Origin: Nostoc sp. HK-01
Lineage (GTDB): Bacteria; Cyanobacteriota; Cyanobacteriia; Cyanobacteriales; Nostocaceae
DNA: 64,000 nucleotides
Assembly: GCA_003990705.1 (NCBI GenBank)
Contig: AP018318.1
Location: 3,103,501-3,167,500, forward strand
Direction: 5' to 3'
The notes below the pieces were generated by a model. That model had not been told where the DNA came from. It made no database searches and saw only the letters and a program-made list of their open reading frames with translations. The first letter of the stretch is position 1. Every line of letters begins with the position of its first letter. This document shows positions 1 through 64,000 of this stretch, piece after piece. The position numbers were made by a program, and so were the translations under genes.

Positions 1-59
1 AGTGATTAATGTTAAGAGATAGCTAAGATAACCTTATAAAAGCTAGGTAATACCCAGTT

Positions 60-98
60 AAAAACTATCATCCCGCCTGTTATAAGATGATAGTTTTT
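60..98 (-). terminator. Intrinsic terminator of the RTX lipase gene
   Basis: A perfect 13-bp inverted repeat (60-72 with 86-98) around a 13-nt loop begins a few bases past the lipase stop codon. Read on the minus strand it ends in a run of five T, as in a Rho-independent terminator. The mirror A run means it could also act on the other strand. Confidence 0.7.
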
Positions 99-103
99 GA
101 GAT

Positions 104-1438
104 TTAGACGGTGACGAAATAGCTGGCGCTCAGGCTGAGGCTGGTTGAGCCTTGAATGATAGCCACTAGTTCCAGACTACTTTCATTCAGGAATAGGGCT
201 GTACCTGTAGGTAAACCAGTCGGTACAGATCCCAAGCTATAGCTAGATATAGCACCAGATAATTGGATTGTGTCTTCTAAGGTATTAAAATCAGTAATTA
301 GGGCATAGTCGCCTAGTCCAGAAGTGCTGGTATTCCCATCGCTGTAGAAGAAACCTGTGGTAGTACCGACGACAAAGCGATCGCTCCCAAGACTCCCAGT
401 CAAGCGGTCAATTTCACCGAAACCTCTACCAGATGCCGCATCTGCGCCGGTGAGTACGTCGTTTCCGTCATCACCAAATAAGCGATCGCTCCCAGTCCCA
501 CCAAAGACAGAATCATTACCGCGTCCACCATTGAGGCGATCGCTCCCACTATCGCCATACAATAAATCATTGCCGTCGCCACCTGTAATCCGGTCATTGC
601 CGGCATTACCCCGGATGGTATCATTAGCGGCACCACCCGACAGAACATCATTACCAGTTGTACCTAAAAGATTGAGGGCAACAATTACTTTATTATTGCT
701 CGTGCTGTTATAGTTCTCACCCAGAAACCCACCATTGAGGACTGTATTTAAATTCAAGAGAGTGCCGTTAGACTGAGTAAAGCTATTACCTTGAAGTAAC
801 TGTGTATACAAAGTATGGGCATAGCTATGATTACCCACAAAACTAATTTGTCCTGGTTGGAAAAGGTCATTCCAGTTAATATAGAGGTCTAAGGTAGCCA
901 ATCGCGCATCATAACCGAGAGTTTCACTGGTATGTATGGCTGTCACGCGAGTCGCATCTGTGGGATCTAAGCGATCGCCTGTTGCTGCACCTTCAAATTC
1001 TGGCCCGGCTGGATCTAGTCCAACAATTTGCCCAATAGAACGCCCAGTAGAAGCACGATAAGCAGAGCCAGCAAACCCCCCTACGTGCGCCCCTAAACTG
1101 TGACCGATGAGATTAATATCAGTTGCATCTACGCCGCTATTTCTTAAGTAAGTAGCTAACTGATTACCTACATCCCGCGTGTTGGCAGCAGCAGTTGGAT
1201 AATATAAGGAACTAGCCCCTGCTTCCCAATCTACCAAAATGATGTTTGCATTCGACTCGCGCTGTCGAATGGTTTGGGCAATGTTTACTACCCAATCTGC
1301 GGGTGTATAGTTATTACCAGCGTTCCCAGCAGTGCTTTGATAGCCGTGAATAATCGTGTATGTCGGTGCATCGGTATTAATCCGCCCTGAACGGTTAATC
1401 GCACCGTTACCCCAAATATTAAAACTGACTTGAACCAT
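104..1438 (-). CDS. Secreted RTX lipase (pancreatic-lipase fold plus hemolysin-type calcium repeats)
   Basis: The first half matches the lipase family PF00151: the nucleophile elbow GHSLGAH, an LDPAGP stretch holding the likely acid residue, and an HSYAH segment holding the likely catalytic His. The second half carries tandem RTX nonapeptides of the GGxGxDxLxG type, which bind calcium and normally go with type I secretion. There is no N-terminal signal peptide, as expected for RTX exoproteins. The open frame runs up to a GTG at 1489, but that start would sit against a strong hairpin (1490-1523). I therefore prefer the ATG at 1438, which precedes the conserved start of the lipase domain. No transporter genes are adjacent. 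The substrate (triglyceride, phospholipid or other ester) cannot be told from sequence. Confidence 0.85.
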   Translation of the reverse strand: MVQVSFNIWGNGAINRSGRINTDAPTYTIIHGYQSTAGNAGNNYTPADWVVNIAQTIRQRESNANIILVDWEAGASSLYYPTAAANTRDVGNQLATYLRNSGVDATDINLIGHSLGAHVGGFAGSAYRASTGRSIGQIVGLDPAGPEFEGAATGDRLDPTDATRVTAIHTSETLGYDARLATLDLYINWNDLFQPGQISFVGNHSYAHTLYTQLLQGNSFTQSNGTLLNLNTVLNGGFLGENYNSTSNNKVIVALNLLGTTGNDVLSGGAANDTIRGNAGNDRITGGDGNDLLYGDSGSDRLNGGRGNDSVFGGTGSDRLFGDDGNDVLTGADAASGRGFGEIDRLTGSLGSDRFVVGTTTGFFYSDGNTSTSGLGDYALITDFNTLEDTIQLSGAISSYSLGSVPTGLPTGTALFLNESSLELVAIIQGSTSLSLSASYFVTV

Positions 1439-1489
1439 AAGAAAAATGTTTGTTTTTTGGGCATAAATTTTTTCACAGCAAAAATTCAC

Positions 1490-1523
1490 TTATTTGATTG
1501 CGGAGATATCTGCAATCAAATAA
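1490..1523. repeat. Strong hairpin in the 5' leader of the lipase gene
   Basis: TTATTTGATTGC (1490-1501) is perfectly complementary to 1512-1523. Pairing continues inward with one G-U pair to a 15-bp stem closed by a 4-nt loop. It lies about 50 nt upstream of the chosen lipase start. There is no T run, so a regulatory or RNA-processing role is as likely as termination. Confidence 0.6.
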
Positions 1524-1599
1524 ATGTCAGAATTAAAAATTATTTGGCGCTGCTGAATTTATTGATAAAAATGATTTTACTTATGATGAAAATCTTTGT

Positions 1600-1627
1600 A
1601 TAGACGTGATTGCGCAACGTCTCTACA
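1600..1627. repeat. Interspersed palindrome of the AGACGT...ACGTCT type
   Basis: TAGACGT and ACGTCTCTA surround a GATTGCGCA core, a slightly degraded form of a short palindrome that recurs between genes in Nostoc-like genomes (recalled, not searched here). Confidence 0.45.
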
Positions 1628-1975
1628 CGGATTTATATCTCAATTCAGCAATATTCAGAAATTTAAATAATTGAAAAACTGATTTTGCTATAGACAAATT
1701 AAACTGATTACTTAATTTTTTAGTAAAAATTAGTATAAGTTTAATTTAAAAATAAATAAAATTTTATTTATGCTTGTACTAATTTGAACAATAATTACGA
1801 TGGATGGATTTCTGAAAAACTTAATCCATCAACCTTGCAAAATCCAAAATAATATTACAGGTGCGATCGCCTGTTGAATATGCAAAATCGCCCAAAAAAT
1901 TTATACCTACAATTTTATCTATGCAGGCTCACAATCACAGCAGAGACACAAATTTAAAATCTCCTAGTGTGAGAT

Positions 1976-2797
1976 TTACCAACTTTGTTCCAGTTGTCGA
2001 TGGGGCGAAACCTGTTGAGGCTTTTCGTGAGAAATCGCTTTGAGTTTGGAGGTGAATGACTCGGAGCGATCGCTTGTTTGGGGCGTAAAGCGGTCAATTG
2101 GGGGATGATTGACTGTAGATGTCAGCAGTTTTGGCTGTTTGTCAGGGTTTGATGATGGAAGACGGCTGGGAAGCATTGGTTGTGAATTCAGCCTGGGTTT
2201 AACCTCGGTGGCTGGAAGGCTCAATGTTGAAGATGCCAAAATGTTTTTGACTCGTTGACTATCTACTCGGCTCGATAATGTCTCTGTTCGTTTGTAGCTT
2301 TGCTGATATTTATCATCAACAGCAGACGATGAGTGTGTTGTTGCCAAATTGGCAACATTCGCTACATTTTCTGAGCTAATATCTTCTTGAGCAGGTGGTA
2401 AGGCTGGTGTAGTCAGCGCCGTTAATATTTCTGGGAATTTGCTACAAATCAGGCGTTCAAATTCCATATTGAAATGATATATAGGCTGCTGTCGGCGTTG
2501 CCAAAATGCCATAATTTGCTGTACAGAAATGGCTTTATAACGACCTTGATAAAGCGCTTCAATGACTGCTAGGTGCAGCCAATCTAGAGGATATTGATTT
2601 TGCCAACGGTTAACTAGCTCAGTGGCACTATAGCCGCTGAGGTCGAAACTGTAATGAATAAGTAGAGCAGCTGCCAATTCGGCAGAAGTTTCTGGCGTTT
2701 TGGTAAACATGGGACTATTGGCTTGCGGCAACAGGTATAAATTTTCGACCCATCGCCTATAGCCTAGCGTGTTTTTAGCTATAGGGTTGGTAAACAA
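1976..2797 (-). CDS. Conserved cyanobacterial hypothetical protein
   Basis: I do not recognise a named family. The first 130 residues look like a compact helical domain rich in Trp, Tyr and Leu, with RRWVEN near residue 15 and FWQRRQQP near 100. The rest is a low-complexity Ser/Thr/Pro/Gln tail that is probably disordered. The frame opens with TTG at 2797. An ATG at 2710 is an alternative start, but the residues between them look protein-like and an in-frame stop lies shortly upstream. The next gene upstream on the same strand is the SLH protein, 41 bp away, so co-transcription is possible. There is no signal peptide or membrane segment. Confidence 0.6.
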   Translation of the reverse strand: MFTNPIAKNTLGYRRWVENLYLLPQANSPMFTKTPETSAELAAALLIHYSFDLSGYSATELVNRWQNQYPLDWLHLAVIEALYQGRYKAISVQQIMAFWQRRQQPIYHFNMEFERLICSKFPEILTALTTPALPPAQEDISSENVANVANLATTHSSSAVDDKYQQSYKRTETLSSRVDSQRVKNILASSTLSLPATEVKPRLNSQPMLPSRLPSSNPDKQPKLLTSTVNHPPIDRFTPQTSDRSESFTSKLKAISHEKPQQVSPHRQLEQSW

Positions 2798-2838
2798 GAG
2801 TTTCCAAGTGGATAAGCAGTGTTTTTCATTTTACTTGG

Positions 2839-4923
2839 TCAACTCTTGGCTGTCGAAACAATATAGGGGGAATTAATATTTGGTGTGCGGTTAATAGCTA
2901 CTAAGGCTTGATAAACCATTGCAGCTACTTCCGCCCTTGTGGCTTCTCGCGTGGGGGCGAGTAAATTAGGCTGGGGATAGTTGACAACAATTCTTTGTTG
3001 TGTAGCAGTTGCCACCGCTTTTTGGGCATAGTCAGGAATAGTATTACTGTCAGTGTAAGGAAGTAACATATTGCTTTGGGCTGCGGGTAAGCCGAGACCG
3101 TTGACCAGAGAAACAATCACTTGTAATCTTTGCACATTTTGATCGGGGCGGAAGGTGCGATCGCTAAATCCACTCACAAAACCACCACTTGCCGCAATTT
3201 GTAAAGCTTTGTATGCCCAAAAATTCTGGGGGACATCAATAAATTCAATGGCTGGGCGTTTGGGCGCTGGGTTAAAAGCCGCCGCCACTAAAGCTGCATA
3301 TTGGGCGCGAGTCATGGGTTTATCTGGCTGGTAACTACCATCAGCGAAACCGTGGGTTAAATTCAGGCTGGCTAAGGCGCGAATAAATGGTTCCGCCCAG
3401 TGTCGGTTTAAGTCGGCAAAGGTAGGAACTTCGGCATCGGGACTGACAATATAAGGTGAGGCGATCGCTTTTTCTTTGCTGTTGGCGACTAATGCCTGAT
3501 ATATTAATGCGGCCATTTCACCGCGGGTAATTTCTCGCAGTGGTTCTAATCGGTCAGATTGGGGATAGTTAACGATGATGAGTTTTTGTGTAGCGGCGGC
3601 GACTGCATTAGTAGCATAACTGGGAATTTGGGCGCGATCGCGGTATACACTTAATACATTCGGAGTGCCACCGCCAAATTTTAAACCATTAACAATAGAT
3701 ACAATTGCCTGTACTCTAGTGAGATTATTGCCTGGGCGAAATGTCCCATCAGGAAACCCGCTAATAAATCCGGCATCCGCAGCACTGGAAATAGCTGAAG
3801 CTGCCCAAAAATCAGGTTTCACATCGGGAAATTTGCTAGATTTGCTGCTGGGTAACTGAAAGGTTTTCGCCAGCACAGCCGCATATTGGGCGCGAGTAAT
3901 TGGGGCGTTTGGGCCAAAAGTGCCATCAGGAAAACCACTAATTGCGCCTCGACTGACTAAGGCTTGCACAAACACTGCCGCCCAGTGTCCCACTAAATCA
4001 GGAAAACTGCTACTCCCGGTGACTATTCTCGGACTATCTTCGGTAGCAGCGATGAAATTTACCTGTCCTTTGACTAAAGTCGGATTTAACTGATTACCTG
4101 CGGAAATGAGGGGTTGGGCGGCAGCATTTTGTAAATCAAACTCGCCATTATCTTGAAAGATATTCGCGCCAGCATCTTGGCTATTACCTAAATCTGGCAT
4201 AGCATTGGCATTGACTAACAAACCACCTTGGGCATTTTTGATAATTAAATTTTGCCGTAATACCGGACGAGCATCACGAGACAGTGCGATCGCAGTACGA
4301 TTTTCTGATAATTTATTATTGGCAATTAATGGGGCGGCTGAGTCGGTAACTGCTATCCCCAAAGGATTTTTTTGAAACGTGTTGCGTAAAATTTCCCCTT
4401 TACTATTACGCGCCATAAACAATCCACTGGCAGCATTTTGGACAAACACATTATCTAAAATGGCTGCTTTGGCATTACCTGTCGTAAATATTCCTTCCCG
4501 TCCACAATTCAGCAATGTATTGTTAGCCATGTAGGGAATTGATGATTCTATCCATACCCCAGTGCCTTTAGGAATAGGATTAGTCACACTCACACCCATC
4601 AAACTGGCATCACCCAGCAGCAATAACGTAATATTCTGCACACTAAAACTTGGGCTTTGATATTCCCCACCCCCAGAAATGATAATTCCTGCGCCTTTAT
4701 TAACTTCATTACCAATAACTGTTACTCCCGCAGTTAACACCAAGGGAAACTGTTCACCATTGGCGGCGCTATAATTGCCAGGTGCCAACTGAATAATTAT
4801 CGGTGTTGTGGTTCTTAACGCACGGGTGAGGGTTTTAAACGGACTCAACCGTGAACCATCATTTGTATCTTTACCTGTTACAGGGTTGACATAGAGTGTG
4901 GCCACGAGGGTGGAGTTTACCAT
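2839..4923 (-). CDS. DUF1565 right-handed beta-helix protein with two S-layer-homology triplets
   Basis: Residues about 8-290 match the DUF1565 family: YVNPVTGKDTNDG start, LAPGNY, then repeated short strands typical of parallel beta-helix proteins. Six SLH motifs follow as two triplets, at roughly 307-480 and 502-677. Each motif shows the F.D...HWA...I..L...G...GFPDGTF.P...TRAQ pattern or a degraded third-repeat version. Each triplet is followed by SPYIVS, so the second block is probably a tandem duplication of the first. SLH domains bind cell-wall polymers, which points to a surface or periplasmic protein. No classical signal peptide is visible at the ATG, which is odd for an SLH protein. 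The ligand of the helix domain is unknown. Confidence 0.85.
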   Translation of the reverse strand: MVNSTLVATLYVNPVTGKDTNDGSRLSPFKTLTRALRTTTPIIIQLAPGNYSAANGEQFPLVLTAGVTVIGNEVNKGAGIIISGGGEYQSPSFSVQNITLLLLGDASLMGVSVTNPIPKGTGVWIESSIPYMANNTLLNCGREGIFTTGNAKAAILDNVFVQNAASGLFMARNSKGEILRNTFQKNPLGIAVTDSAAPLIANNKLSENRTAIALSRDARPVLRQNLIIKNAQGGLLVNANAMPDLGNSQDAGANIFQDNGEFDLQNAAAQPLISAGNQLNPTLVKGQVNFIAATEDSPRIVTGSSSFPDLVGHWAAVFVQALVSRGAISGFPDGTFGPNAPITRAQYAAVLAKTFQLPSSKSSKFPDVKPDFWAASAISSAADAGFISGFPDGTFRPGNNLTRVQAIVSIVNGLKFGGGTPNVLSVYRDRAQIPSYATNAVAAATQKLIIVNYPQSDRLEPLREITRGEMAALIYQALVANSKEKAIASPYIVSPDAEVPTFADLNRHWAEPFIRALASLNLTHGFADGSYQPDKPMTRAQYAALVAAAFNPAPKRPAIEFIDVPQNFWAYKALQIAASGGFVSGFSDRTFRPDQNVQRLQVIVSLVNGLGLPAAQSNMLLPYTDSNTIPDYAQKAVATATQQRIVVNYPQPNLLAPTREATRAEVAAMVYQALVAINRTPNINSPYIVSTAKS

Positions 4924-5064
4924 TGGTTGTTGAGCTGCGAGTGTTTAAATGTCACGGCATGAATAATAACTTATCGCAGGCGGCAGAATAATTTGAGATT
5001 TTAAATTTTAGATTTGGAATTGGTTGATGAAAAATCCCAAATCGGACTGATGCAAAAAACTTTG

Positions 5065-6012
5065 TCATCTTCTGGCTGAAACAAAATTTGTTTTCTGTAA
5101 AAATTCTATAATTGCCGCATTGATAACTTTTGCTGAACCTGTTGAAGCATCATGATAGCAATCAGACAGAATTTGAAACTGGGAATTGGCAATACATCTA
5201 TGTAGTTTTTCTCCATGACTAGCAGGAAACCAACTATCTTTATCACCCCATAAAATTAGCGTGGGACACTCAATATTAGATAGCTTATTTTGAATTCTAC
5301 TCAGCATATTCGGTTTATTACTTTGCAAGTTTTCAATTTCTCGCGCAGCTAGTTGTAAATCTTCAGCAACTTTTACCAAAGTACCGGGAATTTCTGTAAA
5401 AGGATAAGTTATCCAATGCACATCTTCTTGGGACAAAATTGATGGATCAAATAGCACTCTACGCCGTTCGATCGCCATGATTTCTCTCACTAGGGGCGCG
5501 AATAAATAAGCTAAACGTAATGAATCTATTGTTTGCAATACTTCTATTGGAGTCTGAGCCAAAATTGACATTGCCCAATGGGGTAAGCGGTCAGCGAAAA
5601 TCGGTACATTAACTACGACTAACCGTGCTACTAATTCTGGCTTTTCTTGCGCTAGGGCTAAAGCAACTAATCCACCTAAAGACTCTGCCACAAGCACAAC
5701 AGGTTCATCACATAATGCTTGAATAATACGTTCTAATTCAATCACTTGATGCCCATCATGTTCTCGACGCAGGCAAGGTTTTTCAGAAAATCCAAAGCCT
5801 TTGGCATCAAAACAAATGACTCGAAAATATTTTGATAGTGGTTCAACACTATAACGCCAGTTATAGCTCCAGCTACCCATACCGTGCATTAAAATTAAGG
5901 GCTTACCTGTACCTTTTTCTCCATAAGCAATTTGTACAGGATATCCTTGAGCATCAGTAATAATTAAACTTTGTCGCCCTTGCGGAAAAGTTGCTTGCCA
6001 CCAATCTTTCAT
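5065..6012 (-). CDS. Alpha/beta-fold hydrolase
   Basis: This has a typical alpha/beta hydrolase layout of 315 residues: LILMHGMGSWSYNWR with the oxyanion-hole HG, the nucleophile elbow AESLGG near residue 109, LILWGDKDSWFP with the acid residue, and a His in the C-terminal CYHDAST segment. It resembles haloalkane dehalogenase or epoxide hydrolase relatives, but the substrate cannot be predicted. It lies 19 bp downstream of the DUF4112 gene on the same strand, so the two are probably co-transcribed. Confidence 0.8.
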   Translation of the reverse strand: MKDWWQATFPQGRQSLIITDAQGYPVQIAYGEKGTGKPLILMHGMGSWSYNWRYSVEPLSKYFRVICFDAKGFGFSEKPCLRREHDGHQVIELERIIQALCDEPVVLVAESLGGLVALALAQEKPELVARLVVVNVPIFADRLPHWAMSILAQTPIEVLQTIDSLRLAYLFAPLVREIMAIERRRVLFDPSILSQEDVHWITYPFTEIPGTLVKVAEDLQLAAREIENLQSNKPNMLSRIQNKLSNIECPTLILWGDKDSWFPASHGEKLHRCIANSQFQILSDCYHDASTGSAKVINAAIIEFLQKTNFVSARR

Positions 6013-6031
6013 TCTTTTACTAATTTAATAT

Positions 6032-6538
6032 CTAACCACCAGTTATTACTCGCCACAGAGTGCTAATTAATAGCACTGGGATTGTAATTAAAACAATGCC
6101 TAGTAATAATAAGCCTAATAAAACTACTAACACAAACCAAGTGTCTGCTTTGTGTGTACTGCGAGGAACTTTTAAATGTTCTTCTAACAGTTTGAGATTA
6201 TATTCGTTGGATTTCCAAGCAAAATCAAACAAGTCTCCGGCTACAGGTAAACTACCTACCAAGCTATCAATGATGATATTCAAGATCATTCGACCTAAAG
6301 TAGCTTTAGTAGCGCCTAATCGTGCGGCTTCTAAGATGATGTAGCTCGAAAATACCAATCCTATAACATCACCACCCACCGGTAGCAGCCCCAACAGTGG
6401 ATCTAAACCTACACTAATTTCTGTGCCGGGAATAGTGATGGCTTTATCCATAACGCGACTTAACTGGCGCAGCCGCCTCAAGGAAGGTGCTTGAGCGTCA
6501 GGATCAATTTGAGGAAACCGTGAGGAAGAATCAGGCAT
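6032..6538 (-). CDS. DUF4112 domain membrane protein
   Basis: The N-terminal 120 residues match DUF4112: LDPLLGLLPVGGDVIG, then LVGSLPVAGDLFDFAWKSN. Both are internally similar loops with a Gly-Asp centre. A strongly hydrophobic segment near residues 133-160 should be a membrane anchor. The family has no known function. The start is the ATG at 6538, followed by a short hydrophilic Ser-rich segment. It stands immediately upstream of the alpha/beta hydrolase gene. Confidence 0.8.
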   Translation of the reverse strand: MPDSSSRFPQIDPDAQAPSLRRLRQLSRVMDKAITIPGTEISVGLDPLLGLLPVGGDVIGLVFSSYIILEAARLGATKATLGRMILNIIIDSLVGSLPVAGDLFDFAWKSNEYNLKLLEEHLKVPRSTHKADTWFVLVVLLGLLLLGIVLITIPVLLISTLWRVITGG

Positions 6539-6644
6539 TCAAGCGATCGCTTCTTTGATGTTGAACCGTTCAATATTTTACTGCTGCTGGGCAATTTGAC
6601 AAGAGTTTGTCCTAATACTTAATTTACAAGTGCTGAGTCAACGG

Positions 6645-7553
6645 TCATTTGTTCTTTTCCCCGGCTTCGTCGCTTCCTACTTTCTGGTAGTGCATATCTT
6701 CGCCAACAATCACGTTTAATTGATTGCCTATGAGTAAAACAGCAGCACTCATCCATAGCCACAACATTAAAACGATGACAGTCCCAACTGCACCATAAAC
6801 TTTATTGTAGTTGCCAAAATTGGCTACATAAAGCCGAAACAGTGATGAGAGTATTGCCCAAAAAATCGCGGCTAAACTTGCTCCTGGCATAATGGGTGTA
6901 CCGGAATTCCACACACTAGGCCCATAGCGATAAATAAAACTAAAGGCGCTGGCAACAATACTTAAACTCACAGGCCAGCGTAACAACTGCCAAAGGTGCT
7001 GCAAGAAAAGTAAAGAATGATGCTCATGCACTACTATGGTCAACACTAAGTCACTGACAAAGACTAAAAATGAAGCCAACATCAACAGTACAATAGTACC
7101 AAATGTTAAACCTAACGAGATCAGTTTAGCTTGCCAAAAAGGGCGGCTATTTTGTGGTGGAGTTTGATGGATTTGATCAAATGCAGTCATCGCCGTACTG
7201 ACTGCACCGGAAGCAGTCCAAATAGCGATCGCAAAACTCAGAGAAAATAAACTACTATTCTTAGAATGGGCAATTTCTCTACTGGCAAAGTCCCGAATCA
7301 AAATCATTGCTTCTTCTGGTGCAACTTGACTCAACAAAGTTGCCATTTGCCTAAAGGTATCTTGTAAAGATTCTGCCAATAAGCCGATAGCCGTGAGTAC
7401 TGCCAAAATAGCCGGAAATAAAGATAACATGGCATTGAAGGCAATTTCAGCCGCCAGTCCTAATAGTCGTCGTTCGATTGTCCGGGCAAAGGTTTTTTTG
7501 AGGGTGCGCCAATTCAGATGGCGAAAAAAACGGACAAAACGCGGCTTTGGCAT
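6645..7553 (-). CDS. YihY/BrkB-family inner membrane protein
   Basis: This 302-residue protein has about six hydrophobic segments. The family's N-terminal part (RRLLGLAAEIAFNAMLSLFPAILAVLTAIG) is present, as are the conserved W..SGAVSTAMTAFDQ and NKVYGAVGTVIVLMLWLWMSA stretches. YihY proteins (once misnamed ribonuclease BN) are integral membrane proteins whose transport or structural role is unsettled. It has its own spacing from both neighbours and no obvious partner. Confidence 0.85.
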   Translation of the reverse strand: MPKPRFVRFFRHLNWRTLKKTFARTIERRLLGLAAEIAFNAMLSLFPAILAVLTAIGLLAESLQDTFRQMATLLSQVAPEEAMILIRDFASREIAHSKNSSLFSLSFAIAIWTASGAVSTAMTAFDQIHQTPPQNSRPFWQAKLISLGLTFGTIVLLMLASFLVFVSDLVLTIVVHEHHSLLFLQHLWQLLRWPVSLSIVASAFSFIYRYGPSVWNSGTPIMPGASLAAIFWAILSSLFRLYVANFGNYNKVYGAVGTVIVLMLWLWMSAAVLLIGNQLNVIVGEDMHYQKVGSDEAGEKNK

Positions 7554-7681
7554 AACTAGCTATTAAGTCTTCACAAGCACAATGTCACAATAACTTATAG
7601 CAGGTGATAGGTTACAGGTTACAGAGTTAAAAGTTTACTGGTGTCTAAGTTTTATCATCTATCGACGTAGATATGAAAGAG

Positions 7682-7706
7682 GCGGGGAAATTTAGAATTT
7701 CCCCGC
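7682..7706 (-). terminator. Probable terminator of the glutathione transferase gene
   Basis: GCGGGGAAATT pairs perfectly with 7696-7706 around a 3-nt loop, 37 bp past the stop codon. On the minus strand it is followed by a short pyrimidine-rich CTCTTTC tail. That tail is weaker than a full T run, so the call is moderate. Confidence 0.55.
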
Positions 7707-7743
7707 ACCGATGTTATCTAATGATTTCTAGTTCAGAAGATAG

Positions 7744-8409
7744 CTAGACAGCTACAGGTGTAGCGAATTTAGCATAACGCTCTATGTAAAATTCCTTTGA
7801 ATTGGCGATCGCTTTTACCGATTCTCGTTCTTTGAGTGCATGTTTCCACTGTTTCAGACGGGCAAACTCCGCAGGTAGGGGAAAATCACGGTATTTTTTC
7901 AGTGCAGCCCAGCGCTCAAACCAAGGGAAAAAGGTGAAGTCTACCAAACTTACAGATTCACCAAACCAATAGGGGCCGTCTTTCGACAACTTCCCGAATG
8001 CTTCGTTTTCGATGAATTCTAGATGTTTGTAGAGTTCTTTTTTCGCTTCTTCTTGTTTTTGCAGATCTGGACTCCGCAAGAGGCTAGAAAAAGCTGGTAC
8101 AAATCTAGTATTTGCAAAATCAATCCAGATGCGGGCTTGGGCTTTACCTATAGCATTGTTGGGTAAAAGCGATGGGTTGGGAAACACCTCATCCAGATAT
8201 TCATTAATGACAGCAGATTCCCAAACGCGGCGATCGCCATGTACCAGTGCTGGTACTTTTCCATAAGGGGAAATATCTGTAAATCCTGCTGGCTTGTTCT
8301 GCAAATCAATTTCAATCAAATCAAAGTCGATACCCTTTTCTTGCAGTACCAGACGAGAACGATGAGCAAAAGGACAAACGACGGCACTATATATTTTGAC
8401 TTCAGCCAT
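7744..8409 (-). CDS. Glutathione S-transferase family protein
   Basis: The thioredoxin-like N-terminal domain has the CPFAHR motif at residues 12-17, typical of Cys-type transferases of the omega or tau-like groups. It also has the cis-Pro loop GKVPALV and the ESAVINEYLDE glutathione-binding segment. The C-terminal half is all-helical as expected (SLVDFTFFPWFERW). At 221 residues it is full length. The CPxA motif favours thiol-transferase or reductase activity over classical conjugation, but this is inference. It is monocistronic, with its own probable terminator. Confidence 0.85.
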   Translation of the reverse strand: MAEVKIYSAVVCPFAHRSRLVLQEKGIDFDLIEIDLQNKPAGFTDISPYGKVPALVHGDRRVWESAVINEYLDEVFPNPSLLPNNAIGKAQARIWIDFANTRFVPAFSSLLRSPDLQKQEEAKKELYKHLEFIENEAFGKLSKDGPYWFGESVSLVDFTFFPWFERWAALKKYRDFPLPAEFARLKQWKHALKERESVKAIANSKEFYIERYAKFATPVAV

Positions 8410-8592
8410 GTTGATGTTCCTTTGTGAATAGGAATTTTGGTCGGCTTTAGGATGATTTCATCCCAAATCTGTTAATTAGACAGAGACAGAAAAACTTTCT
8501 TACCTCCTGTCTCTCGTCAGTTCGATTTTGGATTTGCAATTCTCAGTTTTCAATTGTTCAATCTAAAATCCAAAATCTAAAATCTAAAATTT

Positions 8593-9717
8593 CTACAGCC
8601 AAGGCACTTCTTCAGGTGCGTAACGGAAGGCGCGAAAAACTGAATTCTGCTCTCCACGAGCTACTAACGACTTCTCACCAGGGATGTTACGATCTGCAAA
8701 ATGTGGGTTGACGTATTCCCAAACTAGTTCCCCTTCTCCAGTCACCTCAAATATGCGTCCATAAGCGCCTTCGGTTATCAACGTGTTGCCATTAGGAAGG
8801 CGTTGCGCTCCTGATATATATGAACTGAAGAAGTTGTGCGGAGGGCTATCAGTATATTCCCAAACTATTTCTTGAGTTTGGCGGTTTACCTCAATCACAC
8901 GGGAGAAATTTAGCGCTGTGTGACGACGATGTGCGCCGTTATCAAAAATCAAGATATTGCCGTTGGGTAATTCGTTAGGAAAATGCTGTTGTGCTAGTAC
9001 ATCATCACCCAATGTCCAGATGATATTTCCCGTTTGGCGATCGATAATGGCGACTGTGGAGATATTACGGAAGCTGACGATAATATTGCCGTCCGCCAGT
9101 TCCCCGACAGTGTTCCCGTGAGTCCATTCATGGCGTTGGTCTTGGGGAGTAATGACAAACTTTTCGGGGTCGAGGTGTTCGTAGGCGTGCCAAGTCCAAA
9201 CAATCTCACCTGCGGGAGTCACTTCGTAAAGTACATCAGCATAGATATCACCATCTGCTTCTGTTCCCGCGACACCACCTTGAATACGAGGAACCAGAGA
9301 TTGGGGAATCTTTTCAATGGCTAATAAAATTACATTCCCATTGCGGAGTTTGCGTCCATCATGATGATGGTCTGGATGCTGATATTCCCAGATGATATTG
9401 CCTTTGGGGTCTACTTCTAAGACTACGCCACCTTTAAAGGCTGACCATAAAGGGAAACGTGGGGGAATTTCTGGTGTCTTACCGTTATAGAAAAGATTGC
9501 CATTCGGTAAGAGATAACCATATAAACCTGGCGGATAAGGTAGGTTCCATTGATGTACTACTTCTCCTTGCAAGTTCAAAAGATAGACTTCTCCATCACC
9601 TGTTAGTGGTGTAAAGAGTGTATATCCTTTGAAGGCTTTCTCAGGATTGTAAGCTTTTAAGCCAGTACCCCGACGGCGGATAGTATTTTGTTCAACAAAT
9701 GTTTTGGCGATCGTCAT
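8593..9717 (-). CDS. Arylsulfotransferase (ASST)-like beta-propeller protein
   Basis: The 374 residues consist of repeated blades of the kind L.NGN.L....G...I.E.D..G.I.WEY, as in arylsulfate sulfotransferase-related proteins. Visible examples are LLPNGNLFYNGK, DPKGNIIWEYQHPDHHHDG, LRNGNVILL, LADGNIIVSF and LPNGNTLITEG. True ASST enzymes are periplasmic and use a catalytic His. Here there is no signal peptide, so a cytoplasmic protein with an unproven reaction is likelier. The His-rich DHHHDG loop is a candidate active-site or metal region. It may share a transcript with the aldo/keto reductase gene 54 bp upstream. Confidence 0.7.
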   Translation of the reverse strand: MTIAKTFVEQNTIRRRGTGLKAYNPEKAFKGYTLFTPLTGDGEVYLLNLQGEVVHQWNLPYPPGLYGYLLPNGNLFYNGKTPEIPPRFPLWSAFKGGVVLEVDPKGNIIWEYQHPDHHHDGRKLRNGNVILLAIEKIPQSLVPRIQGGVAGTEADGDIYADVLYEVTPAGEIVWTWHAYEHLDPEKFVITPQDQRHEWTHGNTVGELADGNIIVSFRNISTVAIIDRQTGNIIWTLGDDVLAQQHFPNELPNGNILIFDNGAHRRHTALNFSRVIEVNRQTQEIVWEYTDSPPHNFFSSYISGAQRLPNGNTLITEGAYGRIFEVTGEGELVWEYVNPHFADRNIPGEKSLVARGEQNSVFRAFRYAPEEVPWL

Positions 9718-9771
9718 ATTCCACCTAGTAAATCTCTAGTTTTTTAGTTCAAATAGCAAAACTTAGTGCTT

Positions 9772-10809
9772 TTAAGGTGCTGGGTTGGGATGTTGAGTGT
9801 TAATTGCATCCAACTCTGCCAAAATCTCTTTACTGAGAACTAAGTTCACACTTTCTAGATTTTCTTGGAGTTGTTCTAAGGTTGTTGCACCAATAATTGT
9901 GCTAGTCACAAACCAGCGACTCCGCACGAATGCTAAAGCTAGTTGTGTGGGACTAAGTTGATGGCGTTTGGCTAGTTCCACATAAGCTGCTACTGCTTCA
10001 GTAACTTTGGGTTTCAGATATCTTTGACCAAAGTTTTCAAACAATGTAATTCTGGTATTTTCTGGTTTGCCGTTGAGATATTTACCAGTTAAAAAGCCAA
10101 ATGCTAAAGGGCTATAAGCCAATAAACCAATGTTTTCGTAATAAACTGCTTCAGCTAAAGCTCCATCAAATACTCGATTGAGTAAGTTATAGGCATTTTG
10201 AATGGAGATAACTTTTGGTAATCCTAATTGTTTGGCAGCATTACTAAATTGTGTGACTCCCCAAGGAGTTTCATTACTTAACCCAAGATAACGAATTTTT
10301 CCGGCTTGGATGACATCAGCAAAGGCTTCTAGTTGTTCTACTATGGGAACTGATGGTTTAGCTTGGGTGGGGTCAAAAATGGTCTGACCAAAACGTGGTA
10401 CATAGCGGTCGGGCCAGTGAATTTGGTAAAGGTCTATATAGTCTGTTTGCAATCTTTTTAGACTATCATCTACAGCTTGTTTAATGTTATCGCGCTCAAT
10501 TGCATCTGCTCCTCCACGTAACCATTTAAAGCCGCGTCCTGGGCCAGCTATTTTAGTGGCGACGATAACTTTATCTCGCTGCTGATGTTTTAACCATTCG
10601 CCAATGTATGTTTCTGTGAGACCATAGGTTTTTTCGCTAGGCGGCACTGGGTACATTTCCGCAGCATCAATGAAATTAACCCCATGAGCAATAGCATAGT
10701 CTAGTTGTTGATGGGCTTCTTCAATACTGTTTTGCCGCCCATAAGTCATAGTGCCGAGGCAAATTTCTGAAACGTTTAGGTCACTTTCACCTAATTGATT
10801 GTAACGCAT
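9772..10809 (-). CDS. tas: NADP(H)-dependent aldo/keto reductase, Tas-like
   Basis: This is a 345-residue TIM-barrel oxidoreductase very close in layout to E. coli Tas: LGTMTYG, QLDYAIAHGVNFIDAAEMYPVPP (catalytic Asp and Tyr), SLKRLQTDYIDLYQIHWPDR (catalytic Lys replaced by the usual Tas arrangement, His present), SIQNAYNLLNR and the C-terminal cofactor region TSTIIGATTLEQL. It reduces carbonyl substrates with NADPH; the natural substrate is unknown. The start is the ATG at 10809, and upstream lies a long AT-rich region that should hold the promoter for this and perhaps the next gene. Confidence 0.85.
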   Translation of the reverse strand: MRYNQLGESDLNVSEICLGTMTYGRQNSIEEAHQQLDYAIAHGVNFIDAAEMYPVPPSEKTYGLTETYIGEWLKHQQRDKVIVATKIAGPGRGFKWLRGGADAIERDNIKQAVDDSLKRLQTDYIDLYQIHWPDRYVPRFGQTIFDPTQAKPSVPIVEQLEAFADVIQAGKIRYLGLSNETPWGVTQFSNAAKQLGLPKVISIQNAYNLLNRVFDGALAEAVYYENIGLLAYSPLAFGFLTGKYLNGKPENTRITLFENFGQRYLKPKVTEAVAAYVELAKRHQLSPTQLALAFVRSRWFVTSTIIGATTLEQLQENLESVNLVLSKEILAELDAINTQHPNPAP

Positions 10810-11234
10810 ATTTTTGTGTTTTTTATTGATGGCTTGACTGTGAAAATATTCCTAGAATATTTTGTTTTTTTTGGATTATTTACTTTTTAATTTAATGATT
10901 ATCATTGTGATTGTGTCAACTGTTAATATTTTGATATTTCACCAGTAAATGAAACATAAATTAACATGATATATTTTTCAGGATTTGATGTTATAAACTC
11001 AAGTCTAAAGTTTACATATAGCTACTCAGGATAATGGCTTTCATTGGATGATTTGTTAAGGCTTATTTTATAAGCTACTATAAATCGGTCTAGTTACCGT
11101 AGATTGTACCAGAAAGTTATAGAGATACTTCAGTTACAAAAGTTTATATAACCTGAGTAGGGCTAAGAATTTTGCCTTTTTGACTCCTCCCACAGACTTG
11201 GAAGACAGATGTTTCCTGTATTTGAAGGAGCTTA
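10810..11234. other. AT-rich intergenic region, no gene seen
   Basis: I see no plausible coding frame. It should hold the promoter of the aldo/keto reductase gene on the minus strand. The right end runs into a MITE. Confidence 0.5.
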
Positions 11235-11333
11235 TACCATTTCACGAAAATCTTGATACAAATTCATTGGTTGTTTACTCTTTTCTCCTGCCCCCCTGCG
11301 GTCTACTTGTATCAAACTTAAAGTGAAACGGTA
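11235..11333. mobile_element. 99-bp MITE-like element with TTA target duplication
   Basis: The ends are imperfect inverted repeats of about 28 bp. The left end starts TACCATTTCACG and includes TTGATACAA. The right end, on the complement, starts TACCGTTTCACTTT and also includes TTGATACAA. TTA occurs directly on both sides (11232-11234 and 11334-11336), which fits a 3-bp target duplication. It has no coding capacity. The AAGTGAAACGGTAT end recurs widely in Nostoc-like genomes (recalled, not searched). Confidence 0.7.
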
Positions 11334-11419
11334 TTAGGGATTGACTGTGGGTCTTTTCCAATCACAACACTCTGTCAATTAGCTTGCTTTTTCGATTTGC
11401 CTGTGTTAACTTTTGCATG

Positions 11420-11693
11420 TACTCTATACAACGATAAGTCGCTCGACAAACCGTTGTTAAGGACACGATATCACAGCTAAATGGGCGGTAATTTTCTAAG
11501 GAGAGTGCTGGAGTTCACCTCTAGCCTCTCATGTTTCTTCTGAAAAACAGTAGTATGCGACATCACACAGATAGCACAATAGCTTGTGGATGACTCCGAG
11601 GCTGGAATAACTAGGCTATGGATTGAGAAAATGCGATCGCACTTTTGTGACTAAGAGAGCTTAGTAACTTGACCTGAAACTATTTTTTAACTT
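11420..11693 (+). ncRNA. Candidate omega RNA / HEARO upstream of an IscB-like relic
   Basis: The stretch directly 5' of the IscB-like fragment is rich in local stems. One is a 12-bp hairpin with a single bulge at 11501-11530 (GAGAG and GCTGGAG paired to CTCTAGC and CTCTC). Others are ACAACG/CGTTGT (11428-11433 with 11452-11457) and CACAA/TTGTG (11575-11588). IscB genes are normally preceded by such a structured RNA of a few hundred nucleotides. I call it from position and structure only; the exact Rfam consensus was not checked. Confidence 0.4.
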
Positions 11694-12062
11694 ATGACTA
11701 AAGTTTTAATTCTCGATGCTGATCAACAACCGCTATCTCCGGTGCGTATCAGCCATGCAAGGACATTGTTATCTCAAGGGAAAGCATCTGTTTTCCAAAG
11801 ATATCCCTTCACCATTATTTTGAAAGAGTCTTTTTCGCAAATCAAACCAGAGCAACTTGGCTTTACACTTCAACTAATTGCCGTTAGTGCCATAAAAAAT
11901 AAAACGAGGATTGATATGAGTCCCTTTTCTAAGCGTGGTAATCGATAACGCAGAACTCAGAGAATTCAGTCTGAATTTTTTCTAGCTGCTGAATTATTCC
12001 GCCAAGATTTTTATATGGGAAAACAGGGGAGTTTGAAAGTTATCACTCCTGATATTTTGTGA
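11694..12062 (+). pseudogene. Decayed IscB/RRXRR-type endonuclease fragment
   Basis: The first 45 residues (VLILDADQQPLSP, ISHARTLLSQGKASVFQRYPFTIILKE) match the N-terminal PLMP domain of IscB and related RRXRR proteins, the transposon-encoded ancestors of Cas9. The expected next part, the RuvC-I stretch around a DPGSKTTG motif, is missing. After residue 84 there is a stop, then an in-frame RRTQRIQ that may be what remains of the Arg-rich bridge helix, and a second stop at 12060. HNH and the other RuvC parts are absent. It is probably an internally deleted, inactive copy. A short, still expressed 84-residue protein (11694-11948) cannot be excluded. Confidence 0.6.
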
Positions 12063-12137
12063 ACTTCCCCTAATTTAATAGTATACAACTGTAACTCTAT
12101 AGATTTATAGTAGTTAAAAAGATTTGGAGAAACATTT

Positions 12138-13253
12138 TTGATGATTAGCTTGATATATCGCTACTTAATCGCTAGGTGGCGATCGCTCATTCAATTTAGC
12201 AATATTTCATTACCTAAATTCTGCTTTCATCATGCGCCTTTACCCATCACAGGAGCTTTCATTACGGGTCTTTGTTTGAGCTTGATATTTGCGGCTTGCT
12301 CATCACCATCAAATGTTAATTCTGCCAATAGTAATGCCAATCCAGTTAGTGATTCTGCACCTCCAGAAGCAAAAATTGTCAGATTTGGTTATCAAAAATC
12401 ACTGATTTTATTGAAGGCTAAAGGAGTATTAGAAAAGCGGTTTGCACCAGAAGGTAAATCGGTAGAATGGATTGAATTTCCCGCAGGGCCACAACTACTA
12501 GAAGCAATGAATGTGGGTAGCATTGACTTTGGTCATGTAGGAGAATCACCGCCAATATTTGCCCAAGCCGCAGGTGCCGCATTGACCTACGTTGCTGGTA
12601 TTGCTCCTAGTCCAGCGGGTTCAGCAATTCTTGTCCCAGAAAATTCTTCAATTAAGCAATTGAGTGACCTGAAAGGTAAAAAAATTGCCTTTCAAAAAGG
12701 TTCAAGCGCTCATTTATTACTAGTTCAAGCTCTGCAAAAAGGGGGAGTGCAATATAGTGAAATTGAGCCAAAATATTTACCACCATCAGATGCAAGAGCA
12801 GCATTTGTCAAAGGTAGTGTAGATGCTTGGGTAATTTGGGATCCCTTTTATGCAGCAGCACAAGAGGCAACTAAAGCGAGGGTTTTAGTTGATGGCACAG
12901 GTATTAATAAACAAGGGGGATATTATTTAGGAACCCGTAAGTTTGTCACTGAAAATCCTCAAATTGTGAAGACAATTTTAGAAGAAATTCAAAAACTCGA
13001 AGAATGGTCACAACAGCATCGAGAAGAAGTAGCACAAACTCTTGCACCTGTGTTAGGGATTGATTTAGCAACTATGCAAAAGGCAACCAGTAGACGTAGT
13101 TTTGGGGTAGTGCCAATTGATGACAATTTGATCAATTTACAACAACAAGTAGCAGATACCTATTATCAATTGAAGTTGATACCTAAACAGGTGAATGTCA
13201 GAGATGCTGTATTAACCAAAGAACAATATGCGGCATTTTCACCAAAGGTTTAA
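12138..13253 (+). CDS. SsuA-like aliphatic sulfonate ABC transporter substrate-binding lipoprotein
   Basis: The mature part shows the SsuA/TauA-type pattern: RFGYQKSL, EFPAGPQLLEAMNVGSIDFG, GESPPIFAQAAG, LSDLKGKKIAFQKGSSAH and DAWVIWDPF. An export signal ending in a lipobox (SLIFAACSS, Cys near residue 54) makes it a lipoprotein held at the membrane. The segment before the lipobox is longer than usual, so the true start may differ. An SD-like GGAGAA lies 7 nt before the ATG. No permease or ATPase gene is next to it. A nitroreductase gene follows, 86 bp away. It is clearly paralogous to the binding protein at 43219. Confidence 0.85.
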   Translation: MMISLIYRYLIARWRSLIQFSNISLPKFCFHHAPLPITGAFITGLCLSLIFAACSSPSNVNSANSNANPVSDSAPPEAKIVRFGYQKSLILLKAKGVLEKRFAPEGKSVEWIEFPAGPQLLEAMNVGSIDFGHVGESPPIFAQAAGAALTYVAGIAPSPAGSAILVPENSSIKQLSDLKGKKIAFQKGSSAHLLLVQALQKGGVQYSEIEPKYLPPSDARAAFVKGSVDAWVIWDPFYAAAQEATKARVLVDGTGINKQGGYYLGTRKFVTENPQIVKTILEEIQKLEEWSQQHREEVAQTLAPVLGIDLATMQKATSRRSFGVVPIDDNLINLQQQVADTYYQLKLIPKQVNVRDAVLTKEQYAAFSPKV

Positions 13254-13339
13254 CACAAAAAATTCAGAACTTAGGAGCCAGAATTCTATTAATGAATTCT
13301 GTGCAACTATTAGGTTAAACTTATCCTCTATCATTACCT

Positions 13340-14161
13340 ATGAGCAATCCTACAGAACTATTGCGATCGCGCTACGGTGAACTTCCTTTTAATTCTGAAA
13401 TTGATTGGAATGAATCACTCACAACATTGCTATCGCACCGTTCCATCCGTTCTTATCTCACCAATCCTCTACCGCCAGGAACCCTAGAAATTTTGGTGAC
13501 AGCGGCGCAGTCTGCATCTACTTCTTCAAATCTGCAAACTTGGAGTGTGGTAGCAGTCGAAGATACCCAACGCAAAGAAGAACTATCCAAATTGGCCGGA
13601 AATCAAGCACACATCCGACAAGCACCTTTATTTTTGGTTTGGTTAGCAGACCTGGCGCGGTTGAGTTATGTAGCTGACAGTCGCGGCATTGCCCACGAAG
13701 CTCTAGACTATTTAGAAATGTTTGTGATGGCGACTGTTGATGCTACCTTAGCTGCACAAAACGCCACGATCGCAGCTGAATCTCTCAGCTTGGGAACAGT
13801 ATACATCGGCGGGATTCGCAACCGCCCCGAAGAAGTAGCACAAATCCTCAACTTACCTTCTTCTGTATATGCAGTGTTTGGGTTATGTGTGGGTTATCCA
13901 AATCCCGAAGTGAATGCGGCCATTAAACCGCGCTTACCGCAATCAGCCGTGCTGCATCGGGAAACTTATAAATTAGCCGAACAAGATGAAGCGATCGCCC
14001 ACTACAACGACATCATCAAACAATTTTATACTGAACAACAGATGAATATTGCTGGGGATTGGTCACAACATTCATCGGAGCGCATTGCAACTTTAGACTC
14101 TTTAAGAGGGCGCGATCGCTTACGAGAAGCCTTAAATAACCTTGGTTTTCAGTTACGATAA
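13340..14161 (+). CDS. Nitroreductase-family FMN flavoprotein (NfsA-like)
   Basis: The 273-residue protein fits the oxygen-insensitive NADPH nitroreductase group: RSIRSYL near residue 34 for FMN phosphate, QSASTSSNLQTW, APLFLVWLADLAR, and GTVYIGGIRN near residue 160 for the flavin. The C-terminal helix ends in REALNNLGFQLR. Such enzymes reduce nitro-, flavin- or quinone-type substrates with NAD(P)H. Its position behind an SsuA-like gene suggests a link to organosulfur use, for example flavin supply to a monooxygenase, but no monooxygenase is visible here, so that is inference only. Confidence 0.8.
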   Translation: MSNPTELLRSRYGELPFNSEIDWNESLTTLLSHRSIRSYLTNPLPPGTLEILVTAAQSASTSSNLQTWSVVAVEDTQRKEELSKLAGNQAHIRQAPLFLVWLADLARLSYVADSRGIAHEALDYLEMFVMATVDATLAAQNATIAAESLSLGTVYIGGIRNRPEEVAQILNLPSSVYAVFGLCVGYPNPEVNAAIKPRLPQSAVLHRETYKLAEQDEAIAHYNDIIKQFYTEQQMNIAGDWSQHSSERIATLDSLRGRDRLREALNNLGFQLR

Positions 14162-14270
14162 AAAGATCAGGGTGTAGGAGTCTAAGAATGTAGAAGAGAA
14201 AAACTCTTACACTCCCATACCCTTACACCCTTACAGCAATTAATCTTTGTGTACAATTCCTAACAAGAAA

Positions 14271-14618
14271 CTATTTGTTCTTGTTCTTGTGGCTTTGGCG
14301 ACCTGCTTCAGCGTGCTGTTCGCTTGTACCACCCTGAGTACCCTTGGATTCAATATCTTCTGTATCGTCAGCGTCATCTTGTTGTTTCTTGCGACCACCG
14401 CCGTGAGAATGCTTTCCACCTTCACGACCAATTTCGGCCATGTGTTCTCTATCTTGGCTGACAGTTTCGCCACCTTTACGACCAGCTTCACGAGCTTCTT
14501 CCGAAGTGAATTCGTGAGCAGTACCTTTTTCATGGGCTGCGTGTCCGCCTTTGCTGGCGATTTCGCGTTGCTTATCTTCATCCATAGAAGCAAAGCCGCG
14601 TTTGCTAGTATCTGACAT
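14271..14618 (-). CDS. KGG-repeat general stress protein
   Basis: This small hydrophilic protein of 115 residues has three KGG-type motifs in spaced repeats: IASKGGHAAHEKG, AGRKGGETVS and IGREGGKHSHGGG. This is the stress-induced KGG family (GsiB / con-10 type), thought to be disordered, hydrophilin-like proteins linked to desiccation and osmotic stress. The tail is rich in Asp, Gln and Lys. The start ATG follows an AGGAG on the minus strand, spaced about 7 nt. Long opposite-strand frames here are mirror images of its codon bias. Confidence 0.9.
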   Translation of the reverse strand: MSDTSKRGFASMDEDKQREIASKGGHAAHEKGTAHEFTSEEAREAGRKGGETVSQDREHMAEIGREGGKHSHGGGRKKQQDDADDTEDIESKGTQGGTSEQHAEAGRQSHKNKNK

Positions 14619-14811
14619 AATATTACTCCTGGTAATGAACTATAGTTTTTGACTTTTGCAGTCAGTAAAAACTTTTAGTTGATACACGTTCTCAATTTAG
14701 CTATCTAAAAAGCAGCTTTCATTGGCCATAGGAGAGAATCATGTCAGACCAAGCCCCCACTTAAGATATATAACCTAAGTTATTGAGGATAAAAATTGAA
14801 TTGCAGACTAC

Positions 14812-16800
14812 TTAAACATTAACTCCTTCTCTTGGGGTTCTGATTTGTTCAATATCTTCTGCTGCTAATAACTCCCGAATTAAATGTGCTAAAGACTTCT
14901 GCACCAAACGCGTCCCAATTTGCTGACCTAAACGCTGCACACCAGGATTAACTAATAATTGGGCAAACTGAGGAGCCATTTGTACTGGGTCAAAACCACG
15001 GGTTTCTTGAAGAATTTGCAAAATGTTTTTCACATGCTCTAAAGTCTGTTGTTGTTCGACTGTTGCGGCTTGTGTTTCGTTAACTGCTGTTAAACCTACC
15101 CGTTCGCGGAGTAAGTAAGTGAAGTTGTGCAGCACATTTTTACTTAAAGCATTAACTCCGTTGACGAATTCATCTACTAATCGGTCACGAATAAATGCTC
15201 CACGTTCGGAAGAGAGAAAATCTAAACCTTGATTTAAAACTAAATTAAAGTCGTAGTCTTCATTATTGCGGGCGTTGCGTAACAAATTTTCTAAGCGATT
15301 CCAGCGGAATTTGCCTTCTTTAAATAGTAAATCTCGCAGTGATGTTCTTAATTGGGGTGCGGGGTCAGTTAACAGACGTTTGGAAACATAAGGGTAAGCT
15401 TCACTGAGAACTTTGAAGTTAGGATCGATAAAGATTGCAATTCCTTCCAATGTCACCAGAGAGCGAATAATTAAAGCGTAGTAGGGAGGAACGCGGAAGG
15501 GATATTCATACATCAACGCTGAGAGTTCATCGGTGATGCTTTTAATGTTGAGTTCTGCTACACTCGCACCTTGAGCATCAGCAAATACTCTGGCAAATGC
15601 GGGGATAATGGGCGTTAAATCTGTGTCTGGTGTTAAAAAGTCTAGTTTGACGTAATCTTGGGCTAAACCTTCAAAATCACGGTTGACTACGTGAACGATC
15701 GCCTCAATTAAACCATATCTTTGGGGTGGCTGAATCTCGCTCATCATGCCAAAGTCGAGATAAGCTAATTTCCCGTCTGGGGTGGCTAATAAATTACCTG
15801 GGTGCGGGTCGGCGTGGAAAAATCCATGTTCTAGTAGCTGTCGCAAAGAACACTGGACACCAACTTCTATTAAATAACGTGCATCTATACCTTGAGCGCT
15901 AATTTCTGCTGTCTGGGTTAATTTTGTCCCGTTAATCCATTCCATCGTCAGGACGCGACGATTGGTATATTCCCAGTAAATTTTTGGTACGTATATGTCT
16001 CTAATATGACCATATAATTGAAAAAAGCGTTCGGCATTTTCACCTTCATGGATATAATCCATTTCTTCAAAAATGCGATCGCCTAATTCATCTAAAATTC
16101 CGACTAAATCACTCCGCACCCGTTTGACGTTGTGTTGTACCCAACCAGCGATGCGGCGCAAAATATACAAGTCAATCGTAATTCTTTCTCTTAAATCAGG
16201 ACGTTGGACTTTAACGGCAACTTCTTCACCTGTTTTTAGTTTACCTTTGTAAACTTGTCCCAAGGAAGCCGCCGCAATGGGTTCAACGGAAAGTTCAGTA
16301 TAAATTTCTTCTGGTGGTGCGCCTAGTTCTTCTTCAATAAACTGGTAAGCAATTTCATTCGGGAAAGGCGGTAACTGGTCTTGTAACTTAGTTAATTCTT
16401 CTAAATAAACAGGTGGTACTAAATCGGGCCTGGTGGATAATGCTTGACCTATCTTGATGTAAGCAGGCCCCAGTCGCGTCAATAATTCTCGCAGTTGCAC
16501 AGCGCGGCGACGATCATTTTTAACAACTTTTCCCCGTTTACTATCCCACCACACCCCAAAAGCAAAGGCTAGAGTTGGTTGCAATACCGTAGCAATTCGC
16601 TGCAAAACTTGTAGCGGTCTTTTTCGATAATGCGCCGCAACATCTAAAGGATTGTACTTGATCGCTTCATACTCGGCGTTTTGGATTAACTGACTAGGCG
16701 TTCTGACAACCAAAGCTTGTGTACCATTGTCTGATACGACTTCAGTCTTATGTAGTTCGCCCTCAATCGTTTGGGAAGTTCGGGGAAGTGTCTTAACCAT
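14812..16800 (-). CDS. ABC1/UbiB-family atypical protein kinase
   Basis: The family signature motifs are all visible: GPAYIKIGQALSTRPDLVP (KxGQ), AAASLGQVYKG (Ala-rich loop), VAVKVQRP, HGFFHADPHPGNLL and YLDFGMMSE. This is the UbiB/AarF/ADCK group, which in cyanobacteria and plastids is tied to prenylquinone and tocopherol metabolism and to plastoglobule-like structures. The C-terminal 200 residues are a helical extension (LLRNARNNEDYDFN to RELLAAEDIEQIRTP). The frame extends to 16848, but the ATG at 16800 (MVKTLPRTSQ) is preferred because the residues before it look like untranslated leader. It is a single gene, divergent from recN. Confidence 0.9.
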   Translation of the reverse strand: MVKTLPRTSQTIEGELHKTEVVSDNGTQALVVRTPSQLIQNAEYEAIKYNPLDVAAHYRKRPLQVLQRIATVLQPTLAFAFGVWWDSKRGKVVKNDRRRAVQLRELLTRLGPAYIKIGQALSTRPDLVPPVYLEELTKLQDQLPPFPNEIAYQFIEEELGAPPEEIYTELSVEPIAAASLGQVYKGKLKTGEEVAVKVQRPDLRERITIDLYILRRIAGWVQHNVKRVRSDLVGILDELGDRIFEEMDYIHEGENAERFFQLYGHIRDIYVPKIYWEYTNRRVLTMEWINGTKLTQTAEISAQGIDARYLIEVGVQCSLRQLLEHGFFHADPHPGNLLATPDGKLAYLDFGMMSEIQPPQRYGLIEAIVHVVNRDFEGLAQDYVKLDFLTPDTDLTPIIPAFARVFADAQGASVAELNIKSITDELSALMYEYPFRVPPYYALIIRSLVTLEGIAIFIDPNFKVLSEAYPYVSKRLLTDPAPQLRTSLRDLLFKEGKFRWNRLENLLRNARNNEDYDFNLVLNQGLDFLSSERGAFIRDRLVDEFVNGVNALSKNVLHNFTYLLRERVGLTAVNETQAATVEQQQTLEHVKNILQILQETRGFDPVQMAPQFAQLLVNPGVQRLGQQIGTRLVQKSLAHLIRELLAAEDIEQIRTPREGVNV

Positions 16801-17002
16801 CATGAAGAAAGCCACCAGTCGAATGGAACATGTTAAGTATTGTAACAATATGTTTAGCCATCAACATCCCTAATATTGGGGATCAGCTTAATTAGCATTT
16901 TCCGCATAAGAATGTTGTGGCTACTACTACTCAAAATATTTATTTACACCAGCAGAGGCAAAGACTAGGTTTGCTACACTGAAGACGTACTAGTTCCATT
17001 TT

Positions 17003-17152
17003 AAGTGCTGAGTTGAAAGTGCTGAGTCAAGACAGTGAGTGCTTACCGTACTCCATATTCAAGATTCTTTTTTTTAATAGCACACTCAGCGAGAAGTTGC
17101 GTGCGGGGGTTTTCCCCGTTGAGCAAACTTCGGTAACTCAGCACTCAGCACT
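17003..17152. repeat. Interspersed repeat block with AGTGCTGAGT termini
   Basis: AAGTGCTGAGT occurs twice in tandem (17003-17013, 17017-17027). Its complement ACTCAGCACT occurs twice at the other end (17136-17145, 17143-17152). Inside lies a CGGGG/CCCCG hairpin near 17104-17118. The layout is that of a small non-coding inverted-repeat element. It occupies the leader between the ABC1 kinase and recN. Confidence 0.55.
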
Positions 17153-17169
17153 AACGGGGGAAAAGCTTG

Positions 17170-18915
17170 ATGTTGCTTGGTCTGCGAATTGAAAACTTTG
17201 CCCTGATTGACCAATTGGAACTAGAATTTGGCGTTGGGTTAAATGTCTTAACAGGTGAAACCGGGGCAGGAAAATCGATTATCTTAGATGCGATTGATGC
17301 GGCCTTAGGTGGTAAAGTCTCCAGTCGAGTGATCCGCACTGGGACAAACCGCGCAATGGTAGAAGCAACTTTTAAATCTCATCAGTCTTTAGCTGCTTGG
17401 TTAACTGAACAGGAAATAGATTTAATAGATGAGAACTCAGTAATTATCAGTAGAGAAATTACAGCCACAGGTAGTAATATTCGCAGCCGATCGCGGGTGA
17501 ATGGTGTGTTAGTGAATCGGCAACTCATGGTAGGATTGCGCGATCGCCTAGTAGAAATTACAGCCCAAGGTCAAACTGTGCAAGTAGGACAATCTGCCCA
17601 AGTTCGGGAATGGTTGGATGTCTACGGTGGCGATGCTTTAATCAAACAACGTCAAGTAATTGCGACCGCTTATCATGCTTACCAACAAGCCCATTTAGCC
17701 TTAGAAAAACGTCGCACATCCGAACGAGAAAGTCTGCAACAACTCGACTTGCTGACATATCAAGTCCAAGAGTTAACAACCGCCAATCTCAGCGAACCGC
17801 AAGAATTAGAACAACTCACACAAGAACGGGAACGCTTAAATCACGTCGTTGATTTGCAACAGATGAGTTACAAAGTTTATCAGGCTTTGTATCAAAACGA
17901 CGGGGATACGCCAGCCGCCGCCGACTTATTGGGAGATAGTGAAGCCACCTTAAATGACATGGTGGAATATGATAGCCAACTGCAATCATTATTAGAACTG
18001 GTGAGAGATGCTCAAACCGCAGTTGTAGAAGTAGGACGACAGATTAACGCCTATGGGGACAGTTTAGAAGCCGATCCGCAACGATTGGAAGAAGTAGAAG
18101 AACGAATACGGGAATTAAAGCAAATTTGCCGCAAATACGGGCCGACACTCACAGAAGCGATCGCCTACTACCAACGCATCCAACAAGAATTAGCCGAACT
18201 CAACGATAGTGAACATTCTATCGAAAGTTTGGAACAGCAAGAAAAAACTTGTTTTGATAAACTTACCCAAGCTTGCCAAAAGTTAACTAAACTACGCCGT
18301 CAAGCTGCGAATAATTTAGAATCCCGGTTGATCGCCGAACTCAAACCGCTGGCGATGGAAAAAGTCCAGTTTCAAGTGGAAATAGTACCCATCGTCCCCA
18401 CTGCGGCGGGTGCAGACAAAATCACCTTTGTGTTCAGTCCCAACCCTGGCGAACCATTGCAACCATTAACAGAAATCGCCTCTGGTGGGGAAATGAGCCG
18501 CTTTTTACTGGCGCTGAAAGCTTGTTTTTCTCAAGCCGACTCCGCCGAGACATTGGTATTTGATGAAATTGATGTCGGCGTTTCTGGGAGAGTCGCCCAA
18601 GCGATCGCCGAAAAATTACACCAACTCGGTCAAAGCCATCAAGTATTATGTGTTACACACCAACCTTTAGTAGCAGCAATGGCTGACCGTCATTTCCGGG
18701 TTGATAAGCAAACTATTACTCAAGGCAAAGGTAAGAAAACTAACAACGGCAGTACAGAACAGCGTACCGTTGTGCGAGTCACTTATTTAGATAACATCAA
18801 TACACGCCGGGAAGAACTAGCGCAGTTAGCCGGGGGTAAATCTGCAACAGAAGCGATCGCTTTTGCCGAGTCTTTGTTATTACAAGCCGCCAACCACCGC
18901 CGCCAAGAATTATAG
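17170..18915 (+). CDS. recN: DNA repair ATPase RecN
   Basis: SMC-like repair protein. Walker A is GETGAGKS near residue 31, the ABC signature ASGGEMSRFLLALK is near 437, and Walker B LVFDEIDVGVSG is near 463. Long coiled-coil arms lie between (Gln/Glu/Leu-rich, about 150-370). The length of about 581 residues is normal. RecN acts in recombinational repair of double-strand breaks. The open frame starts with TTG at 17167, but the ATG right behind it at 17170 (MLLGLRIENF) is the expected start. HIP1 sites inside the gene match the host pattern. Confidence 0.95.
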   Translation: MLLGLRIENFALIDQLELEFGVGLNVLTGETGAGKSIILDAIDAALGGKVSSRVIRTGTNRAMVEATFKSHQSLAAWLTEQEIDLIDENSVIISREITATGSNIRSRSRVNGVLVNRQLMVGLRDRLVEITAQGQTVQVGQSAQVREWLDVYGGDALIKQRQVIATAYHAYQQAHLALEKRRTSERESLQQLDLLTYQVQELTTANLSEPQELEQLTQERERLNHVVDLQQMSYKVYQALYQNDGDTPAAADLLGDSEATLNDMVEYDSQLQSLLELVRDAQTAVVEVGRQINAYGDSLEADPQRLEEVEERIRELKQICRKYGPTLTEAIAYYQRIQQELAELNDSEHSIESLEQQEKTCFDKLTQACQKLTKLRRQAANNLESRLIAELKPLAMEKVQFQVEIVPIVPTAAGADKITFVFSPNPGEPLQPLTEIASGGEMSRFLLALKACFSQADSAETLVFDEIDVGVSGRVAQAIAEKLHQLGQSHQVLCVTHQPLVAAMADRHFRVDKQTITQGKGKKTNNGSTEQRTVVRVTYLDNINTRREELAQLAGGKSATEAIAFAESLLLQAANHRRQEL

Positions 18916-18985
18916 GCGTAGGTGATTTTACGAATAGACCATACCCCCAAAATTTTGACACTATAAACTTATTTGTAGTGGATTT

Positions 18986-21265
18986 ATGATAACTGTGAGC
19001 TTGACTGCTGTAGCTACTGCGATCGCTACTATAGTTTGCCAGAAAGCCCAGGAGAAAATCAGCGAAAATATTGGTGATGCTGTAGGGAAGGCAAATGGTA
19101 AGTTGATAGAATTACTGCGCCAGAAGAATAAATCCCTATTATTCACCAATACGGTGGATGAAAATGAACCGGACTATGGTCAAGATTTGCTGGAACTCAA
19201 AGCAGCAGCAGACGCAGATGTAGAAATTTCCCAAACAATTTTAGAAGTCGAAGCAGCAGTTAAGAATAATCAGTCTGAAATTGGTCAGGAAATTAAAAAA
19301 TTAGCAGCAGAAATCAAATTACAGCCTTCAGTTGTTAACTACTTAGCTAATTTAGCAGCAGAAATTGATGATTGGCATTTCTTTTTGAACCATTTTCCCG
19401 GCAATCCTAGTCAAGGAACTTATCGCATTTTTGAAACGGAATGGCAGCCAATAATATTACTATGGTTAAGGCGAAAAGATGCACATCTCCAACAGCAAAA
19501 GCAAGATTTTATTGATGCTTTAGTTAGTTTTAAAGATGGATGCCAAAATTTTTATGTATATCGTGCTTATTTGTTAGCAGCCGCCGGAATTGGCGAGTTT
19601 CGAGATTATTTAAAAGCAGATAAAATAATCACACAAATTCTCAACTGGACAAATAGTAGTCCGTTGTTGTTCATCAAAGAAGAAGCTAATTCAGCACTGC
19701 AACACACAGACCACACAAAAGTGATTGCTTTCTTGGTACAAAAGCTGCAAGCATCTGTAGATTACTACACTCATTGGCAAATAGCAAAAATATTAGGAGA
19801 AATCGGCACAGGCAACGAAACAGCGATCGCCGCCTTATTGCGATTACTGGAAATATATTATTTGGATAATAACATCCGTAGGCAAGTGGCAGAAAGCTTA
19901 GGGATAATCGACCCAGGTAATCAAACAGCGATCACCACCTTACTGACACAGCTACAATCTCCAATGGAGCATGAATATGATTACACGAGTGTGTTTGCAG
20001 CAGAAACCTTAGAGAGAATCGGTAGAGGCAATCAAACCGTAATTGCGGCATTGGTGCAACTGCTACAATCAACAGATGCAGATGATGAAACTCGTAGGCA
20101 ATTAGTCAGCATCTTAGGCACAATCGGCGCAGGCAATCAAACTGCGATCGCAGCACTGCTGGAATTGCTGCAATCCCCATCTGTGAGTGAATACATTCGT
20201 TTGCAAGCAGCAGAAAGCTTAAGGAAAATCGATCCAGACAATGAAATAGCGATCGCGGCATTGCTGGAACTGCTGCAATCAACAGACAACACTATACTGT
20301 GGCTGGTAGCAGAAAGCTTAGGGAGAATCGACCCAGGCAATGAAATGGCGATTGCTACTTTGATACAATTGATACAACATACATCTGAGGAAGACTACAC
20401 CCGTTCGCTGGCATTAACTAGCTTAGGGAAAATCGGCATAGGTAGTGAAATAGCGATCAACTTTTTGATACAACTGCTGCAATCCACATCTATAAATGAA
20501 CACACTCGTTCCCTGGCAGCACAAGGCTTAGGTAACATTGGCGTAGGTAATGAAAAAGCGATCACCGCCTTAATGGAACTACTGCAATCAAAATCTGAGG
20601 ATGAATACACTCGTAGGCAGATAGTATCTAGCTTAGGCAAAATTGGTACAGGTAATGAAGAAGTGATCACCTTATTGATACAACTACTGCAATCAAAATC
20701 TGGGGATGAATACACCCGTAGCGAGGCTGTAGAAAGTTTAGGAAAAATCGGTATAGGTAATGAAACAGCGATCGCCTTCTGGATACAACAGCTACAATCT
20801 ACATTTGTAGAAGACCACATCTGTTGGCAAGCGGTAAACAGTTTAGAGAAAACTGGTACAAGCAATGAAACAGTGATCGCCTTCTGGATACAACAGCTAG
20901 AATCTGAAACTGTGACAGATTTCATTCGTTGGCAGGCCGCAGAAAACTTAGAGAGAATCGAACCAGGCAACAAAAAAGCGATCGCCGCCTTAATAAAACT
21001 GCTGCAACCTACAACAGAGGATCACAATACCCGTAGACAAGCCGCAGAAAGCTTAGAGAAATTTCTCCAGAATAATCGCGATCGCTTTGAGGTAGTAAAA
21101 ACTTTAAGTGCCTATTGGCAACTAGATTATGAATACTATAATCTAGCCTGGAAATGCGCTCAAAATCTGCCGTATCCCGATTTCTATCAAGCTTGGCATC
21201 AGCATAATTTTGCTACTCGGATGATGCGAAGATTTAAGCAAATTCTCTTTACAAGAATCATTTAA
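18986..21265 (+). CDS. Long HEAT-repeat protein with membrane-type N-terminal helix domain
   Basis: Residues 1-30 form a hydrophobic Ala/Ile/Val helix followed by a charged helical domain (to about 240). After that come about a dozen HEAT repeats of 35-37 residues with the consensus ESLGKIG.GNE.AIA.L..LLQS, nearly identical at DNA level (about 19,800-21,060). The last 60 residues (LAWKCAQNLPYPDFYQAWH) resemble the C-terminal end of Nostoc NACHT-HEAT proteins, from memory. Here, however, there is no NACHT ATPase or Walker motif. It may be a scaffold, or a sensor part separated from its ATPase; function is unknown. Repeat number may vary between strains. Confidence 0.75.
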   Translation: MITVSLTAVATAIATIVCQKAQEKISENIGDAVGKANGKLIELLRQKNKSLLFTNTVDENEPDYGQDLLELKAAADADVEISQTILEVEAAVKNNQSEIGQEIKKLAAEIKLQPSVVNYLANLAAEIDDWHFFLNHFPGNPSQGTYRIFETEWQPIILLWLRRKDAHLQQQKQDFIDALVSFKDGCQNFYVYRAYLLAAAGIGEFRDYLKADKIITQILNWTNSSPLLFIKEEANSALQHTDHTKVIAFLVQKLQASVDYYTHWQIAKILGEIGTGNETAIAALLRLLEIYYLDNNIRRQVAESLGIIDPGNQTAITTLLTQLQSPMEHEYDYTSVFAAETLERIGRGNQTVIAALVQLLQSTDADDETRRQLVSILGTIGAGNQTAIAALLELLQSPSVSEYIRLQAAESLRKIDPDNEIAIAALLELLQSTDNTILWLVAESLGRIDPGNEMAIATLIQLIQHTSEEDYTRSLALTSLGKIGIGSEIAINFLIQLLQSTSINEHTRSLAAQGLGNIGVGNEKAITALMELLQSKSEDEYTRRQIVSSLGKIGTGNEEVITLLIQLLQSKSGDEYTRSEAVESLGKIGIGNETAIAFWIQQLQSTFVEDHICWQAVNSLEKTGTSNETVIAFWIQQLESETVTDFIRWQAAENLERIEPGNKKAIAALIKLLQPTTEDHNTRRQAAESLEKFLQNNRDRFEVVKTLSAYWQLDYEYYNLAWKCAQNLPYPDFYQAWHQHNFATRMMRRFKQILFTRII

Positions 21266-21562
21266 ATTTGCAGTCAACTCTGTTACCCATTCCCTGCTGT
21301 ATCTATTTACCGAAAGTAAATGCTCCCTCTTGCACTCTATCAAAATGTACTTTACTCAACCTAGAAATATTCAAATAAGCAAAATACATATAAGAATTAT
21401 AATTACATTTAGTTTTATTATCAATAATCTTCACTATCTTAACTGTCTTAACTGTCCTTGCATTCTTATTAGAAGTCGGAGACATTTAAAAATATCAAGT
21501 GAGTGTTAACTTTTTCCATACTTTTTAAGTAACAACCACAACAAACCTCAAAAGGTAATGTT

Positions 21563-22054
21563 ATGACTAATGTGAAAGAAATAGTACCTGCTTCAGAATT
21601 TTTGAAGAAAAACTTAGGCATTTCCGAAGCGCCCTTTGAAGCATACATTAACTACGGATATGCGCTACTCACTATTGCTGGAGCCGATGGAGAAGTTTCC
21701 GAAGCCGAACTTAATTGGTTAGAAAATCATCAGCGCTTGGCTGGTGCGCCAGAAGAAGTAATAGCAAAATACAAAACATTTGCATATAAAAATGCTGATT
21801 TAGAAGGCATCCTGAGCAAGATTTCAGTTGATGTTTCTACTTGGTCTAAATCAAGGTCATTATTGTATCATGCAATTCAAATGTCGCGTGCCGATAACAA
21901 TTACTCAATTGAAGAGCAAAAAGCCGTGAAAAAAGCTGCTAAATTGCTAAAGGTTGAAGATGATATAGCGCTTGCTATTAATAGATTAATCGAAACAGAA
22001 GAAGCAGTAACTTCACTACGTAAAGCGCTATTACAAACTGAAGTTTTAGCTTAA
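21563..22054 (+). CDS. TerB-like (tellurite-resistance/DjlA-type) domain protein
   Basis: This 163-residue, mostly helical acidic protein has two EF-hand-like acidic turns, AGADGEVSEAELNWL and MSRADNNYSIEEQKAVKKAA. This spacing is typical of the TerB/DjlA-N helical domain. There is no signal peptide. The SD AAAGGTAATG lies just before the ATG. The biochemical role of TerB domains is not settled; they are linked to stress and metal sensing at membranes. It stands alone between the HEAT protein and the carotenoid oxygenase. Confidence 0.7.
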   Translation: MTNVKEIVPASEFLKKNLGISEAPFEAYINYGYALLTIAGADGEVSEAELNWLENHQRLAGAPEEVIAKYKTFAYKNADLEGILSKISVDVSTWSKSRSLLYHAIQMSRADNNYSIEEQKAVKKAAKLLKVEDDIALAINRLIETEEAVTSLRKALLQTEVLA

Positions 22055-22175
22055 TCAAAAAGATTGTTCATCTTTGATATAGTTTGGTTTTTCCAGTCGT
22101 TCTACTAACAGTTATTGAGAAGAGTTCAAGATATCAGCATTACTTAATAACTTTGAGAGCGCACATATAATCAAG

Positions 22176-22217
22176 GTTTCGGGCTATTTTTCACAAAATG
22201 ATTTATCAGCCCGAAAC
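22176..22217. repeat. Perfect 10-bp inverted repeat upstream of the carotenoid oxygenase gene
   Basis: GTTTCGGGCT (22176-22185) is matched by AGCCCGAAAC (22208-22217) with a 22-nt spacer, about 80 bp before the oxygenase start. With no T run it is a poor terminator. It could be a leftover terminator of the TerB gene or a binding site. Confidence 0.45.
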
Positions 22218-22296
22218 TATTGCTATATATGGATGTAAACAAGCCTTTATATGACGTAATATTCATTAAGTTCTGTGTTTTATCGCTACATTTCAG

Positions 22297-23727
22297 ATGC
22301 CTACCATCAGTCAAAAATTAACAACAAAAGCTTGGGCAGGTGCGATCGCAAAACCTGCAACAGAATTTCCGCTGACCCAATTGCCAGTTATCTTTGGTAA
22401 AATCCCCAATGGCTTACGCGGCACACTCTACCGTAATGGGCCTGGACGGCTAGAACGTGGCGGAAAGCTGATGGGACATTGGTTTGATGGAGATGGGGCA
22501 ATTCTCGCTGTTCATTTTACCGATGCTGGAGCCAGCGCAGTTTATCGCTACGTACAAACTTCTGGTTATCAAGAAGAAACCGCCGCCGCTAAACTGCTTT
22601 ACGGTAACTATGGTATGACTGCACCAGGAGCCTTTTGGAATCAATGGCTCAAACCAGTGAAAAACACTGCCAATACTTCGGTGATAGCCCTTCCAGATAA
22701 ACTTTTAGCACTGTGGGAAGCTGGTAAACCCTACGCTTTAGATTTGCAAACTTTAGAAACCCACGGTGAAGATGATTTAGGAGGGTTAAATCAAGGATTT
22801 AGCTATTCTGCACATTATAAGCGCGACAAGCAAACAGGGGAAATTTTTAACTTTGGGGTCACTCCTGGATTAAATGGCAAACTCAATCTTTACAAGAGCG
22901 ATTCCACTGGGAAAATTACCCAAAAAGCAACATACTCTCTGAATGGATTGCCAATATTGCATGATTTTGTGTTAGCAGGACAATATCTTGTGTTTTGCAT
23001 TCCGCCAGTGCGGTTGAATATTTTGCCTGTACTGTTAGGCACAAGCTATAGTGATGCACTAGAGTGGCAACCTCAACTAGGAACTCAAATTTTAGTTTTT
23101 GATTGCCAGACATTATCTCTGGTGAGTCGTGGTGAAACCGAACCTTGGTATCAATGGCATTTTGCCAACGGTTATTTAGATGCTAGTGGTTCAGTGATTG
23201 TAGATATTGCTCAATACAAAGACTTTCAAACCAACCAATATCTAAAAGAAGTATCTACAGGTCAGACTCATACCCCTGCTGAAAGTACACTGACAAGAAT
23301 ACATCTTCAGCCCGAAACTGGCAAAGTCACGAGTATTGAGCAAGTGCTAGACAGACATTGCGAGTTTCCCAATGTACCACAGCAAAATGTCGGGCAAATC
23401 TCCCGGTATACATATTTTGCCTCATTCCAAAAAGGTACAGATATTAGCCAAGAACTATTAAATGCGATCGCCCGCTTTGATCACCACACTGAAATCCTGA
23501 CAGAAGCGAAATTTCCAGACAATTTCTATCCTTCAGAACCATTACCTGCTCAAGATACCCAAAACCCCAATCAAAGTTGGGTAATGACAGTTGTATACGA
23601 TGGTAATTCTCATAGTAGTGAAGTTTGGATCTTTGATAGCGATCGCCTCGACGAAGAACCCGTTTGCAAACTGAGATTACCAAGTGTCATTCCTCCAAGT
23701 TTCCACGGAACTTGGAATCAGGCTTAA
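22297..23727 (+). CDS. Carotenoid/apocarotenoid cleavage oxygenase
   Basis: Member of the RPE65/ACO iron-dependent dioxygenase family. The four iron-binding His are visible, near residues 173 (YSAHYKR), 222 (PILHDFV), 288 (QWHFANG) and 470 (PPSFHGTW). The GHWFDGDG motif near residue 60 is also typical. At 476 residues it is close to the Synechocystis apocarotenoid-15,15'-oxygenase in size. It cleaves a polyene double bond with O2; retinal formation from apocarotenals is likely but not certain. The MscS gene follows 49 bp downstream, possibly on the same transcript. Confidence 0.9.
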   Translation: MPTISQKLTTKAWAGAIAKPATEFPLTQLPVIFGKIPNGLRGTLYRNGPGRLERGGKLMGHWFDGDGAILAVHFTDAGASAVYRYVQTSGYQEETAAAKLLYGNYGMTAPGAFWNQWLKPVKNTANTSVIALPDKLLALWEAGKPYALDLQTLETHGEDDLGGLNQGFSYSAHYKRDKQTGEIFNFGVTPGLNGKLNLYKSDSTGKITQKATYSLNGLPILHDFVLAGQYLVFCIPPVRLNILPVLLGTSYSDALEWQPQLGTQILVFDCQTLSLVSRGETEPWYQWHFANGYLDASGSVIVDIAQYKDFQTNQYLKEVSTGQTHTPAESTLTRIHLQPETGKVTSIEQVLDRHCEFPNVPQQNVGQISRYTYFASFQKGTDISQELLNAIARFDHHTEILTEAKFPDNFYPSEPLPAQDTQNPNQSWVMTVVYDGNSHSSEVWIFDSDRLDEEPVCKLRLPSVIPPSFHGTWNQA

Positions 23728-23776
23728 CGAAGTCAGAAGTCAAAAAAAAGAACAGCGAACAATTGATATTTAAGAG

Positions 23777-25351
23777 ATGAATATACTAATTATCCTGGGT
23801 GAAGTCATATTTTTAATCATCATTTTCTTGCTGTTTAACTGGCTGATTGGCATAATCTTCAAGCAGGTTGCTAAAGCTTCTTGGATGCAGAGAAAAACTG
23901 AAAATATCACCTTTTTGCGCCGCAGTATTGGCAGAATTTTCATGCTGATTGCTGTGGTGCTATGTCTGGCGCTGGTTGGTGTGAATGGAATCATAATTTA
24001 TCGCGGTGGCAACGTTCAAGAATTTCAACTTAATCTGATTCGCAGTCTTCCTACTCAATTTTGGATTAATTTATGTACTGCAAGTTTAAAAACTATCACT
24101 TTGCTATTGCTAGTTAAATTTACCGTACCACCTTTAAGCCAAGGGATAGACTGGATTTGTGACTACGCCAAGAAAGTTGATCAAATCAAAGCTAATGATG
24201 AGAGTGTTGAAGCTTTTTTTCAAACATTAAAAAGAATTATTATTCATAGCATCTGGATATCTTCTGCTATTTTATGTGCTGATTTTTTGTATCTGCCAGC
24301 AGTTATTACTAAATATCTTTTTATTGCCTTAAAAATTTATCTCACTATCTCAGTTGGTTTACTCATTGTCAAAGCAGTTGCCACTATTGTTGATACTTTA
24401 GATGCGCTCAGTCTAAAGTTTTCTAATTCTAACAATTTACTGCGTTTATATGAACGTTTACGCCACTTAATTCCTTTATTCAAAAAATGTTTGGAATATG
24501 TTCTCTATGTAGGTATAGTAAATCTGGTTCTGCCAGAAATAGAACCAATCGCTTGGATAAGTGCTTATACTCCGAGAATTGTGCAGATTATTGGAGTTTT
24601 CTTTATTAGCAACGTTTTAATAGAAGTCGCTTACTTTATTCTGGATGAGTTCTATTTAAGAACTACAGATAGCAATGATTCACAGCGACAGAAACGGCTA
24701 ACACTCATTCCCTTAATTCGCAGTTTTGCCAAATACTTTATCTATTTTACTGGCGGAGTAACTATACTCAAGCTGATTGGTATTGATCCTGCGCCAATAT
24801 TAGCAGGTGCAGGAATTGTGGGGATAGCAGTTGGGCTGGGGGCGCAAAACCTAATTAATGATGTTGTTTGTGGATTTTTGATTTTATTTGAAAACTATTA
24901 TTTGGTGGGAGACTATGTTGAAGCTGGAAAGATGGAAGAAAGATGTGTAGAAGGAATTGTCGAAGCTATTGAACTGCGAACAACTCATGTTCGTCATCCT
25001 GATGGTCAATTACAAATTATTCGCAATGGAGATATAGGTTCAATTATCAACTATTCTAAGCAATATATATATGCCAGGGTAGAAGTTAGTGTTTCTTACA
25101 ACTCCAATTTAGATCATGTATATAGAGTAGTGGAAAAGGTAGGACAGCAGTTAAAATTGGATGAACAAGATGTCATAGAACCCACGCGAGTAGCAGGAAT
25201 AGAACATTTTGGTGAGGATAACTTATTGTTGCTGACGTTGACAAAAGTTAAGCCAGGAAAACACCTGCATATTCAGCGCGTTCTGCGTAAGATATTGATG
25301 GATGCTTTTAATCAGGAAGAAATTGAAATTTGCGGTTTTGCTAAAAACTGA
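23777..25351 (+). CDS. MscS-family mechanosensitive channel
   Basis: Several transmembrane segments occupy the first 350 residues. They lead into the pore helix and beta domain LAGAGIVGIAVGLGAQNLINDVVCGFLILFENYY...GDYVEAG, the hallmark of MscS channels. The Gly/Ala-rich TM3 packing pattern is clear. A C-terminal alpha/beta domain ends at residue 524. The channel would release osmolytes on hypo-osmotic shock. Some cyanobacterial relatives carry a cyclic-nucleotide domain; this one does not. Confidence 0.9.
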   Translation: MNILIILGEVIFLIIIFLLFNWLIGIIFKQVAKASWMQRKTENITFLRRSIGRIFMLIAVVLCLALVGVNGIIIYRGGNVQEFQLNLIRSLPTQFWINLCTASLKTITLLLLVKFTVPPLSQGIDWICDYAKKVDQIKANDESVEAFFQTLKRIIIHSIWISSAILCADFLYLPAVITKYLFIALKIYLTISVGLLIVKAVATIVDTLDALSLKFSNSNNLLRLYERLRHLIPLFKKCLEYVLYVGIVNLVLPEIEPIAWISAYTPRIVQIIGVFFISNVLIEVAYFILDEFYLRTTDSNDSQRQKRLTLIPLIRSFAKYFIYFTGGVTILKLIGIDPAPILAGAGIVGIAVGLGAQNLINDVVCGFLILFENYYLVGDYVEAGKMEERCVEGIVEAIELRTTHVRHPDGQLQIIRNGDIGSIINYSKQYIYARVEVSVSYNSNLDHVYRVVEKVGQQLKLDEQDVIEPTRVAGIEHFGEDNLLLLTLTKVKPGKHLHIQRVLRKILMDAFNQEEIEICGFAKN

Positions 25352-25496
25352 GAAATCAAGGATTAAAATCATCATCTTGATTTCCAGCTATAAATACTCT
25401 TATTCCCCTGTGGTTTGATAAATTAAGCATTTTGATAATTTTTGCGTAAGCTAGTAGATTGGGTAAAACAAAGTTAACGCCAACACCGAGATTTAT

Positions 25497-25523
25497 GTTG
25501 GGTTACACTGCACTTCACCCAAC
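25497..25523. terminator. Inverted repeat between convergent genes, possible terminator
   Basis: GTTGGGT (25497-25503) pairs with ACCCAAC (25517-25523). It sits just past the stop codon of the mtnP gene and downstream of the MscS gene. GTTGGGT..ACCCAAC palindromes are a common Nostoc intergenic repeat. Termination is plausible from position but there is no clear T run. Confidence 0.4.
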
Positions 25524-25529
25524 CTACAT

Positions 25530-26402
25530 TTATAAATATTTTTGCAATAACAAATGTAATTTTTCTTTTGTTGCTGCGGGTGCTTTATCTAATTGAGTCA
25601 AAATGGCGTATTTCAATGCTGAGTGTGCGTCACTGGGTGGGGGATTTTCACTCAAACGGCGGACAGTTTCTTGTATTACTTTTTGGGCGTTGACTGCGTT
25701 GCGTTGCAAGTTACCAATGACCATCTCAACGGTGACGCTATCATGGTCTGGATGCCAACAATCGTAATCGGTGACTAATGCTAAGGTTGCGTAGGCGATT
25801 TCGGCTTCTCTAGCTAACTTGGCTTCTGGTAAGTTGGTCATTCCAATTACTGTTGCGCCCCAACTGCGATAGAGGTTAGATTCGGCTTTGGTGGAAAATG
25901 CTGGCCCTTCCATGCAGATATAAGTGCCGCCACGATGTAGGGTGACATCTGGTAAATTGAGAGATGCGATCGCCTCTGCTAAAACTCCAGCTAAATTGTG
26001 ACAAATCGGATCACCAAAGGCAATATGCGCCACAATTCCTTCCCCAAAAAAGGTGGAAATGCGATTTTTTGTCCGGTCTATAAACTGGTCTGGGACTACC
26101 ATATCTAATGGTTTGGCTTCGGCTTTTAAAGAACCCACCGCACTAGCCGAAATTAAATATTCTACCCCCAATTGCTTCATTGCATAGATGTTGGCACGAA
26201 ATGGTAATTCCGAAGGTAACAGGGTATGATTACGCCCGTGACGCGCCAAAAAAGCTACCTTTGTCCCTTCTAATGTCCCCAAAATCACAGCATCGGAAGG
26301 CAAACCAAAGGGCGTTTCAATTTGCACTTCTTCTATATCCTTCAAAGCGGCCATTTTGTATAGTCCGCTACCACCAATAATGCCAATTTTAGGGTTAACC
26401 AT
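25530..26402 (-). CDS. mtnP: S-methyl-5'-thioadenosine phosphorylase
   Basis: PNP/UDP phosphorylase-type protein of 290 residues. GIIGGSGLY near the N-terminus, RHGRNH for phosphate, and [42 protein letters not shown] are diagnostic of MTA phosphorylase. [12 protein letters not shown] follows. It converts methylthioadenosine and phosphate to adenine and methylthioribose-1-phosphate in the methionine salvage pathway. The start ATG at 26402 has the conserved beta strand directly behind it. No other salvage genes are adjacent. Confidence 0.92.
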
Positions 26403-26570
26403 AACTTTTGATACTTGTTGCTGATCTGCCTAGTTATTTTACACAGGTGGGCGAGACTTATGAGCAAATCAAGCGAGAATTGCACCTTGATAGTCAAGCT
26501 TCCCAATAGTTATCGGCAATAATGACTCAAAAATTTGGTTGCGATCGTCTCAAGAATAAACAAAAGCAGC

Positions 26571-27065
26571 TTACACCATCTCAAACTCTAATTGATGACT
26601 CTTGAGAAAATCATGGGTGAAATGATCCACCACATTTGTATCAGCCAGTTCTAAATTGTAAAAATCTACAACTTCATGATCAAAATAAGGCCCAGCGTGC
26701 CAAGTTCCCTCATTTAACTTAATAAAACAATTCCCTGGAATCCGAAAAGCAGCAAGTTCTTCTAAAACTGGTTCATCCAATTCATTATGAGGAGGACAAA
26801 CAGCAATGAACCAATCCTTTCCTTCTAAAGAACCTAAACATTGAGTACATTTTACATGACGCGTAATTTTATTAAACTTTCGTCCGCGCTTTTCTAGACG
26901 CATAATATAAAATCTTGGAGTACCATTTTGCAGATTCAATTGTGCATCTTCTGTATCAAATTGCTTACCATCTGTGCTTGCAAAAATCACTTGTCCATAA
27001 CGCCGAAAATTCTCTGCGGTGACTAATTCTGCTTTTAATTGTTGAACTGTTTGTGATGCACTCAT
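26571..27065 (-). CDS. Ureidoglycolate lyase (AllA)-family protein
   Basis: The 164-residue cupin-like protein has the family landmarks RYGQVIF, FIAVCPP, AFRIPGNCFIKLNEGTWHAGPYF and VVDFYNLELADTNVVDH. AllA releases urea and glyoxylate from ureidoglycolate in allantoin breakdown. No other allantoin genes are nearby, so the true substrate may differ and I leave the symbol empty. The DoxX-like gene lies 12 bp upstream on the same strand, so the two form an operon. Confidence 0.75.
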   Translation of the reverse strand: MSASQTVQQLKAELVTAENFRRYGQVIFASTDGKQFDTEDAQLNLQNGTPRFYIMRLEKRGRKFNKITRHVKCTQCLGSLEGKDWFIAVCPPHNELDEPVLEELAAFRIPGNCFIKLNEGTWHAGPYFDHEVVDFYNLELADTNVVDHFTHDFLKSHQLEFEMV

Positions 27066-27077
27066 AATATTAAAAAC

Positions 27078-27518
27078 CTACTGTTCTAATTCTTGAGGAA
27101 TAAGTGATTTAGGAATTAGGGAAGCTTGGATTTCTTTATCTGAAGGTCTTGTATACCACCAAGCCCAAGCGATTAACACTGCTTGTAATGGCAATCTAAT
27201 TGCTTGAACCCAAGGTGAATCTGAATATGGTATGGTTTCAATTTTAATATGATTAACTGCCATGTTGATATTGGCAGGAAAAACAGCAATAAATAGTAGC
27301 ACCAGTCCCCAAGCAGCAGCTTGACTTACAGGCGGAACTAATAATCCAATACCACCTAAAATCTCATAAAAGCCACTGAGATAAACTAATCCTAAAGGAT
27401 AGGGCAGTTGTGGCGGCATTATTTTGACGTAAGGTGCGGGTATGGCAAAGTGTGTAATGCCCACGATGATGATTGATATTGCCAAGATGACACGAAAGAG
27501 TTCCTTACGTCTGTTCAT
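27078..27518 (-). CDS. DoxX-like four-helix membrane protein
   Basis: Four hydrophobic segments, with the DoxX-type features VGITHFAIPAPYVKIMPPQLPYP, LVYLSGFYEILGGIGLL and FPANINMAVNH. The frame opens further upstream at a TTG (27590). The ATG at 27518 (MNRRKELF) puts a positively charged end directly before the first helix, so it is preferred. DoxX relatives are small redox-linked or transport-related membrane proteins with no agreed activity. It is the first gene of a pair with the AllA-like gene. Confidence 0.7.
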   Translation of the reverse strand: MNRRKELFRVILAISIIIVGITHFAIPAPYVKIMPPQLPYPLGLVYLSGFYEILGGIGLLVPPVSQAAAWGLVLLFIAVFPANINMAVNHIKIETIPYSDSPWVQAIRLPLQAVLIAWAWWYTRPSDKEIQASLIPKSLIPQELEQ

Positions 27519-27612
27519 GGTTGAGGCTGATTTTATACTTGCGCTTACCACTTCAGTTTGCTGATATGAGGTGAATTTGTCTTCAATCAATGGTAAGAAA
27601 CATCACCAAATA

Positions 27613-27676
27613 TTAGTTATATTTTAAAACTTGCGATCGCTCCCCAATCTAATCCTGTAAAATTTCATCGACTAAC
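27613..27676 (-). repeat. Relic copy C of the hydrolase-gene 3' end
   Basis: 64 bp align without gaps to the last 21 codons, including the stop, of the hydrolase gene at 31471-31534, with about 49 of 64 identical by hand count. Read on the minus strand it still encodes LVDEILQD, a stop, then IGERSQVLKYN and the same TAA. It keeps the HIP1 octamer. It is about 80% identical to copy B at 29341. Confidence 0.75.
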
Positions 27677-28088
27677 TACCTCCTTCACCCGCCGCTAGTA
27701 ATTTCTCGGACTCCACGACAAAACTCTGTACAGTTTGTGTTCAACGGGATTGTTAGACCGTCTTGACTTTGCGAAGTTTGACACTACCACCTTCAAAAAT
27801 CTGCATCGTTAGCTGATAGCCTTCCATCAATAACATTCCAACAAGCGGTTCTGAATCAGCTTCGTCCACTGGGATTGTTACCAAGGCGCTATCCCAGACT
27901 ACAGCAGCTTCGTAGACGTTGAAAACACACTCACTGCCATCTCCAAGAATTGCCCGTCCTCGTCTTTTCCATCTCAAGTTTAACTCAGCGATCGCATCTG
28001 GAGGCAATGACAGCCAACCATTGAACCTATCCCACTAATACCAGCAATATGATAATCTGCTGTTGATGACGGTAAGTTGTATTAGGGT

Positions 28089-28439
28089 ATGGCGGGGAGA
28101 TTTGAAGGGTTAAGTGATCTTGAGTGGAAGCTGTTTGAAGATATATTTCCCAAGGAAGCAGAAAAGAAAGGGCGGGGAATGCCTCATGCACCATTTCGTC
28201 ACGTACTGAATACCCTACTGTATATGTTGATAACAGGCTGTCGTTGGTGTGATGTTCCCACTGGAGAGATCTGGGCATCCAAGAGTGCCGCGCACAGATG
28301 GCTACAACGTTGGCACAAAGATGGCACATTAGATAATCTACAAGCGCGTATATTAGGCATTGCAGAAGAAAAAGGATTAATCAACTGGAACTACGGCGCA
28401 GTGGACGGGTCTTTTTCCCCCTGGGAAAGGTGGCGGTGA
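28089..28439 (+). CDS. IS5-family transposase, N-terminal frame
   Basis: The frame encodes the DUF4096-like N-terminal domain of IS5-type transposases (LSDLEWKLFEDIFP, GRGMPHAPFRHVLNTLLYMLITGCRWCDVP, SKSAAHRWLQRW) and ends with the first catalytic Asp in AVDGSFSP. Near 28412-28421 a TTTTTCCCCC run precedes the stop. Skipping one base there (or gaining two) joins this frame to the downstream one. That may be programmed frameshifting or transcript slippage, as known for IS427-like elements, or a simple mutation. Confidence 0.85.
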   Translation: MAGRFEGLSDLEWKLFEDIFPKEAEKKGRGMPHAPFRHVLNTLLYMLITGCRWCDVPTGEIWASKSAAHRWLQRWHKDGTLDNLQARILGIAEEKGLINWNYGAVDGSFSPWERWR

Positions 28440-28911
28440 AGGGGTTGCGTATGGTCATAAGGGTAAAGGAATTTTGATACATACGCTCACAGAGGGGAAC
28501 GGGATGCCCTTAGCTAATCGCACAACCCCTGCTAATGGTAATGAACGAGAGCAGGTTCTACCACTATTAGATAGCGTTAAAGTCAAAACGAATAAACCCG
28601 GTAGACCTCGTAAACGAGTTAAAGTTCTTGCGGCTGATAAAGGTTACGATTCTAAGGATAAACGTGCAGCCTTGCGTAAACGTGGTATCAGGCCACAATT
28701 ACCTAAGCGTGTTTGGAAGACCAAGAAAAATCGAGGTAGACCAATTAAAATGTCAGTTCCACGCTTTCAACAGGAACGCTGTTTTGCCTGGTATCAAAGA
28801 AAATATCGCCGTCTCGTTGTGCGATGGGAGCGGATCTCTGCTTGCTTCAATGCTTTTCTTTCTCTAGCCACAATTCATATCTGGATTAACAGAATTTTAT
28901 TAGTGGGATAG
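28411..28911 (+). CDS. IS5-family transposase, C-terminal frame
   Basis: This frame is open from the TTTTTCCCCC run and has no good start of its own before 28474. It encodes FPPGKGGGEGVAYGHKGKG, then LAADKGYDSK with the second catalytic Asp, and RRLVVRWERISACFNAFLSLA with the catalytic Glu. It is probably made as a fusion with the first frame, giving a DDE transposase of about 270 residues. All catalytic residues are present, so the element may be active. Confidence 0.8.
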   Translation, partial: LFPPGKGGGEGVAYGHKGKGILIHTLTEGNGMPLANRTTPANGNEREQVLPLLDSVKVKTNKPGRPRKRVKVLAADKGYDSKDKRAALRKRGIRPQLPKRVWKTKKNRGRPIKMSVPRFQQERCFAWYQRKYRRLVVRWERISACFNAFLSLATIHIWINRILLVG

Positions 28912-29022
28912 GTTCATTGAAACCTGTGTCTACAATCGCATCTTTGGTAAAAACTTTGCCATCAAAGCGCCGAATTGAAAGTGGAATAATTGGTTCAAAT
29001 TCTGCATTGACTACTCCAGTAA

Positions 29023-29295
29023 TCATGCAGTTCTCCGATTCCGTCCGCCAAATCGACGAAAATGGCGAGAGCCAATACGAATTATCCAAATTTGAGCATC
29101 GGGGTGACGGATTTCGAGGCGATCGCAAGCTACAATTTCGCTCTTGTCAATTTCAAAGTCACCAGTTTCGAGATCAATTGCTACAATTTTGCCTTCATTC
29201 TCAGCCTCAACTTGAGGTTTTATCTGAGTTTCATAGATATAATCACCTCGTTGGGCAAATTCCTCTTTACTGTAGCGGGGTTGTCGTACTGTCAT
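29023..29295 (-). CDS. Small protein paired with the aspartic protease
   Basis: This 90-residue protein has a conserved pattern seen beside clan AA proteases in cyanobacteria (recalled): an N-terminal YSKEEFAQRGDYIYET segment, then VEAENEGKIVAIDLETGDFEIDKSEIVACDRL and PDAQIWIIRIG. Its stop overlaps the protease start as ATGA, which indicates translational coupling. It could be the substrate, inhibitor or antitoxin-like partner of the protease, but no function is established. The gene is intact although the partner is split by the IS. Confidence 0.75.
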   Translation of the reverse strand: MTVRQPRYSKEEFAQRGDYIYETQIKPQVEAENEGKIVAIDLETGDFEIDKSEIVACDRLEIRHPDAQIWIIRIGSRHFRRFGGRNRRTA

Positions 29296-29340
29296 CGTTG
29301 CAATTTTCGGTTTGTCTATGGCTTTATTTTAAGCTGATGC

Positions 29341-29414
29341 CGATCGCCTGTTAGTTGGATTTTAAAACTTGCGATCGCTCTCTGAGCCAATATTGTTAAA
29401 TTCCATTAACTAAC
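29341..29414 (-). repeat. Relic copy B of the hydrolase-gene 3' end
   Basis: 74 bp align without gaps to 31461-31534, with about 57 of 74 identical by hand count. The match includes 10 bp beyond the stop codon. On the minus strand it reads LVNGI, a stop, then QYWLRERSQVLKSN and the TAA, against LVNPILQNWIQERSQTSKSN in the intact gene. It starts 9 bp from the stop of the NERD helicase gene. Confidence 0.8.
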
Positions 29415-29422
29415 ACCCAAAC

Positions 29423-31318
29423 TCAAGATCTAAAACGTTGGAGTTTCTCAAAATTTGTCCACGTTCTACCAAAATCTTCGAGTATTGGATTGGAACAGAC
29501 AACGGTTAGATAGCTTCCCTCTGTGTGTCGTTTTAGCCGACTCATTGCAACATAAGCAGACTCAAGATCTGTATCTTCAGAAATAGCAATGACTATATAG
29601 CGAGCTTCCCACCCCTTAAAACTATGGATTGTACAAGCTTTGATTCGAGCATCACCCATAAAAAATGCCATCTTTCGGCTCTTCTGTTCTTGGTGATCTG
29701 CATCAAAGATATGAATAACATTGAATTTTTGTTCGTTGAGAAGTGATACACAGGCTAGCCCCAACTGATGAGTTGGAAGCAGAAGAACAATATCTGGGTA
29801 AGCTATAACATTAGGAGTTGCTAAACCAGGCATTTTGAGTACAGCAGTGACGCACTCTCTTGCTATTGACTCAGAAGAAGCCAGTTGCAGCCAACTCAAG
29901 TGAGTAGGATATAAATCTAATTCAGATGCTTGTGCTGTTGGCAAGTTAAGTTTCAAGTTAGGTAAGTACTTGTTTGCAAAGTCTCTCAAGTACTTAATAA
30001 GTGAATGAGGCATTCGGTAACATGTCTCTAGTTGTACCCAGGGGCCGCTAAATCCTGCACCATTCATAGCATCTTCCGTCCAACTCCTAGCTCGTTCATA
30101 GAGATCTTGAGTCTCATCAGCAACTAGTACCATTTCACCACCTGCCTTCAGGACTCGTCGCAGCGTGTTCCACCAGATAGGGTTGTAGTCCTGTCCCTCA
30201 TCGACCAGAATGGTATCATATTGGGTAATTTTTGTCCCTGCAATGTCAATTGCCTTATTAGTTAATTCAACAATCTCAGTTTCTAACACTTCAGAAATAT
30301 CTGACCTCTCTCGCCAAAGTGCGTTGTATTCATTATTTAAGCCTGCCTCATTACAGATGACTTGTTTACACCATTCATGAAAGTGGAGCCATGTAATGTA
30401 ACGATTAATTGTCTTACCTGGCAGCGGATAGCGAACAGCTAAATCTCGGAGATAATGCCATAACGTAATGTTGAATGATACTACTAATGTGTCTTTGCGT
30501 TCAATCGATAACTGAGCGGCTCTTGCTGCTAGTACCAATGATTTACCTGAACCAGCAGCACCACGAATACGTCGATACCCAGATATCGTGCGACCTGTTA
30601 CTAGTTGTCGTTGTTTAGCATTAAGCTCTAGAGGTTGCCGTTGAGTAGCTGAAAAATCTGGCTCAACTAACCAACCTCGCAAAGATGTAGCAAGTTCAGG
30701 CTTCATTAATTTAGAACTGCGCCATCTTGCAGTAGGAAAAACAGTTTCTAAGTCATTTGATAGGAGAGCATCACTCCCTGCTAGTGGGTGGTAAGATTTG
30801 GCTTTCCCAAGGAGGTTCCGCACTTGATAGAAAGGAAAAAACAACTCCTCTAGAGTGATAGTATCTGCGGTTGTCACTATCACTCCAGCCGTAATCAAGG
30901 AAAGATAGGCAGTCGATTGATCAGTGCAATTATTATTAATTTGTGGACAGTATAAGTTAGCAATGCTGTTCTTATAAAGAAGAACTTTTTCAATAGGATT
31001 GTCTTTGATCCGAAAATCTTTTCCATCTTTCGATGTTGCCCATAGCTCTGGGTTATTAGATTCAGACGATGAGTACCTTACGTAATAAGGCATTGCCGTT
31101 AAATCCCAGTCTTTAACCTCAAAAACAGCGATGCCAACCTTCGGATTCAAGAGAACGAAATCTGGACGTAAGCCATTCAGGTGAGGCTGAATGTAGATCT
31201 CCCAATCTTCTGAAAGATTCTTATTGAAGAATTCAAAGACTTTTTTCTCTCCTACGGTTAGAGGAGTTCTGAGATTATCTAGTTCATGCCGTGAAGGTGA
31301 AATAAATCTATTTGTCAT
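29423..31318 (-). CDS. NERD-domain UvrD-like helicase (candidate defence protein)
   Basis: The first 110 residues look like a NERD nuclease-related domain (LRPDFVLLNPKVGIAVFEVKDW, with D and ExK of the nuclease fold). A superfamily 1 helicase core follows: Walker A RGAAGSGKSLVLAARAA near residue 250, Walker B ILVDEGQDYNPIWW, VADETQDLYERA, LETCYRMPHSL, HSFKGWEARYIVI and YVAMSRLKRH. Proteins of this architecture occur in defence islands and some act against phage or plasmids; that role here is inferred. The gene lies between two copies of the hydrolase 3' end and upstream of the protease pair. The length of 631 residues looks complete. Confidence 0.85.
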   Translation of the reverse strand: MTNRFISPSRHELDNLRTPLTVGEKKVFEFFNKNLSEDWEIYIQPHLNGLRPDFVLLNPKVGIAVFEVKDWDLTAMPYYVRYSSSESNNPELWATSKDGKDFRIKDNPIEKVLLYKNSIANLYCPQINNNCTDQSTAYLSLITAGVIVTTADTITLEELFFPFYQVRNLLGKAKSYHPLAGSDALLSNDLETVFPTARWRSSKLMKPELATSLRGWLVEPDFSATQRQPLELNAKQRQLVTGRTISGYRRIRGAAGSGKSLVLAARAAQLSIERKDTLVVSFNITLWHYLRDLAVRYPLPGKTINRYITWLHFHEWCKQVICNEAGLNNEYNALWRERSDISEVLETEIVELTNKAIDIAGTKITQYDTILVDEGQDYNPIWWNTLRRVLKAGGEMVLVADETQDLYERARSWTEDAMNGAGFSGPWVQLETCYRMPHSLIKYLRDFANKYLPNLKLNLPTAQASELDLYPTHLSWLQLASSESIARECVTAVLKMPGLATPNVIAYPDIVLLLPTHQLGLACVSLLNEQKFNVIHIFDADHQEQKSRKMAFFMGDARIKACTIHSFKGWEARYIVIAISEDTDLESAYVAMSRLKRHTEGSYLTVVCSNPILEDFGRTWTNFEKLQRFRS

Positions 31319-31460
31319 TAAGGTCTAACAACGCTGAGATAGATTGAGACCAAGGGAAATCAGAATATACGAAAAACTTTTTTTACACTTTTGCTCATAT
31401 ATTATATCGAATTTTTCCGTATAACTATTCTTACCAATATATAGAATTAGAGTCTGGTGC

Positions 31461-31534
31461 TGATCGCCTGTTAGTTAGATTTGGAAGTTTGCGATCGCTC
31501 CTGTATCCAATTTTGTAAAATCGGATTGACTAAC
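31461..31534 (-). repeat. Intact reference copy A of the hydrolase-gene 3' end
   Basis: This is the real 3' end of the hydrolase gene (last 21 codons plus 10 bp). It is the sequence echoed at 29341-29414 and 27613-27676. It contains a HIP1 octamer, conserved in all three copies. Confidence 0.8.
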
Positions 31535-32376
31535 TCTGGTGCTTCATCTTGGGGGCAATGCCCTACTCCTTCTAAGGGAATGAATTTTTCTACTGACGGA
31601 TAATTAGCTAACTCTCGACCTAAATGTATTGGTTCCCAAGGGTCTGCTGTTCCCCATAAAATAATTGTCGGACAAGGTAGTTGCGGAAGTAAGTCTTCTG
31701 GTAACGGCCCTGTGGAGTATGAGGTAAATGCCAAAAACACAGCCACAGCACCAGGATCTTTGGCGGGTGCGATGAGAATATCGACTAATTCGTCTGTGAC
31801 TGTCTCTGCATTAGCGTAAGCTTGCAGCAAAATTTTCCGCACTGTTTTTGGTTTGGCGACTTGATTAAAAAAGAATTGCCCAATTGGTTTAATAGACAAT
31901 ACCCGTTGTAAAAGTGGCGCACCTATACGCCGAGTCCAAGGTAAAGTGGCGCGTTTGCGATCGTGTAATAATCGCAAAGAACAGTTAATTAAGGCAACTC
32001 CTAAAGCTATATCTGGGGAACTGACTGCGGCTTGCATGGCGACAATACAGCCAATGGAATTTCCCACTAAAAAAGCTGGTTCACCCACCACTTCACGGCA
32101 AAAGTCTGCTATTTGCTGTCCCCACATTTCTAAGGTGTAAGCAATTTTTTCACCCGGCTGAGGTTTGGCAGAACCACCGAAGCCAATTAAATCTATGGCA
32201 TAAACCCGACAAGTTTGGGCTAGTACTGGTATGTTTTTACGCCAATGCCACCATGAGGCTCCAAAACCATGCACTAAAATAACGGCAGGCCCACTAGTTC
32301 CTTGAGTTTGATAGGAAATCGGGAACCCCTGCCACATCCAAGTTTTTGCGGTTAAAGCAGTTGTAGAAGTATTCAT
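31471..32376 (-). CDS. Alpha/beta-fold hydrolase
   Basis: Alpha/beta hydrolase of 301 residues. It shows VILVHGFGASWWHWRKN, YAIDLIGFGGSAKP, the nucleophile elbow GNSIGC near residue 106 (not the more common GxSxGG, but within the pattern), TIILWGTADPWEP with the acid residue, and GVGHCPQDEAPELVNP with the catalytic His. It resembles pheophytinase-like and haloalkane-dehalogenase-like plant and cyanobacterial hydrolases. The substrate is not known. The last 21 codons recur twice downstream as relics. Confidence 0.85.
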   Translation of the reverse strand: MNTSTTALTAKTWMWQGFPISYQTQGTSGPAVILVHGFGASWWHWRKNIPVLAQTCRVYAIDLIGFGGSAKPQPGEKIAYTLEMWGQQIADFCREVVGEPAFLVGNSIGCIVAMQAAVSSPDIALGVALINCSLRLLHDRKRATLPWTRRIGAPLLQRVLSIKPIGQFFFNQVAKPKTVRKILLQAYANAETVTDELVDILIAPAKDPGAVAVFLAFTSYSTGPLPEDLLPQLPCPTIILWGTADPWEPIHLGRELANYPSVEKFIPLEGVGHCPQDEAPELVNPILQNWIQERSQTSKSN

Positions 32377-32575
32377 AGGAAATCTGTATTTTTATTTACT
32401 AATTTTAATATTTCGTAATATTTTTGGTAATTTATCTTAAATTGTAGAGGCATATTGTAAAGAGTGTACTAGCAATAAAATTAAGTAAGAGATAAATCAA
32501 TCACTATTTTTAATTTAAGGCAAGTATAAAGACTGAGTTAAATTTATTTATAATTGCTTATAAGCTATAGAAAAC

Positions 32576-32743
32576 CTAGATGTTAAAATTACCGCCATCT
32601 AGATGTAATGTAATATATTTATCAACGGTTCGACATTCAGTAGTTTTACAATTTACGGTTTCTCTGTTGATCTCTACAATCGTTTGATATCGAGCATCTG
32701 CAATAGGGTGGTTGGCTGCCAGAAAAATGACGCTAAATTTCAC
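32576..32743 (-). CDS. Possible small hypothetical protein in the 32.4-32.8 kb spacer
   Basis: A GTG-started frame of 55 codons encodes MKFSVIFLAANHP, then VEINRETVNCKTTECRTVDKYITLHLDGG. The hydrophobic start and two Cys could suit a small secreted protein, or it may be the remnant of a larger gene. There is no clear SD apart from a weak AGGAAC. It lies within the divergent promoter region between the hydrolase and the thioredoxin-like gene; otherwise nothing was seen there. Confidence 0.3.
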   Translation of the reverse strand: MKFSVIFLAANHPIADARYQTIVEINRETVNCKTTECRTVDKYITLHLDGGNFNI

Positions 32744-32780
32744 CTAAACTTTTGTTCCTAGTTCCTTCTGGTTCACGAAG

Positions 32781-33335
32781 ATGACAATACTAGAAACAAT
32801 TCATACTCCTGTTGGCGGCTATGCCCCGGATTTTGAACTGCCAGGAATTGACGAGCGAGTACATCATCTCAGGCGTTATTTAGAAAAATACCGGGCAGTT
32901 GGCGTTGTTTTTATGGGCAACCACTGTCCTTATGTCAACTTATATCTAGAAAAGCTCAAAAAAATCCAAGGGGAATTTGCTGGGAGTGGCTTCACGCTAA
33001 TTGGGATAAATGGCTGTGATGCTATTAAGTACCCTACAGAAAGCTTTGACAACATGAAAGCTTTTGCCACACATCAAAGATTAAACTTTCCCTATCTTTG
33101 GGATTCTACTCAAGATGTTACGCGGAGTTTTGGCGCAATTAAAACTCCGATGGCTTTTTTAATAGATAGTAATGGGCTGGTGCGTTATAAAGGGCAAATT
33201 GATAGTTATCCGCAAGCACCATCATCTTTAAGAGAAGATTATTTACGAAATGCGATCGCTTCTTGGTTTAAAAGTCAAGCAATTAACCCACAAGAAACAG
33301 AACCAGTAGGAACTTCATTGATTTGGCGCAACTAG
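32781..33335 (+). CDS. Thioredoxin-fold peroxiredoxin/TlpA-like protein
   Basis: Thioredoxin fold of the AhpC/TSA-TlpA side: YAPDFELPGIDERVHHLRRYL, GVVFMGNHCPYVNLYLEKL with a single active-site Cys in the CPxx position, and KTPMAFLIDSNGLVRYKGQID with the cis-Pro. The CPYV motif lacks the second Cys of thioredoxins, so a peroxiredoxin-like or thiol-sensing role is more likely than disulfide reduction. A second Cys (NGCDAI) lies about 30 residues on. There is no signal peptide. The pyrH gene follows shortly downstream. Confidence 0.75.
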   Translation: MTILETIHTPVGGYAPDFELPGIDERVHHLRRYLEKYRAVGVVFMGNHCPYVNLYLEKLKKIQGEFAGSGFTLIGINGCDAIKYPTESFDNMKAFATHQRLNFPYLWDSTQDVTRSFGAIKTPMAFLIDSNGLVRYKGQIDSYPQAPSSLREDYLRNAIASWFKSQAINPQETEPVGTSLIWRN

Positions 33336-33405
33336 ACATAGATAGTCATTGTGCTGCTATCTTAAATTGGAGGCAATTGCAACTTTTTCGATAAAGCGTA
33401 ACTTC

Positions 33406-34134
33406 ATGGGAACGAATTACCGACGGGTTTTACTTAAACTAAGCGGTGAAGCCTTAATGGGCAACATGGGCTATGGTATTGATCCAGAAGTGGTCAAAGA
33501 AGTAGCACAAGAAGTAGCAGAGGTGATAGCCACTGGCGTTCAAATCGCCATAGTCGTTGGCGGCGGCAATATTTTTCGTGGCGTGAAAGCGGCATCGGCG
33601 GGGATGGATAGGGCAACCGCTGACTACATCGGCATGATTGCCACGGTAATGAATGCCATGACGCTACAAGATTCGCTAGAACGAATAGGGGTACAGACGC
33701 GCGTACAGACTGCGATCGCTATGCAAGAGTTAGCAGAACCGTATATTCGTCGTCGTGCCATCCGTCATCTTGAAAAAGGACGGGTGGTAATTTTTGGTGC
33801 TGGTTCAGGAAATCCCTTCTTTACCACTGATACGGCTGCGGCATTGAGAGCCGCAGAAATTGATGCAGAAGCGATTTTTAAAGCCACCAAGGTAGATGGC
33901 ATCTACGATGCTGACCCCCAAATTTATCCTAACGCCAAACGTTTTACTACCCTGACCTACGCACACGTTTTGACTCATGATTTGCGAGTAATGGATAGTA
34001 CTGCGATTGCCTTGTGTAAAGAAAACAATATCCCAATTCTTGTATTTGACTTAACGGTGCGAGGTAACATCCGCCGAGCAGTCATGGGAGAATCAATCGG
34101 CACCCTTGTGGGAGGTTCTTGTGAAATTAGCTGA
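33406..34134 (+). CDS. pyrH: UMP kinase
   Basis: Amino-acid-kinase-fold protein with all the UMP kinase marks: [20 protein letters not shown], the [13 protein letters not shown] segment, [19 protein letters not shown], and the [10 protein letters not shown] region. The frame is open from 33349, but the ATG at 33406 ([10 protein letters not shown]) gives the standard 242-residue protein. It phosphorylates UMP to UDP for pyrimidine nucleotide synthesis. It overlaps the frr start by 14 bp, the usual pyrH-frr pairing. Confidence 0.95.
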
Positions 34135-34669
34135 AGCTGAGAGTACGATGCAAAAAACCGTTGAGTCTACTCAACGCGCATTTAATACAATTCGCACTGG
34201 TCGCGCCAATAGCAGTCTTTTAGATAAAGTGTTAGTGGATTATTACGGTTCACCAACACCCTTAAAATCACTGGCGAATATTAGCACGCCAGATGCCACA
34301 ACAATTCTGATTCAACCTTACGACAAAAGCAGTTTAAACATTGTTGAGAAGGCTATCTCTCTTTCTGATGTGGGTTTAACACCTAATAACGACGGTTCTG
34401 TGATTCGGCTGAATATTCCGCCATTGACTAGCGATCGCCGTAAAGAATTCGTTAAACTGGCTGCTAAGTACGCTGAAGAAGGTCGTGTTGCTATTCGTAA
34501 CATCCGCCGTGAGGCTCTAGACACAATTCGTAAGCAGGAGAAAGCCTCAGAAGTTTCTGAGGATGAAGCCAAAGACCAACAAGATAAACTACAAAAACTC
34601 ACTGACAAATACACAGCTAAAATTAACGAACTGTTGGCAGAAAAAGAAAAAGATATCTCAACTGTCTAA
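34121..34669 (+). CDS. frr: Ribosome recycling factor
   Basis: The protein [22 protein letters not shown]...[14 protein letters not shown]...[15 protein letters not shown]...[28 protein letters not shown] is a standard RRF. It splits post-termination ribosomes together with EF-G. The frame is open a little further upstream, but the GTG at 34121 lies 4 nt behind a strong GGAGGT (34111-34116) and gives the 182-residue length usual in cyanobacteria. The start is inside the end of pyrH, so translation is probably coupled. Confidence 0.95.
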
Positions 34670-34751
34670 AGTATGAAGTTTGAATTCTGAAGTGTGAATT
34701 TTAGAAGTTCATACTTTTGTTTCGCTTGATTGAGAAAAATCGAGAGGCTCA

Positions 34752-34782
34752 GATACCCGACTTTTTAAAAGCCGGGTATCTT
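34752..34782 (+). terminator. Terminator of the pyrH-frr operon
   Basis: GATACCCG (34752-34759) pairs with CGGGTATC (34773-34780), and inner CTTTT/AAAAG pairs extend the stem. It is followed by TTGTAGTTT, and lies 82 bp past the frr stop. Confidence 0.7.
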
Positions 34783-34868
34783 GTAGTTTACAAATAATTG
34801 ATCTCAATGGACAATCATATTTGCTAACCTAGGGCTATTGGGGTTTATGGTCAGCCCAAGAGGTTAAC

Positions 34869-35741
34869 ATGGCTCATTTAGATCTGCGTCGCCCCCAAAA
34901 TACTAACGGCGATTTTTATGTAGATACTACCTGTATTGATTGTGATACCTGTCGCTGGATGAGTCCAGAAGTTTTTTCTCGTGTGGATGAACAATCGGCA
35001 GTTGATCATCAACCAAATAATGCAGCAGAAAGATTAACAGCACTTCAAGCACTTTTAGCTTGTCCTACGAGTTCTATCGGGACAGTTGAAAAACCTAAAG
35101 ATATCAAAAATACTCAAGAAACTTTTCCGATTGTGGTAGCAGAAAATGTCTATCATTGTGGCTATCATTCAGAAAAATCTTATGGTGCTGCTAGTTACTA
35201 TATTCAATTATCAGAAGGTAATATTTTGGTGGATTCTCCCCGATTTACCCCACCTTTAGTGAAGCAGCTAGAAGAAATGGGGGGAATTCGTTATATGTAT
35301 TTGACTCATCAAGATGATGTAGCAGATCATCAAAAGTATGCTGAACATTTTCAATGTGAAAGAATTCTTCACGCTGATGATATTTCTGGCAGTACTCGCA
35401 ATGTAGAAATTCAGCTAACAGGTGTAGACCCCTTTGCATTAACTTCAGATTTATTAATTATTCCCGTTCCTGGACATACAAAAGGACACACAGTTTTACT
35501 CTACAAAAATAAGTTTTTGTTCACAGGCGACCATCTTGCTTGGTCAGAAAATAGACAGCAGTTAGCTGCATTTCGTGACCATTGTTGGTATTCTTGGTCA
35601 GAACAAATTAAATCAATGCGGAATTTGGCTAATTACACCTTTGAATGGATTTTACCAGGTCATGGGCGGAGATTTCATGCAGATGTTGAGACTATGGGTC
35701 AGCAAATGCACAAGTGTATTGCGTTGATGGAGAGTCTTTGA
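34869..35741 (+). CDS. Ferredoxin fused to a metallo-beta-lactamase-fold hydrolase
   Basis: Residues 1-75 form a single-cluster [4Fe-4S] ferredoxin-like domain: CIDCDTC plus a distant CP in LLACPTSSIG. Residues about 90-290 are an MBL fold with THQDDVADH, PGHTKGHTV, TGDHLAW and PGHGRRF. The first metal motif is HxDDxxDH rather than the usual HxHxDH, so the metal site or reaction may be unusual. The fusion suggests redox control of, or electron delivery to, the hydrolase. The start ATG is preceded by AAGAGGTTAAC. It converges with the recombinase gene 7 bp away. Confidence 0.85.
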   Translation: MAHLDLRRPQNTNGDFYVDTTCIDCDTCRWMSPEVFSRVDEQSAVDHQPNNAAERLTALQALLACPTSSIGTVEKPKDIKNTQETFPIVVAENVYHCGYHSEKSYGAASYYIQLSEGNILVDSPRFTPPLVKQLEEMGGIRYMYLTHQDDVADHQKYAEHFQCERILHADDISGSTRNVEIQLTGVDPFALTSDLLIIPVPGHTKGHTVLLYKNKFLFTGDHLAWSENRQQLAAFRDHCWYSWSEQIKSMRNLANYTFEWILPGHGRRFHADVETMGQQMHKCIALMESL

Positions 35742-35748
35742 TGATGCA

Positions 35749-37065
35749 CTAAAAAATAAAGACCACTCGCAAATCCCATTCTTTATCTTCACGGACAATT
35801 TCAATTTGTCGAATAAATTCTCGCAGGTAAAAGCGTCGTTCTGCTTCTGATAAATCTAACCAAAATTGCGGAATGGAAACGGCTTGAGCTACAGAACGTA
35901 GATTAACTGGGGGAAGTGTCGCCAGCTTTGCTTGGAGTGCAGAGATTTCTGTGCGGAGTTTGTACTCTCTAAATTTTGCTGTTTCTGCATCTAAAATGCC
36001 AGTTTCAATTAAAGCAGGTAACTGAGCGAGAATTTCTTGTTGACGAGCGATCGCATCTCCTAAACTATTTTTTACTGTATCCAGTTCAGGAGAATTCATT
36101 CCGGCTACTGCTAATGGTAAATCACGGCAAACTTTAGCGATCGTAGATTCTAAAATGTCTTGATAGGGAATAGCTCGACACTTGGGATTGAGAGGACAAC
36201 TAATAGGACGTAAATAAAGGTACTCTTTGTCTTGATAGCGGCGAGTAACACGAGTGACTGTCGTATGAGATTGACATTCACCGCAGACAACTAACCCAGC
36301 TAAAGAACGCGGCGCACTTGCAGTTCGAGACGGTAAGCGGCTATTACGGCGTAACAGTCGGTCAATTTGGGCGGCTTCTTCTTTAGAAAGAATAGCAGTA
36401 TGAGTATCAGAGATAATTTCCCCATTGAGATAAGCCGTATCTCCCCGATAAACAGGATTAGTTAACCAGCGTCGCCCAGTAGTGACAGAAATTTTCTTTC
36501 CGTATTTTTTTGCCAAGTAACGCACTGCGCCGCGCAAGGAACCGTAGAGTAAAAAGTTATCGAAAAACTCTTTCACCACTGGGGAGGTACTGCGGTCAAT
36601 AATGTATTTTCCTTGACCACGGCGATAACCGTAGGGTGTTTTTCCGGGGGGAGGTGCTGCTTCTAAACGATTGCGGGCGTGTCCTTGGCGGATGCGCCGA
36701 CTTCGTTGTTGATGTTGGATTTCTTGGAGTAATTTCAGTAATTCAGCCCGGAAGTGGGATTGCTCTGAGGTGTAGGATTGTTCGGTAGCAATTATAGCTA
36801 TACCCATCGCTTCTAATTCATTTAAGCGATCGCTTACTTCTTCTACCGTATCTCCCAATTCTTCCAAGCGACGCACCAGCAAACATTCTACTAGTTCATT
36901 TTGGCAGTCTGAGATTAGTTGTTGTAACTGCGATCGCTTTGTGTATCCATAGGTATCTCTCTTAACTAAATCTTCATAAACTCGTTCTACATCCCATTGC
37001 CAATTAATGCTTTGAGGCACAGATTCTAAGAGAGGATCATAATAAATGTAAGCAATAATGTTCAT
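35749..37065 (-). CDS. Large serine-recombinase-family protein lacking the catalytic serine motif
   Basis: The middle and C-terminal parts are typical of large serine recombinases: a recombinase domain (PPPGKTPYGYRRGQGKYIID, VRYLAKKYGKKISVTTGRRWLTNPVYRGD), a zinc ribbon (VVCGECQSH ... ISCPLNPKC), and a long C-terminal coiled coil. The N-terminus has LVRRLEELGDTVEEVSDRLNEL of the resolvase fold. It starts, however, IIAYIYYDPLLESVP where the catalytic YxRxS should be, so no nucleophilic Ser is visible. It may be a DNA-binding relative that does not cut, or it may use a different residue. It resembles XisF-type proteins in general layout. At 438 residues it is not truncated at the C-terminus. 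Confidence 0.75.
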   Translation of the reverse strand: MNIIAYIYYDPLLESVPQSINWQWDVERVYEDLVKRDTYGYTKRSQLQQLISDCQNELVECLLVRRLEELGDTVEEVSDRLNELEAMGIAIIATEQSYTSEQSHFRAELLKLLQEIQHQQRSRRIRQGHARNRLEAAPPPGKTPYGYRRGQGKYIIDRSTSPVVKEFFDNFLLYGSLRGAVRYLAKKYGKKISVTTGRRWLTNPVYRGDTAYLNGEIISDTHTAILSKEEAAQIDRLLRRNSRLPSRTASAPRSLAGLVVCGECQSHTTVTRVTRRYQDKEYLYLRPISCPLNPKCRAIPYQDILESTIAKVCRDLPLAVAGMNSPELDTVKNSLGDAIARQQEILAQLPALIETGILDAETAKFREYKLRTEISALQAKLATLPPVNLRSVAQAVSIPQFWLDLSEAERRFYLREFIRQIEIVREDKEWDLRVVFIF

Positions 37066-37105
37066 CAGTCAGTACTTAGCTTAACTTTCTCTCCCTCTGG
37101 TCAAC

Positions 37106-37350
37106 CTACGGTGTACACACAAGTACTCTCCGCATACGTTTCAGGGATTTCAACCCCCTTAAATTGTCATTGCGTTCGCGTAGCGTCTCGCAGAGAGGAG
37201 GAACGACGTTCGCGCAGCGTGTCGTAGACAAGCAATCGCAAGGTGCTGGGATTGCTTCGCTTCGCTCGCAATGACAGGTTTTGAGCGATTTTTATCTGAG
37301 TTTTAAACTCCCTTACAGGTAGGATTTCAAGACTTCTGTGTACACCGTGG
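37106..37350. mobile_element. 245-bp non-autonomous element with a second repeat nested in it
   Basis: The ends are imperfect inverted repeats of about 19 bp (CTACGGTGTACACACAAGT against CCACGGTGTACACAGAAGT on the complement). They are flanked by near-identical 11-bp direct repeats CTCTGGTCAAC (37095-37105) and CTCTGGTTAAC (37351-37361). Inside, TGTCATTGCG (37165-37174) and CGCAATGACA (37267-37276) bound another repeat made of GTTCGCGTAGCGTCTCGCAGAG-like units, a well-known Nostoc interspersed sequence. It has no coding capacity. Confidence 0.7.
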
Positions 37351-37556
37351 CTCTGGTTAACTTATTGCACTTGCTAATCTCAATAATAGTCCGAAAAGTT
37401 TTGTTTTTGCTGTGGATATAAAAACTGGAAATATGACACTTTTATCACAAGTAAATGTAAATAAAATTGCCTTTATTCCCTAGCAGAAAGAGAGTGTTTC
37501 TTAGTTGGGTAAAGGTTCTATATTTACATCACACTGCTGTAATTGAAAGTCTTTAA

Positions 37557-37916
37557 TCACTGTTGACTGATCTCAATCACATTTCCATCGGGATCTTGGG
37601 TAAAAATGGCAGGGCGACCAGAGGCACTCGCTTGAATAGAATAATTGTGACTGAGTAATTCTTGTTTAGCTTGTTCTAAATCAGCCACAGCAAAAGCAAT
37701 GTGGGGATTACGTCCCCATTTTTCGTTTGGGTTATCGGTTGGTGTAGTGGATGCGACTATTAGATGTATTTGATAGTTGCCGACTTGATACCATGCACCT
37801 GGATATTTGAGGGATCGGTCAATTTTTGATAATCCCAACACTCGGCTGTAAAAGTGTTCGGAACGTTCTAAATCAGTAACGAGAATAGCTGTATGAAGGC
37901 TCTGGGTTATCTGCAT
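37557..37916 (-). CDS. VOC-family (glyoxalase/bleomycin resistance) protein
   Basis: This 119-residue single-domain VOC protein has TAILVTDLERSEHFYSRVLGL at the start, WYQVGNYQIHLIVAS, HIAFAVADLEQAKQELL and IFTQDPDGNVIEISQ, the last giving the metal-binding Glu. The His and Glu metal ligands are in place. It could be a glyoxalase-like lyase, dioxygenase or resistance protein; the substrate is not evident. It is monocistronic. Confidence 0.8.
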   Translation of the reverse strand: MQITQSLHTAILVTDLERSEHFYSRVLGLSKIDRSLKYPGAWYQVGNYQIHLIVASTTPTDNPNEKWGRNPHIAFAVADLEQAKQELLSHNYSIQASASGRPAIFTQDPDGNVIEISQQ

Positions 37917-38440
37917 GATCTGTGATGATCGCTGTTGTTTTGATTTTGACGTATTTGCGGCACAACTAGCCGATCGCTCCCGATTAAATCCCAGGAGTGA
38001 TCGCCTTTATTTTGAGACGAGATCATTTGTCCATAAGGGTTTGAATGCTTTTTAAGCTTAAATGCCATGAAACCATAACATTTAAGCTCTGTTCAAAAAA
38101 GCAAATGTCATAGTTCTATGACAATATGATCCCGCTAGAGCTATTAAATTCGTAAAAGCTCGGAAAAAGTGCCTTGAGACCCCTTGATCAACACCGAGGG
38201 TTACTGGTTAATATTTACTTAACAAAACGACTCCTCCGATCCCGAAAAATGCTTACCCAAGCATTCAAGGAAATTGAAAGGGAGTGACCCTCATTTTAAA
38301 AGCAAATTAAAAAACTTTAAAAACTGGGCAAAACCAGGAGTCAGGAATAAGAAATTCATCTGAAGAAGAATGGCACTTTTTATAAAGCATTCTGTAACTC
38401 AGAGAGATAATTACCTTTCAAACTACTGGAGGCCAAATTA
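37917..38440. other. Long leader region of the DUF4912 gene, no gene seen
   Basis: No coding frame stands out. A HIP1-like site pair occurs near 37970-38010. A good ribosome-binding site GGAGG lies at 38428-38432, 8 nt before the ATG of the next gene. The remainder probably holds its promoter and long 5' leader. Confidence 0.5.
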
Positions 38441-39688
38441 ATGGCAAAAGAACGCCCACCGCTAGAGGAGATGACATTACGGCAACTACGTAAAGTTGCC
38501 AGCGAATATAGCGTCTCCCGCTATAGCCGAATGCGTAAATCACAATTGCTGGCAGCAATTCAAGAAGTCCAGCGTAGTAAAGCTTCGCTTAGTCCATCTC
38601 GTTCACTGGAGGCACAGGAAACCGTGGAAGCAGCAAAATTTGAACTTGGTCAAGAAGACCGTACTGGTGGCTCTCTGGCTGATGTTGATGAATTACTCGC
38701 AGATCTACCAGGTGGTTATGGTGAAAGTCGAATTGTACTTTTACCACGCGATCCGCAATGGGCTTACACTTATTGGGATATTCCCAATGATCATAAAGAA
38801 GAACTGCGGCGGCAAGGTGGACAGCAGTTGGCACTGCGAATTTATGATGTCACTGACATCAGTCTTGAATATCAAAGTCCCCACAGCATCCAAGAATATC
38901 CTGTTGATGAACTAGCCAGAGAATGGTACCTACCAATTCCTGTGAGCGATCGCGATTATGTCATTGATATCGGTTATCGTACTTTTGATGGCCGTTGGTT
39001 AGTTTTGGCTCGTTCTGCCCAAGTACACATTCCTCCTGTGTATCCATCTGACTGGATTGAGGATGTCTTCATCACCGTCAACTTTGAAGAAGACTTGCGT
39101 GGTAGAACTCTGTATGAACTAGTACCCCCTGCGAAGAAACTGGCAACAGCCGCAGGTGCAAATGGTGGCAACCCCATTTACGACCAAATCTTTGGCTTGG
39201 CAGAATCTGCCGAAGCGCAACGGGTTGCAGGTTCTCTGTTTGGTTCTATGCAGCATGTACCTGGTTCTGTTCGTCCCGAACAAGCTATCAGTTCCTACGT
39301 CTTCCCCTCTGGAGTCGGTATGTGGGCAGTTCCCACCACCTCTGGTTTAAATATGTCCGGTGTGGGAATGTCTGGTGTAGGTTTCTCAGCTTCTGCCGTA
39401 CCAATGCGTCCCCGCCAGTTCTGGTTAATTGCCGATGCTGAATTGATTGTTTACGGTGCAACTGAACCTGATGCTACCGTAACAATTGGTGGTCGTGAAA
39501 TTAAACTGAATCCTGATGGTACATTCCGCTTCCAAATGTCCTTCCAAGATGGTTTAATTGACTACCCAATTTTGGCGGTTGCTGCTGATGGTGAGCAAAC
39601 ACGCTCAATTCACATGAAGTTCAATCGTGAAACACCATCTCGCAATACTAATACCAAAGAAGAAGCAATTCCCGAATGGATTTTCTAA
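38441..39688 (+). CDS. DUF4912 protein with Rho-N/SAP-like N-terminal domain
   Basis: Residues about 8-45 (LEEMTLRQLRKVASEYSVSRYSRMRKSQLLAAI) match the Rho N-terminal/SAP-like nucleic-acid-binding helix domain. Residues about 95-235 match DUF4912 (LLPRDPQWAYTYWDIPN, ELRRQGGQQLALRIYDVTD, REWYLPIPVSDRDYVIDIGYRT). A third conserved part near the end (FWLIADAELIVYGATEPDATVTIGGR) repeats beta-sandwich features. There is a strong GGAGG ribosome-binding site and a clear terminator downstream, so it is probably well expressed and monocistronic. The function of the family is unknown. Confidence 0.85.
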   Translation: MAKERPPLEEMTLRQLRKVASEYSVSRYSRMRKSQLLAAIQEVQRSKASLSPSRSLEAQETVEAAKFELGQEDRTGGSLADVDELLADLPGGYGESRIVLLPRDPQWAYTYWDIPNDHKEELRRQGGQQLALRIYDVTDISLEYQSPHSIQEYPVDELAREWYLPIPVSDRDYVIDIGYRTFDGRWLVLARSAQVHIPPVYPSDWIEDVFITVNFEEDLRGRTLYELVPPAKKLATAAGANGGNPIYDQIFGLAESAEAQRVAGSLFGSMQHVPGSVRPEQAISSYVFPSGVGMWAVPTTSGLNMSGVGMSGVGFSASAVPMRPRQFWLIADAELIVYGATEPDATVTIGGREIKLNPDGTFRFQMSFQDGLIDYPILAVAADGEQTRSIHMKFNRETPSRNTNTKEEAIPEWIF

Positions 39689-39716
39689 GTAATCCAAAAT
39701 TGGTATTTTGAATTAT

Positions 39717-39750
39717 AACCCGCTATAGTCGTTCTGTAGCGGGTTTTTAT
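39717..39750 (+). terminator. Intrinsic terminator of the DUF4912 gene
   Basis: AACCCGCTA (39717-39725) pairs perfectly with TAGCGGGTT (39737-39745) and is followed by TTTTATT. It begins 28 bp past the stop codon and ends just before the next gene. Confidence 0.9.
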
Positions 39751-39759
39751 TATCTTAGT

Positions 39760-40692
39760 ATGTGGATCAAAAAAATATTTTTCTTATCTATATTTATCAT
39801 GACGATAAATTTGTTATTAGCTTGTAAAGACGATACCGCGAATTCATCAACAAAAGCAGCAAAAACCTGTCCTGGTGAAAATCCTCAATTCAGCATTGAA
39901 TTTTTCAAAGCTAATAATCAAGGTCAGAAATCTGCCAAAGGCATTAATCATGTCATTATTTTTAATCCTAAATCGCCAAAATTAGATTTTAAAGTCAATG
40001 TAGGTTTATCTCATAAACTTTATGCTAAAGATAAACAGGGAAAATTTATCAGAAATTATGTACCAAAGCAATTTAATGAAATTATTACTGATGCAAATTC
40101 TCAGTTAAATGGGCAAAGACCTCTAGCCGCAATTAATGCTGACTATATAGGCACCGATGATAAACCACAAGGCTTAAATATTTCTCGCGGAGTTGAATAT
40201 TCTGGCGCATTTAAAAATCGGCGTTCTTCCTTTGGGATTTCTGGAGGGAGACCCCAAGAACGAATAGCTACACTTCAAACGGGCAGAAGAAGTAACAATA
40301 TTCTAAATTACAATTTGGTTGGTGGTAATGGCAGATTTTATCGTCAAGGTAAATTTAAAGATATCTGTCAAGATTTAGGAGAATTTGCTTGTAAGCAAGT
40401 GACGAATCGTTCTATGGTGGCGACAACGAGTAAAGGTTATGTAATTTTATTAGTGAATGACTTAAAAGCTAATTCAGTCATTGAAGCTTCGCCAGTAAAT
40501 CAAGAGTTACTACCAGATATGTTTGATGATGTTTTAGCTGGAATTGCCCGTAATAACTGTTTAGGTAAAATTCAAGAAGGAATGTTATTTGATGGCGGTG
40601 GTTCTCCCGGATTATATTACAACGGAAAAATTTATCTAGAAAATGGCGGTGCAATTGGTTCTGTATTTTTAATTTATAAAACATCTAATTAA
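39760..40692 (+). CDS. Phosphodiester glycosidase (NAGPA/DUF2233)-like lipoprotein
   Basis: It has an N-terminal signal with a lipobox (INLLLACKD, Cys at residue 22). The body matches phosphodiester glycosidase family proteins: PLAAINADYIG, VTNRSMVATTSKGYVILLV and LFDGGGSPGLYYNGK near the end. These enzymes remove sugar from phosphodiester-linked glycans; the substrate here is unknown and extracytoplasmic action is expected. The ATG lies right after the upstream terminator, so the promoter must be very close or overlap the preceding hairpin. Confidence 0.8.
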   Translation: MWIKKIFFLSIFIMTINLLLACKDDTANSSTKAAKTCPGENPQFSIEFFKANNQGQKSAKGINHVIIFNPKSPKLDFKVNVGLSHKLYAKDKQGKFIRNYVPKQFNEIITDANSQLNGQRPLAAINADYIGTDDKPQGLNISRGVEYSGAFKNRRSSFGISGGRPQERIATLQTGRRSNNILNYNLVGGNGRFYRQGKFKDICQDLGEFACKQVTNRSMVATTSKGYVILLVNDLKANSVIEASPVNQELLPDMFDDVLAGIARNNCLGKIQEGMLFDGGGSPGLYYNGKIYLENGGAIGSVFLIYKTSN

Positions 40693-40709
40693 TTTTTTTC
40701 TAGATATAA

Positions 40710-40745
40710 TAAATGCGATCGCTGCTAAATAAGCGATCGCATTTA
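40710..40745. terminator. Bidirectional terminator built from two HIP1 octamers
   Basis: A perfect 14-bp stem (40710-40723 with 40732-40745) encloses 8 nt. Each arm contains the whole GCGATCGC octamer. A/T runs flank both sides. It lies between the convergent lipoprotein and haloperoxidase genes, 17 and 19 bp from their stops. Confidence 0.75.
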
Positions 40746-40764
40746 TTTCTTACTACCAATCAAG

Positions 40765-42585
40765 TTAAACAGTAACTCTTGTACCGTCAAATTTAGTAAA
40801 GGTAAAGCCTTGAAAATCTTCGTTATAACCCAATCTTTCATCTCTCAAGAGGCTAATAGCCACTTCTTCACCTAAAGCTAAACCAGCTGCACCGTCAGTC
40901 CGCCAGTGAATACCGCCGTGACCTCGACCAATAGCATAATTTGTTGCCAGCTTGTTCAACTCACCACCCACTGTTAATGGTTCACCAGTGTAGGGAATTA
41001 ACTGTGTTGGGTCGTTGGGATCGGGTACTACTGGGTTAGGAATAACATGATTTTCATCAAAGAAAGCTTTTAATAATGTCACATTAACACCTGCGATCGC
41101 TGCCGCACCACCTGTATATGAGGAATGTAACGGTGCTGCTTCTGGATAAGCTTGCGGTAGCAAATAAGTACCAAAGTTGCTGTAAGTTCTTGCCAAAGCT
41201 TGGGAATTCAATATCTCAGGATGAATCGGATATTGAGTGCTATTGACAATGTTGTTATAAACTAGTCCACCGTATGCCTCTGGGCGCAAAATGCGGTGTA
41301 CGTAATACTTCTGCCAATATGAGGCTCGGATTGCCCGTGATGTCCCCAAGTTTAACAGCGCTTGCAAATGCCCAACTGCAAATGTGGCATTGGAACCTAT
41401 TTGAGTCCGAGAATTAACATAGGGATTACCCGGATTCAACGGTGCGCCAATTCCACCATCAATCAGTGGGTCACTCAAACTAACTGGGGAACTGAGTAGT
41501 AAAGAAGCTCCGTAATACAAAGCGCCACCAATATGGGCAAACTCTCCCAAATCACGCACAGTAGATACATAACGGCGTTTGGGATCATAATTAATCGCTC
41601 GGCCAGAATTGCCACCATTCTGGACAGTCAGCCATTCGTTAAAATTGGTGAGAAAATCATTACCAGGGAGCGCAGTCCGAATCACTGCCAAAATATACTG
41701 GGTTCCCCAAGGAATATTCCGCAATAAAAATTGGGAAATGTAAGGGCCGTTTAATATCCCTGGAGGCGTTACATGTTTTGCGGTTCTCCCAGAACGGTCA
41801 GAGCGATCGACATAGCTGACACTACCGCGAAACAAAGTTTGTGGGGTGACACGACCATTGATTTTTGGCCCGTAAAAAGCCGAAAGTCTGTTCAACTCTT
41901 CAACAGCTGCCAAAACTTTGGAGTCATCTGTATTATTTTGAAATTGAGAAAAAGGCACATCACGCAGTAAAGCTTGCCAGTATAATTCCACTGCTTCATC
42001 TGCGCGTGCAGCACTAGCTAAAGCTGGTGGTGATGGTACTGCTATCTGAGCAGCATTAATACCTTCAAGGCTGATTGCCAGCGGCCCTTGAGGGTTAACG
42101 AGTTTTCTTGTGCCACCCAAAATAATCTTTTCATACTGATTGGGGTCTTGGCTAGTTAGTGCGCTAATCAAAGAGTTATAAGCGTTTAGATTGACTTCAC
42201 CTCGTTGGTTGTGAGGCAAACCTCTAGAGTCGCTGCCAATTTTGTTGGCATACCTCTCTTCATCACCGTTAGTTGGATGTGGTGGAATGGGAAAACTCCG
42301 TTCTAGTCTTGCAGCTTCCAGCCTGACTCGGTAGGCTTTTTCAACAAACTTGTTGTAGTTGAACCGCCCAACAATATCTCGTTCTCTAGCTTGAACAACA
42401 CCTTCTTTCTTGAAAGACGAAAACGTGGAACCCATCATACCCGCAACCATACCCGTTGCCGTTAACATAGTGGTGCGGTTGATAAATGAACGTCTGCTGA
42501 AGCGTTTTATCAATGAACGGCGAGTTGAAGAATTTTGGTTTTCGTTTTGAGCTTGATTTGTTGACTCAGATTCAAATTGCATCAA
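40765..42585 (-). CDS. Vanadium-dependent haloperoxidase with Tat signal
   Basis: The N-terminus has a twin-arginine signal (FSRRSFINRT, Arg-Arg at 31-32) before a weakly hydrophobic stretch, so folded export through Tat is likely. The body of about 540 residues fits bacterial vanadium haloperoxidases of the PAP2 superfamily: AAPLHSSYTGGAAAIAG and GRGHGGIHWRTDGAAGLALGEEVA, giving the vanadate-binding residues and catalytic His. The family oxidises halides with H2O2 or acts as an acid phosphatase. Substrate halide choice cannot be told from sequence. It is monocistronic with an 8-bp palindrome in its leader. Confidence 0.88.
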   Translation of the reverse strand: MMQFESESTNQAQNENQNSSTRRSLIKRFSRRSFINRTTMLTATGMVAGMMGSTFSSFKKEGVVQARERDIVGRFNYNKFVEKAYRVRLEAARLERSFPIPPHPTNGDEERYANKIGSDSRGLPHNQRGEVNLNAYNSLISALTSQDPNQYEKIILGGTRKLVNPQGPLAISLEGINAAQIAVPSPPALASAARADEAVELYWQALLRDVPFSQFQNNTDDSKVLAAVEELNRLSAFYGPKINGRVTPQTLFRGSVSYVDRSDRSGRTAKHVTPPGILNGPYISQFLLRNIPWGTQYILAVIRTALPGNDFLTNFNEWLTVQNGGNSGRAINYDPKRRYVSTVRDLGEFAHIGGALYYGASLLLSSPVSLSDPLIDGGIGAPLNPGNPYVNSRTQIGSNATFAVGHLQALLNLGTSRAIRASYWQKYYVHRILRPEAYGGLVYNNIVNSTQYPIHPEILNSQALARTYSNFGTYLLPQAYPEAAPLHSSYTGGAAAIAGVNVTLLKAFFDENHVIPNPVVPDPNDPTQLIPYTGEPLTVGGELNKLATNYAIGRGHGGIHWRTDGAAGLALGEEVAISLLRDERLGYNEDFQGFTFTKFDGTRVTV

Positions 42586-43218
42586 ATTTGCTCCTCAATT
42601 AAAAAAAGTCAATATGATTTAGCGCTACAGGTAATTTCCTGTAAACATTGCTCACTTATGGCGCATCATCGGCAACATGATGCGTTAAAGAAGTTCTGTT
42701 TGGAGGTGTAGAGAGTTTCCTATTTCCTGTCCCTGATGTAGAAAAAATCTATGTACCAGTATTCAGGCTGAATTTCTCTGCCTACCGTTTTTTATATATA
42801 CACTCACTAAACTACTAAAAATTTATCGATTTACCGTATTTAGTGATCAAATTAGAATTTCCCACAAATCAGCTAGAAAAGCAATATGATTGTCTAAATA
42901 AAACGCGGAAACTAGATTCTGTCAGAGTTTTGCGACAATTTAGCTTTTGTAGAGAATGTCGAAAATACTACCTGTGTCTAAGTTAATTTCCACCAGACAC
43001 TAGTTTCTCAGAACTTACGCACAAAGAAAGGAGACCGGGTGTTGACGGATAAGTCCTAAATGCTTGTATCTTCGGACAAATTTTAGGTCAGATTCAGTGT
43101 TTCAGCCGTAAACATAATTTATTGGAGCTTGCGTTTGCTGCTGATCTGTGTGAATATTCTATCAAAATAACGGTAAATTGCTCGATTTATCGTAGTATTG
43201 ATTATACTTATAGCCTGA
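42586..43218. other. Divergent promoter region, no gene seen
   Basis: 633 bp separate the haloperoxidase (minus) from the sulfonate-type cluster (plus). It is AT-rich, with a palindrome at 42662-42684 and a GAACTTACGCACAA sequence near 43013, part of a common Nostoc intergenic repeat. No riboswitch was recognised. Confidence 0.5.
42662..42684. promoter_or_regulatory. Palindrome in the haloperoxidase leader, candidate operator
   Basis: CGCATCAT (42662-42669) and ATGATGCG (42677-42684) are perfect inverted copies around 7 nt, 77 bp upstream of the haloperoxidase start. The size and spacing fit a dimeric repressor site. No regulator gene is adjacent. Confidence 0.35.
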
Positions 43219-44292
43219 ATGTTACCGATGTTGCTCAAGCATTTATCAAATCGACTTATGAAGATTGTCAGCAGCTTTCTTCAAAATTATGAAGCATGGA
43301 GAATTAATACATTTGCCTTATTCTTTGCTTGCGGGTTAATGTTAACGCTGGTGATATCTGCATGTTCTACTAACAATGCCAGTAACTCTACCGCAACACC
43401 AACAGGAAATCAAACCGCGACAAATCAAGGTGTGGTGGTTCGCATTGGCTATCAAAAAGCCGCAACTATTCTCAGTGCGATGAAAGCACAACAAGATTTG
43501 GAAAAAGCCTTTGCAGCTAGTGGTGCTTCGGTGACTTGGGCGGAATTTCCTTCTGGCCCCCCAATGTTAGAAGCAATGAACGCTGGGAGTATTGATTTTG
43601 GCTACACTGGTGAATCTCCCCCAATCTTTGCTCAAGCTGCGGGTAATCCCTTGGTTTATGTTGCTTACGATCCTTGGAGTCCCAAAGCAGAAGCAATTCT
43701 TGTGCCGAAAAATTCATCTATTCAAAGCCTTGCAGACCTCAAAGGTAAACGAGTCGCTGTTGCAAAAGGTTCCAATACTAACTATTTATTAGTAAAAGCC
43801 TTAGAAAAGGGCGGAGTAGATTACAAAGATATCAAACCAGCTTTTCTGCAACCTCCTGATGCGCGTGCGGCTTTTGAAGGTAACAATGTTGATGCTTGGG
43901 CAATTTGGGATCCTTACTTAGCGGCGGCGCAAGCTGCTACCGGCGCACGTACCTTAACTGATGCAACTGGGTTAGCACCTAATCGGGGTTATTATCTAGC
44001 AGCTAAATCCTTTGTGGACAAGTATCCTGATGCTTTAAAAACAGTCCTGGAACAAGTTAAGAAAAGAAGCGACTGGGCAAAAAATAATCCTACAGAAGTT
44101 GCCAAATTTCTCTCACCAGAACTAGGTATTGATGCTGGAGTTCTAGAAGTTGCAGAAAAACGACGGGACTATGACGTACTACCGCTAACAGATGAGGTAA
44201 TTAGCGCGCAACAGCAAATTGCCGATACTTTTTACAAAATCAAGCTGATCCCGAAGTCAGTCAATATTAGCGAAATCGTTTGGAAAGGCTAG
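43219..44292 (+). CDS. SsuA-like sulfonate-type ABC transporter substrate-binding lipoprotein
   Basis: It shares the SsuA pattern with the gene at 12138: RIGYQKAATILS, EFPSGPPMLEAMNAGSIDFG, GESPPIFAQAAG, LADLKGKRVAVAKGSNTNYLL, DAWAIWDPYL. A signal with a lipobox (TLVISACST, Cys near 49) anchors it to the membrane. An internal ATG at 43258 is an alternative start. No permease or ATPase gene follows. Instead an AprA-like flavoprotein gene starts 46 bp downstream, and it heads an eight-gene plus-strand cluster. Uptake of sulfonates or another organosulfur ligand is inferred from the family. Confidence 0.85.
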   Translation: MLPMLLKHLSNRLMKIVSSFLQNYEAWRINTFALFFACGLMLTLVISACSTNNASNSTATPTGNQTATNQGVVVRIGYQKAATILSAMKAQQDLEKAFAASGASVTWAEFPSGPPMLEAMNAGSIDFGYTGESPPIFAQAAGNPLVYVAYDPWSPKAEAILVPKNSSIQSLADLKGKRVAVAKGSNTNYLLVKALEKGGVDYKDIKPAFLQPPDARAAFEGNNVDAWAIWDPYLAAAQAATGARTLTDATGLAPNRGYYLAAKSFVDKYPDALKTVLEQVKKRSDWAKNNPTEVAKFLSPELGIDAGVLEVAEKRRDYDVLPLTDEVISAQQQIADTFYKIKLIPKSVNISEIVWKG

Positions 44293-44338
44293 AGGCTAGT
44301 AATTGTAATTTCCATTCCCCATTCCCAACTCCCAACCT

Positions 44339-46048
44339 ATGGATATTAATACTCAACGAATTAAAACAGATGTACTTGTGATTGGCGGTGGTACAGCAGG
44401 AACGATGGCTGGAATTAAAGCCAAACAAGCAAATCCTGATGCAGAGGTGCTGATTTTAGAAAAGGCTAACATACGAAGGAGTGGTGCGATCGCAATGGGG
44501 ATGGATGGCGTAAATACCGCAGTCATTCCCGGCCATTCCACTCCAGAACAATACGTCCGTGAAATCACCCTCGCTAACGATGGCATTCTCAACCAAAAAG
44601 CCGTATATCAAACCGGCAAATTAGGTTATGAAGTCATCCAAGAATTAGAAAGTTGGGGTGTGAAATTTCAAAAAGATACCCAAGGCAACTATGACCTAAA
44701 ACAAGTGCATCGTGTAGGTAAATATGTCTTACCCATGCCAGAAGGCAAAGACCTCAAAACCATTCTCACACGCCAAGTCAAACGCCACAAAGTCAAAGTC
44801 ACAAACCGCGTCATGGCGACACGTGTATTAGTCAAAACCGGACGTGCTATTGGTGCAGTGGGATTTGATGTCAGAAACGGCGATTATATAGTTATTCAAG
44901 CCAAAGCGGTCATCCTCTGTACAGGTGCTTGTGGCAGATTAGGATTACCTGCTTCTGGCTATCTCTACGGCACTTACGAAAATCCTACCAATGCTGGTGA
45001 TGGCTATTCAATGGCTTATCATGCAGGTGCAGAACTCAGCAATATAGAATGCTTTCAAATTAATCCCTTAATCAAAGATTACAACGGCCCTGCCTGTGCT
45101 TATGTTGCCGGGCCATTTGGCGCACATACAGCCAACGCCGAAGGAAATCGCTTCATTAGTTGTGACTATTGGAGTGGTCAAATGATGTTGGAAATCTGGA
45201 AAGAATTAAACTCAGGGAAAGGGCCAGTCCAACTGAAAATGACCCATCTTGATGAAGATACAATTGCGGAAATTGAAGCCATACTTTGGGCGAATGAAAG
45301 ACCAAGTAGAGAACGCTTTCATGAAGGCAGAAATGAAGATTACCGCACTCACGGCGTAGAGATGCACATCTCCGAAATCGGCTTATGTAGCGGTCATAGT
45401 GCTTCTGGTGTGTGGGTTAACGAAAACGCGCAAACAACAGTTCCTGGTTTATATGCAGCCGGAGACATGGCCAGCGTTCCCCATAATTACATGATTGGCG
45501 CATTTGTTTTCGGTCGTATAGCCGGAACTCATGCCATTGAATACATCCAAGATTTAGATTTTATCGACCCAGATACAGAGTTTTTGGAAACAGAAAAAGC
45601 TAGAATTTATGCCCCATTAACTCGACCAAACGGCATACCTCATACGCAAGTAGAATATAAGCTTAGACGCTTAGTTAATGATTATCTGCAACCACCAAAA
45701 ACAGGTAATAAGATAGAAATTGGTTTAAAACATTTTGTTCAATATCAACAAATATTAGATTTAATGGGTGCGTGTGACCCTCATGAATTAATGCGTTCTT
45801 TAGAAGTGCATTTTATTCGAGACTGTGCAGAAATGGCAGCCAGAGCATCATTATATCGTCAAGAAAGCCGTTGGGGACTTTATCATTACCGTTTAGATTA
45901 TCCAGAAAAAAATGATGATGAATGGTTTTGTCATGTCAATTTAAAGAAAGATGAATCAGGACAAATGATATTGTTTAAGCGTCCTGTTGATACTTACATT
46001 GTAGATGTGGATATACATTATGAAATTTATGATATAGCAGTGAAATAA
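44339..46048 (+). CDS. FAD-dependent oxidoreductase of the fumarate reductase / AprA type
   Basis: The 569-residue flavoprotein has the dinucleotide fold DVLVIGGGTAGTMAGIKA at the start, the RRSGAIAMGMDGVN flavin loop, VILCTGACGRLG, TNAGDGYSMAYHAGAEL and VPGLYAAGDMASVPHNYMIGAFVFGRIAG near residue 370. It belongs with succinate dehydrogenase, fumarate reductase and adenylylsulfate reductase alpha subunits. The small 2[4Fe-4S] protein at 48113, in the same cluster, would suit it as electron partner, as AprB serves AprA. The order SsuA-like, flavoprotein, ferredoxin suggests a sulfur substrate. The reaction is not known, and dissimilatory APS reduction in a cyanobacterium would be surprising. 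Confidence 0.8.
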   Translation: MDINTQRIKTDVLVIGGGTAGTMAGIKAKQANPDAEVLILEKANIRRSGAIAMGMDGVNTAVIPGHSTPEQYVREITLANDGILNQKAVYQTGKLGYEVIQELESWGVKFQKDTQGNYDLKQVHRVGKYVLPMPEGKDLKTILTRQVKRHKVKVTNRVMATRVLVKTGRAIGAVGFDVRNGDYIVIQAKAVILCTGACGRLGLPASGYLYGTYENPTNAGDGYSMAYHAGAELSNIECFQINPLIKDYNGPACAYVAGPFGAHTANAEGNRFISCDYWSGQMMLEIWKELNSGKGPVQLKMTHLDEDTIAEIEAILWANERPSRERFHEGRNEDYRTHGVEMHISEIGLCSGHSASGVWVNENAQTTVPGLYAAGDMASVPHNYMIGAFVFGRIAGTHAIEYIQDLDFIDPDTEFLETEKARIYAPLTRPNGIPHTQVEYKLRRLVNDYLQPPKTGNKIEIGLKHFVQYQQILDLMGACDPHELMRSLEVHFIRDCAEMAARASLYRQESRWGLYHYRLDYPEKNDDEWFCHVNLKKDESGQMILFKRPVDTYIVDVDIHYEIYDIAVK

Positions 46049-46118
46049 AAATGAAATATATATTGCTATTGTTCCTAGCACAAGTAGAAAAATTAGGGCT
46101 AGAGGAGGTTACGCAAAT

Positions 46119-46754
46119 ATGCCATATCCGTACAATATAGAACTGCCCACACTTGTAGTTCGCGCTCATGAGCAAGCTGAGCGTCTTGGTTTTCCTATGA
46201 TGCCGCAAGGTCGTCCAATCGGAAAATCTGCGCCAACAACGACAATTACGCCAGCCGATGGTGCGCTGCTTCGCGCTCTTGTTGCTGGTTATCCAGCAGG
46301 AAGAATATGCGAAATTGGTACTGGTGCTGGTGTCAGCACGGCTTGGCTCATCAGTGGTATGTTGCCCAATAGCTCTCTTTTATCCTGCGAAATAAATCCA
46401 GAACTAGCTGGTGCTGCTAAGTCTTTTTTTCAGGAGTTTCAGTTTGTTGAGATTCGAGCAGGGGATTGGTCGCAAGCACTGAATGCAGAAGAACCATTTG
46501 ATCTGCTGTTTTTCGATGCAAATATTAAAGAAGTACTTATAGATTCTGATAATTGGTCACGGATAGCATCTCTAGTTCGGATTGGTGGCAAAATCATTAT
46601 GGATGACCTTACTCCCTTAGAACTTTGGCCATCAGAGTGGAAAGATAATATAGATTATAAACGAGAGTTTTGCCTCTGTAATCCTCAGATTGCTGGTGTC
46701 GAGGTCAGAACAACTAAGAATACTGTATCTTTAATTAGTACCAGAATCTACTAA
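46119..46754 (+). CDS. O-methyltransferase-like SAM-dependent enzyme
   Basis: Class I methyltransferase fold of 211 residues: GRICEIGTGAGVSTAWLISG is motif I binding SAM, SSLLSCEINPELAGAAKSFF the next strand, and FDLLFFDANIKEVL the acidic motif, with IGGKIIMDDLTP following. The arrangement is close to the COMT/CCoMT-like group. An AGAGGAGG ribosome-binding site precedes the ATG by about 11 nt. Its place inside the sulfur-type cluster suggests a small-molecule substrate, but this is not determined. Confidence 0.75.
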   Translation: MPYPYNIELPTLVVRAHEQAERLGFPMMPQGRPIGKSAPTTTITPADGALLRALVAGYPAGRICEIGTGAGVSTAWLISGMLPNSSLLSCEINPELAGAAKSFFQEFQFVEIRAGDWSQALNAEEPFDLLFFDANIKEVLIDSDNWSRIASLVRIGGKIIMDDLTPLELWPSEWKDNIDYKREFCLCNPQIAGVEVRTTKNTVSLISTRIY

Positions 46755-46808
46755 TTTTCTAAATTAGTTAAATAGTTTTTTATTAATTATCTTATATATT
46801 TATAAAAA

Positions 46809-47591
46809 ATGTCTATTTATAATTTCATTGGTAAACAATATTCAAAAACTCGCGTTCCTGATATCCGCATTGTTAATAAGTTAATTGATTTACTCAATTT
46901 ACCAAAAGGTGGCGTTATTGCTGATATTGGTGCTGGTACGGGTGGTTATAGTGTAGCCTTAGCTAATAAAGGATTTTTTGTTCATGCTGTTGAACCTTCT
47001 GTAGTGATGCAAAAGCAAGCAGTTGTGCATCCGCAAGTTGAATGGTTTACTGGCTATGCAGAAAATTTAGCTTTACCAGATAACTCTGTTGATGGTGTTG
47101 TTAGTATTTTAGCTATTCATCACTTTTCTCATCTCGAAAAAGCATTTCAAGAAATGCACAGAGTTATTAGAGATGGGACAATAGTTTTGCTAACTTTTGA
47201 TATTAGATTAGCTCAAAAGATATGGCTTTATGATTATTTCCCCTTTTTGTGGGAAGACGCTTTACGATTTTTACCACTTAACGAACTAATTAATTTAATT
47301 CAGAGTAATACTAAAAGGCGTGTTGAAGCCATACCTTTTTTGCTACCTCACGACTTGTCAGATTTATTTGCAGCAGCAGCCTGGAGACGACCAGAATTAT
47401 ATCTTCAACCAGAAGTCCGGGCGGGAATATCATCTTTTGCATTAGCTGATCAAGATTTAGTAGAACAAGGAGTAAATGTACTTGCAGCAGATTTAAGTAG
47501 CGGAGCATGGAATAAAAAATATTGTGAGATTTACAAGTTGAAAGAGGTTGATATAGGTTATCGTTTTATTTGTGCAACGTCTGATCAATAA
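46809..47591 (+). CDS. Class I SAM-dependent methyltransferase (Methyltransf_11 type)
   Basis: The 260-residue protein has motif I GVIADIGAGTGGYSVALANKGF, the SAM acidic residue region VHAVEPSVVMQ, and NSVDGVVSILAIHHFSHLEKAFQEMHRVIRDG, typical of UbiE/Methyltransf_11 enzymes. It follows the first methyltransferase by 54 bp and precedes the GNAT gene by 15 bp, so the three are likely co-transcribed. Codon use is AT-rich and HIP1 sites are sparse compared with neighbouring core genes. The substrate is unknown. Confidence 0.75.
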   Translation: MSIYNFIGKQYSKTRVPDIRIVNKLIDLLNLPKGGVIADIGAGTGGYSVALANKGFFVHAVEPSVVMQKQAVVHPQVEWFTGYAENLALPDNSVDGVVSILAIHHFSHLEKAFQEMHRVIRDGTIVLLTFDIRLAQKIWLYDYFPFLWEDALRFLPLNELINLIQSNTKRRVEAIPFLLPHDLSDLFAAAAWRRPELYLQPEVRAGISSFALADQDLVEQGVNVLAADLSSGAWNKKYCEIYKLKEVDIGYRFICATSDQ

Positions 47592-47606
47592 TTATAGTGA
47601 AAATTT

Positions 47607-48068
47607 ATGACAAATAAAGTTGCTTTGGGTCAACAAATAAAAATTAAAAAAGCTGAGATTAAAGATGCAGAACGAATTGCTATTCTTGGCGAACAACTTG
47701 GATATTCTCTAACAAACCAACAAGTAGAGCAACGCCTTGATAAAGTTAAAAATAATTATGACCATGTTGTTTATGTTGCCACTTTAGCAAGTGACTATGT
47801 AATTGGTTGGGCGCACGCTCATATTTGTGATTTACTAATTATGCCAACTCAGGCAATTCTTTTAGGAATAGTGGTAGATAAAGATTATCGTCATCATGGA
47901 ATTGGACGTTATTTAATGCAGCAAATTGAACAATGGGCTGCTATGAAACAATGTGATGGCGTTATGTTACGTTCTAATATTAAACGCAAAGAAGCACACT
48001 TATTTTATAAAAAACTTGGCTATACCAATATCAAACAATCACTAGCTTTTTATAAACAATTGGTTTAG
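47607..48068 (+). CDS. GNAT-family N-acetyltransferase
   Basis: The 153-residue protein has the GNAT acetyl-CoA loop near IVVDKDYRHHGIGRYLMQQIEQWA (the R/Q-x-x-G-x-G/A pattern) and the C-terminal AHLFYKKLGYTNIKQSLAFYKQL. The N-terminal part KKAEIKDAERIAILGEQLGYS is also typical. It acetylates an amine substrate that cannot be named. It starts 15 bp after the methyltransferase stop and so is probably in the same operon. Confidence 0.8.
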   Translation: MTNKVALGQQIKIKKAEIKDAERIAILGEQLGYSLTNQQVEQRLDKVKNNYDHVVYVATLASDYVIGWAHAHICDLLIMPTQAILLGIVVDKDYRHHGIGRYLMQQIEQWAAMKQCDGVMLRSNIKRKEAHLFYKKLGYTNIKQSLAFYKQLV

Positions 48069-48112
48069 TAATAATGTTTAATGTTTAAATTACAAAATTA
48101 GGGAGTAGTTTT

Positions 48113-48340
48113 ATGGCTTTAATCAATCAAAGAATAGATGTGCCTGTTATTGTTGATGAATCGAAATGTTTAGAAAAATGCACAGCCTGTATAGAGGTTT
48201 GTCCTTTAGATGTGTTGGCTAAAAATCCAGAAACGGGGAAAGCATATATGAAGTATGACGAGTGTTGGTTTTGTCTACCCTGTGAAAAAGAATGTCCAAC
48301 CAATGCAATTACTGTACAGATTCCCTTTTTATTACGTTAA
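48113..48340 (+). CDS. 2[4Fe-4S] ferredoxin, AprB-like
   Basis: The 75-residue protein carries two complete cluster motifs: CLEKCTACIEVCP (C-x3-C-x2-C-x3-CP) and CWFCLPCEKECP (C-x2-C-x2-C-x3-CP). The uneven first motif is like that of the adenylylsulfate reductase beta subunit. There is no extra C-terminal tail such as full AprB has, so it is a minimal electron carrier. An AGGGAGTAG lies about 7 nt before the ATG. It probably works with the flavoprotein at 44339. Confidence 0.85.
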   Translation: MALINQRIDVPVIVDESKCLEKCTACIEVCPLDVLAKNPETGKAYMKYDECWFCLPCEKECPTNAITVQIPFLLR

Positions 48341-48360
48341 ATATTACTGTATTGAAAATC

Positions 48361-49293
48361 ATGAATGATGATATACTACCTTGGTTAGAAATGCTGCGAT
48401 CGCCTGATGTAAATGACCGTCTAGTAGCAGTCAAAACCTTACAACATCTCGGCGATGATGAAACAGTAGACGCACTCATCATTGCCTTACAAGATGAACA
48501 TATTATTGTGCAAAAAATAGCCATATCTGCACTTTGGGAAATTGCCAATTCCGTGGCGGTTCCTGCTTTAATTGAATGTCTCAGTTCTGCCGATACAGAT
48601 ATTCGCACTGAAGCAGCATCAGCTTTAAACGAGTTAGTGACCCAAAATGATTTATTACTATTACTAGATAGGCTGCAAACTCATGATATAAATACGCAAA
48701 TAAATATTTTAGTGCTTTTGCGTAAGATTCATGATATTCAATCGTTACCCGATATATTACCATTTTTACAATCAAATAATCCTGAATTAAGAGAAGCAGC
48801 AATTACTACATTGCGATATCTCAATCAACTAGAAAAATGCCCGCAAGCTTTGAATTCAATTTTTGATGAATCAGCAGTTGTGCGTCGTGCTGCTGCGTTA
48901 ACTTTAGGACATTTACAAGATACAGAAGTAATTACTAAGCTTAGTCACGCACTAATTAATGATAGTGACTGGCAAGTTCGTCGTAATGCAGCTAAATCTC
49001 TAGCTATTCATGCAAATCATCAAGCGATTTTTGCATTAGAAACTGCTTTAAGTGATGAACATTGGCAAGTCAGGAAAGCAGCCGCACAAGCGTTACAAAA
49101 AATTCCAGATTTACAAGTTATGCCCCAATTAATTCAAGCATTAACAGATGAATATGCAGATGTTCGGAAAGAAGCTGTAATTGCCCTTGGGAATTTAGCT
49201 CATCCTGATGTTATTAATCCTCTGCAACAAGCTTTAGATGATCCTGATAAGGAGGTGGCGATTCAAGCACAACGAGCGATTCAAAGAATATAA
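48361..49293 (+). CDS. HEAT-repeat (PBS lyase-type) protein
   Basis: About nine short HEAT repeats of the phycobilisome-lyase type cover the whole protein: RLVAVKTLQHLGDDETVDALIIALQDE, VRRAAALTLGHLQDTEVITKLSHALIND, and so on. There is no enzyme domain, so it is a likely scaffold or assembly factor. The open frame begins at 48292 inside the ferredoxin gene, but the ATG at 48361 follows that gene by 20 bp and starts the first repeat properly. Its place between an Fe-S protein and an Mrp carrier hints at a role in maturing the flavoprotein/ferredoxin complex (inference). Confidence 0.75.
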   Translation: MNDDILPWLEMLRSPDVNDRLVAVKTLQHLGDDETVDALIIALQDEHIIVQKIAISALWEIANSVAVPALIECLSSADTDIRTEAASALNELVTQNDLLLLLDRLQTHDINTQINILVLLRKIHDIQSLPDILPFLQSNNPELREAAITTLRYLNQLEKCPQALNSIFDESAVVRRAAALTLGHLQDTEVITKLSHALINDSDWQVRRNAAKSLAIHANHQAIFALETALSDEHWQVRKAAAQALQKIPDLQVMPQLIQALTDEYADVRKEAVIALGNLAHPDVINPLQQALDDPDKEVAIQAQRAIQRI

Positions 49294-49404
49294 ATAAATA
49301 TCGCTTTTTAACGCAGAGTAACGCTAAGTAAGCGCTGAGGAACGCAGAGTTTTTAGAGTTAATTTGCTACTGTTGAATGAAATTTTTTAAGAGAGTTAGC
49401 AATA

Positions 49405-50421
49405 GTGGGGCAATCAGAAGTTAATTTTTATCAGCAGCAAGTTGTTGAATTACTTAAACAGGTCATTGAACCTAATTTAAAAAAAGACATTGTTAGTTTG
49501 GGAATGGTGCGAAATCTTCGCATAGTTGATGACTACGTTTACTTGCGTTTATATATTGGTTCTCATCAGCAGCAATTAAAGTTAAAAGTTGAATCTAAGT
49601 TATCATCTTTATCTTGGTGTAAAAAGGTTTATATTCAAATTTGTACAATTTCTGGCGTAAAAATAACTCTTGGAATTTCTAGTGGGAAAGGTGGTGTAGG
49701 TAAATCAACAACAGCCGTAAATATAGCCGCAGCTTTAAGCTTACAAGGTGCAAAGGTTGGGCTACTAGATGCTGATGTTTATGGGCCTAATTTGCCGCAA
49801 ATGTTGGGTTTAGGACAAGCTGATATTGAAGTGATTAATACTCCCACAGGTGATAAGTTTTTACCTCTAGAAGTGCAAGGAATTAAATTGATGTCAGTGG
49901 GTTTACTTGCAGAAAAAAATCGTCCTTTGGCTTGGCGGGGGCCTGTACTGCATAAAATTATTACCCAATTTATCAATGATGTGGAATGGGGCGAATTAGA
50001 TTATTTATTAATAGATTTACCACCAGGTACAGGTGATGCTCAAATTACGATTATCCAAGAAAGTCCAATTTGTGGCGTTATTTTGGTGACGACTCCGCAA
50101 CAAGTTGCGATCGCAGATGTTCGCCGTAATATATATATGTTTCGCCAAGTCGGTGTTCCGGTGCTGGGTATCGTAGAAAATATGAGTTATTTAATCTGTG
50201 GTGATTGTGGTTCACACACATATATTTTTGGGAGTGGTGGCGGTGAACAACTCGCAACGGAATTACAAGCACCACTGTTGGGACAAATCCCAATAGATCA
50301 GCGCATTTGTAGCGGTGGTGATACCGGAAATCCGATCGCAACTAGTGAACAAGCTTCTCCAGCAGGTGAGGTTTTTAGACAAATTGCGATCGCACTTCAC
50401 ACAACTTTCCGCAAAATCTAA
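49405..50421 (+). CDS. Mrp/ApbC-type iron-sulfur cluster carrier ATPase
   Basis: N-terminal MIP18-like domain (VVELLKQVIEPNLKKDIVSLGMVRNL), then the P-loop ATPase of the Mrp/NBP35 family: GISSGKGGVGKSTTAVNIAAAL, LDADVYGPNLPQMLG, LLIDLPPGTGDAQITI, and ENMSYLICGDCGSH with the CxxC that binds a bridging cluster. It carries and inserts [4Fe-4S] clusters. The start is a GTG at 49405. Linkage to a ferredoxin gene makes a dedicated role in loading it plausible; most cyanobacteria also carry a housekeeping copy elsewhere. It ends 21 bp from the convergent sulfur dioxygenase fusion gene. Confidence 0.88.
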   Translation: MGQSEVNFYQQQVVELLKQVIEPNLKKDIVSLGMVRNLRIVDDYVYLRLYIGSHQQQLKLKVESKLSSLSWCKKVYIQICTISGVKITLGISSGKGGVGKSTTAVNIAAALSLQGAKVGLLDADVYGPNLPQMLGLGQADIEVINTPTGDKFLPLEVQGIKLMSVGLLAEKNRPLAWRGPVLHKIITQFINDVEWGELDYLLIDLPPGTGDAQITIIQESPICGVILVTTPQQVAIADVRRNIYMFRQVGVPVLGIVENMSYLICGDCGSHTYIFGSGGGEQLATELQAPLLGQIPIDQRICSGGDTGNPIATSEQASPAGEVFRQIAIALHTTFRKI

Positions 50422-50442
50422 AATCCAAAACGGTATTACACA

Positions 50443-52740
50443 CTAGATATACATAGCAAAGTAATCATTGTAGATTTCTGTATTAGTCATCACTGTAAGT
50501 TCTATTTGTTTGAGTTCTGCATCTGTAACCGGACTTGTAGCTAAATCTAAGCTTTCTTGAGGAATAAAATCACCACAATATTCATTTGCAGGGAGTGCAG
50601 CATTCATCTTTTGGGGATAACTCAATTTGAGATTATTCATGATAGTAATGAATTGACTGCGGCTGCGATCGCTAAATCTGGGATTGAGGCGTTTTTCTTC
50701 GCCAATGGTGGAAACTGTACGTCCTTTGTAGTCGTGAGCCGGATAGACTAAGGTATCATCTGGCAAGGTGAATAACTTTTGTGTGACCACATCATATAGA
50801 GTTCCCGGATCACCTTCTTGAAAATCTGTACGTCCACAACCACGAATCAATAAGGCATCGCCGCTTAAAAGATGGGTTTTGTTGACTAAATATGCGATAT
50901 GGCTGGCGGTGTGGCCTGGTGTAAAAATTGCTTCAACAATAACTGCTCCCACCTCGATATTTTCACCACCAACCAGGGAGCGATCGGCTTTTGTCACAGC
51001 CGGATTTATGGGAACAATCACCTGACAACCTGTTTTTTCTCTGAGTTTACCTGCACCTGTGATGTGATCTGCATGAAGATGAGTTTCTAGACAGTAGCGG
51101 AGTTTTAATCCCAGTTCGTCTAGTGATTGCAAATCGCGGTCAACTTGCTCTAATACAGGATCAACTAAAACCGCATCTCCTGTCTGCTGATCTGCAATGA
51201 GGTAAGTATAGCTACTGCTTTCTGGGTCAAAGAATTGGCGAAATAGTAAAGTTGAGTGGGATATTGCTGAATTGCGCTCGCGGCTCTCGCTATGCAACCA
51301 AGACATCACAGGAATCGCACGCACACGCACTGGTAATGACTGTAATAACGTCTGGGATAATTGCTGTGCCTGTATTCGTAATTCGGGAACTGCAATAGTT
51401 TCCCATAAGTCGCCCTTGCGTGGAGTTCCCAAGGTATAAAGCAAGGTGGAAACTTGATCATCTGCTGTATATAAAGCACCTTGAGTATTTGTATCTAAGC
51501 CTAAACCGATACTATTAGGGCGAATTAATCTTTGCGATCGCAAATTGTCAATCAAAGGATGAGGCGAGTGGCGATAATCTGCGGCTACCCCTGTACAATT
51601 CACTACCCGCTTGACGTGTAAGACAGTATTTGTCTGGGTTTTGCGCCCAGATATAGTTACAGCTACCCCATTTGGTAACAGTTGATATTCCTGAATCCTT
51701 CCTGAAGAAATGATCAGTTGACCAGAATCCAGCATTTCTCTCATCACATCTGCTACTCTTTGAGCAATGCGGTGACGATGTACATCCCAATAGGGTGTCA
51801 AATGTCGCAAAAAACGTTGCTGTTCTAAGGTCGGTAATTTTTGCCAAATTTGTTGAGTAATGGGACGTAGTGAATCAATCACTGCTCGCCAATCGTAACC
51901 TTGAGATGCGGCATTTTCTACCTCAGTTCGTAGCCAATGTAACCAACCGCGTACTGTTTTTGGTGAGCTTTCGGGAGTCAATTGGTGGGAATAAGGTGGA
52001 GATGCTTGATGTTTTTGCGGAAATAAACCTCGACGAGACACAGCATAAATTTTACCTTGATGCTGGCGATCGCGCAGAGATAAAACCATATCTACCATTG
52101 TCAACCCTGTACCCACAAGCAACACAGCCGCATCAGGCTCAAGGTCTGCTAGTGCATCGGTTGACCAAGCATTTCGCCGATAACTTTGATTTTGACTATC
52201 TGAATTATCTGTTGGCAGTGTAAAAGGCGAGTTTCCTAATGCCAAAACTACTTTATCTGCCGTAAAACAGCGACCACTACGCAACGAAATGATCGCACCT
52301 TTGTCTTTTGGTTCTATTCCGACTACTTCATCAGTCAAGCGTTCTAGTTGCACATCGCTAGGTGCTGTAGCTTCTGCTTCTGCCAAAATCGACTGAATAT
52401 ATAAACCGTAAACTTTACGCGGGATGAAGCTACTAGCATTAACTTCTTCTGCAAAAAATGATGCTAACTCATTTTGATTGTGCTGAAGCCAGCGCAACAG
52501 ATGTCCCCCATCATGAGCAAATGCACTCATGTTACCTGCTGAAACATTCAGCAAATGACAGTTGGTATCTGTGCTGTAGGCAATGCCTTTGCCAATTTGA
52601 GAACTGCGCTCAATCAGCTTGATAATGAGGGGTTGGCTGGCAGTTTTTAATAGGTGCGTAGCAACTAGAGAACCACTAAAGCCTGCACCAACAATAGCTA
52701 TTGTGGCTGGAGTATAAGTAGTGAAAGAATTAGGCTTCAT
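50443..52740 (-). CDS. Fusion of FAD/NAD(P)-binding oxidoreductase and ETHE1-type persulfide dioxygenase
   Basis: Residues 1 to about 500 match the FAD/NAD(P)-binding COG4529 type: TIAIVGAGFSGSLVATHLL, GKGIAYSTDTNCHLLNVSAGNMSAF, VLLVGTGLTMVDMVLSL, VVNCTGVAADY. From about 505 on it is an ETHE1-like beta-lactamase-fold dioxygenase: FRQFFDPESSSYTYLIAD, ETHLHADHITGAG, FTPGHTASHIAYL, GRTDFQEGDP, VYPAHDYKGRTVSTIGEEKRLNPRF. ETHE1 enzymes oxidise glutathione persulfide to sulfite using non-haem iron. Fusion to a flavoprotein would couple persulfide oxidation to a redox step, perhaps persulfide formation. It converges on the SsuA/AprA-like cluster. Confidence 0.88.
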   Translation of the reverse strand: MKPNSFTTYTPATIAIVGAGFSGSLVATHLLKTASQPLIIKLIERSSQIGKGIAYSTDTNCHLLNVSAGNMSAFAHDGGHLLRWLQHNQNELASFFAEEVNASSFIPRKVYGLYIQSILAEAEATAPSDVQLERLTDEVVGIEPKDKGAIISLRSGRCFTADKVVLALGNSPFTLPTDNSDSQNQSYRRNAWSTDALADLEPDAAVLLVGTGLTMVDMVLSLRDRQHQGKIYAVSRRGLFPQKHQASPPYSHQLTPESSPKTVRGWLHWLRTEVENAASQGYDWRAVIDSLRPITQQIWQKLPTLEQQRFLRHLTPYWDVHRHRIAQRVADVMREMLDSGQLIISSGRIQEYQLLPNGVAVTISGRKTQTNTVLHVKRVVNCTGVAADYRHSPHPLIDNLRSQRLIRPNSIGLGLDTNTQGALYTADDQVSTLLYTLGTPRKGDLWETIAVPELRIQAQQLSQTLLQSLPVRVRAIPVMSWLHSESRERNSAISHSTLLFRQFFDPESSSYTYLIADQQTGDAVLVDPVLEQVDRDLQSLDELGLKLRYCLETHLHADHITGAGKLREKTGCQVIVPINPAVTKADRSLVGGENIEVGAVIVEAIFTPGHTASHIAYLVNKTHLLSGDALLIRGCGRTDFQEGDPGTLYDVVTQKLFTLPDDTLVYPAHDYKGRTVSTIGEEKRLNPRFSDRSRSQFITIMNNLKLSYPQKMNAALPANEYCGDFIPQESLDLATSPVTDAELKQIELTVMTNTEIYNDYFAMYI

Positions 52741-53084
52741 AGCAGTCTCGTTTCAATTATTACAGCTAATTTGTCAAGTCTTTTTACTAGGAATTAATTT
52801 TTTCTCCCCCAGCCAGCAGAAGTCAGACTTGATGTCATTTAAATTCTCATAATACCTGCTTTAATATATAAAATACAGCTAATCAATGGGAAAACCGTAT
52901 TTAAATTGACTCTCTTGTATCACTACCATGAGAGAATAATAATCAAAAAAGCCGAAACTATTACACAGAGCATCATCTAGCCGCATCAACAGTTAAACTT
53001 CTAGACGAATATTGCCAGTGATACAGAAAGCTGTTTTCAGATGGCGTGGAGTTTCGAGGCTTTCCAGTAATTGCATATAGGACA
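52741..53084. other. Intergenic region, no gene seen
   Basis: AT-rich spacer upstream of the oxidoreductase fusion gene. I see no clear gene. The right end passes into a small inverted-repeat element and a transposase relic. Confidence 0.4.
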
Positions 53085-53161
53085 ATACAGTTCAGATCCG
53101 CTGATTTTTTCTTTTCCTGTTCTCTTACCTCCACACAAGAACTTTCTTAACTGAACCGTAT
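53085..53161. repeat. 77-bp MITE-like inverted-repeat element
   Basis: ATACAGTTCAG at the left end and CTGAACCGTAT at the right are inverted copies with one mismatch. The AACTGAACCGTAT end is a familiar interspersed sequence of Nostoc-type genomes (recalled). It directly adjoins the transposase fragment. Confidence 0.5.
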
Positions 53162-53176
53162 GGACATCTAGAATGC

Positions 53177-53313
53177 GTATCTGAATTACCACAGGAAGCA
53201 TTACCAAAAATAGCGAAAATTATAGGCTTAGATCAGCATTCAGGATTGCATCATTTTTTAACTACATTACCTGGGGAGATAAAAAAGTTAACGCTCTATC
53301 TACGTCCAGTTGA
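53177..53313 (+). pseudogene. Fragment of an IS701/IS4-type transposase
   Basis: The plus strand encodes VSELPQEALPKIAKIIGLDQHSGLHHFLTTLPGEIKKL without a start codon. This is the N-terminal part of IS701-like transposases (EALP.IA..VGLD...GLHHFLT.SPW). About 45 codons remain. The fragment runs into the end of the opposite-strand response regulator. No inverted ends or catalytic domain are left. Confidence 0.6.
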
Positions 53314-53674
53314 GAATTTTGCAAATGTTATCGACTAAATCTAAAGGCATAAATGGTTTGATGATGACTCCGGCTACTCCCAAGTTACGAAATTCTGCTT
53401 GTTCGCTAATGTGGACTTTTGCTGTTAGTAAAACAGTAGGAATATGGCTAGTTGCAATATTATCTTGGAGTTTTTTAAATATGGTCACTCCATCCATTTC
53501 TGGCATCACCAAATCTAGTATAATCGCATCCGGTTGTTTAGATACAGCAAGTTCTATACCTGCGCTACCCGAAGATGCTGTGATTACATCCCAATTTGCG
53601 GCTGACTCTAGAGAGATTTGCACAATTTCCAGCACGCTATCTTCATCATCAATAACTAGAATTCGTTTTGTCAT
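53300..53674 (-). CDS. Single-domain response regulator
   Basis: A bare receiver domain of 124 residues: RILVIDDEDSV with the acidic pocket, phospho-acceptor Asp54 in AIILDLVMPEMDG, TAKV, and IIKPFMP with the conserved Lys. There is no output domain, so it acts through protein contacts or as a phosphate relay, as CheY-like proteins do. The frame opens up to 53776, but the ATG at 53674 gives the standard start MTKRILVIDD. Its C-terminal codons overlap the transposase relic on the other strand. Confidence 0.9.
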   Translation of the reverse strand: MTKRILVIDDEDSVLEIVQISLESAANWDVITASSGSAGIELAVSKQPDAIILDLVMPEMDGVTIFKKLQDNIATSHIPTVLLTAKVHISEQAEFRNLGVAGVIIKPFMPLDLVDNICKILNWT

Positions 53675-54023
53675 TTTTAGTTTATCTTGATTATATAAAT
53701 AAAGTTCTGCACCAGAATAATTAGTACTTTTTTGAAGAACGAGAGTTATTTTGGCAAGAAAGTAATTATTGACCAATGAAAAACTTGAGATTCAGAAACT
53801 TACCGTAAAATATATTGTTTAATTTTTGCCATATAATATAAGTGTTAAAACTTAGATTATATCTTGTATATAACATGTTAGTTGCTGGTTGGTAATAACT
53901 TGTAAAAAAATTAAAAAATGTAATTGAAAGCCCAGTACCTTGAATGAATATATATTCTGTTGATCTGAGTAATTAGCCATCAATTAATAAAAGTTAAAAG
54001 TTTAAATTCACCACAAATTGATT
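53675..54023. other. Divergent promoter region between two response-regulator genes
   Basis: AT-rich, with no gene seen. It should hold promoters for the two divergent regulator genes. Confidence 0.45.
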
Positions 54024-56435
54024 GTGAAAATTCTAATAGTAGAAGATGATACAAATATCATTGAAATACTGAGGGTAGCACTTTCAGAGAAATATTATTT
54101 GGTGGAGGTAGCTACTGATGGTAAAAAAGGTTTAGAACAGGCTTTAGCCACTGCCTACGATTTAATTGTGCTGGATGTGAGCCTGTCGATAATTGACGGT
54201 ATAAGTATTTGCCAACAGCTACGTAATCAAGGTTGTTGTATACCAATTTTATTACTAACAGAGAAAGATAATATTGCTAAAACAATTACTGGCTTAGATG
54301 CTGGAGCAGATGATTATGTACTTGAGCCATTTAATTTAGAGGAATTATTGGCAAGAATCCGGGCTTTGTTGCGTCGAGGTATGATTAGCACAACACCGAT
54401 AATTCAATTTGGGGCTTTGCTTCTTGACCCTAGATGCGGTCAAATCAGTTATCAGGGAAAAATTCTGCCCCTGACTGCTAAAGAATATGCTCTGCTAGAA
54501 CTGTTATTACGCAATAGTCAGCGCATATTCAGCCAAAGCTCCCTGCTAGATCATTTATGGTCTTTGAATGAAATTCCTTCAGAAAATACTGTGAGAGCGC
54601 ACATTAAAAGTTTGCGTTCTAAACTGAGAAAGGTAGGAGCAAAGGCTGATTTGATTGAAACAGTTTATGGATTTGGTTATCGCCTCAATACCAAAGAGTT
54701 AGAAGTTGGTAATGTCCAGCCAAAAATCATAGAGACAGAAAAACCGATAGATAGCATAAAAGCTGATGAGGAATGTGACGATCGCCTATTACCCACAACT
54801 GATTCTGCCATAGAACAGCGCATCAAGTCCCAACTTGCTGGAGTGTGGGAGCGTTATCAAGATAAATATAGTGATCGCCTGGCGATTATCAAGCAAGCTG
54901 TTAAATACTTACTAGAAAATAGGTTAACTGAAGATTTACGACAACAAGCACAACAACAAGCCCATACTTTAGCCGGTTCTTTAGGGACTTTTGGCTTTGA
55001 TAATGCGACTTGCTTGTGTCAAAACATAGAAACAATTTTAAAATCAACCGAAACACTCGGTCAAACCCAAGCAGAACAAATACAAATGCTGCTGCTGGAG
55101 TTACAAAAAATATTAGAGCAAAATCCGACATTAATTCCGCCACAGTCAGATGTTCAAGCTACTTATCTCAACCAAGAATATCGCCTGTTAATCGTTGATG
55201 ATGATCTGGAATTAGCGCAACAAGTAGCAGCAGAAGTAACTATTGCTGGAATTGAAACTGTAGTAGCTGAGAGTATCTCTGCGGCTAGGTTAGCGATCGC
55301 TCACTCTCGACCAGATGTCGTATTGTTAGATTTATGCTTTCCCCAATCTCCTGAAGATGGCTTTACATTACTCGCAGAACTCACAGCCCTACATCCTCCC
55401 ATACCTGTATTAGTATTTACATCTCAAGATAGTTTTACAGAACGGGTAAAGGTAGCAAGAATGGGCGGTAAAGGCTTTTTACAAAAGCCTGTTTTTCCAT
55501 CAGAGATTATGGAAGCGATCGCCACTATTCTGCAACAATCCAATACATCATCAGCCAAATTGTTGATTGTAGATGATGACCCGCAAATACTCGATATTCT
55601 ACATACAATTTTACAGCCTTGGGGATTTACCCTAACTCTGTTAGATGATCCGCAAAATTTTTGGGATACCTTAGAAGAATTTATTCCCGATATGCTGATT
55701 TTAGATTTGGAAATGCCTAACTTCAGTGGCATCGATTTGTGTCAAGTTGTCAGAAATGATCCGCATTGGAGCAATTTACCTATATTATTTTTATCAGCGC
55801 ATAGAGACACTCAGATAGTGCAGAGAGTGTTTGCGGCTGGTGCTGATGATTATGTTACTAAACCCATTGTCGAACCAGAATTGCTGGCGCGCGTTCTTTG
55901 TCGTTTAGAACGCAGCCAAATTATCCGCAAATTTGCAGAGATTGACGCTTTAACGGGAATTACTAATCGACGGAAATCCGCCCAAGAACTAACTCGATTG
56001 TTGCATCTTGCAGAACGTCAAAATCAACCATTTTATTTTGCAGTTTTAGACTTAGACCGTTTTAAATATATTAATGACCAATATGGTCACGATGCAGGAG
56101 ATCAAGTTTTAAGCCAATTGGGAAAACTCTTAAAGCAATCATTCCGCCAGGAAGATGTAGTGGCGCGTTGGGGTGGAGAAGAATTTGTCATTGGATTGTA
56201 TGGTATTACCCAACAACAGGTAGTGAAACGACTTAATCATTTGTTAGACTCTCTGCGTTGCCTAGAATTTACCACTAGCAATCAAGAAAATTTTACTGTT
56301 ACCATCAGTGCTGGAGTGGCAGAGTATCCCAAAGATGGCCATGATGTGCAAACGCTGTATCGTGCTGCTGATGCTGCTTTGTACCAAGCTAAAGCCGCCG
56401 GGCGTGATCAGATATTTTTGTCCGCAATGAATTAA
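54024..56435 (+). CDS. Multi-domain response regulator with DNA-binding, Hpt and GGDEF domains
   Basis: Order of domains: receiver 1 (VKILIVEDDTN, Asp near 51), PhoB-type winged helix (about 120-225, LTAKEYALLELLLRN ... VRAHIKSLRSKLRKVG), Hpt (about 260-345, QQAHTLAGSLGTFG with the phospho-His), receiver 2 (RLLIVDDDLELA ... VVLLDLCFP), receiver 3 (KLLIVDDDPQIL ... MLILDLEMP), and a GGDEF domain with RWGGEEF, the active diguanylate cyclase form. It can therefore relay phosphate, bind DNA and make c-di-GMP. The GTG at 54024 is preferred over the TTG at 54018. Confidence 0.9.
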   Translation: MKILIVEDDTNIIEILRVALSEKYYLVEVATDGKKGLEQALATAYDLIVLDVSLSIIDGISICQQLRNQGCCIPILLLTEKDNIAKTITGLDAGADDYVLEPFNLEELLARIRALLRRGMISTTPIIQFGALLLDPRCGQISYQGKILPLTAKEYALLELLLRNSQRIFSQSSLLDHLWSLNEIPSENTVRAHIKSLRSKLRKVGAKADLIETVYGFGYRLNTKELEVGNVQPKIIETEKPIDSIKADEECDDRLLPTTDSAIEQRIKSQLAGVWERYQDKYSDRLAIIKQAVKYLLENRLTEDLRQQAQQQAHTLAGSLGTFGFDNATCLCQNIETILKSTETLGQTQAEQIQMLLLELQKILEQNPTLIPPQSDVQATYLNQEYRLLIVDDDLELAQQVAAEVTIAGIETVVAESISAARLAIAHSRPDVVLLDLCFPQSPEDGFTLLAELTALHPPIPVLVFTSQDSFTERVKVARMGGKGFLQKPVFPSEIMEAIATILQQSNTSSAKLLIVDDDPQILDILHTILQPWGFTLTLLDDPQNFWDTLEEFIPDMLILDLEMPNFSGIDLCQVVRNDPHWSNLPILFLSAHRDTQIVQRVFAAGADDYVTKPIVEPELLARVLCRLERSQIIRKFAEIDALTGITNRRKSAQELTRLLHLAERQNQPFYFAVLDLDRFKYINDQYGHDAGDQVLSQLGKLLKQSFRQEDVVARWGGEEFVIGLYGITQQQVVKRLNHLLDSLRCLEFTTSNQENFTVTISAGVAEYPKDGHDVQTLYRAADAALYQAKAAGRDQIFLSAMN

Positions 56436-56660
56436 AGTACAATTTCGGCGATCGCTATTTTTATTTTGTTGCTAGGTAATATCCAGTTCGGCAAATTACT
56501 AAGGTGGGGTGTCATGCTGGCGTTTGAGGAGTCGGAGCCTTTGATGTTTGGGGGTCGAGTAGATGGGGTAATAGTAATCCGCAACTATCTTCCCACACTC
56601 AACCCAAATCATACCAGAATTCCCCAATTACAAGTTGCCAAAATGCAATTGCGAAATAAT
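56436..56660. other. Intergenic region downstream of the GGDEF regulator
   Basis: A 93-codon plus-strand frame (56466-56747) crosses this region and the phytase-type fragment on the other strand. It has no recognisable domain and I do not count it as a gene. Confidence 0.4.
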
Positions 56661-56948
56661 TTAAAACAATCGTCCACAAGGAATTGTCCCACGACGAAGC
56701 GCATGACCATTAGTTTCAGAATCATCCGCCCAGAAGAACTGTTTTAAATTGCTGGCACATTCAGAATTGGGCGCAATAGCGATGCCTTCATTATTAATAT
56801 TTGGCATTGAACTTGGGCGTTCGTAACCCTTGTTAATGATGAATTTGCCTTTCGTTGGCGAACCCACAGTGGTATCAATAGACAATAAAGTTGAACGGTT
56901 ATGACAATTGTTATCGCAATATGCCCATAAAGTCCCATTATCATACAT
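56661..56948 (-). pseudogene. C-terminal fragment of an esterase-like phytase-family protein
   Basis: The 95 codons encode YDNGTLWAYCDNNCHNRSTL ... NINNEGIAIAPNSECASNLKQFFWADDSETNGHALRRGTIPCG, the C-terminal end of secreted esterase-like phytase-family proteins (NNEGIAIAP.SEC, FFWADDSETNGHALR). Upstream of the first Met the frame meets a TGA after three codons, so the larger N-terminal part is missing. A different sequence begins at 56949. The gene has been cut by rearrangement. Confidence 0.65.
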
Positions 56949-57079
56949 TGTACGTCACAGCGGCCGCTACTAATTTCGCACTCAATACACTGATGCCGCA
57001 AGCAAAAAAAAACTTTGTTATCCCCCAGGAAGACGGTGTTTTACATTTCATTGTTGAACAATTTTTTCAGAATAATTAA
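56949..57079 (+). other. Possible tail of another truncated gene joined at a breakpoint
   Basis: The plus-strand frame ends ATNFALNTLMPQAKKNFVIPQEDGVLHFIVEQFFQNN and a stop. It looks like the C-terminal end of a protein but I cannot name it. It starts beside GCGGCCGC, which is unusual in this AT-rich genome, at the point where the phytase-family fragment stops. Confidence 0.35.
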
Positions 57080-57551
57080 AGATTGAAATTAAGCAGCTAT
57101 TCAATTTTTGATGCTTTAGTTGTTTATGCTATTTCACTAAAATAATGAAATAGATCCCAGTTCTGAAAGCCTTACTGCATCTAAGTTTTTATGGCAAATT
57201 GCCAGAGTACAATTGCACACTTGGTATGAGATGACGCAGCATTAAAAAATTGAGTGCAACACATCTTAGCAATTGCTTATATTTCACAAAAGGATAATTG
57301 GGTAAAGTTCTGGTTAAATTTAGTCGTTTTGACGTTTATAGCATTTCACTAATCTAAGCCCCAGCAATACCTATTTCTATGTCTTTTGATATAAGGTTGT
57401 TTGATTTTTAGATATTAAAATAAAAGATTAATTTCAGATAGAAACTTATAGCAACCGAGCAAGAACTTGTTTGAACGTGATTATTTTGGAGAAAATAACT
57501 CCCATAGCGATCGCACACAATTTACTCGACAAAATTGATTTAATTAAGCTT
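57080..57551. other. AT-rich intergenic region, no gene seen
   Basis: It holds two near-identical 19-nt segments, GTTTATGCTATTTCACTAA near 57122 and GTTTATAGCATTTCACTAA near 57334, in direct orientation. Nothing else was recognised. Confidence 0.4.
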
Positions 57552-58352
57552 TCAGCGTTTGAAGATGATATCGTATAGTGAGAGCAAAATTTCCACCACA
57601 ATCAAAATCACTACATACCACTCTACTCGTTGGCTACTACTATGCTGCATAAACTCCAGTACCGTTTGTGCAGTTTGGGAAATTAGCTCTAATTTGCGTT
57701 CCAAAGCATTGTGACGCTCACGGATTTCATATTCATCCTCTAAGCGCAGATATAAATTTTCTAACTGTGGAGATTCCCAGAGTAACTCTGGCTTATCGAT
57801 AATCTCGACACGGCCTACTATCTTATGTTGAACTAACAACGTTGTTCCTAGTTGACGCAGTAATTCCCGACTCTGCCGCCGACTTCTGTTTTCACGCTGG
57901 AGACTGGCAGCAAACGGTTCAATTTGATCGAATACTGCCGCTAGGCTAGTTTCATAATGAGACAGCACAACACTTTTGGCAAGAACATCAGCCACTATTT
58001 GCAAGCGTTCTACACTCAATTCACGCAGAAAAATTTTTCCTTCCTTGACTCGTTCACTCTCCACAATGTTGAGATGAACTTCCACTTGTTCTGTCTCAGG
58101 TTGGCTAAAACAGTCATGAACTAGAGAAGATAGCTGGCTCAAGAAGGTTGTATTTTCTACAGGATTAAGGTTGAACAGAACAACTACACCATAGCCCAGC
58201 AGTACAGCACAACCACACTCACCTACTTGCACCATTATGGGCATAGTTGCCAAGCAATCATAATTTTCTAATTTCTGTAGATCAATCTTTTTGCCAAGAA
58301 ATAGGGCTTGCGCTTTAAAGCTATCTGTATTACTAAAAAGGAATTTCTGCAT
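57552..58352 (-). CDS. RMD1/DUF155-family membrane-anchored protein
   Basis: Residues 1-230 match the RMD1 (sporulation/DUF155) family: AVLLGYGVVVLFNLNPVENTTFLSQL, LSVERLQIVADVLAKSVVLSHYE, FDQIEPFAASL, and LRLEDEYEIRERHNALERKLELI. A single hydrophobic segment near the C-terminus (WYVVILIVVEILLSLYDII) anchors it. Eukaryotic members are mitochondrial inner-membrane proteins linked to translation; the bacterial role is unknown. It is monocistronic. Confidence 0.85.
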   Translation of the reverse strand: MQKFLFSNTDSFKAQALFLGKKIDLQKLENYDCLATMPIMVQVGECGCAVLLGYGVVVLFNLNPVENTTFLSQLSSLVHDCFSQPETEQVEVHLNIVESERVKEGKIFLRELSVERLQIVADVLAKSVVLSHYETSLAAVFDQIEPFAASLQRENRSRRQSRELLRQLGTTLLVQHKIVGRVEIIDKPELLWESPQLENLYLRLEDEYEIRERHNALERKLELISQTAQTVLEFMQHSSSQRVEWYVVILIVVEILLSLYDIIFKR

Positions 58353-58387
58353 TGTTGCCCTATGCTATGTTTTGCCTATTAATCTTT

Positions 58388-58464
58388 AGTGTTGGCGGCG
58401 TAATTGATCAGGTCTTGGTGGAGATTACCACAATCTCAGTTGATCAATCAACCTCTTCAACACT
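58388..58464. repeat. Stepwise long hairpin between the RMD1 and DUF6748 genes
   Basis: Three co-axial stems are nested: AGTGTTG/CAACACT (58388-58394 with 58458-58464), ATTGATCA/TGATCAAT (58403-58410 with 58441-58448), and GAGATT/AATCTC (58421-58426 with 58432-58437, 5-nt loop). It may be a MITE relic or a structured RNA. Confidence 0.5.
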
Positions 58465-58710
58465 GCCAATAAATGCGCTGGTATTGTGGTAGCTACCTTG
58501 TCTCTAAGTTGTGGCAAGAATAATGAGTCCTTAAAATTCCTTTAAAGTTTTCCCTATGTTTTTTTAACCTATTGTCAGTAGTATAGAAATTCATATATTG
58601 CCACCCACCTTGTTAGCTAATATCTGAGTGTACAAATATTTTGTTGGGTTTTGTGACAAACTCTACTCTTAATCAAAGTATCAAACTGTCAAATAAAATC
58701 AAAATTTACC

Positions 58711-59472
58711 ATGAACAAACAATCATTGAACTACAAATACTCAATTATTCCTCTATTAGGTACTTTAATTGTTAGTAACGGATTTTTCGGGAAAGTATCG
58801 GCTCAAAATATTGCTACTTCAAATACTACTGATTCTGTTACTGTCACTGTCACCAATCAAGAGTTTCCTCAATGGGGATATTACACGGTGCGAAGAGATT
58901 TACGCAGATGTGCTTCTCCAATATGCGGTGGATATTTCATCAAGCAAGTCAACTTGAAAGCTACTCCTTGCTTAGATGGTGTTTTTCGTGAGGAATGCTA
59001 TGTGTCTGCAATAGATTGGAGTTCTCTAAAAGTGTCACCATTAGAACTGGTAAAAATTCAAAATGATGATAGTAGTCGTCTGCTTCTCAGAGGAAATATC
59101 ATTCCAGTGACATTGCCCGGATTTGGTGAGTTTGGGAATTTGAGAGTAAAAGAAGCCTTTGTAGCTGCTACAAATACCCCAGCAAAAGGTACTTTTGTCG
59201 CATTAAAAGACAATGGTATTCGCTGTATCACTACTCCTTGTTTCTCCACAAATCAACTGATTTTGAATAAGCCGAAGATTTCTCAAGTCTCGTCAATCGA
59301 TTTGAGTCAAACGGGTGCAACGCAAAAACAACTTGATGCAGCAACAAGCGAAATCTTTGGTAAAGGTTTGATTGCTGTAGGTAGAACAGAGGTAGTAGAA
59401 AACGTAGATCCCACAAAGAGAGGTACTCAGTTTGTGGGTACGCAACTGTATCTGAGAGTGAACCCAAAGTAA
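58711..59472 (+). CDS. Secreted DUF6748 protein
   Basis: An N-terminal signal peptide (YSIIPLLGTLIVSNGFFGKVSAQ) is followed by a domain with paired Cys: YYTVRRDLRRCASPICGGYFIKQVN, CLDGVFREECYVSAIDW, and later GIRCITTPCF. These match DUF6748, found in secreted bacterial proteins. Six Cys suggest disulfides in the periplasm. No function is known. The gene has its own promoter region upstream. Confidence 0.8.
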   Translation: MNKQSLNYKYSIIPLLGTLIVSNGFFGKVSAQNIATSNTTDSVTVTVTNQEFPQWGYYTVRRDLRRCASPICGGYFIKQVNLKATPCLDGVFREECYVSAIDWSSLKVSPLELVKIQNDDSSRLLLRGNIIPVTLPGFGEFGNLRVKEAFVAATNTPAKGTFVALKDNGIRCITTPCFSTNQLILNKPKISQVSSIDLSQTGATQKQLDAATSEIFGKGLIAVGRTEVVENVDPTKRGTQFVGTQLYLRVNPK

Positions 59473-59606
59473 AGGAATGTTGGTTAGCTCAGATAATATA
59501 TAATTACCAAAATAGACAAGCGATGCTGGAAGCGATCGCACTTTAACTGGTCGCTTATTTCAGAACTAAGTATTGATTGACATACAGCAGTCAATCAATA
59601 CACAGA

Positions 59607-62441
59607 CTAGTTTTCCTTAGATGCAGTATCGCCAGGGCCAGCCGTGACAATGACTACATTTTCTGGCTGAATTAAGTCTTTGATAACTTGTTGAATTTGA
59701 GCCATATTTACAGCTTGAATGCGTCGCGGAAATTCGCGGATTTCGGCGGGAGAAAGACCCAAAACAGCATTATTTAAAATGATGCTGGCAACTTCGCTGG
59801 GATTTGCTAATTCTACTGGGTAGCTGTTAGCAATGGAACGTTTAGCAGTATTTAATTCTGCTTCAGTAATGCCTTGTTCGCGTAACTGCTTGAGTAAAGC
59901 GAGGGTACTAGCGATCGCTTTTTGAGCATCTGTAGGCGCAGTTTGCATTTCAATTAAGAAGGGGCCGGGATTGATACCAGCCGCAAAACCACTGTAGATA
60001 CCATAAGTCAAACCGAGGCGATCGCGCACTTCTGTACCCAAACGGCTAGATAAAGTATCACCGCCTAAAATTTGATTCAACACCAAAGCAGCATAGAAAC
60101 GGGGGTCTTTGCGAGAAATCCCGTTGTAGCCAATGTAAGTTACAGCCTCAGCTTTACCAGGAATCACTTTATTCAAGCGGGTGGAAGTTTTTGGGAGTGA
60201 GACTTTGGGTAAATTCAACGCAGGTGGTTTACCTTCAGCTTGCCATTTTGCAAACGCCTGATTCAACAAATCTTTGACCTTCACCGGGTCAAAATCACCC
60301 ACTAAAGCCAGTGTCGTTGTATCTGGACGGTAATGTTGACGATAAAAACTCAACAAATCATCACGAGTAATAGCCTTTAAACTCGTATCTGTGGAAAAAC
60401 TGTGAAAAGGATGATTTTCTGGGTAAATTGCTTGTTGGAATACGCGCCTTGCTAAAGTACTGGGGTCATCTAACTGTACTTGCAAACTCGTTAACGCCCG
60501 TTGACGACTCAGTTCTAATTGGTCAGCGGGAAAGTTAGCATTCTGCAACACATCTGCCAAAGTTTGAATTAAGATGGGCAAGTTTGCCGAAAGTCCTTCA
60601 CCGCCAATGCTCACACCTTCGCGGCTGGCGCTAAAATCTAAACTGGCTCCCCTATCTTCTAAAGTTTGAGCTAAAGCCAAAGCATTTTTCGTTTGGGTTC
60701 CATTCATTAAGTTTTCTGCGGTGAGAATGGCAAGTCCAGCTTTTTGATTACCATCAAACTCAGTTCCCGCATCAATTTGACCACTAATGTTAATTGTGGG
60801 AAGACTGCGGTCAGGTAACAGTAAGACTCGCAAACCATTGGCTAAAGAAAACTGCTGTGGTAGAGGTTGTTGATTAGAGACCGTAGATGAAGTAGCTGGA
60901 GGTAAATATTTCGCCAGTTCGTCTGGGTCTACAGGTTTACCAGGGCTAAAGTTTTCCACAGTCCGACCAGAACCACTACTAGAAGTTCCGGCTTGACCAT
61001 CTGGTTGAGTTGGTTCAAAAAAGCCGATGGTTTGTTTAGCTGGAACAAGGTAAGTTTTTGCTACTCGTTGCACATCCTCTGGTGTAACTTTGGCGATCGC
61101 CGCTAAATAGCGTTCAATATATTTATAGTCTCCCGCTACAGTTTGGTTATACCCCAACTGACTAGCTTGGCTGCTGATATCTTGATTACCTAAGACAAAC
61201 GAAGCTTGCAGTAACGTCTTCGCTCGGTTTAACTCTTCTGCACTCACTCCCTTTTGTTGTAATTCTGATAGCGATGTTTGCAGAACTTGGGCAATTTTCT
61301 CTAGCTTTTGACCAGGGGCGGCTGTCGCCTCAATTTCATACCAACCCGGTTCAATTAATTCTGCCGCACTTCCACCCACAGAACTAGTCAGACCAGATTC
61401 TACCAAAGCTTGATAAAGTCTAGAACTGCGTCCCCCGGTGAGAATTGCATCCATCACATCAATTGCAGGTACATCAGGATGCTTGATATCTGGTAAAGGA
61501 TACACAACATGCAAAAGTGCAGCACTTCCCGGTTCTTTTAAAACTATGGGAGTTGAAGGTTTGGGTTTTTGACCATTGACCCCTTCCGGGTTCGCCAGTC
61601 GCTCATGGGGGAAACCCCCAAGACCGCGCTGGTTCACCATTGACCCTTGACCATTGACTCTTGATTCTTGATTCTTCGCCAACTTGCCAAAACTTTCTTT
61701 CACCGCCTTGAGTACAGGTTCCGTGGCAAAATCCCCTGTAATTACCAAAGTCGCATTGTCAGGACTGTAGTAAGTTTGGTAATAATTCCGCACCTGTTCG
61801 ACAGTGAATTTTTCCACATCGGCTTTTGTACCACCTACAGATAAACCATAAGCCCGATTGGGAAAAGCCGCCTGCATCACCGCCCGATTTAAACGGTAGC
61901 TTGGTGAATTTTCATACCCTTGCAACTCAGAAATCACAACACGCTTTTCACTGGTGAGTTGTTCAGTGCCAATCAAAGCATTTTTCATCCGGTCTGCTTC
62001 TAAAATTAGCAGTGCTTGGAGTTTATCTCGTTGCACTGTGCCAAAATAAGCTGTTTCGTCGTAACTAGTAAAAGCATTAAACTGACTACCCAAAGCACTA
62101 AACAAACGGCCAAACTGTACTGGACGTTCTTTAGTACCTTTGAACATCAAATGTTCTAGTTGGTGAGAAATACCACTTTCCCCTTTACCTTCGTTGCGTG
62201 AACCAACTTTGTACCATACTTGCACACTCACAACCGGAGCAGTATGGACTTCTTTAGTTAACACTGTTAAACCGTTGTCTAATAACGTTTTTTTCACTCC
62301 TTGGGTAATGGATAGTCCGGAGACAGGCGCAACGGCGACTGGTGTCACCGCATTGATCACGTTACCCGAAAAAGGTATAAAACTCAGAAGAAAACTAAGT
62401 AAAAATGCTAAAAACATCTTTGAGCGTCGCTGCATAAGCAA
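59607..62441 (-). CDS. M16-family zinc metallopeptidase with two tandem domains
   Basis: A signal peptide or anchor at the start is followed by an active M16 domain with GISHQLEHLMFKGT (HxxEH) and the downstream Glu segment. The second M16 domain (from about residue 515) keeps the fold (NGLRVLLLPDRSLPTINISGQIDAGTEF) but lacks HxxEH, as in processing-peptidase pairs. The length of 944 residues suits the fused type. Residues about 255-293 (QESRVNGQGSMVNQRGLGG ... PEGVNGQ) are an in-frame insert of an interspersed repeat. It would degrade or process peptides in the periplasm or at the membrane. Confidence 0.9.
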   Translation of the reverse strand: MLMQRRSKMFLAFLLSFLLSFIPFSGNVINAVTPVAVAPVSGLSITQGVKKTLLDNGLTVLTKEVHTAPVVSVQVWYKVGSRNEGKGESGISHQLEHLMFKGTKERPVQFGRLFSALGSQFNAFTSYDETAYFGTVQRDKLQALLILEADRMKNALIGTEQLTSEKRVVISELQGYENSPSYRLNRAVMQAAFPNRAYGLSVGGTKADVEKFTVEQVRNYYQTYYSPDNATLVITGDFATEPVLKAVKESFGKLAKNQESRVNGQGSMVNQRGLGGFPHERLANPEGVNGQKPKPSTPIVLKEPGSAALLHVVYPLPDIKHPDVPAIDVMDAILTGGRSSRLYQALVESGLTSSVGGSAAELIEPGWYEIEATAAPGQKLEKIAQVLQTSLSELQQKGVSAEELNRAKTLLQASFVLGNQDISSQASQLGYNQTVAGDYKYIERYLAAIAKVTPEDVQRVAKTYLVPAKQTIGFFEPTQPDGQAGTSSSGSGRTVENFSPGKPVDPDELAKYLPPATSSTVSNQQPLPQQFSLANGLRVLLLPDRSLPTINISGQIDAGTEFDGNQKAGLAILTAENLMNGTQTKNALALAQTLEDRGASLDFSASREGVSIGGEGLSANLPILIQTLADVLQNANFPADQLELSRQRALTSLQVQLDDPSTLARRVFQQAIYPENHPFHSFSTDTSLKAITRDDLLSFYRQHYRPDTTTLALVGDFDPVKVKDLLNQAFAKWQAEGKPPALNLPKVSLPKTSTRLNKVIPGKAEAVTYIGYNGISRKDPRFYAALVLNQILGGDTLSSRLGTEVRDRLGLTYGIYSGFAAGINPGPFLIEMQTAPTDAQKAIASTLALLKQLREQGITEAELNTAKRSIANSYPVELANPSEVASIILNNAVLGLSPAEIREFPRRIQAVNMAQIQQVIKDLIQPENVVIVTAGPGDTASKEN
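61561..61680. repeat. Interspersed repeat inserted in frame within the M16 peptidase gene
   Basis: The DNA shows GACCATTGACC and TTGATTCTTGATTCTT runs around CGGGTTCGCCAGTCGCTCATGGG, which are typical intergenic repeats of Nostoc-like genomes, here read as protein. The encoded residues are Gly/Asn/Arg-rich and unlike the rest of the enzyme. They fall between two structural elements of the first domain. Confidence 0.6.
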
Positions 62442-62576
62442 ATTAAAATGCGAATTTGTAATTCATAAAGGCGATTCTAGCGAATCATTGGGTCAGTTGC
62501 TTTAAACCTCAATTTTTCCTTTATCCAGTCGCACAGACGAGAAATAGGGGCAAAATTAGGCGATCGCTTATTATAC

Positions 62577-63557
62577 TTACAACCAACGTTGTTGTTTAGC
62601 AAAGGCAATACTGCTCAAAACAATTAGTAATATCACGCTAATTACAACTGGATATGCCCAAGCTTGCTCTAACTCTGGCATATATTTAAAGTTCATTCCA
62701 TAAAAACCAGTAATGAAGGTGATGGGTAAAAATACAGTAGAAAGAATTGTTAACCTATTAATGCGTTCACTGGTTTTGCTGGCAATGTTATCCCGTTGAA
62801 TTTCCATTAATTCTGACATCCAAGCTCTTAAAGCTTGGTATTCTTGCCAGAGATGATCAATTTGATAAACTAACTCTTGATTGAATAATGTTTTAACTGG
62901 CAGAGTAATCCATTGAAAATCTTCATAATTCATCATTGCTAGAAGTGACTTGAGATTTTGAAAATTCCGCCGCCCAGAGCGAGTAGATTGCCTCATGGCG
63001 GCAATTTTATGATAAGTTGTTTCATCACCAGAATTGGCGAGAACTTCGTCTTCTAAATCATCAAGCTGTCTAGAAATATAATCAAATACACTATGATAAT
63101 TATTTAAAATATCTTTAAAAATCAAATATAAAATATAATCTACTCCCCAGCTTTGAATATCTATGTTTTGCTTTTGGATATTATTGAGTAATATAGTTAA
63201 AACTTTGATTTCTGTAATTTCAAAAGTAATAATAAAGTTACGACCTAATACAATACTCCCTCGCGCTACCTGAAACTCTCGATTTTTGAGTTGATGAGTG
63301 AGAATTTCATAGCCATCAAATAGACAATCTTCCATATCTTCATCAATTCCTGTGAGGGAATGGTTAAAAATCATGTCGATGCGAGATGGATCAAGTTGAA
63401 AGTGGTTAATAATTTTAGCGGTTCCGGTGCGATCGCGAAAATGAATACAGCGTAACCAGATATTCTGAGAACCATCAATCTTTTTTAGTATCGGCTCAAC
63501 ATCTTTACTAGAGAATAACTCTAGGTGATTCTGAGAAAATGTCAACAGAGTTAGCAT
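62577..63557 (-). CDS. corA: CorA-family magnesium/cobalt transporter
   Basis: The long N-terminal cytoplasmic domain has helices such as LDDLEDEVLANSGDETTYHKIAAMRQSTRSGRRNFQNLKSLL. The C-terminal two transmembrane helices are ILSTVFLPITFITGFYGMNF and WAYPVVISVILLIVLSSIAF, with the YGMNF signature at the end of TM1 and the positively charged tail KQQRWL. It is 326 residues and full length. As a pentamer it transports Mg2+ (or Co2+). Confidence 0.92.
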   Translation of the reverse strand: MLTLLTFSQNHLELFSSKDVEPILKKIDGSQNIWLRCIHFRDRTGTAKIINHFQLDPSRIDMIFNHSLTGIDEDMEDCLFDGYEILTHQLKNREFQVARGSIVLGRNFIITFEITEIKVLTILLNNIQKQNIDIQSWGVDYILYLIFKDILNNYHSVFDYISRQLDDLEDEVLANSGDETTYHKIAAMRQSTRSGRRNFQNLKSLLAMMNYEDFQWITLPVKTLFNQELVYQIDHLWQEYQALRAWMSELMEIQRDNIASKTSERINRLTILSTVFLPITFITGFYGMNFKYMPELEQAWAYPVVISVILLIVLSSIAFAKQQRWL

Positions 63558-63731
63558 ATAGCGTTCCTAATTCAGTTGTGATCATTACTCCCAAAGCAAT
63601 TCTATTTCTCCTAGCGGCAACAGAATTTTGCCTTTAAGCGAGCATCACAACGACTCATGTTTTCCATAAATATCATGAATTCGTTGATGGCGCATGGCAG
63701 ATATTTAACAATTGAATTAAATTGAGATTTA

Positions 63732-64000
63732 TCACTGACTAGGCGAGGTTCCCTCATCAAAGGGACGCACAATAGCAGGTTCAGGCGTGACTTCTGGTTG
63801 AAAAATTGCTTGCAATGCTTGTTCTAGGGTTTGCGCCATGACAATGCGGTTTTCATAAGCTACAACTACCCGCACTAAGGTTGGTAAACTATTCTGAGTG
63901 GCTTCTAAATATATTGGCTCGACGTATAATAATGATTCTTCGATGGGAATGACTAACAAATTTCCTTGAATTGCTCTTGAGCCTTGACGATTCCATAAAG
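63732..64000 (-). CDS. UPF0182-family membrane protein, C-terminal part (cut by window edge)
   Basis: The minus strand is open to the window end and reads [66 protein letters not shown]. This matches the conserved C-terminal region of UPF0182 (COG1615) proteins, large integral membrane proteins of unknown function. The stop lies at 63732-63734. The N-terminus is outside the window. Confidence 0.85.

Follow-up and report, generated by a model that had tools for sequence, protein, structure and literature searches.

Why should the end of one working gene recur between the accessory genes that lie behind it? In the window, i.e. the whole stretch of 64,000 nucleotides of Nostoc sp. HK-01 that was analysed here, the end of an alpha/beta hydrolase gene is found once in the gene and twice as relics. 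A first, sequence-only reading ascribed this to modules inserting repeatedly at the 3' end of the gene, and named remnants of tandem hydrolase paralogues as the alternative. Based on the analysis reported here, the array is probably a CALIN (cassette array lacking integrase) lodged within the hydrolase gene's coding 3' end, with units that carry the tail of their target.

The hydrolase tail and its copies in the window

The features of the array are as follows.

31471..32376, minus strand: alpha/beta hydrolase gene (the target), an ORF with a match to Pfam PF12697 (3.9e-26)
31471-31533, minus strand: last 20 codons and stop of the hydrolase ORF
31471..31534, minus strand: gene copy of the 64-bp tail, starting at G^TTAGTC (Leu-Val codons)
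29423..31318, minus strand: first module, NERD + UvrD-like helicase gene (Pfam NERD and UvrD-helicase; PADLOC NERD+UvrD, 2.1e-127)
29351..29414, minus strand: relic tail 1, with one in-frame stop
29023..29295, minus strand: second module, small partner gene of the protease pair, an ORF with homologues in the G009 and G008 arrays
27753..29128, minus strand: second module, clan AA aspartic protease gene, in ORF pieces 28886-29128 and 27753-28007 with an insertion sequence between them
28024..28914, plus strand: insertion sequence inside the protease gene, with IS4/5-type transposase ORFs (Pfam DUF4096, DDE_Tnp_1)
27670..27759, minus strand: attC-like site closing the second module, partly decayed (R2, 76.6 bits, E 7e-18, a score that is not independent, as a close relative of the site is inside the model)
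27613..27676, minus strand: relic tail 2, with one in-frame stop
26571..27590, minus strand: far border of the array, a DoxX-like gene and a ureidoglycolate-lyase-like gene (Pfam, tblastn)

Alignment of the three copies confirmed that the 64 bp recur without gaps. The identities, which had been estimated at about 77% to the gene and about 80% between the relics, were measured at 75–80%: the gene tail shares 48/64 positions with the 29351 copy and 49/64 with the 27613 copy, while the two relics share 51/64 with each other. The further match of the 29341 copy to the gene comprises 73 bases (81%). As had been claimed, all three copies keep the stop codon and the HIP1 octamer GCGATCGC, and the relics carry premature stops, exactly one in each when read in the gene frame. 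In this frame, the gene tail reads LVNPILQNWIQERSQTSKSN*, the 29351 relic LVNGI*QYWLRERSQVLKSN*, and the 27613 relic LVDEILQD*IGERSQVLKYN*. No consensus RNA structure of the tail was obtained, and single folds were mixed (z from -3.0 to +0.8).

The two intervals hold what had been read in them, the NERD helicase gene and then the protease pair, and no integrase was seen in either. The protease gene turned out to be split by an insertion sequence of 891 bp with a 5-bp flank (CATTG), absent from the earlier reading; the intact protease homologue in G008 matches TIGR03698 at 49.2 bits, below the cut-off.

A search of the own genome (7.52 Mb) with positions 29341-29420 as the query returned the other two copies at E 2.5e-11 and 1.9e-9, followed by a match of only 25 bases (E 0.003), and a 64-position tail model has exactly three matches in this genome, all at one locus. 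No tail was found in plasmids, phages and viral contigs, one of these searches being for an exact pattern. The segment has six-base inverted ends (GTTAGT...ACTAAC) that are conserved across copies, as would a small mobile inverted-repeat element inserting beside genes. Such an origin is very improbable, since a MITE would be expected in dispersed copies and the own genome holds three at a single locus, and no set of many dispersed copies with target duplications was found. Moreover, the pattern GTTAGT-N40-65-ACTAAC has 20 forward matches, two of which are these segments, versus 51 in the reversed control, and the 5' two thirds of the segment are ancestral hydrolase coding sequence in other genera.

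Arrays behind the hydrolase gene across Nostoc

Arrays were found behind the hydrolase gene in nine out of 11 genomes of the genus, with 2–7 tail copies each (gene included), and these nine genomes form one clade (bootstrap 94). No array was found in the remaining two genomes or in 206 further Nostocaceae genomes. The cassettes are mostly 0.6–3 kb in size, and a few inter-tail intervals contain more than one. With the exception of IS transposases, the main ORFs lie on the hydrolase strand, giving units of one or two genes in one orientation, as is typical of cassettes. The cargo varies by genome and includes toxin-antitoxin pairs, aspartic-protease pairs, the NERD helicase and others; some cassette families are common to several arrays and differ in order. 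The hydrolase gene itself is whole in nearly all array genomes, and the DoxX-like/ureidoglycolate-lyase-like border is common to eight of the nine (tblastn). The comparison of relatives proposed earlier thus showed the same tail copies, at least two per array, flanking different cargo in 9/11 genomes, and the segment is not confined to full hydrolase genes. The reading in which modules inserted repeatedly at the 3' end of the gene and brought this end with them is supported.

Tandem hydrolase paralogues would also leave copies in the gene frame, and 18 of the 26 relic tails are indeed open in it; with three relics containing indels left out, 16 of 23 are open against 11 expected (p 0.029). As a sign of selection on the relic tails this openness is weak, and third positions are not favoured among the changes. 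No copy reaches recognisably 5' of G^TTAGTC into the gene, no similarity was seen beyond the last 64 bp, and tblastn of the regions of 35 relatives revealed no tandem paralogue, the one distant homologue (25%, in G001) lying on the opposite strand. An origin from paralogues, the alternative named at the outset, is hardly credible.

attC hairpins and integron integrases

Many cassettes of these arrays close with an integron attC hairpin that continues straight into the tail at G^TTAGTC, the Leu-Val codons of the hydrolase. Eighteen attC matches were placed in arrays: 12 terminate precisely at tail base 7, and two further ones are offset only by a common 11-bp deletion. Because many of them end in attC hairpins, many modules are, or descend from, integron cassettes, which goes beyond the sequence-only reading. 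In 14 hairpins, picked by eye from 44 rows, pairing is better between native halves than after swapping (p 1e-4, and 5e-5 for the non-redundant set), i.e. the R and L boxes pair as in CALINs. No clear advantage was seen in three of the 14 (G000_8325, G002c_4696, and G004_6813), the window's own site among them. A consensus fold of the 14 sites on a MAFFT alignment gave no pairs; we think that this alignment is out of register. The 64-bp tail itself was ruled out as an attC, its ends being of opposite polarity.

In the window, one attC-like site was found; it terminates at base 7 of this module's relic tail (relic tail 2), and its native halves pair hardly better than swapped halves. None was found behind the helicase gene, and an integron origin is not claimed for this module; several further modules in the arrays likewise have no recognisable attC.

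A covariance model built from three array sites detected attC beside intact integron integrases at 4/6 other-genus Nostocaceae loci (best E, 2e-14). At least two attC in a row, as in CALINs, are found in several arrays of the genus, and G007 has four full matches ending on tails (E up to 0.09). Also as in CALINs, no TIGR02249 match above the cut-off, i.e. no intact IntI, was found in the 11 genus genomes. IntI is present as fragments only, two in G002 and also in G006, and, judged by intI, no complete integron (intI with attI beside the array) was identified. Outside the hydrolase arrays, 12 attC matches were obtained, 11 of them with no repeated flank and one (L117) leading to a second locus; no repeated leader was found after 15 attC sites of four IntI-bearing loci of Nostocaceae.

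Direct repeats of the gene end, recombinase-free cargo and one main locus would equally be expected of stacked cis-mobilisable islands (CIME-like) derived from an element with a site-specific tyrosine or serine recombinase that targets the gene end. This origin is improbable. Integron cassettes typically comprise one to a few genes, bear attC hairpins and often carry toxin-antitoxin cargo, as the units do here, and among the inter-tail ORFs listed (part of which were profile-scanned) no such recombinase was recognised; G000 and G008 yielded IS transposases only.

Proposed insertion and tail exchange, and related systems

In the cassette reading, an IntI since lost from the clade, except for fragments, would have joined attC sites to G^TTAGTC, used as an attG-like core site 20 residues from the hydrolase end. 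The units would carry the gene piece downstream of this site (about 64 bp of coding tail and some flank), so insertion would provide the gene with a complete tail and leave the old one downstream as a spacer. Later exchange may then have used the tail copies as joints, at the HIP1 octamer or past it. From these patterns, we infer IntI as the agent of the insertions and the manner of the first tail duplication; exchange may still be going on. Counting against this reading, most cassettes start with the tail end and not with a free TTRRRY start, and, therefore, ordinary IntI insertion alone does not make tail copies. Plain G^TT exchange would leave downstream linkage, whereas the 5' part of the tail is linked upstream. 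In addition, no intact IntI was found in the genus, and its insertion activity is presumptive.

The linkage test, run without gap columns, revealed that the first 45 tail columns are linked to the upstream cassette (0.91 against 0.82, p 0.0002), while the last 19 are not; linkage of the 3' part to the downstream cassette was not significant (p 0.14, seven non-gene pairs). Since the first ~45 bp go with the upstream cassette, later exchange is likely to have occurred at or beyond the HIP1 octamer. The G010 gene has a spacer-type tail, the switch lying inside GTTAGTCAA, and three copies (the G008 gene, one in G002 and one in G009) break off at GCGAT(CGC), with sequence beyond that is unrelated.

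Exchange that maps at or beyond GAGCGATCGCA, together with these break-offs, is also consistent with homologous or HIP1-based recombination alone, in which a chance duplication of the gene end was followed by gain and loss of foreign segments through crossovers between tails or at the octamer, the attC sites being passengers in cassettes put together elsewhere. A link between HIP1 and recombination in cyanobacteria has been described (Akiyama 1998 and Robinson 1997, as cited in an extract of PMC4390886), and three Uma2-side contexts at the second locus share sequence only from GCGAT(C/T)GC onward. However, no invariant run in the tail is longer than HIP1, and crossovers placed there therefore prove little; outgroup genes also lose similarity near this position. 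Recombination alone does not account for attC of differing families ending exactly at G^TTAGTC (12/18), and we consider it rather unlikely as the full explanation.

The cassette array has several counterparts, as far as these are outlined in extracts of the cited sources. It resembles CALINs and sedentary chromosomal integrons whose integrase has decayed, such as those linked to ilvD in Xanthomonas (PMC12444791), in having attC cassettes of variable content at a constant position downstream of a conserved gene, an integrase lost or broken, and toxin-antitoxin cargo; unlike them, it lies inside the gene's coding end, with copies of this end between cassettes. The candidate use of a non-array genomic GTT-type core recalls attG sites, where integron cassettes are inserted into genomes (Loot et al. 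2024, via PMC11023631 and PMC12901181), but in Nostoc the array is long and every unit comes with a copy of the target's flank. As in delta-attI-type cassettes, in which a piece of attI replaces attC (PMC12901181), the units carry a piece of a neighbouring recombination platform, although in Nostoc the target-gene tail comes after attC. The joints at GCGATCGC are similar to HIP1-linked recombination, whereas the Nostoc case is a natural multi-cassette array and the role of HIP1 in it is putative. If this reading is correct, a cassette array can live inside a working gene when its units supply the missing gene piece, and gene-end relics between accessory genes, otherwise taken for junk, are explained. 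It would also offer, in cyanobacteria, a system of toxin-antitoxin cassettes that can be traced after loss of the integrase, and a natural hot spot at which to test the old question of whether HIP1 is a recombination joint.

Tentatively, the hydrolase 3' end may be regarded as an attachment platform in a working gene, with cassettes bearing spare last 20 codons entering and leaving at G^TTAGTC, at times swapping the C-terminus (as G010 suggests), and with HIP1 as a second joint after integrase loss; the second locus might then reflect the repeated making of flank-bearing cassettes by Nostoc. In a search of the genus for an empty site of the second insertion in G002 (C130), the gene piece had no close homologue. 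The array at the second locus, similar to the first, adjoins an RNase II-like gene and lies behind it. The source of its repeat was searched for and not found; this repeat is its own and ends just past HIP1.

The hydrolase tail in the window and among relatives

The sequence-only reading had claimed that the 3' end of the hydrolase gene recurs without gaps in two relics carrying in-frame stops. Both points were confirmed by alignment: the relics match the gene gaplessly, one in-frame stop is found in each, and they share 51/64 identities with each other. A search throughout the 7.52 Mb genome of Nostoc sp. HK-01 (G000, in which the window spans C1:3103501–3167500) returned only these three copies of the 64-bp end, hereafter the tail:

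31471–31534, minus strand: gene copy, the last 20 codons and stop of the alpha/beta hydrolase gene
29351–29414: relic copy, gapless against the gene, 48/64 identical
27613–27676: relic copy, gapless against the gene, 49/64 identical

An IS4/5-type insertion sequence (28024–28914), flanked at both ends by CATTG and with its transposase spread over two ORFs, interrupts the aspartic-protease gene. A recombinase-family protein is encoded at 35749–37065, on the same side of the genome as the array; because its resolvase match covers the profile only from position 34, the catalytic domain seems to lack its beginning.

A hydrolase match was present in all 60 relatives searched, and only a distant one in G023 and G050. 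For the comparison of the downstream region which the earlier reading had proposed, 35 downstream regions were extracted from relatives, oriented and scanned for repeats of each hydrolase gene end, and a 64-position tail model was built from 25 copies. The model gave at least two tail matches in nine of the 11 Nostoc genomes (G000–G010; E 0.001): two in G001, three each in G000 and G010, five each in G004, G005 and G009, seven each in G007 and G008, and eight in G002. In G003 and G006, the single match is the hydrolase gene itself. One of the five matches in G004 is weak and at another place, and two of those in G009 are adjacent fragments. Of the eight G002 matches, two are instead on contig C130, far from the hydrolase array, on either side of a DUF433/DUF5615-type pair adjoined by a gene fragment (locus L078, 16309–17305).

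Across the family, 65 of 217 genomes matched the model at E 1e-6. The 54 outside the genus have a single partial match each, except G149, whose two partial matches are on opposite strands, separated by 61 kb, and may reflect a second hydrolase gene. Among 80 named loci, at least two copies were found in five, one in 49 and none in 26; the five belong to array genomes already listed, namely G001 (Nostoc sp. LEGE 06077), G009 (FACHB-280), G004 (N. spongiaeforme FACHB-130), G010 (CHAB 5844) and G007 (MAG TH1S01). In the hydrolase tree, all nine genomes with arrays group in a single clade (bootstrap 94) with G003 and G006 as its sister. The far array border (DoxX-like and ureidoglycolate-lyase-like genes) is shared by eight of the nine; G002 deviates.

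attC sites and integron integrases

Inspection of 44 rows revealed that many tails are immediately preceded by an imperfect palindrome with a TAACAATCCCGTTGCA-like start and a GTTAGTC end, the TTAGTC of which is the tail start. The fold of the G007 site at 4713 comprises an R box, an L box, an unpaired spacer and extrahelical bases. Native halves of 14 sites pair better than halves swapped between sites (−18.1 vs −13.4 kcal/mol; p 1e-4), as do those of 11 non-redundant sites (p 5e-5); the window's own attC-like site is unremarkable in this test, 11 of 26 swaps being equally good.

An attC model from three array sites gave 23 matches (E up to 10; 13 sources), of which 18 were placed, leaving out two reverse-strand duplicates of counted sites and three whose E exceeded 0.8. 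Of the 18, twelve have their end precisely at tail base 7 (including one at the second place in G002), two are displaced by 10–11 bases through a deletion common to the BrnT tails, three lie between cargo genes at points with no tail, and one is partial. As an independent test, the model detected attC sites at four of six loci with intact integron integrase (IntI) in other family members (best E 2e-14); the other two gave one weak match and none, respectively. No common leader was found after 15 attC sites at four of these IntI-bearing loci.

The TIGR02249 search found nothing above cut-off in the 11 Nostoc genomes; strong C-terminal IntI fragments occur in G006 (128 bits) and G002 (120 and 82 bits), two of which were read. 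Family-wide, 46 of 217 genomes matched at E 1e-20, 10 above cut-off and seven of these without internal stops; full-length IntI is found in G021, G012, G118, G025, G087, G030 and G079 (loci L089–L095), and fragments alone in many more genomes. The occurrence of integrons in cyanobacteria is already established (PMC2426708).

The hydrolase array is best accounted for as a CALIN (an attC cluster without integron integrase) in the coding end of the gene, with units that bear the target's tail. IntI acting at G^TTAGTC would have built the array, the inserted units bringing along the tail of the target gene, with later reshuffling within it. The first unit's tail may have come from an IntI circle that carried the gene end along, or, in a polyploid cell, from recombination between one broken and one intact copy of the gene. 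No account of such tail-punctuated arrays appeared in the literature searched, though most subscription papers, including that on attG (the genomic site for cassette insertion), lay outside its coverage.

Cargo and exchange within the tail

Successive tails are separated by intervals of 19 to 3044 bp, with a median of 808 bp (n = 31, a 32nd crossing a contig gap in G002 being left out), and cassette families reappear across genomes in varying order. For cargo typing, representatives were profile-scanned and the remainder placed by BLASTP cluster. A toxin-like gene is present in 13 of 32 intervals: BrnT (PF04365, 8e-27), paired with BrnA (PF14384), in four; ParE-like (PF24732) in four; PIN or VapC-like in four, the VapC-like and one PIN match being below cut-offs; and DUF433/DUF5615 in one. 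The aspartic-protease pair, assigned by tblastn and cluster, occupies seven intervals; one type of these proteases lies over the TIGR03698 cut-off and the other under it. Further cargo includes GFA, GNAT, methyltransferase, ICMT, cupin, Fic and GIY-YIG/DUF4357, and the window helicase matches the PADLOC NERD+UvrD model at 2e-127.

Linkage was tested on 34 full-length tails of the 44 rows, ten partial ones being dropped. Non-gene tails with the same upstream and different downstream cassette (nine pairs) agree at 0.91 in columns 0–45 vs 0.82 in the background of 151 pairs (label permutation p 0.0002; pairs not independent), with no excess in columns 45–64 (0.81 vs 0.86; p 0.98). Where the downstream cassette is the same, agreement does not significantly exceed background (0.85 vs 0.86 over 18 pairs; 0.89 over seven non-gene pairs, p 0.14). 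Agreement in columns 0–45 but not 45–64 indicates that the first ~45 bp of the tail move with the upstream cassette, and that exchange is located in GAGCGATCGCA or beyond.

Three tail copies stop at GCGAT(CGC) and continue into unrelated sequence, one being the G008 hydrolase gene, which ends in WIQER* after the break; these break-offs alone are weak evidence, because in outgroup genes, too, similarity fades around this point. In G010, the hydrolase gene itself bears a tail like those between cassettes, the switch lying within GTTAGTCAA; either a short gene conversion or an exchange at G^TT fits this. HIP1, an octamer present in the tail, has been linked to recombination (PMC4390886).

A second repeat-punctuated locus

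An attC site of G002 (C113) that lies apart from the hydrolase arrays led to a second array, behind an RNase II-like gene:

L117/L200: G002, contig C113
L223: G000, C1:6250732
L225, L226, L227, L224: further loci of this array

Its repeat measures some 70 bp, or as much as 100 when judged by eye, and ends just past GCGATCGC. Excluding short partial hits, three copies are present in G002, two each in G007 and G010, and one each in G008, G001 and G000; one copy begins at the attC core GTTCGTC. In G008, the second locus contains the MSNLEQIE.../ParE-like pair found in several hydrolase arrays; thus cassette families are present at both loci. In L229, L228 and L200, the sequence beside a Uma2-like gene is common to the contexts only from GCGAT(C/T)GC onward.
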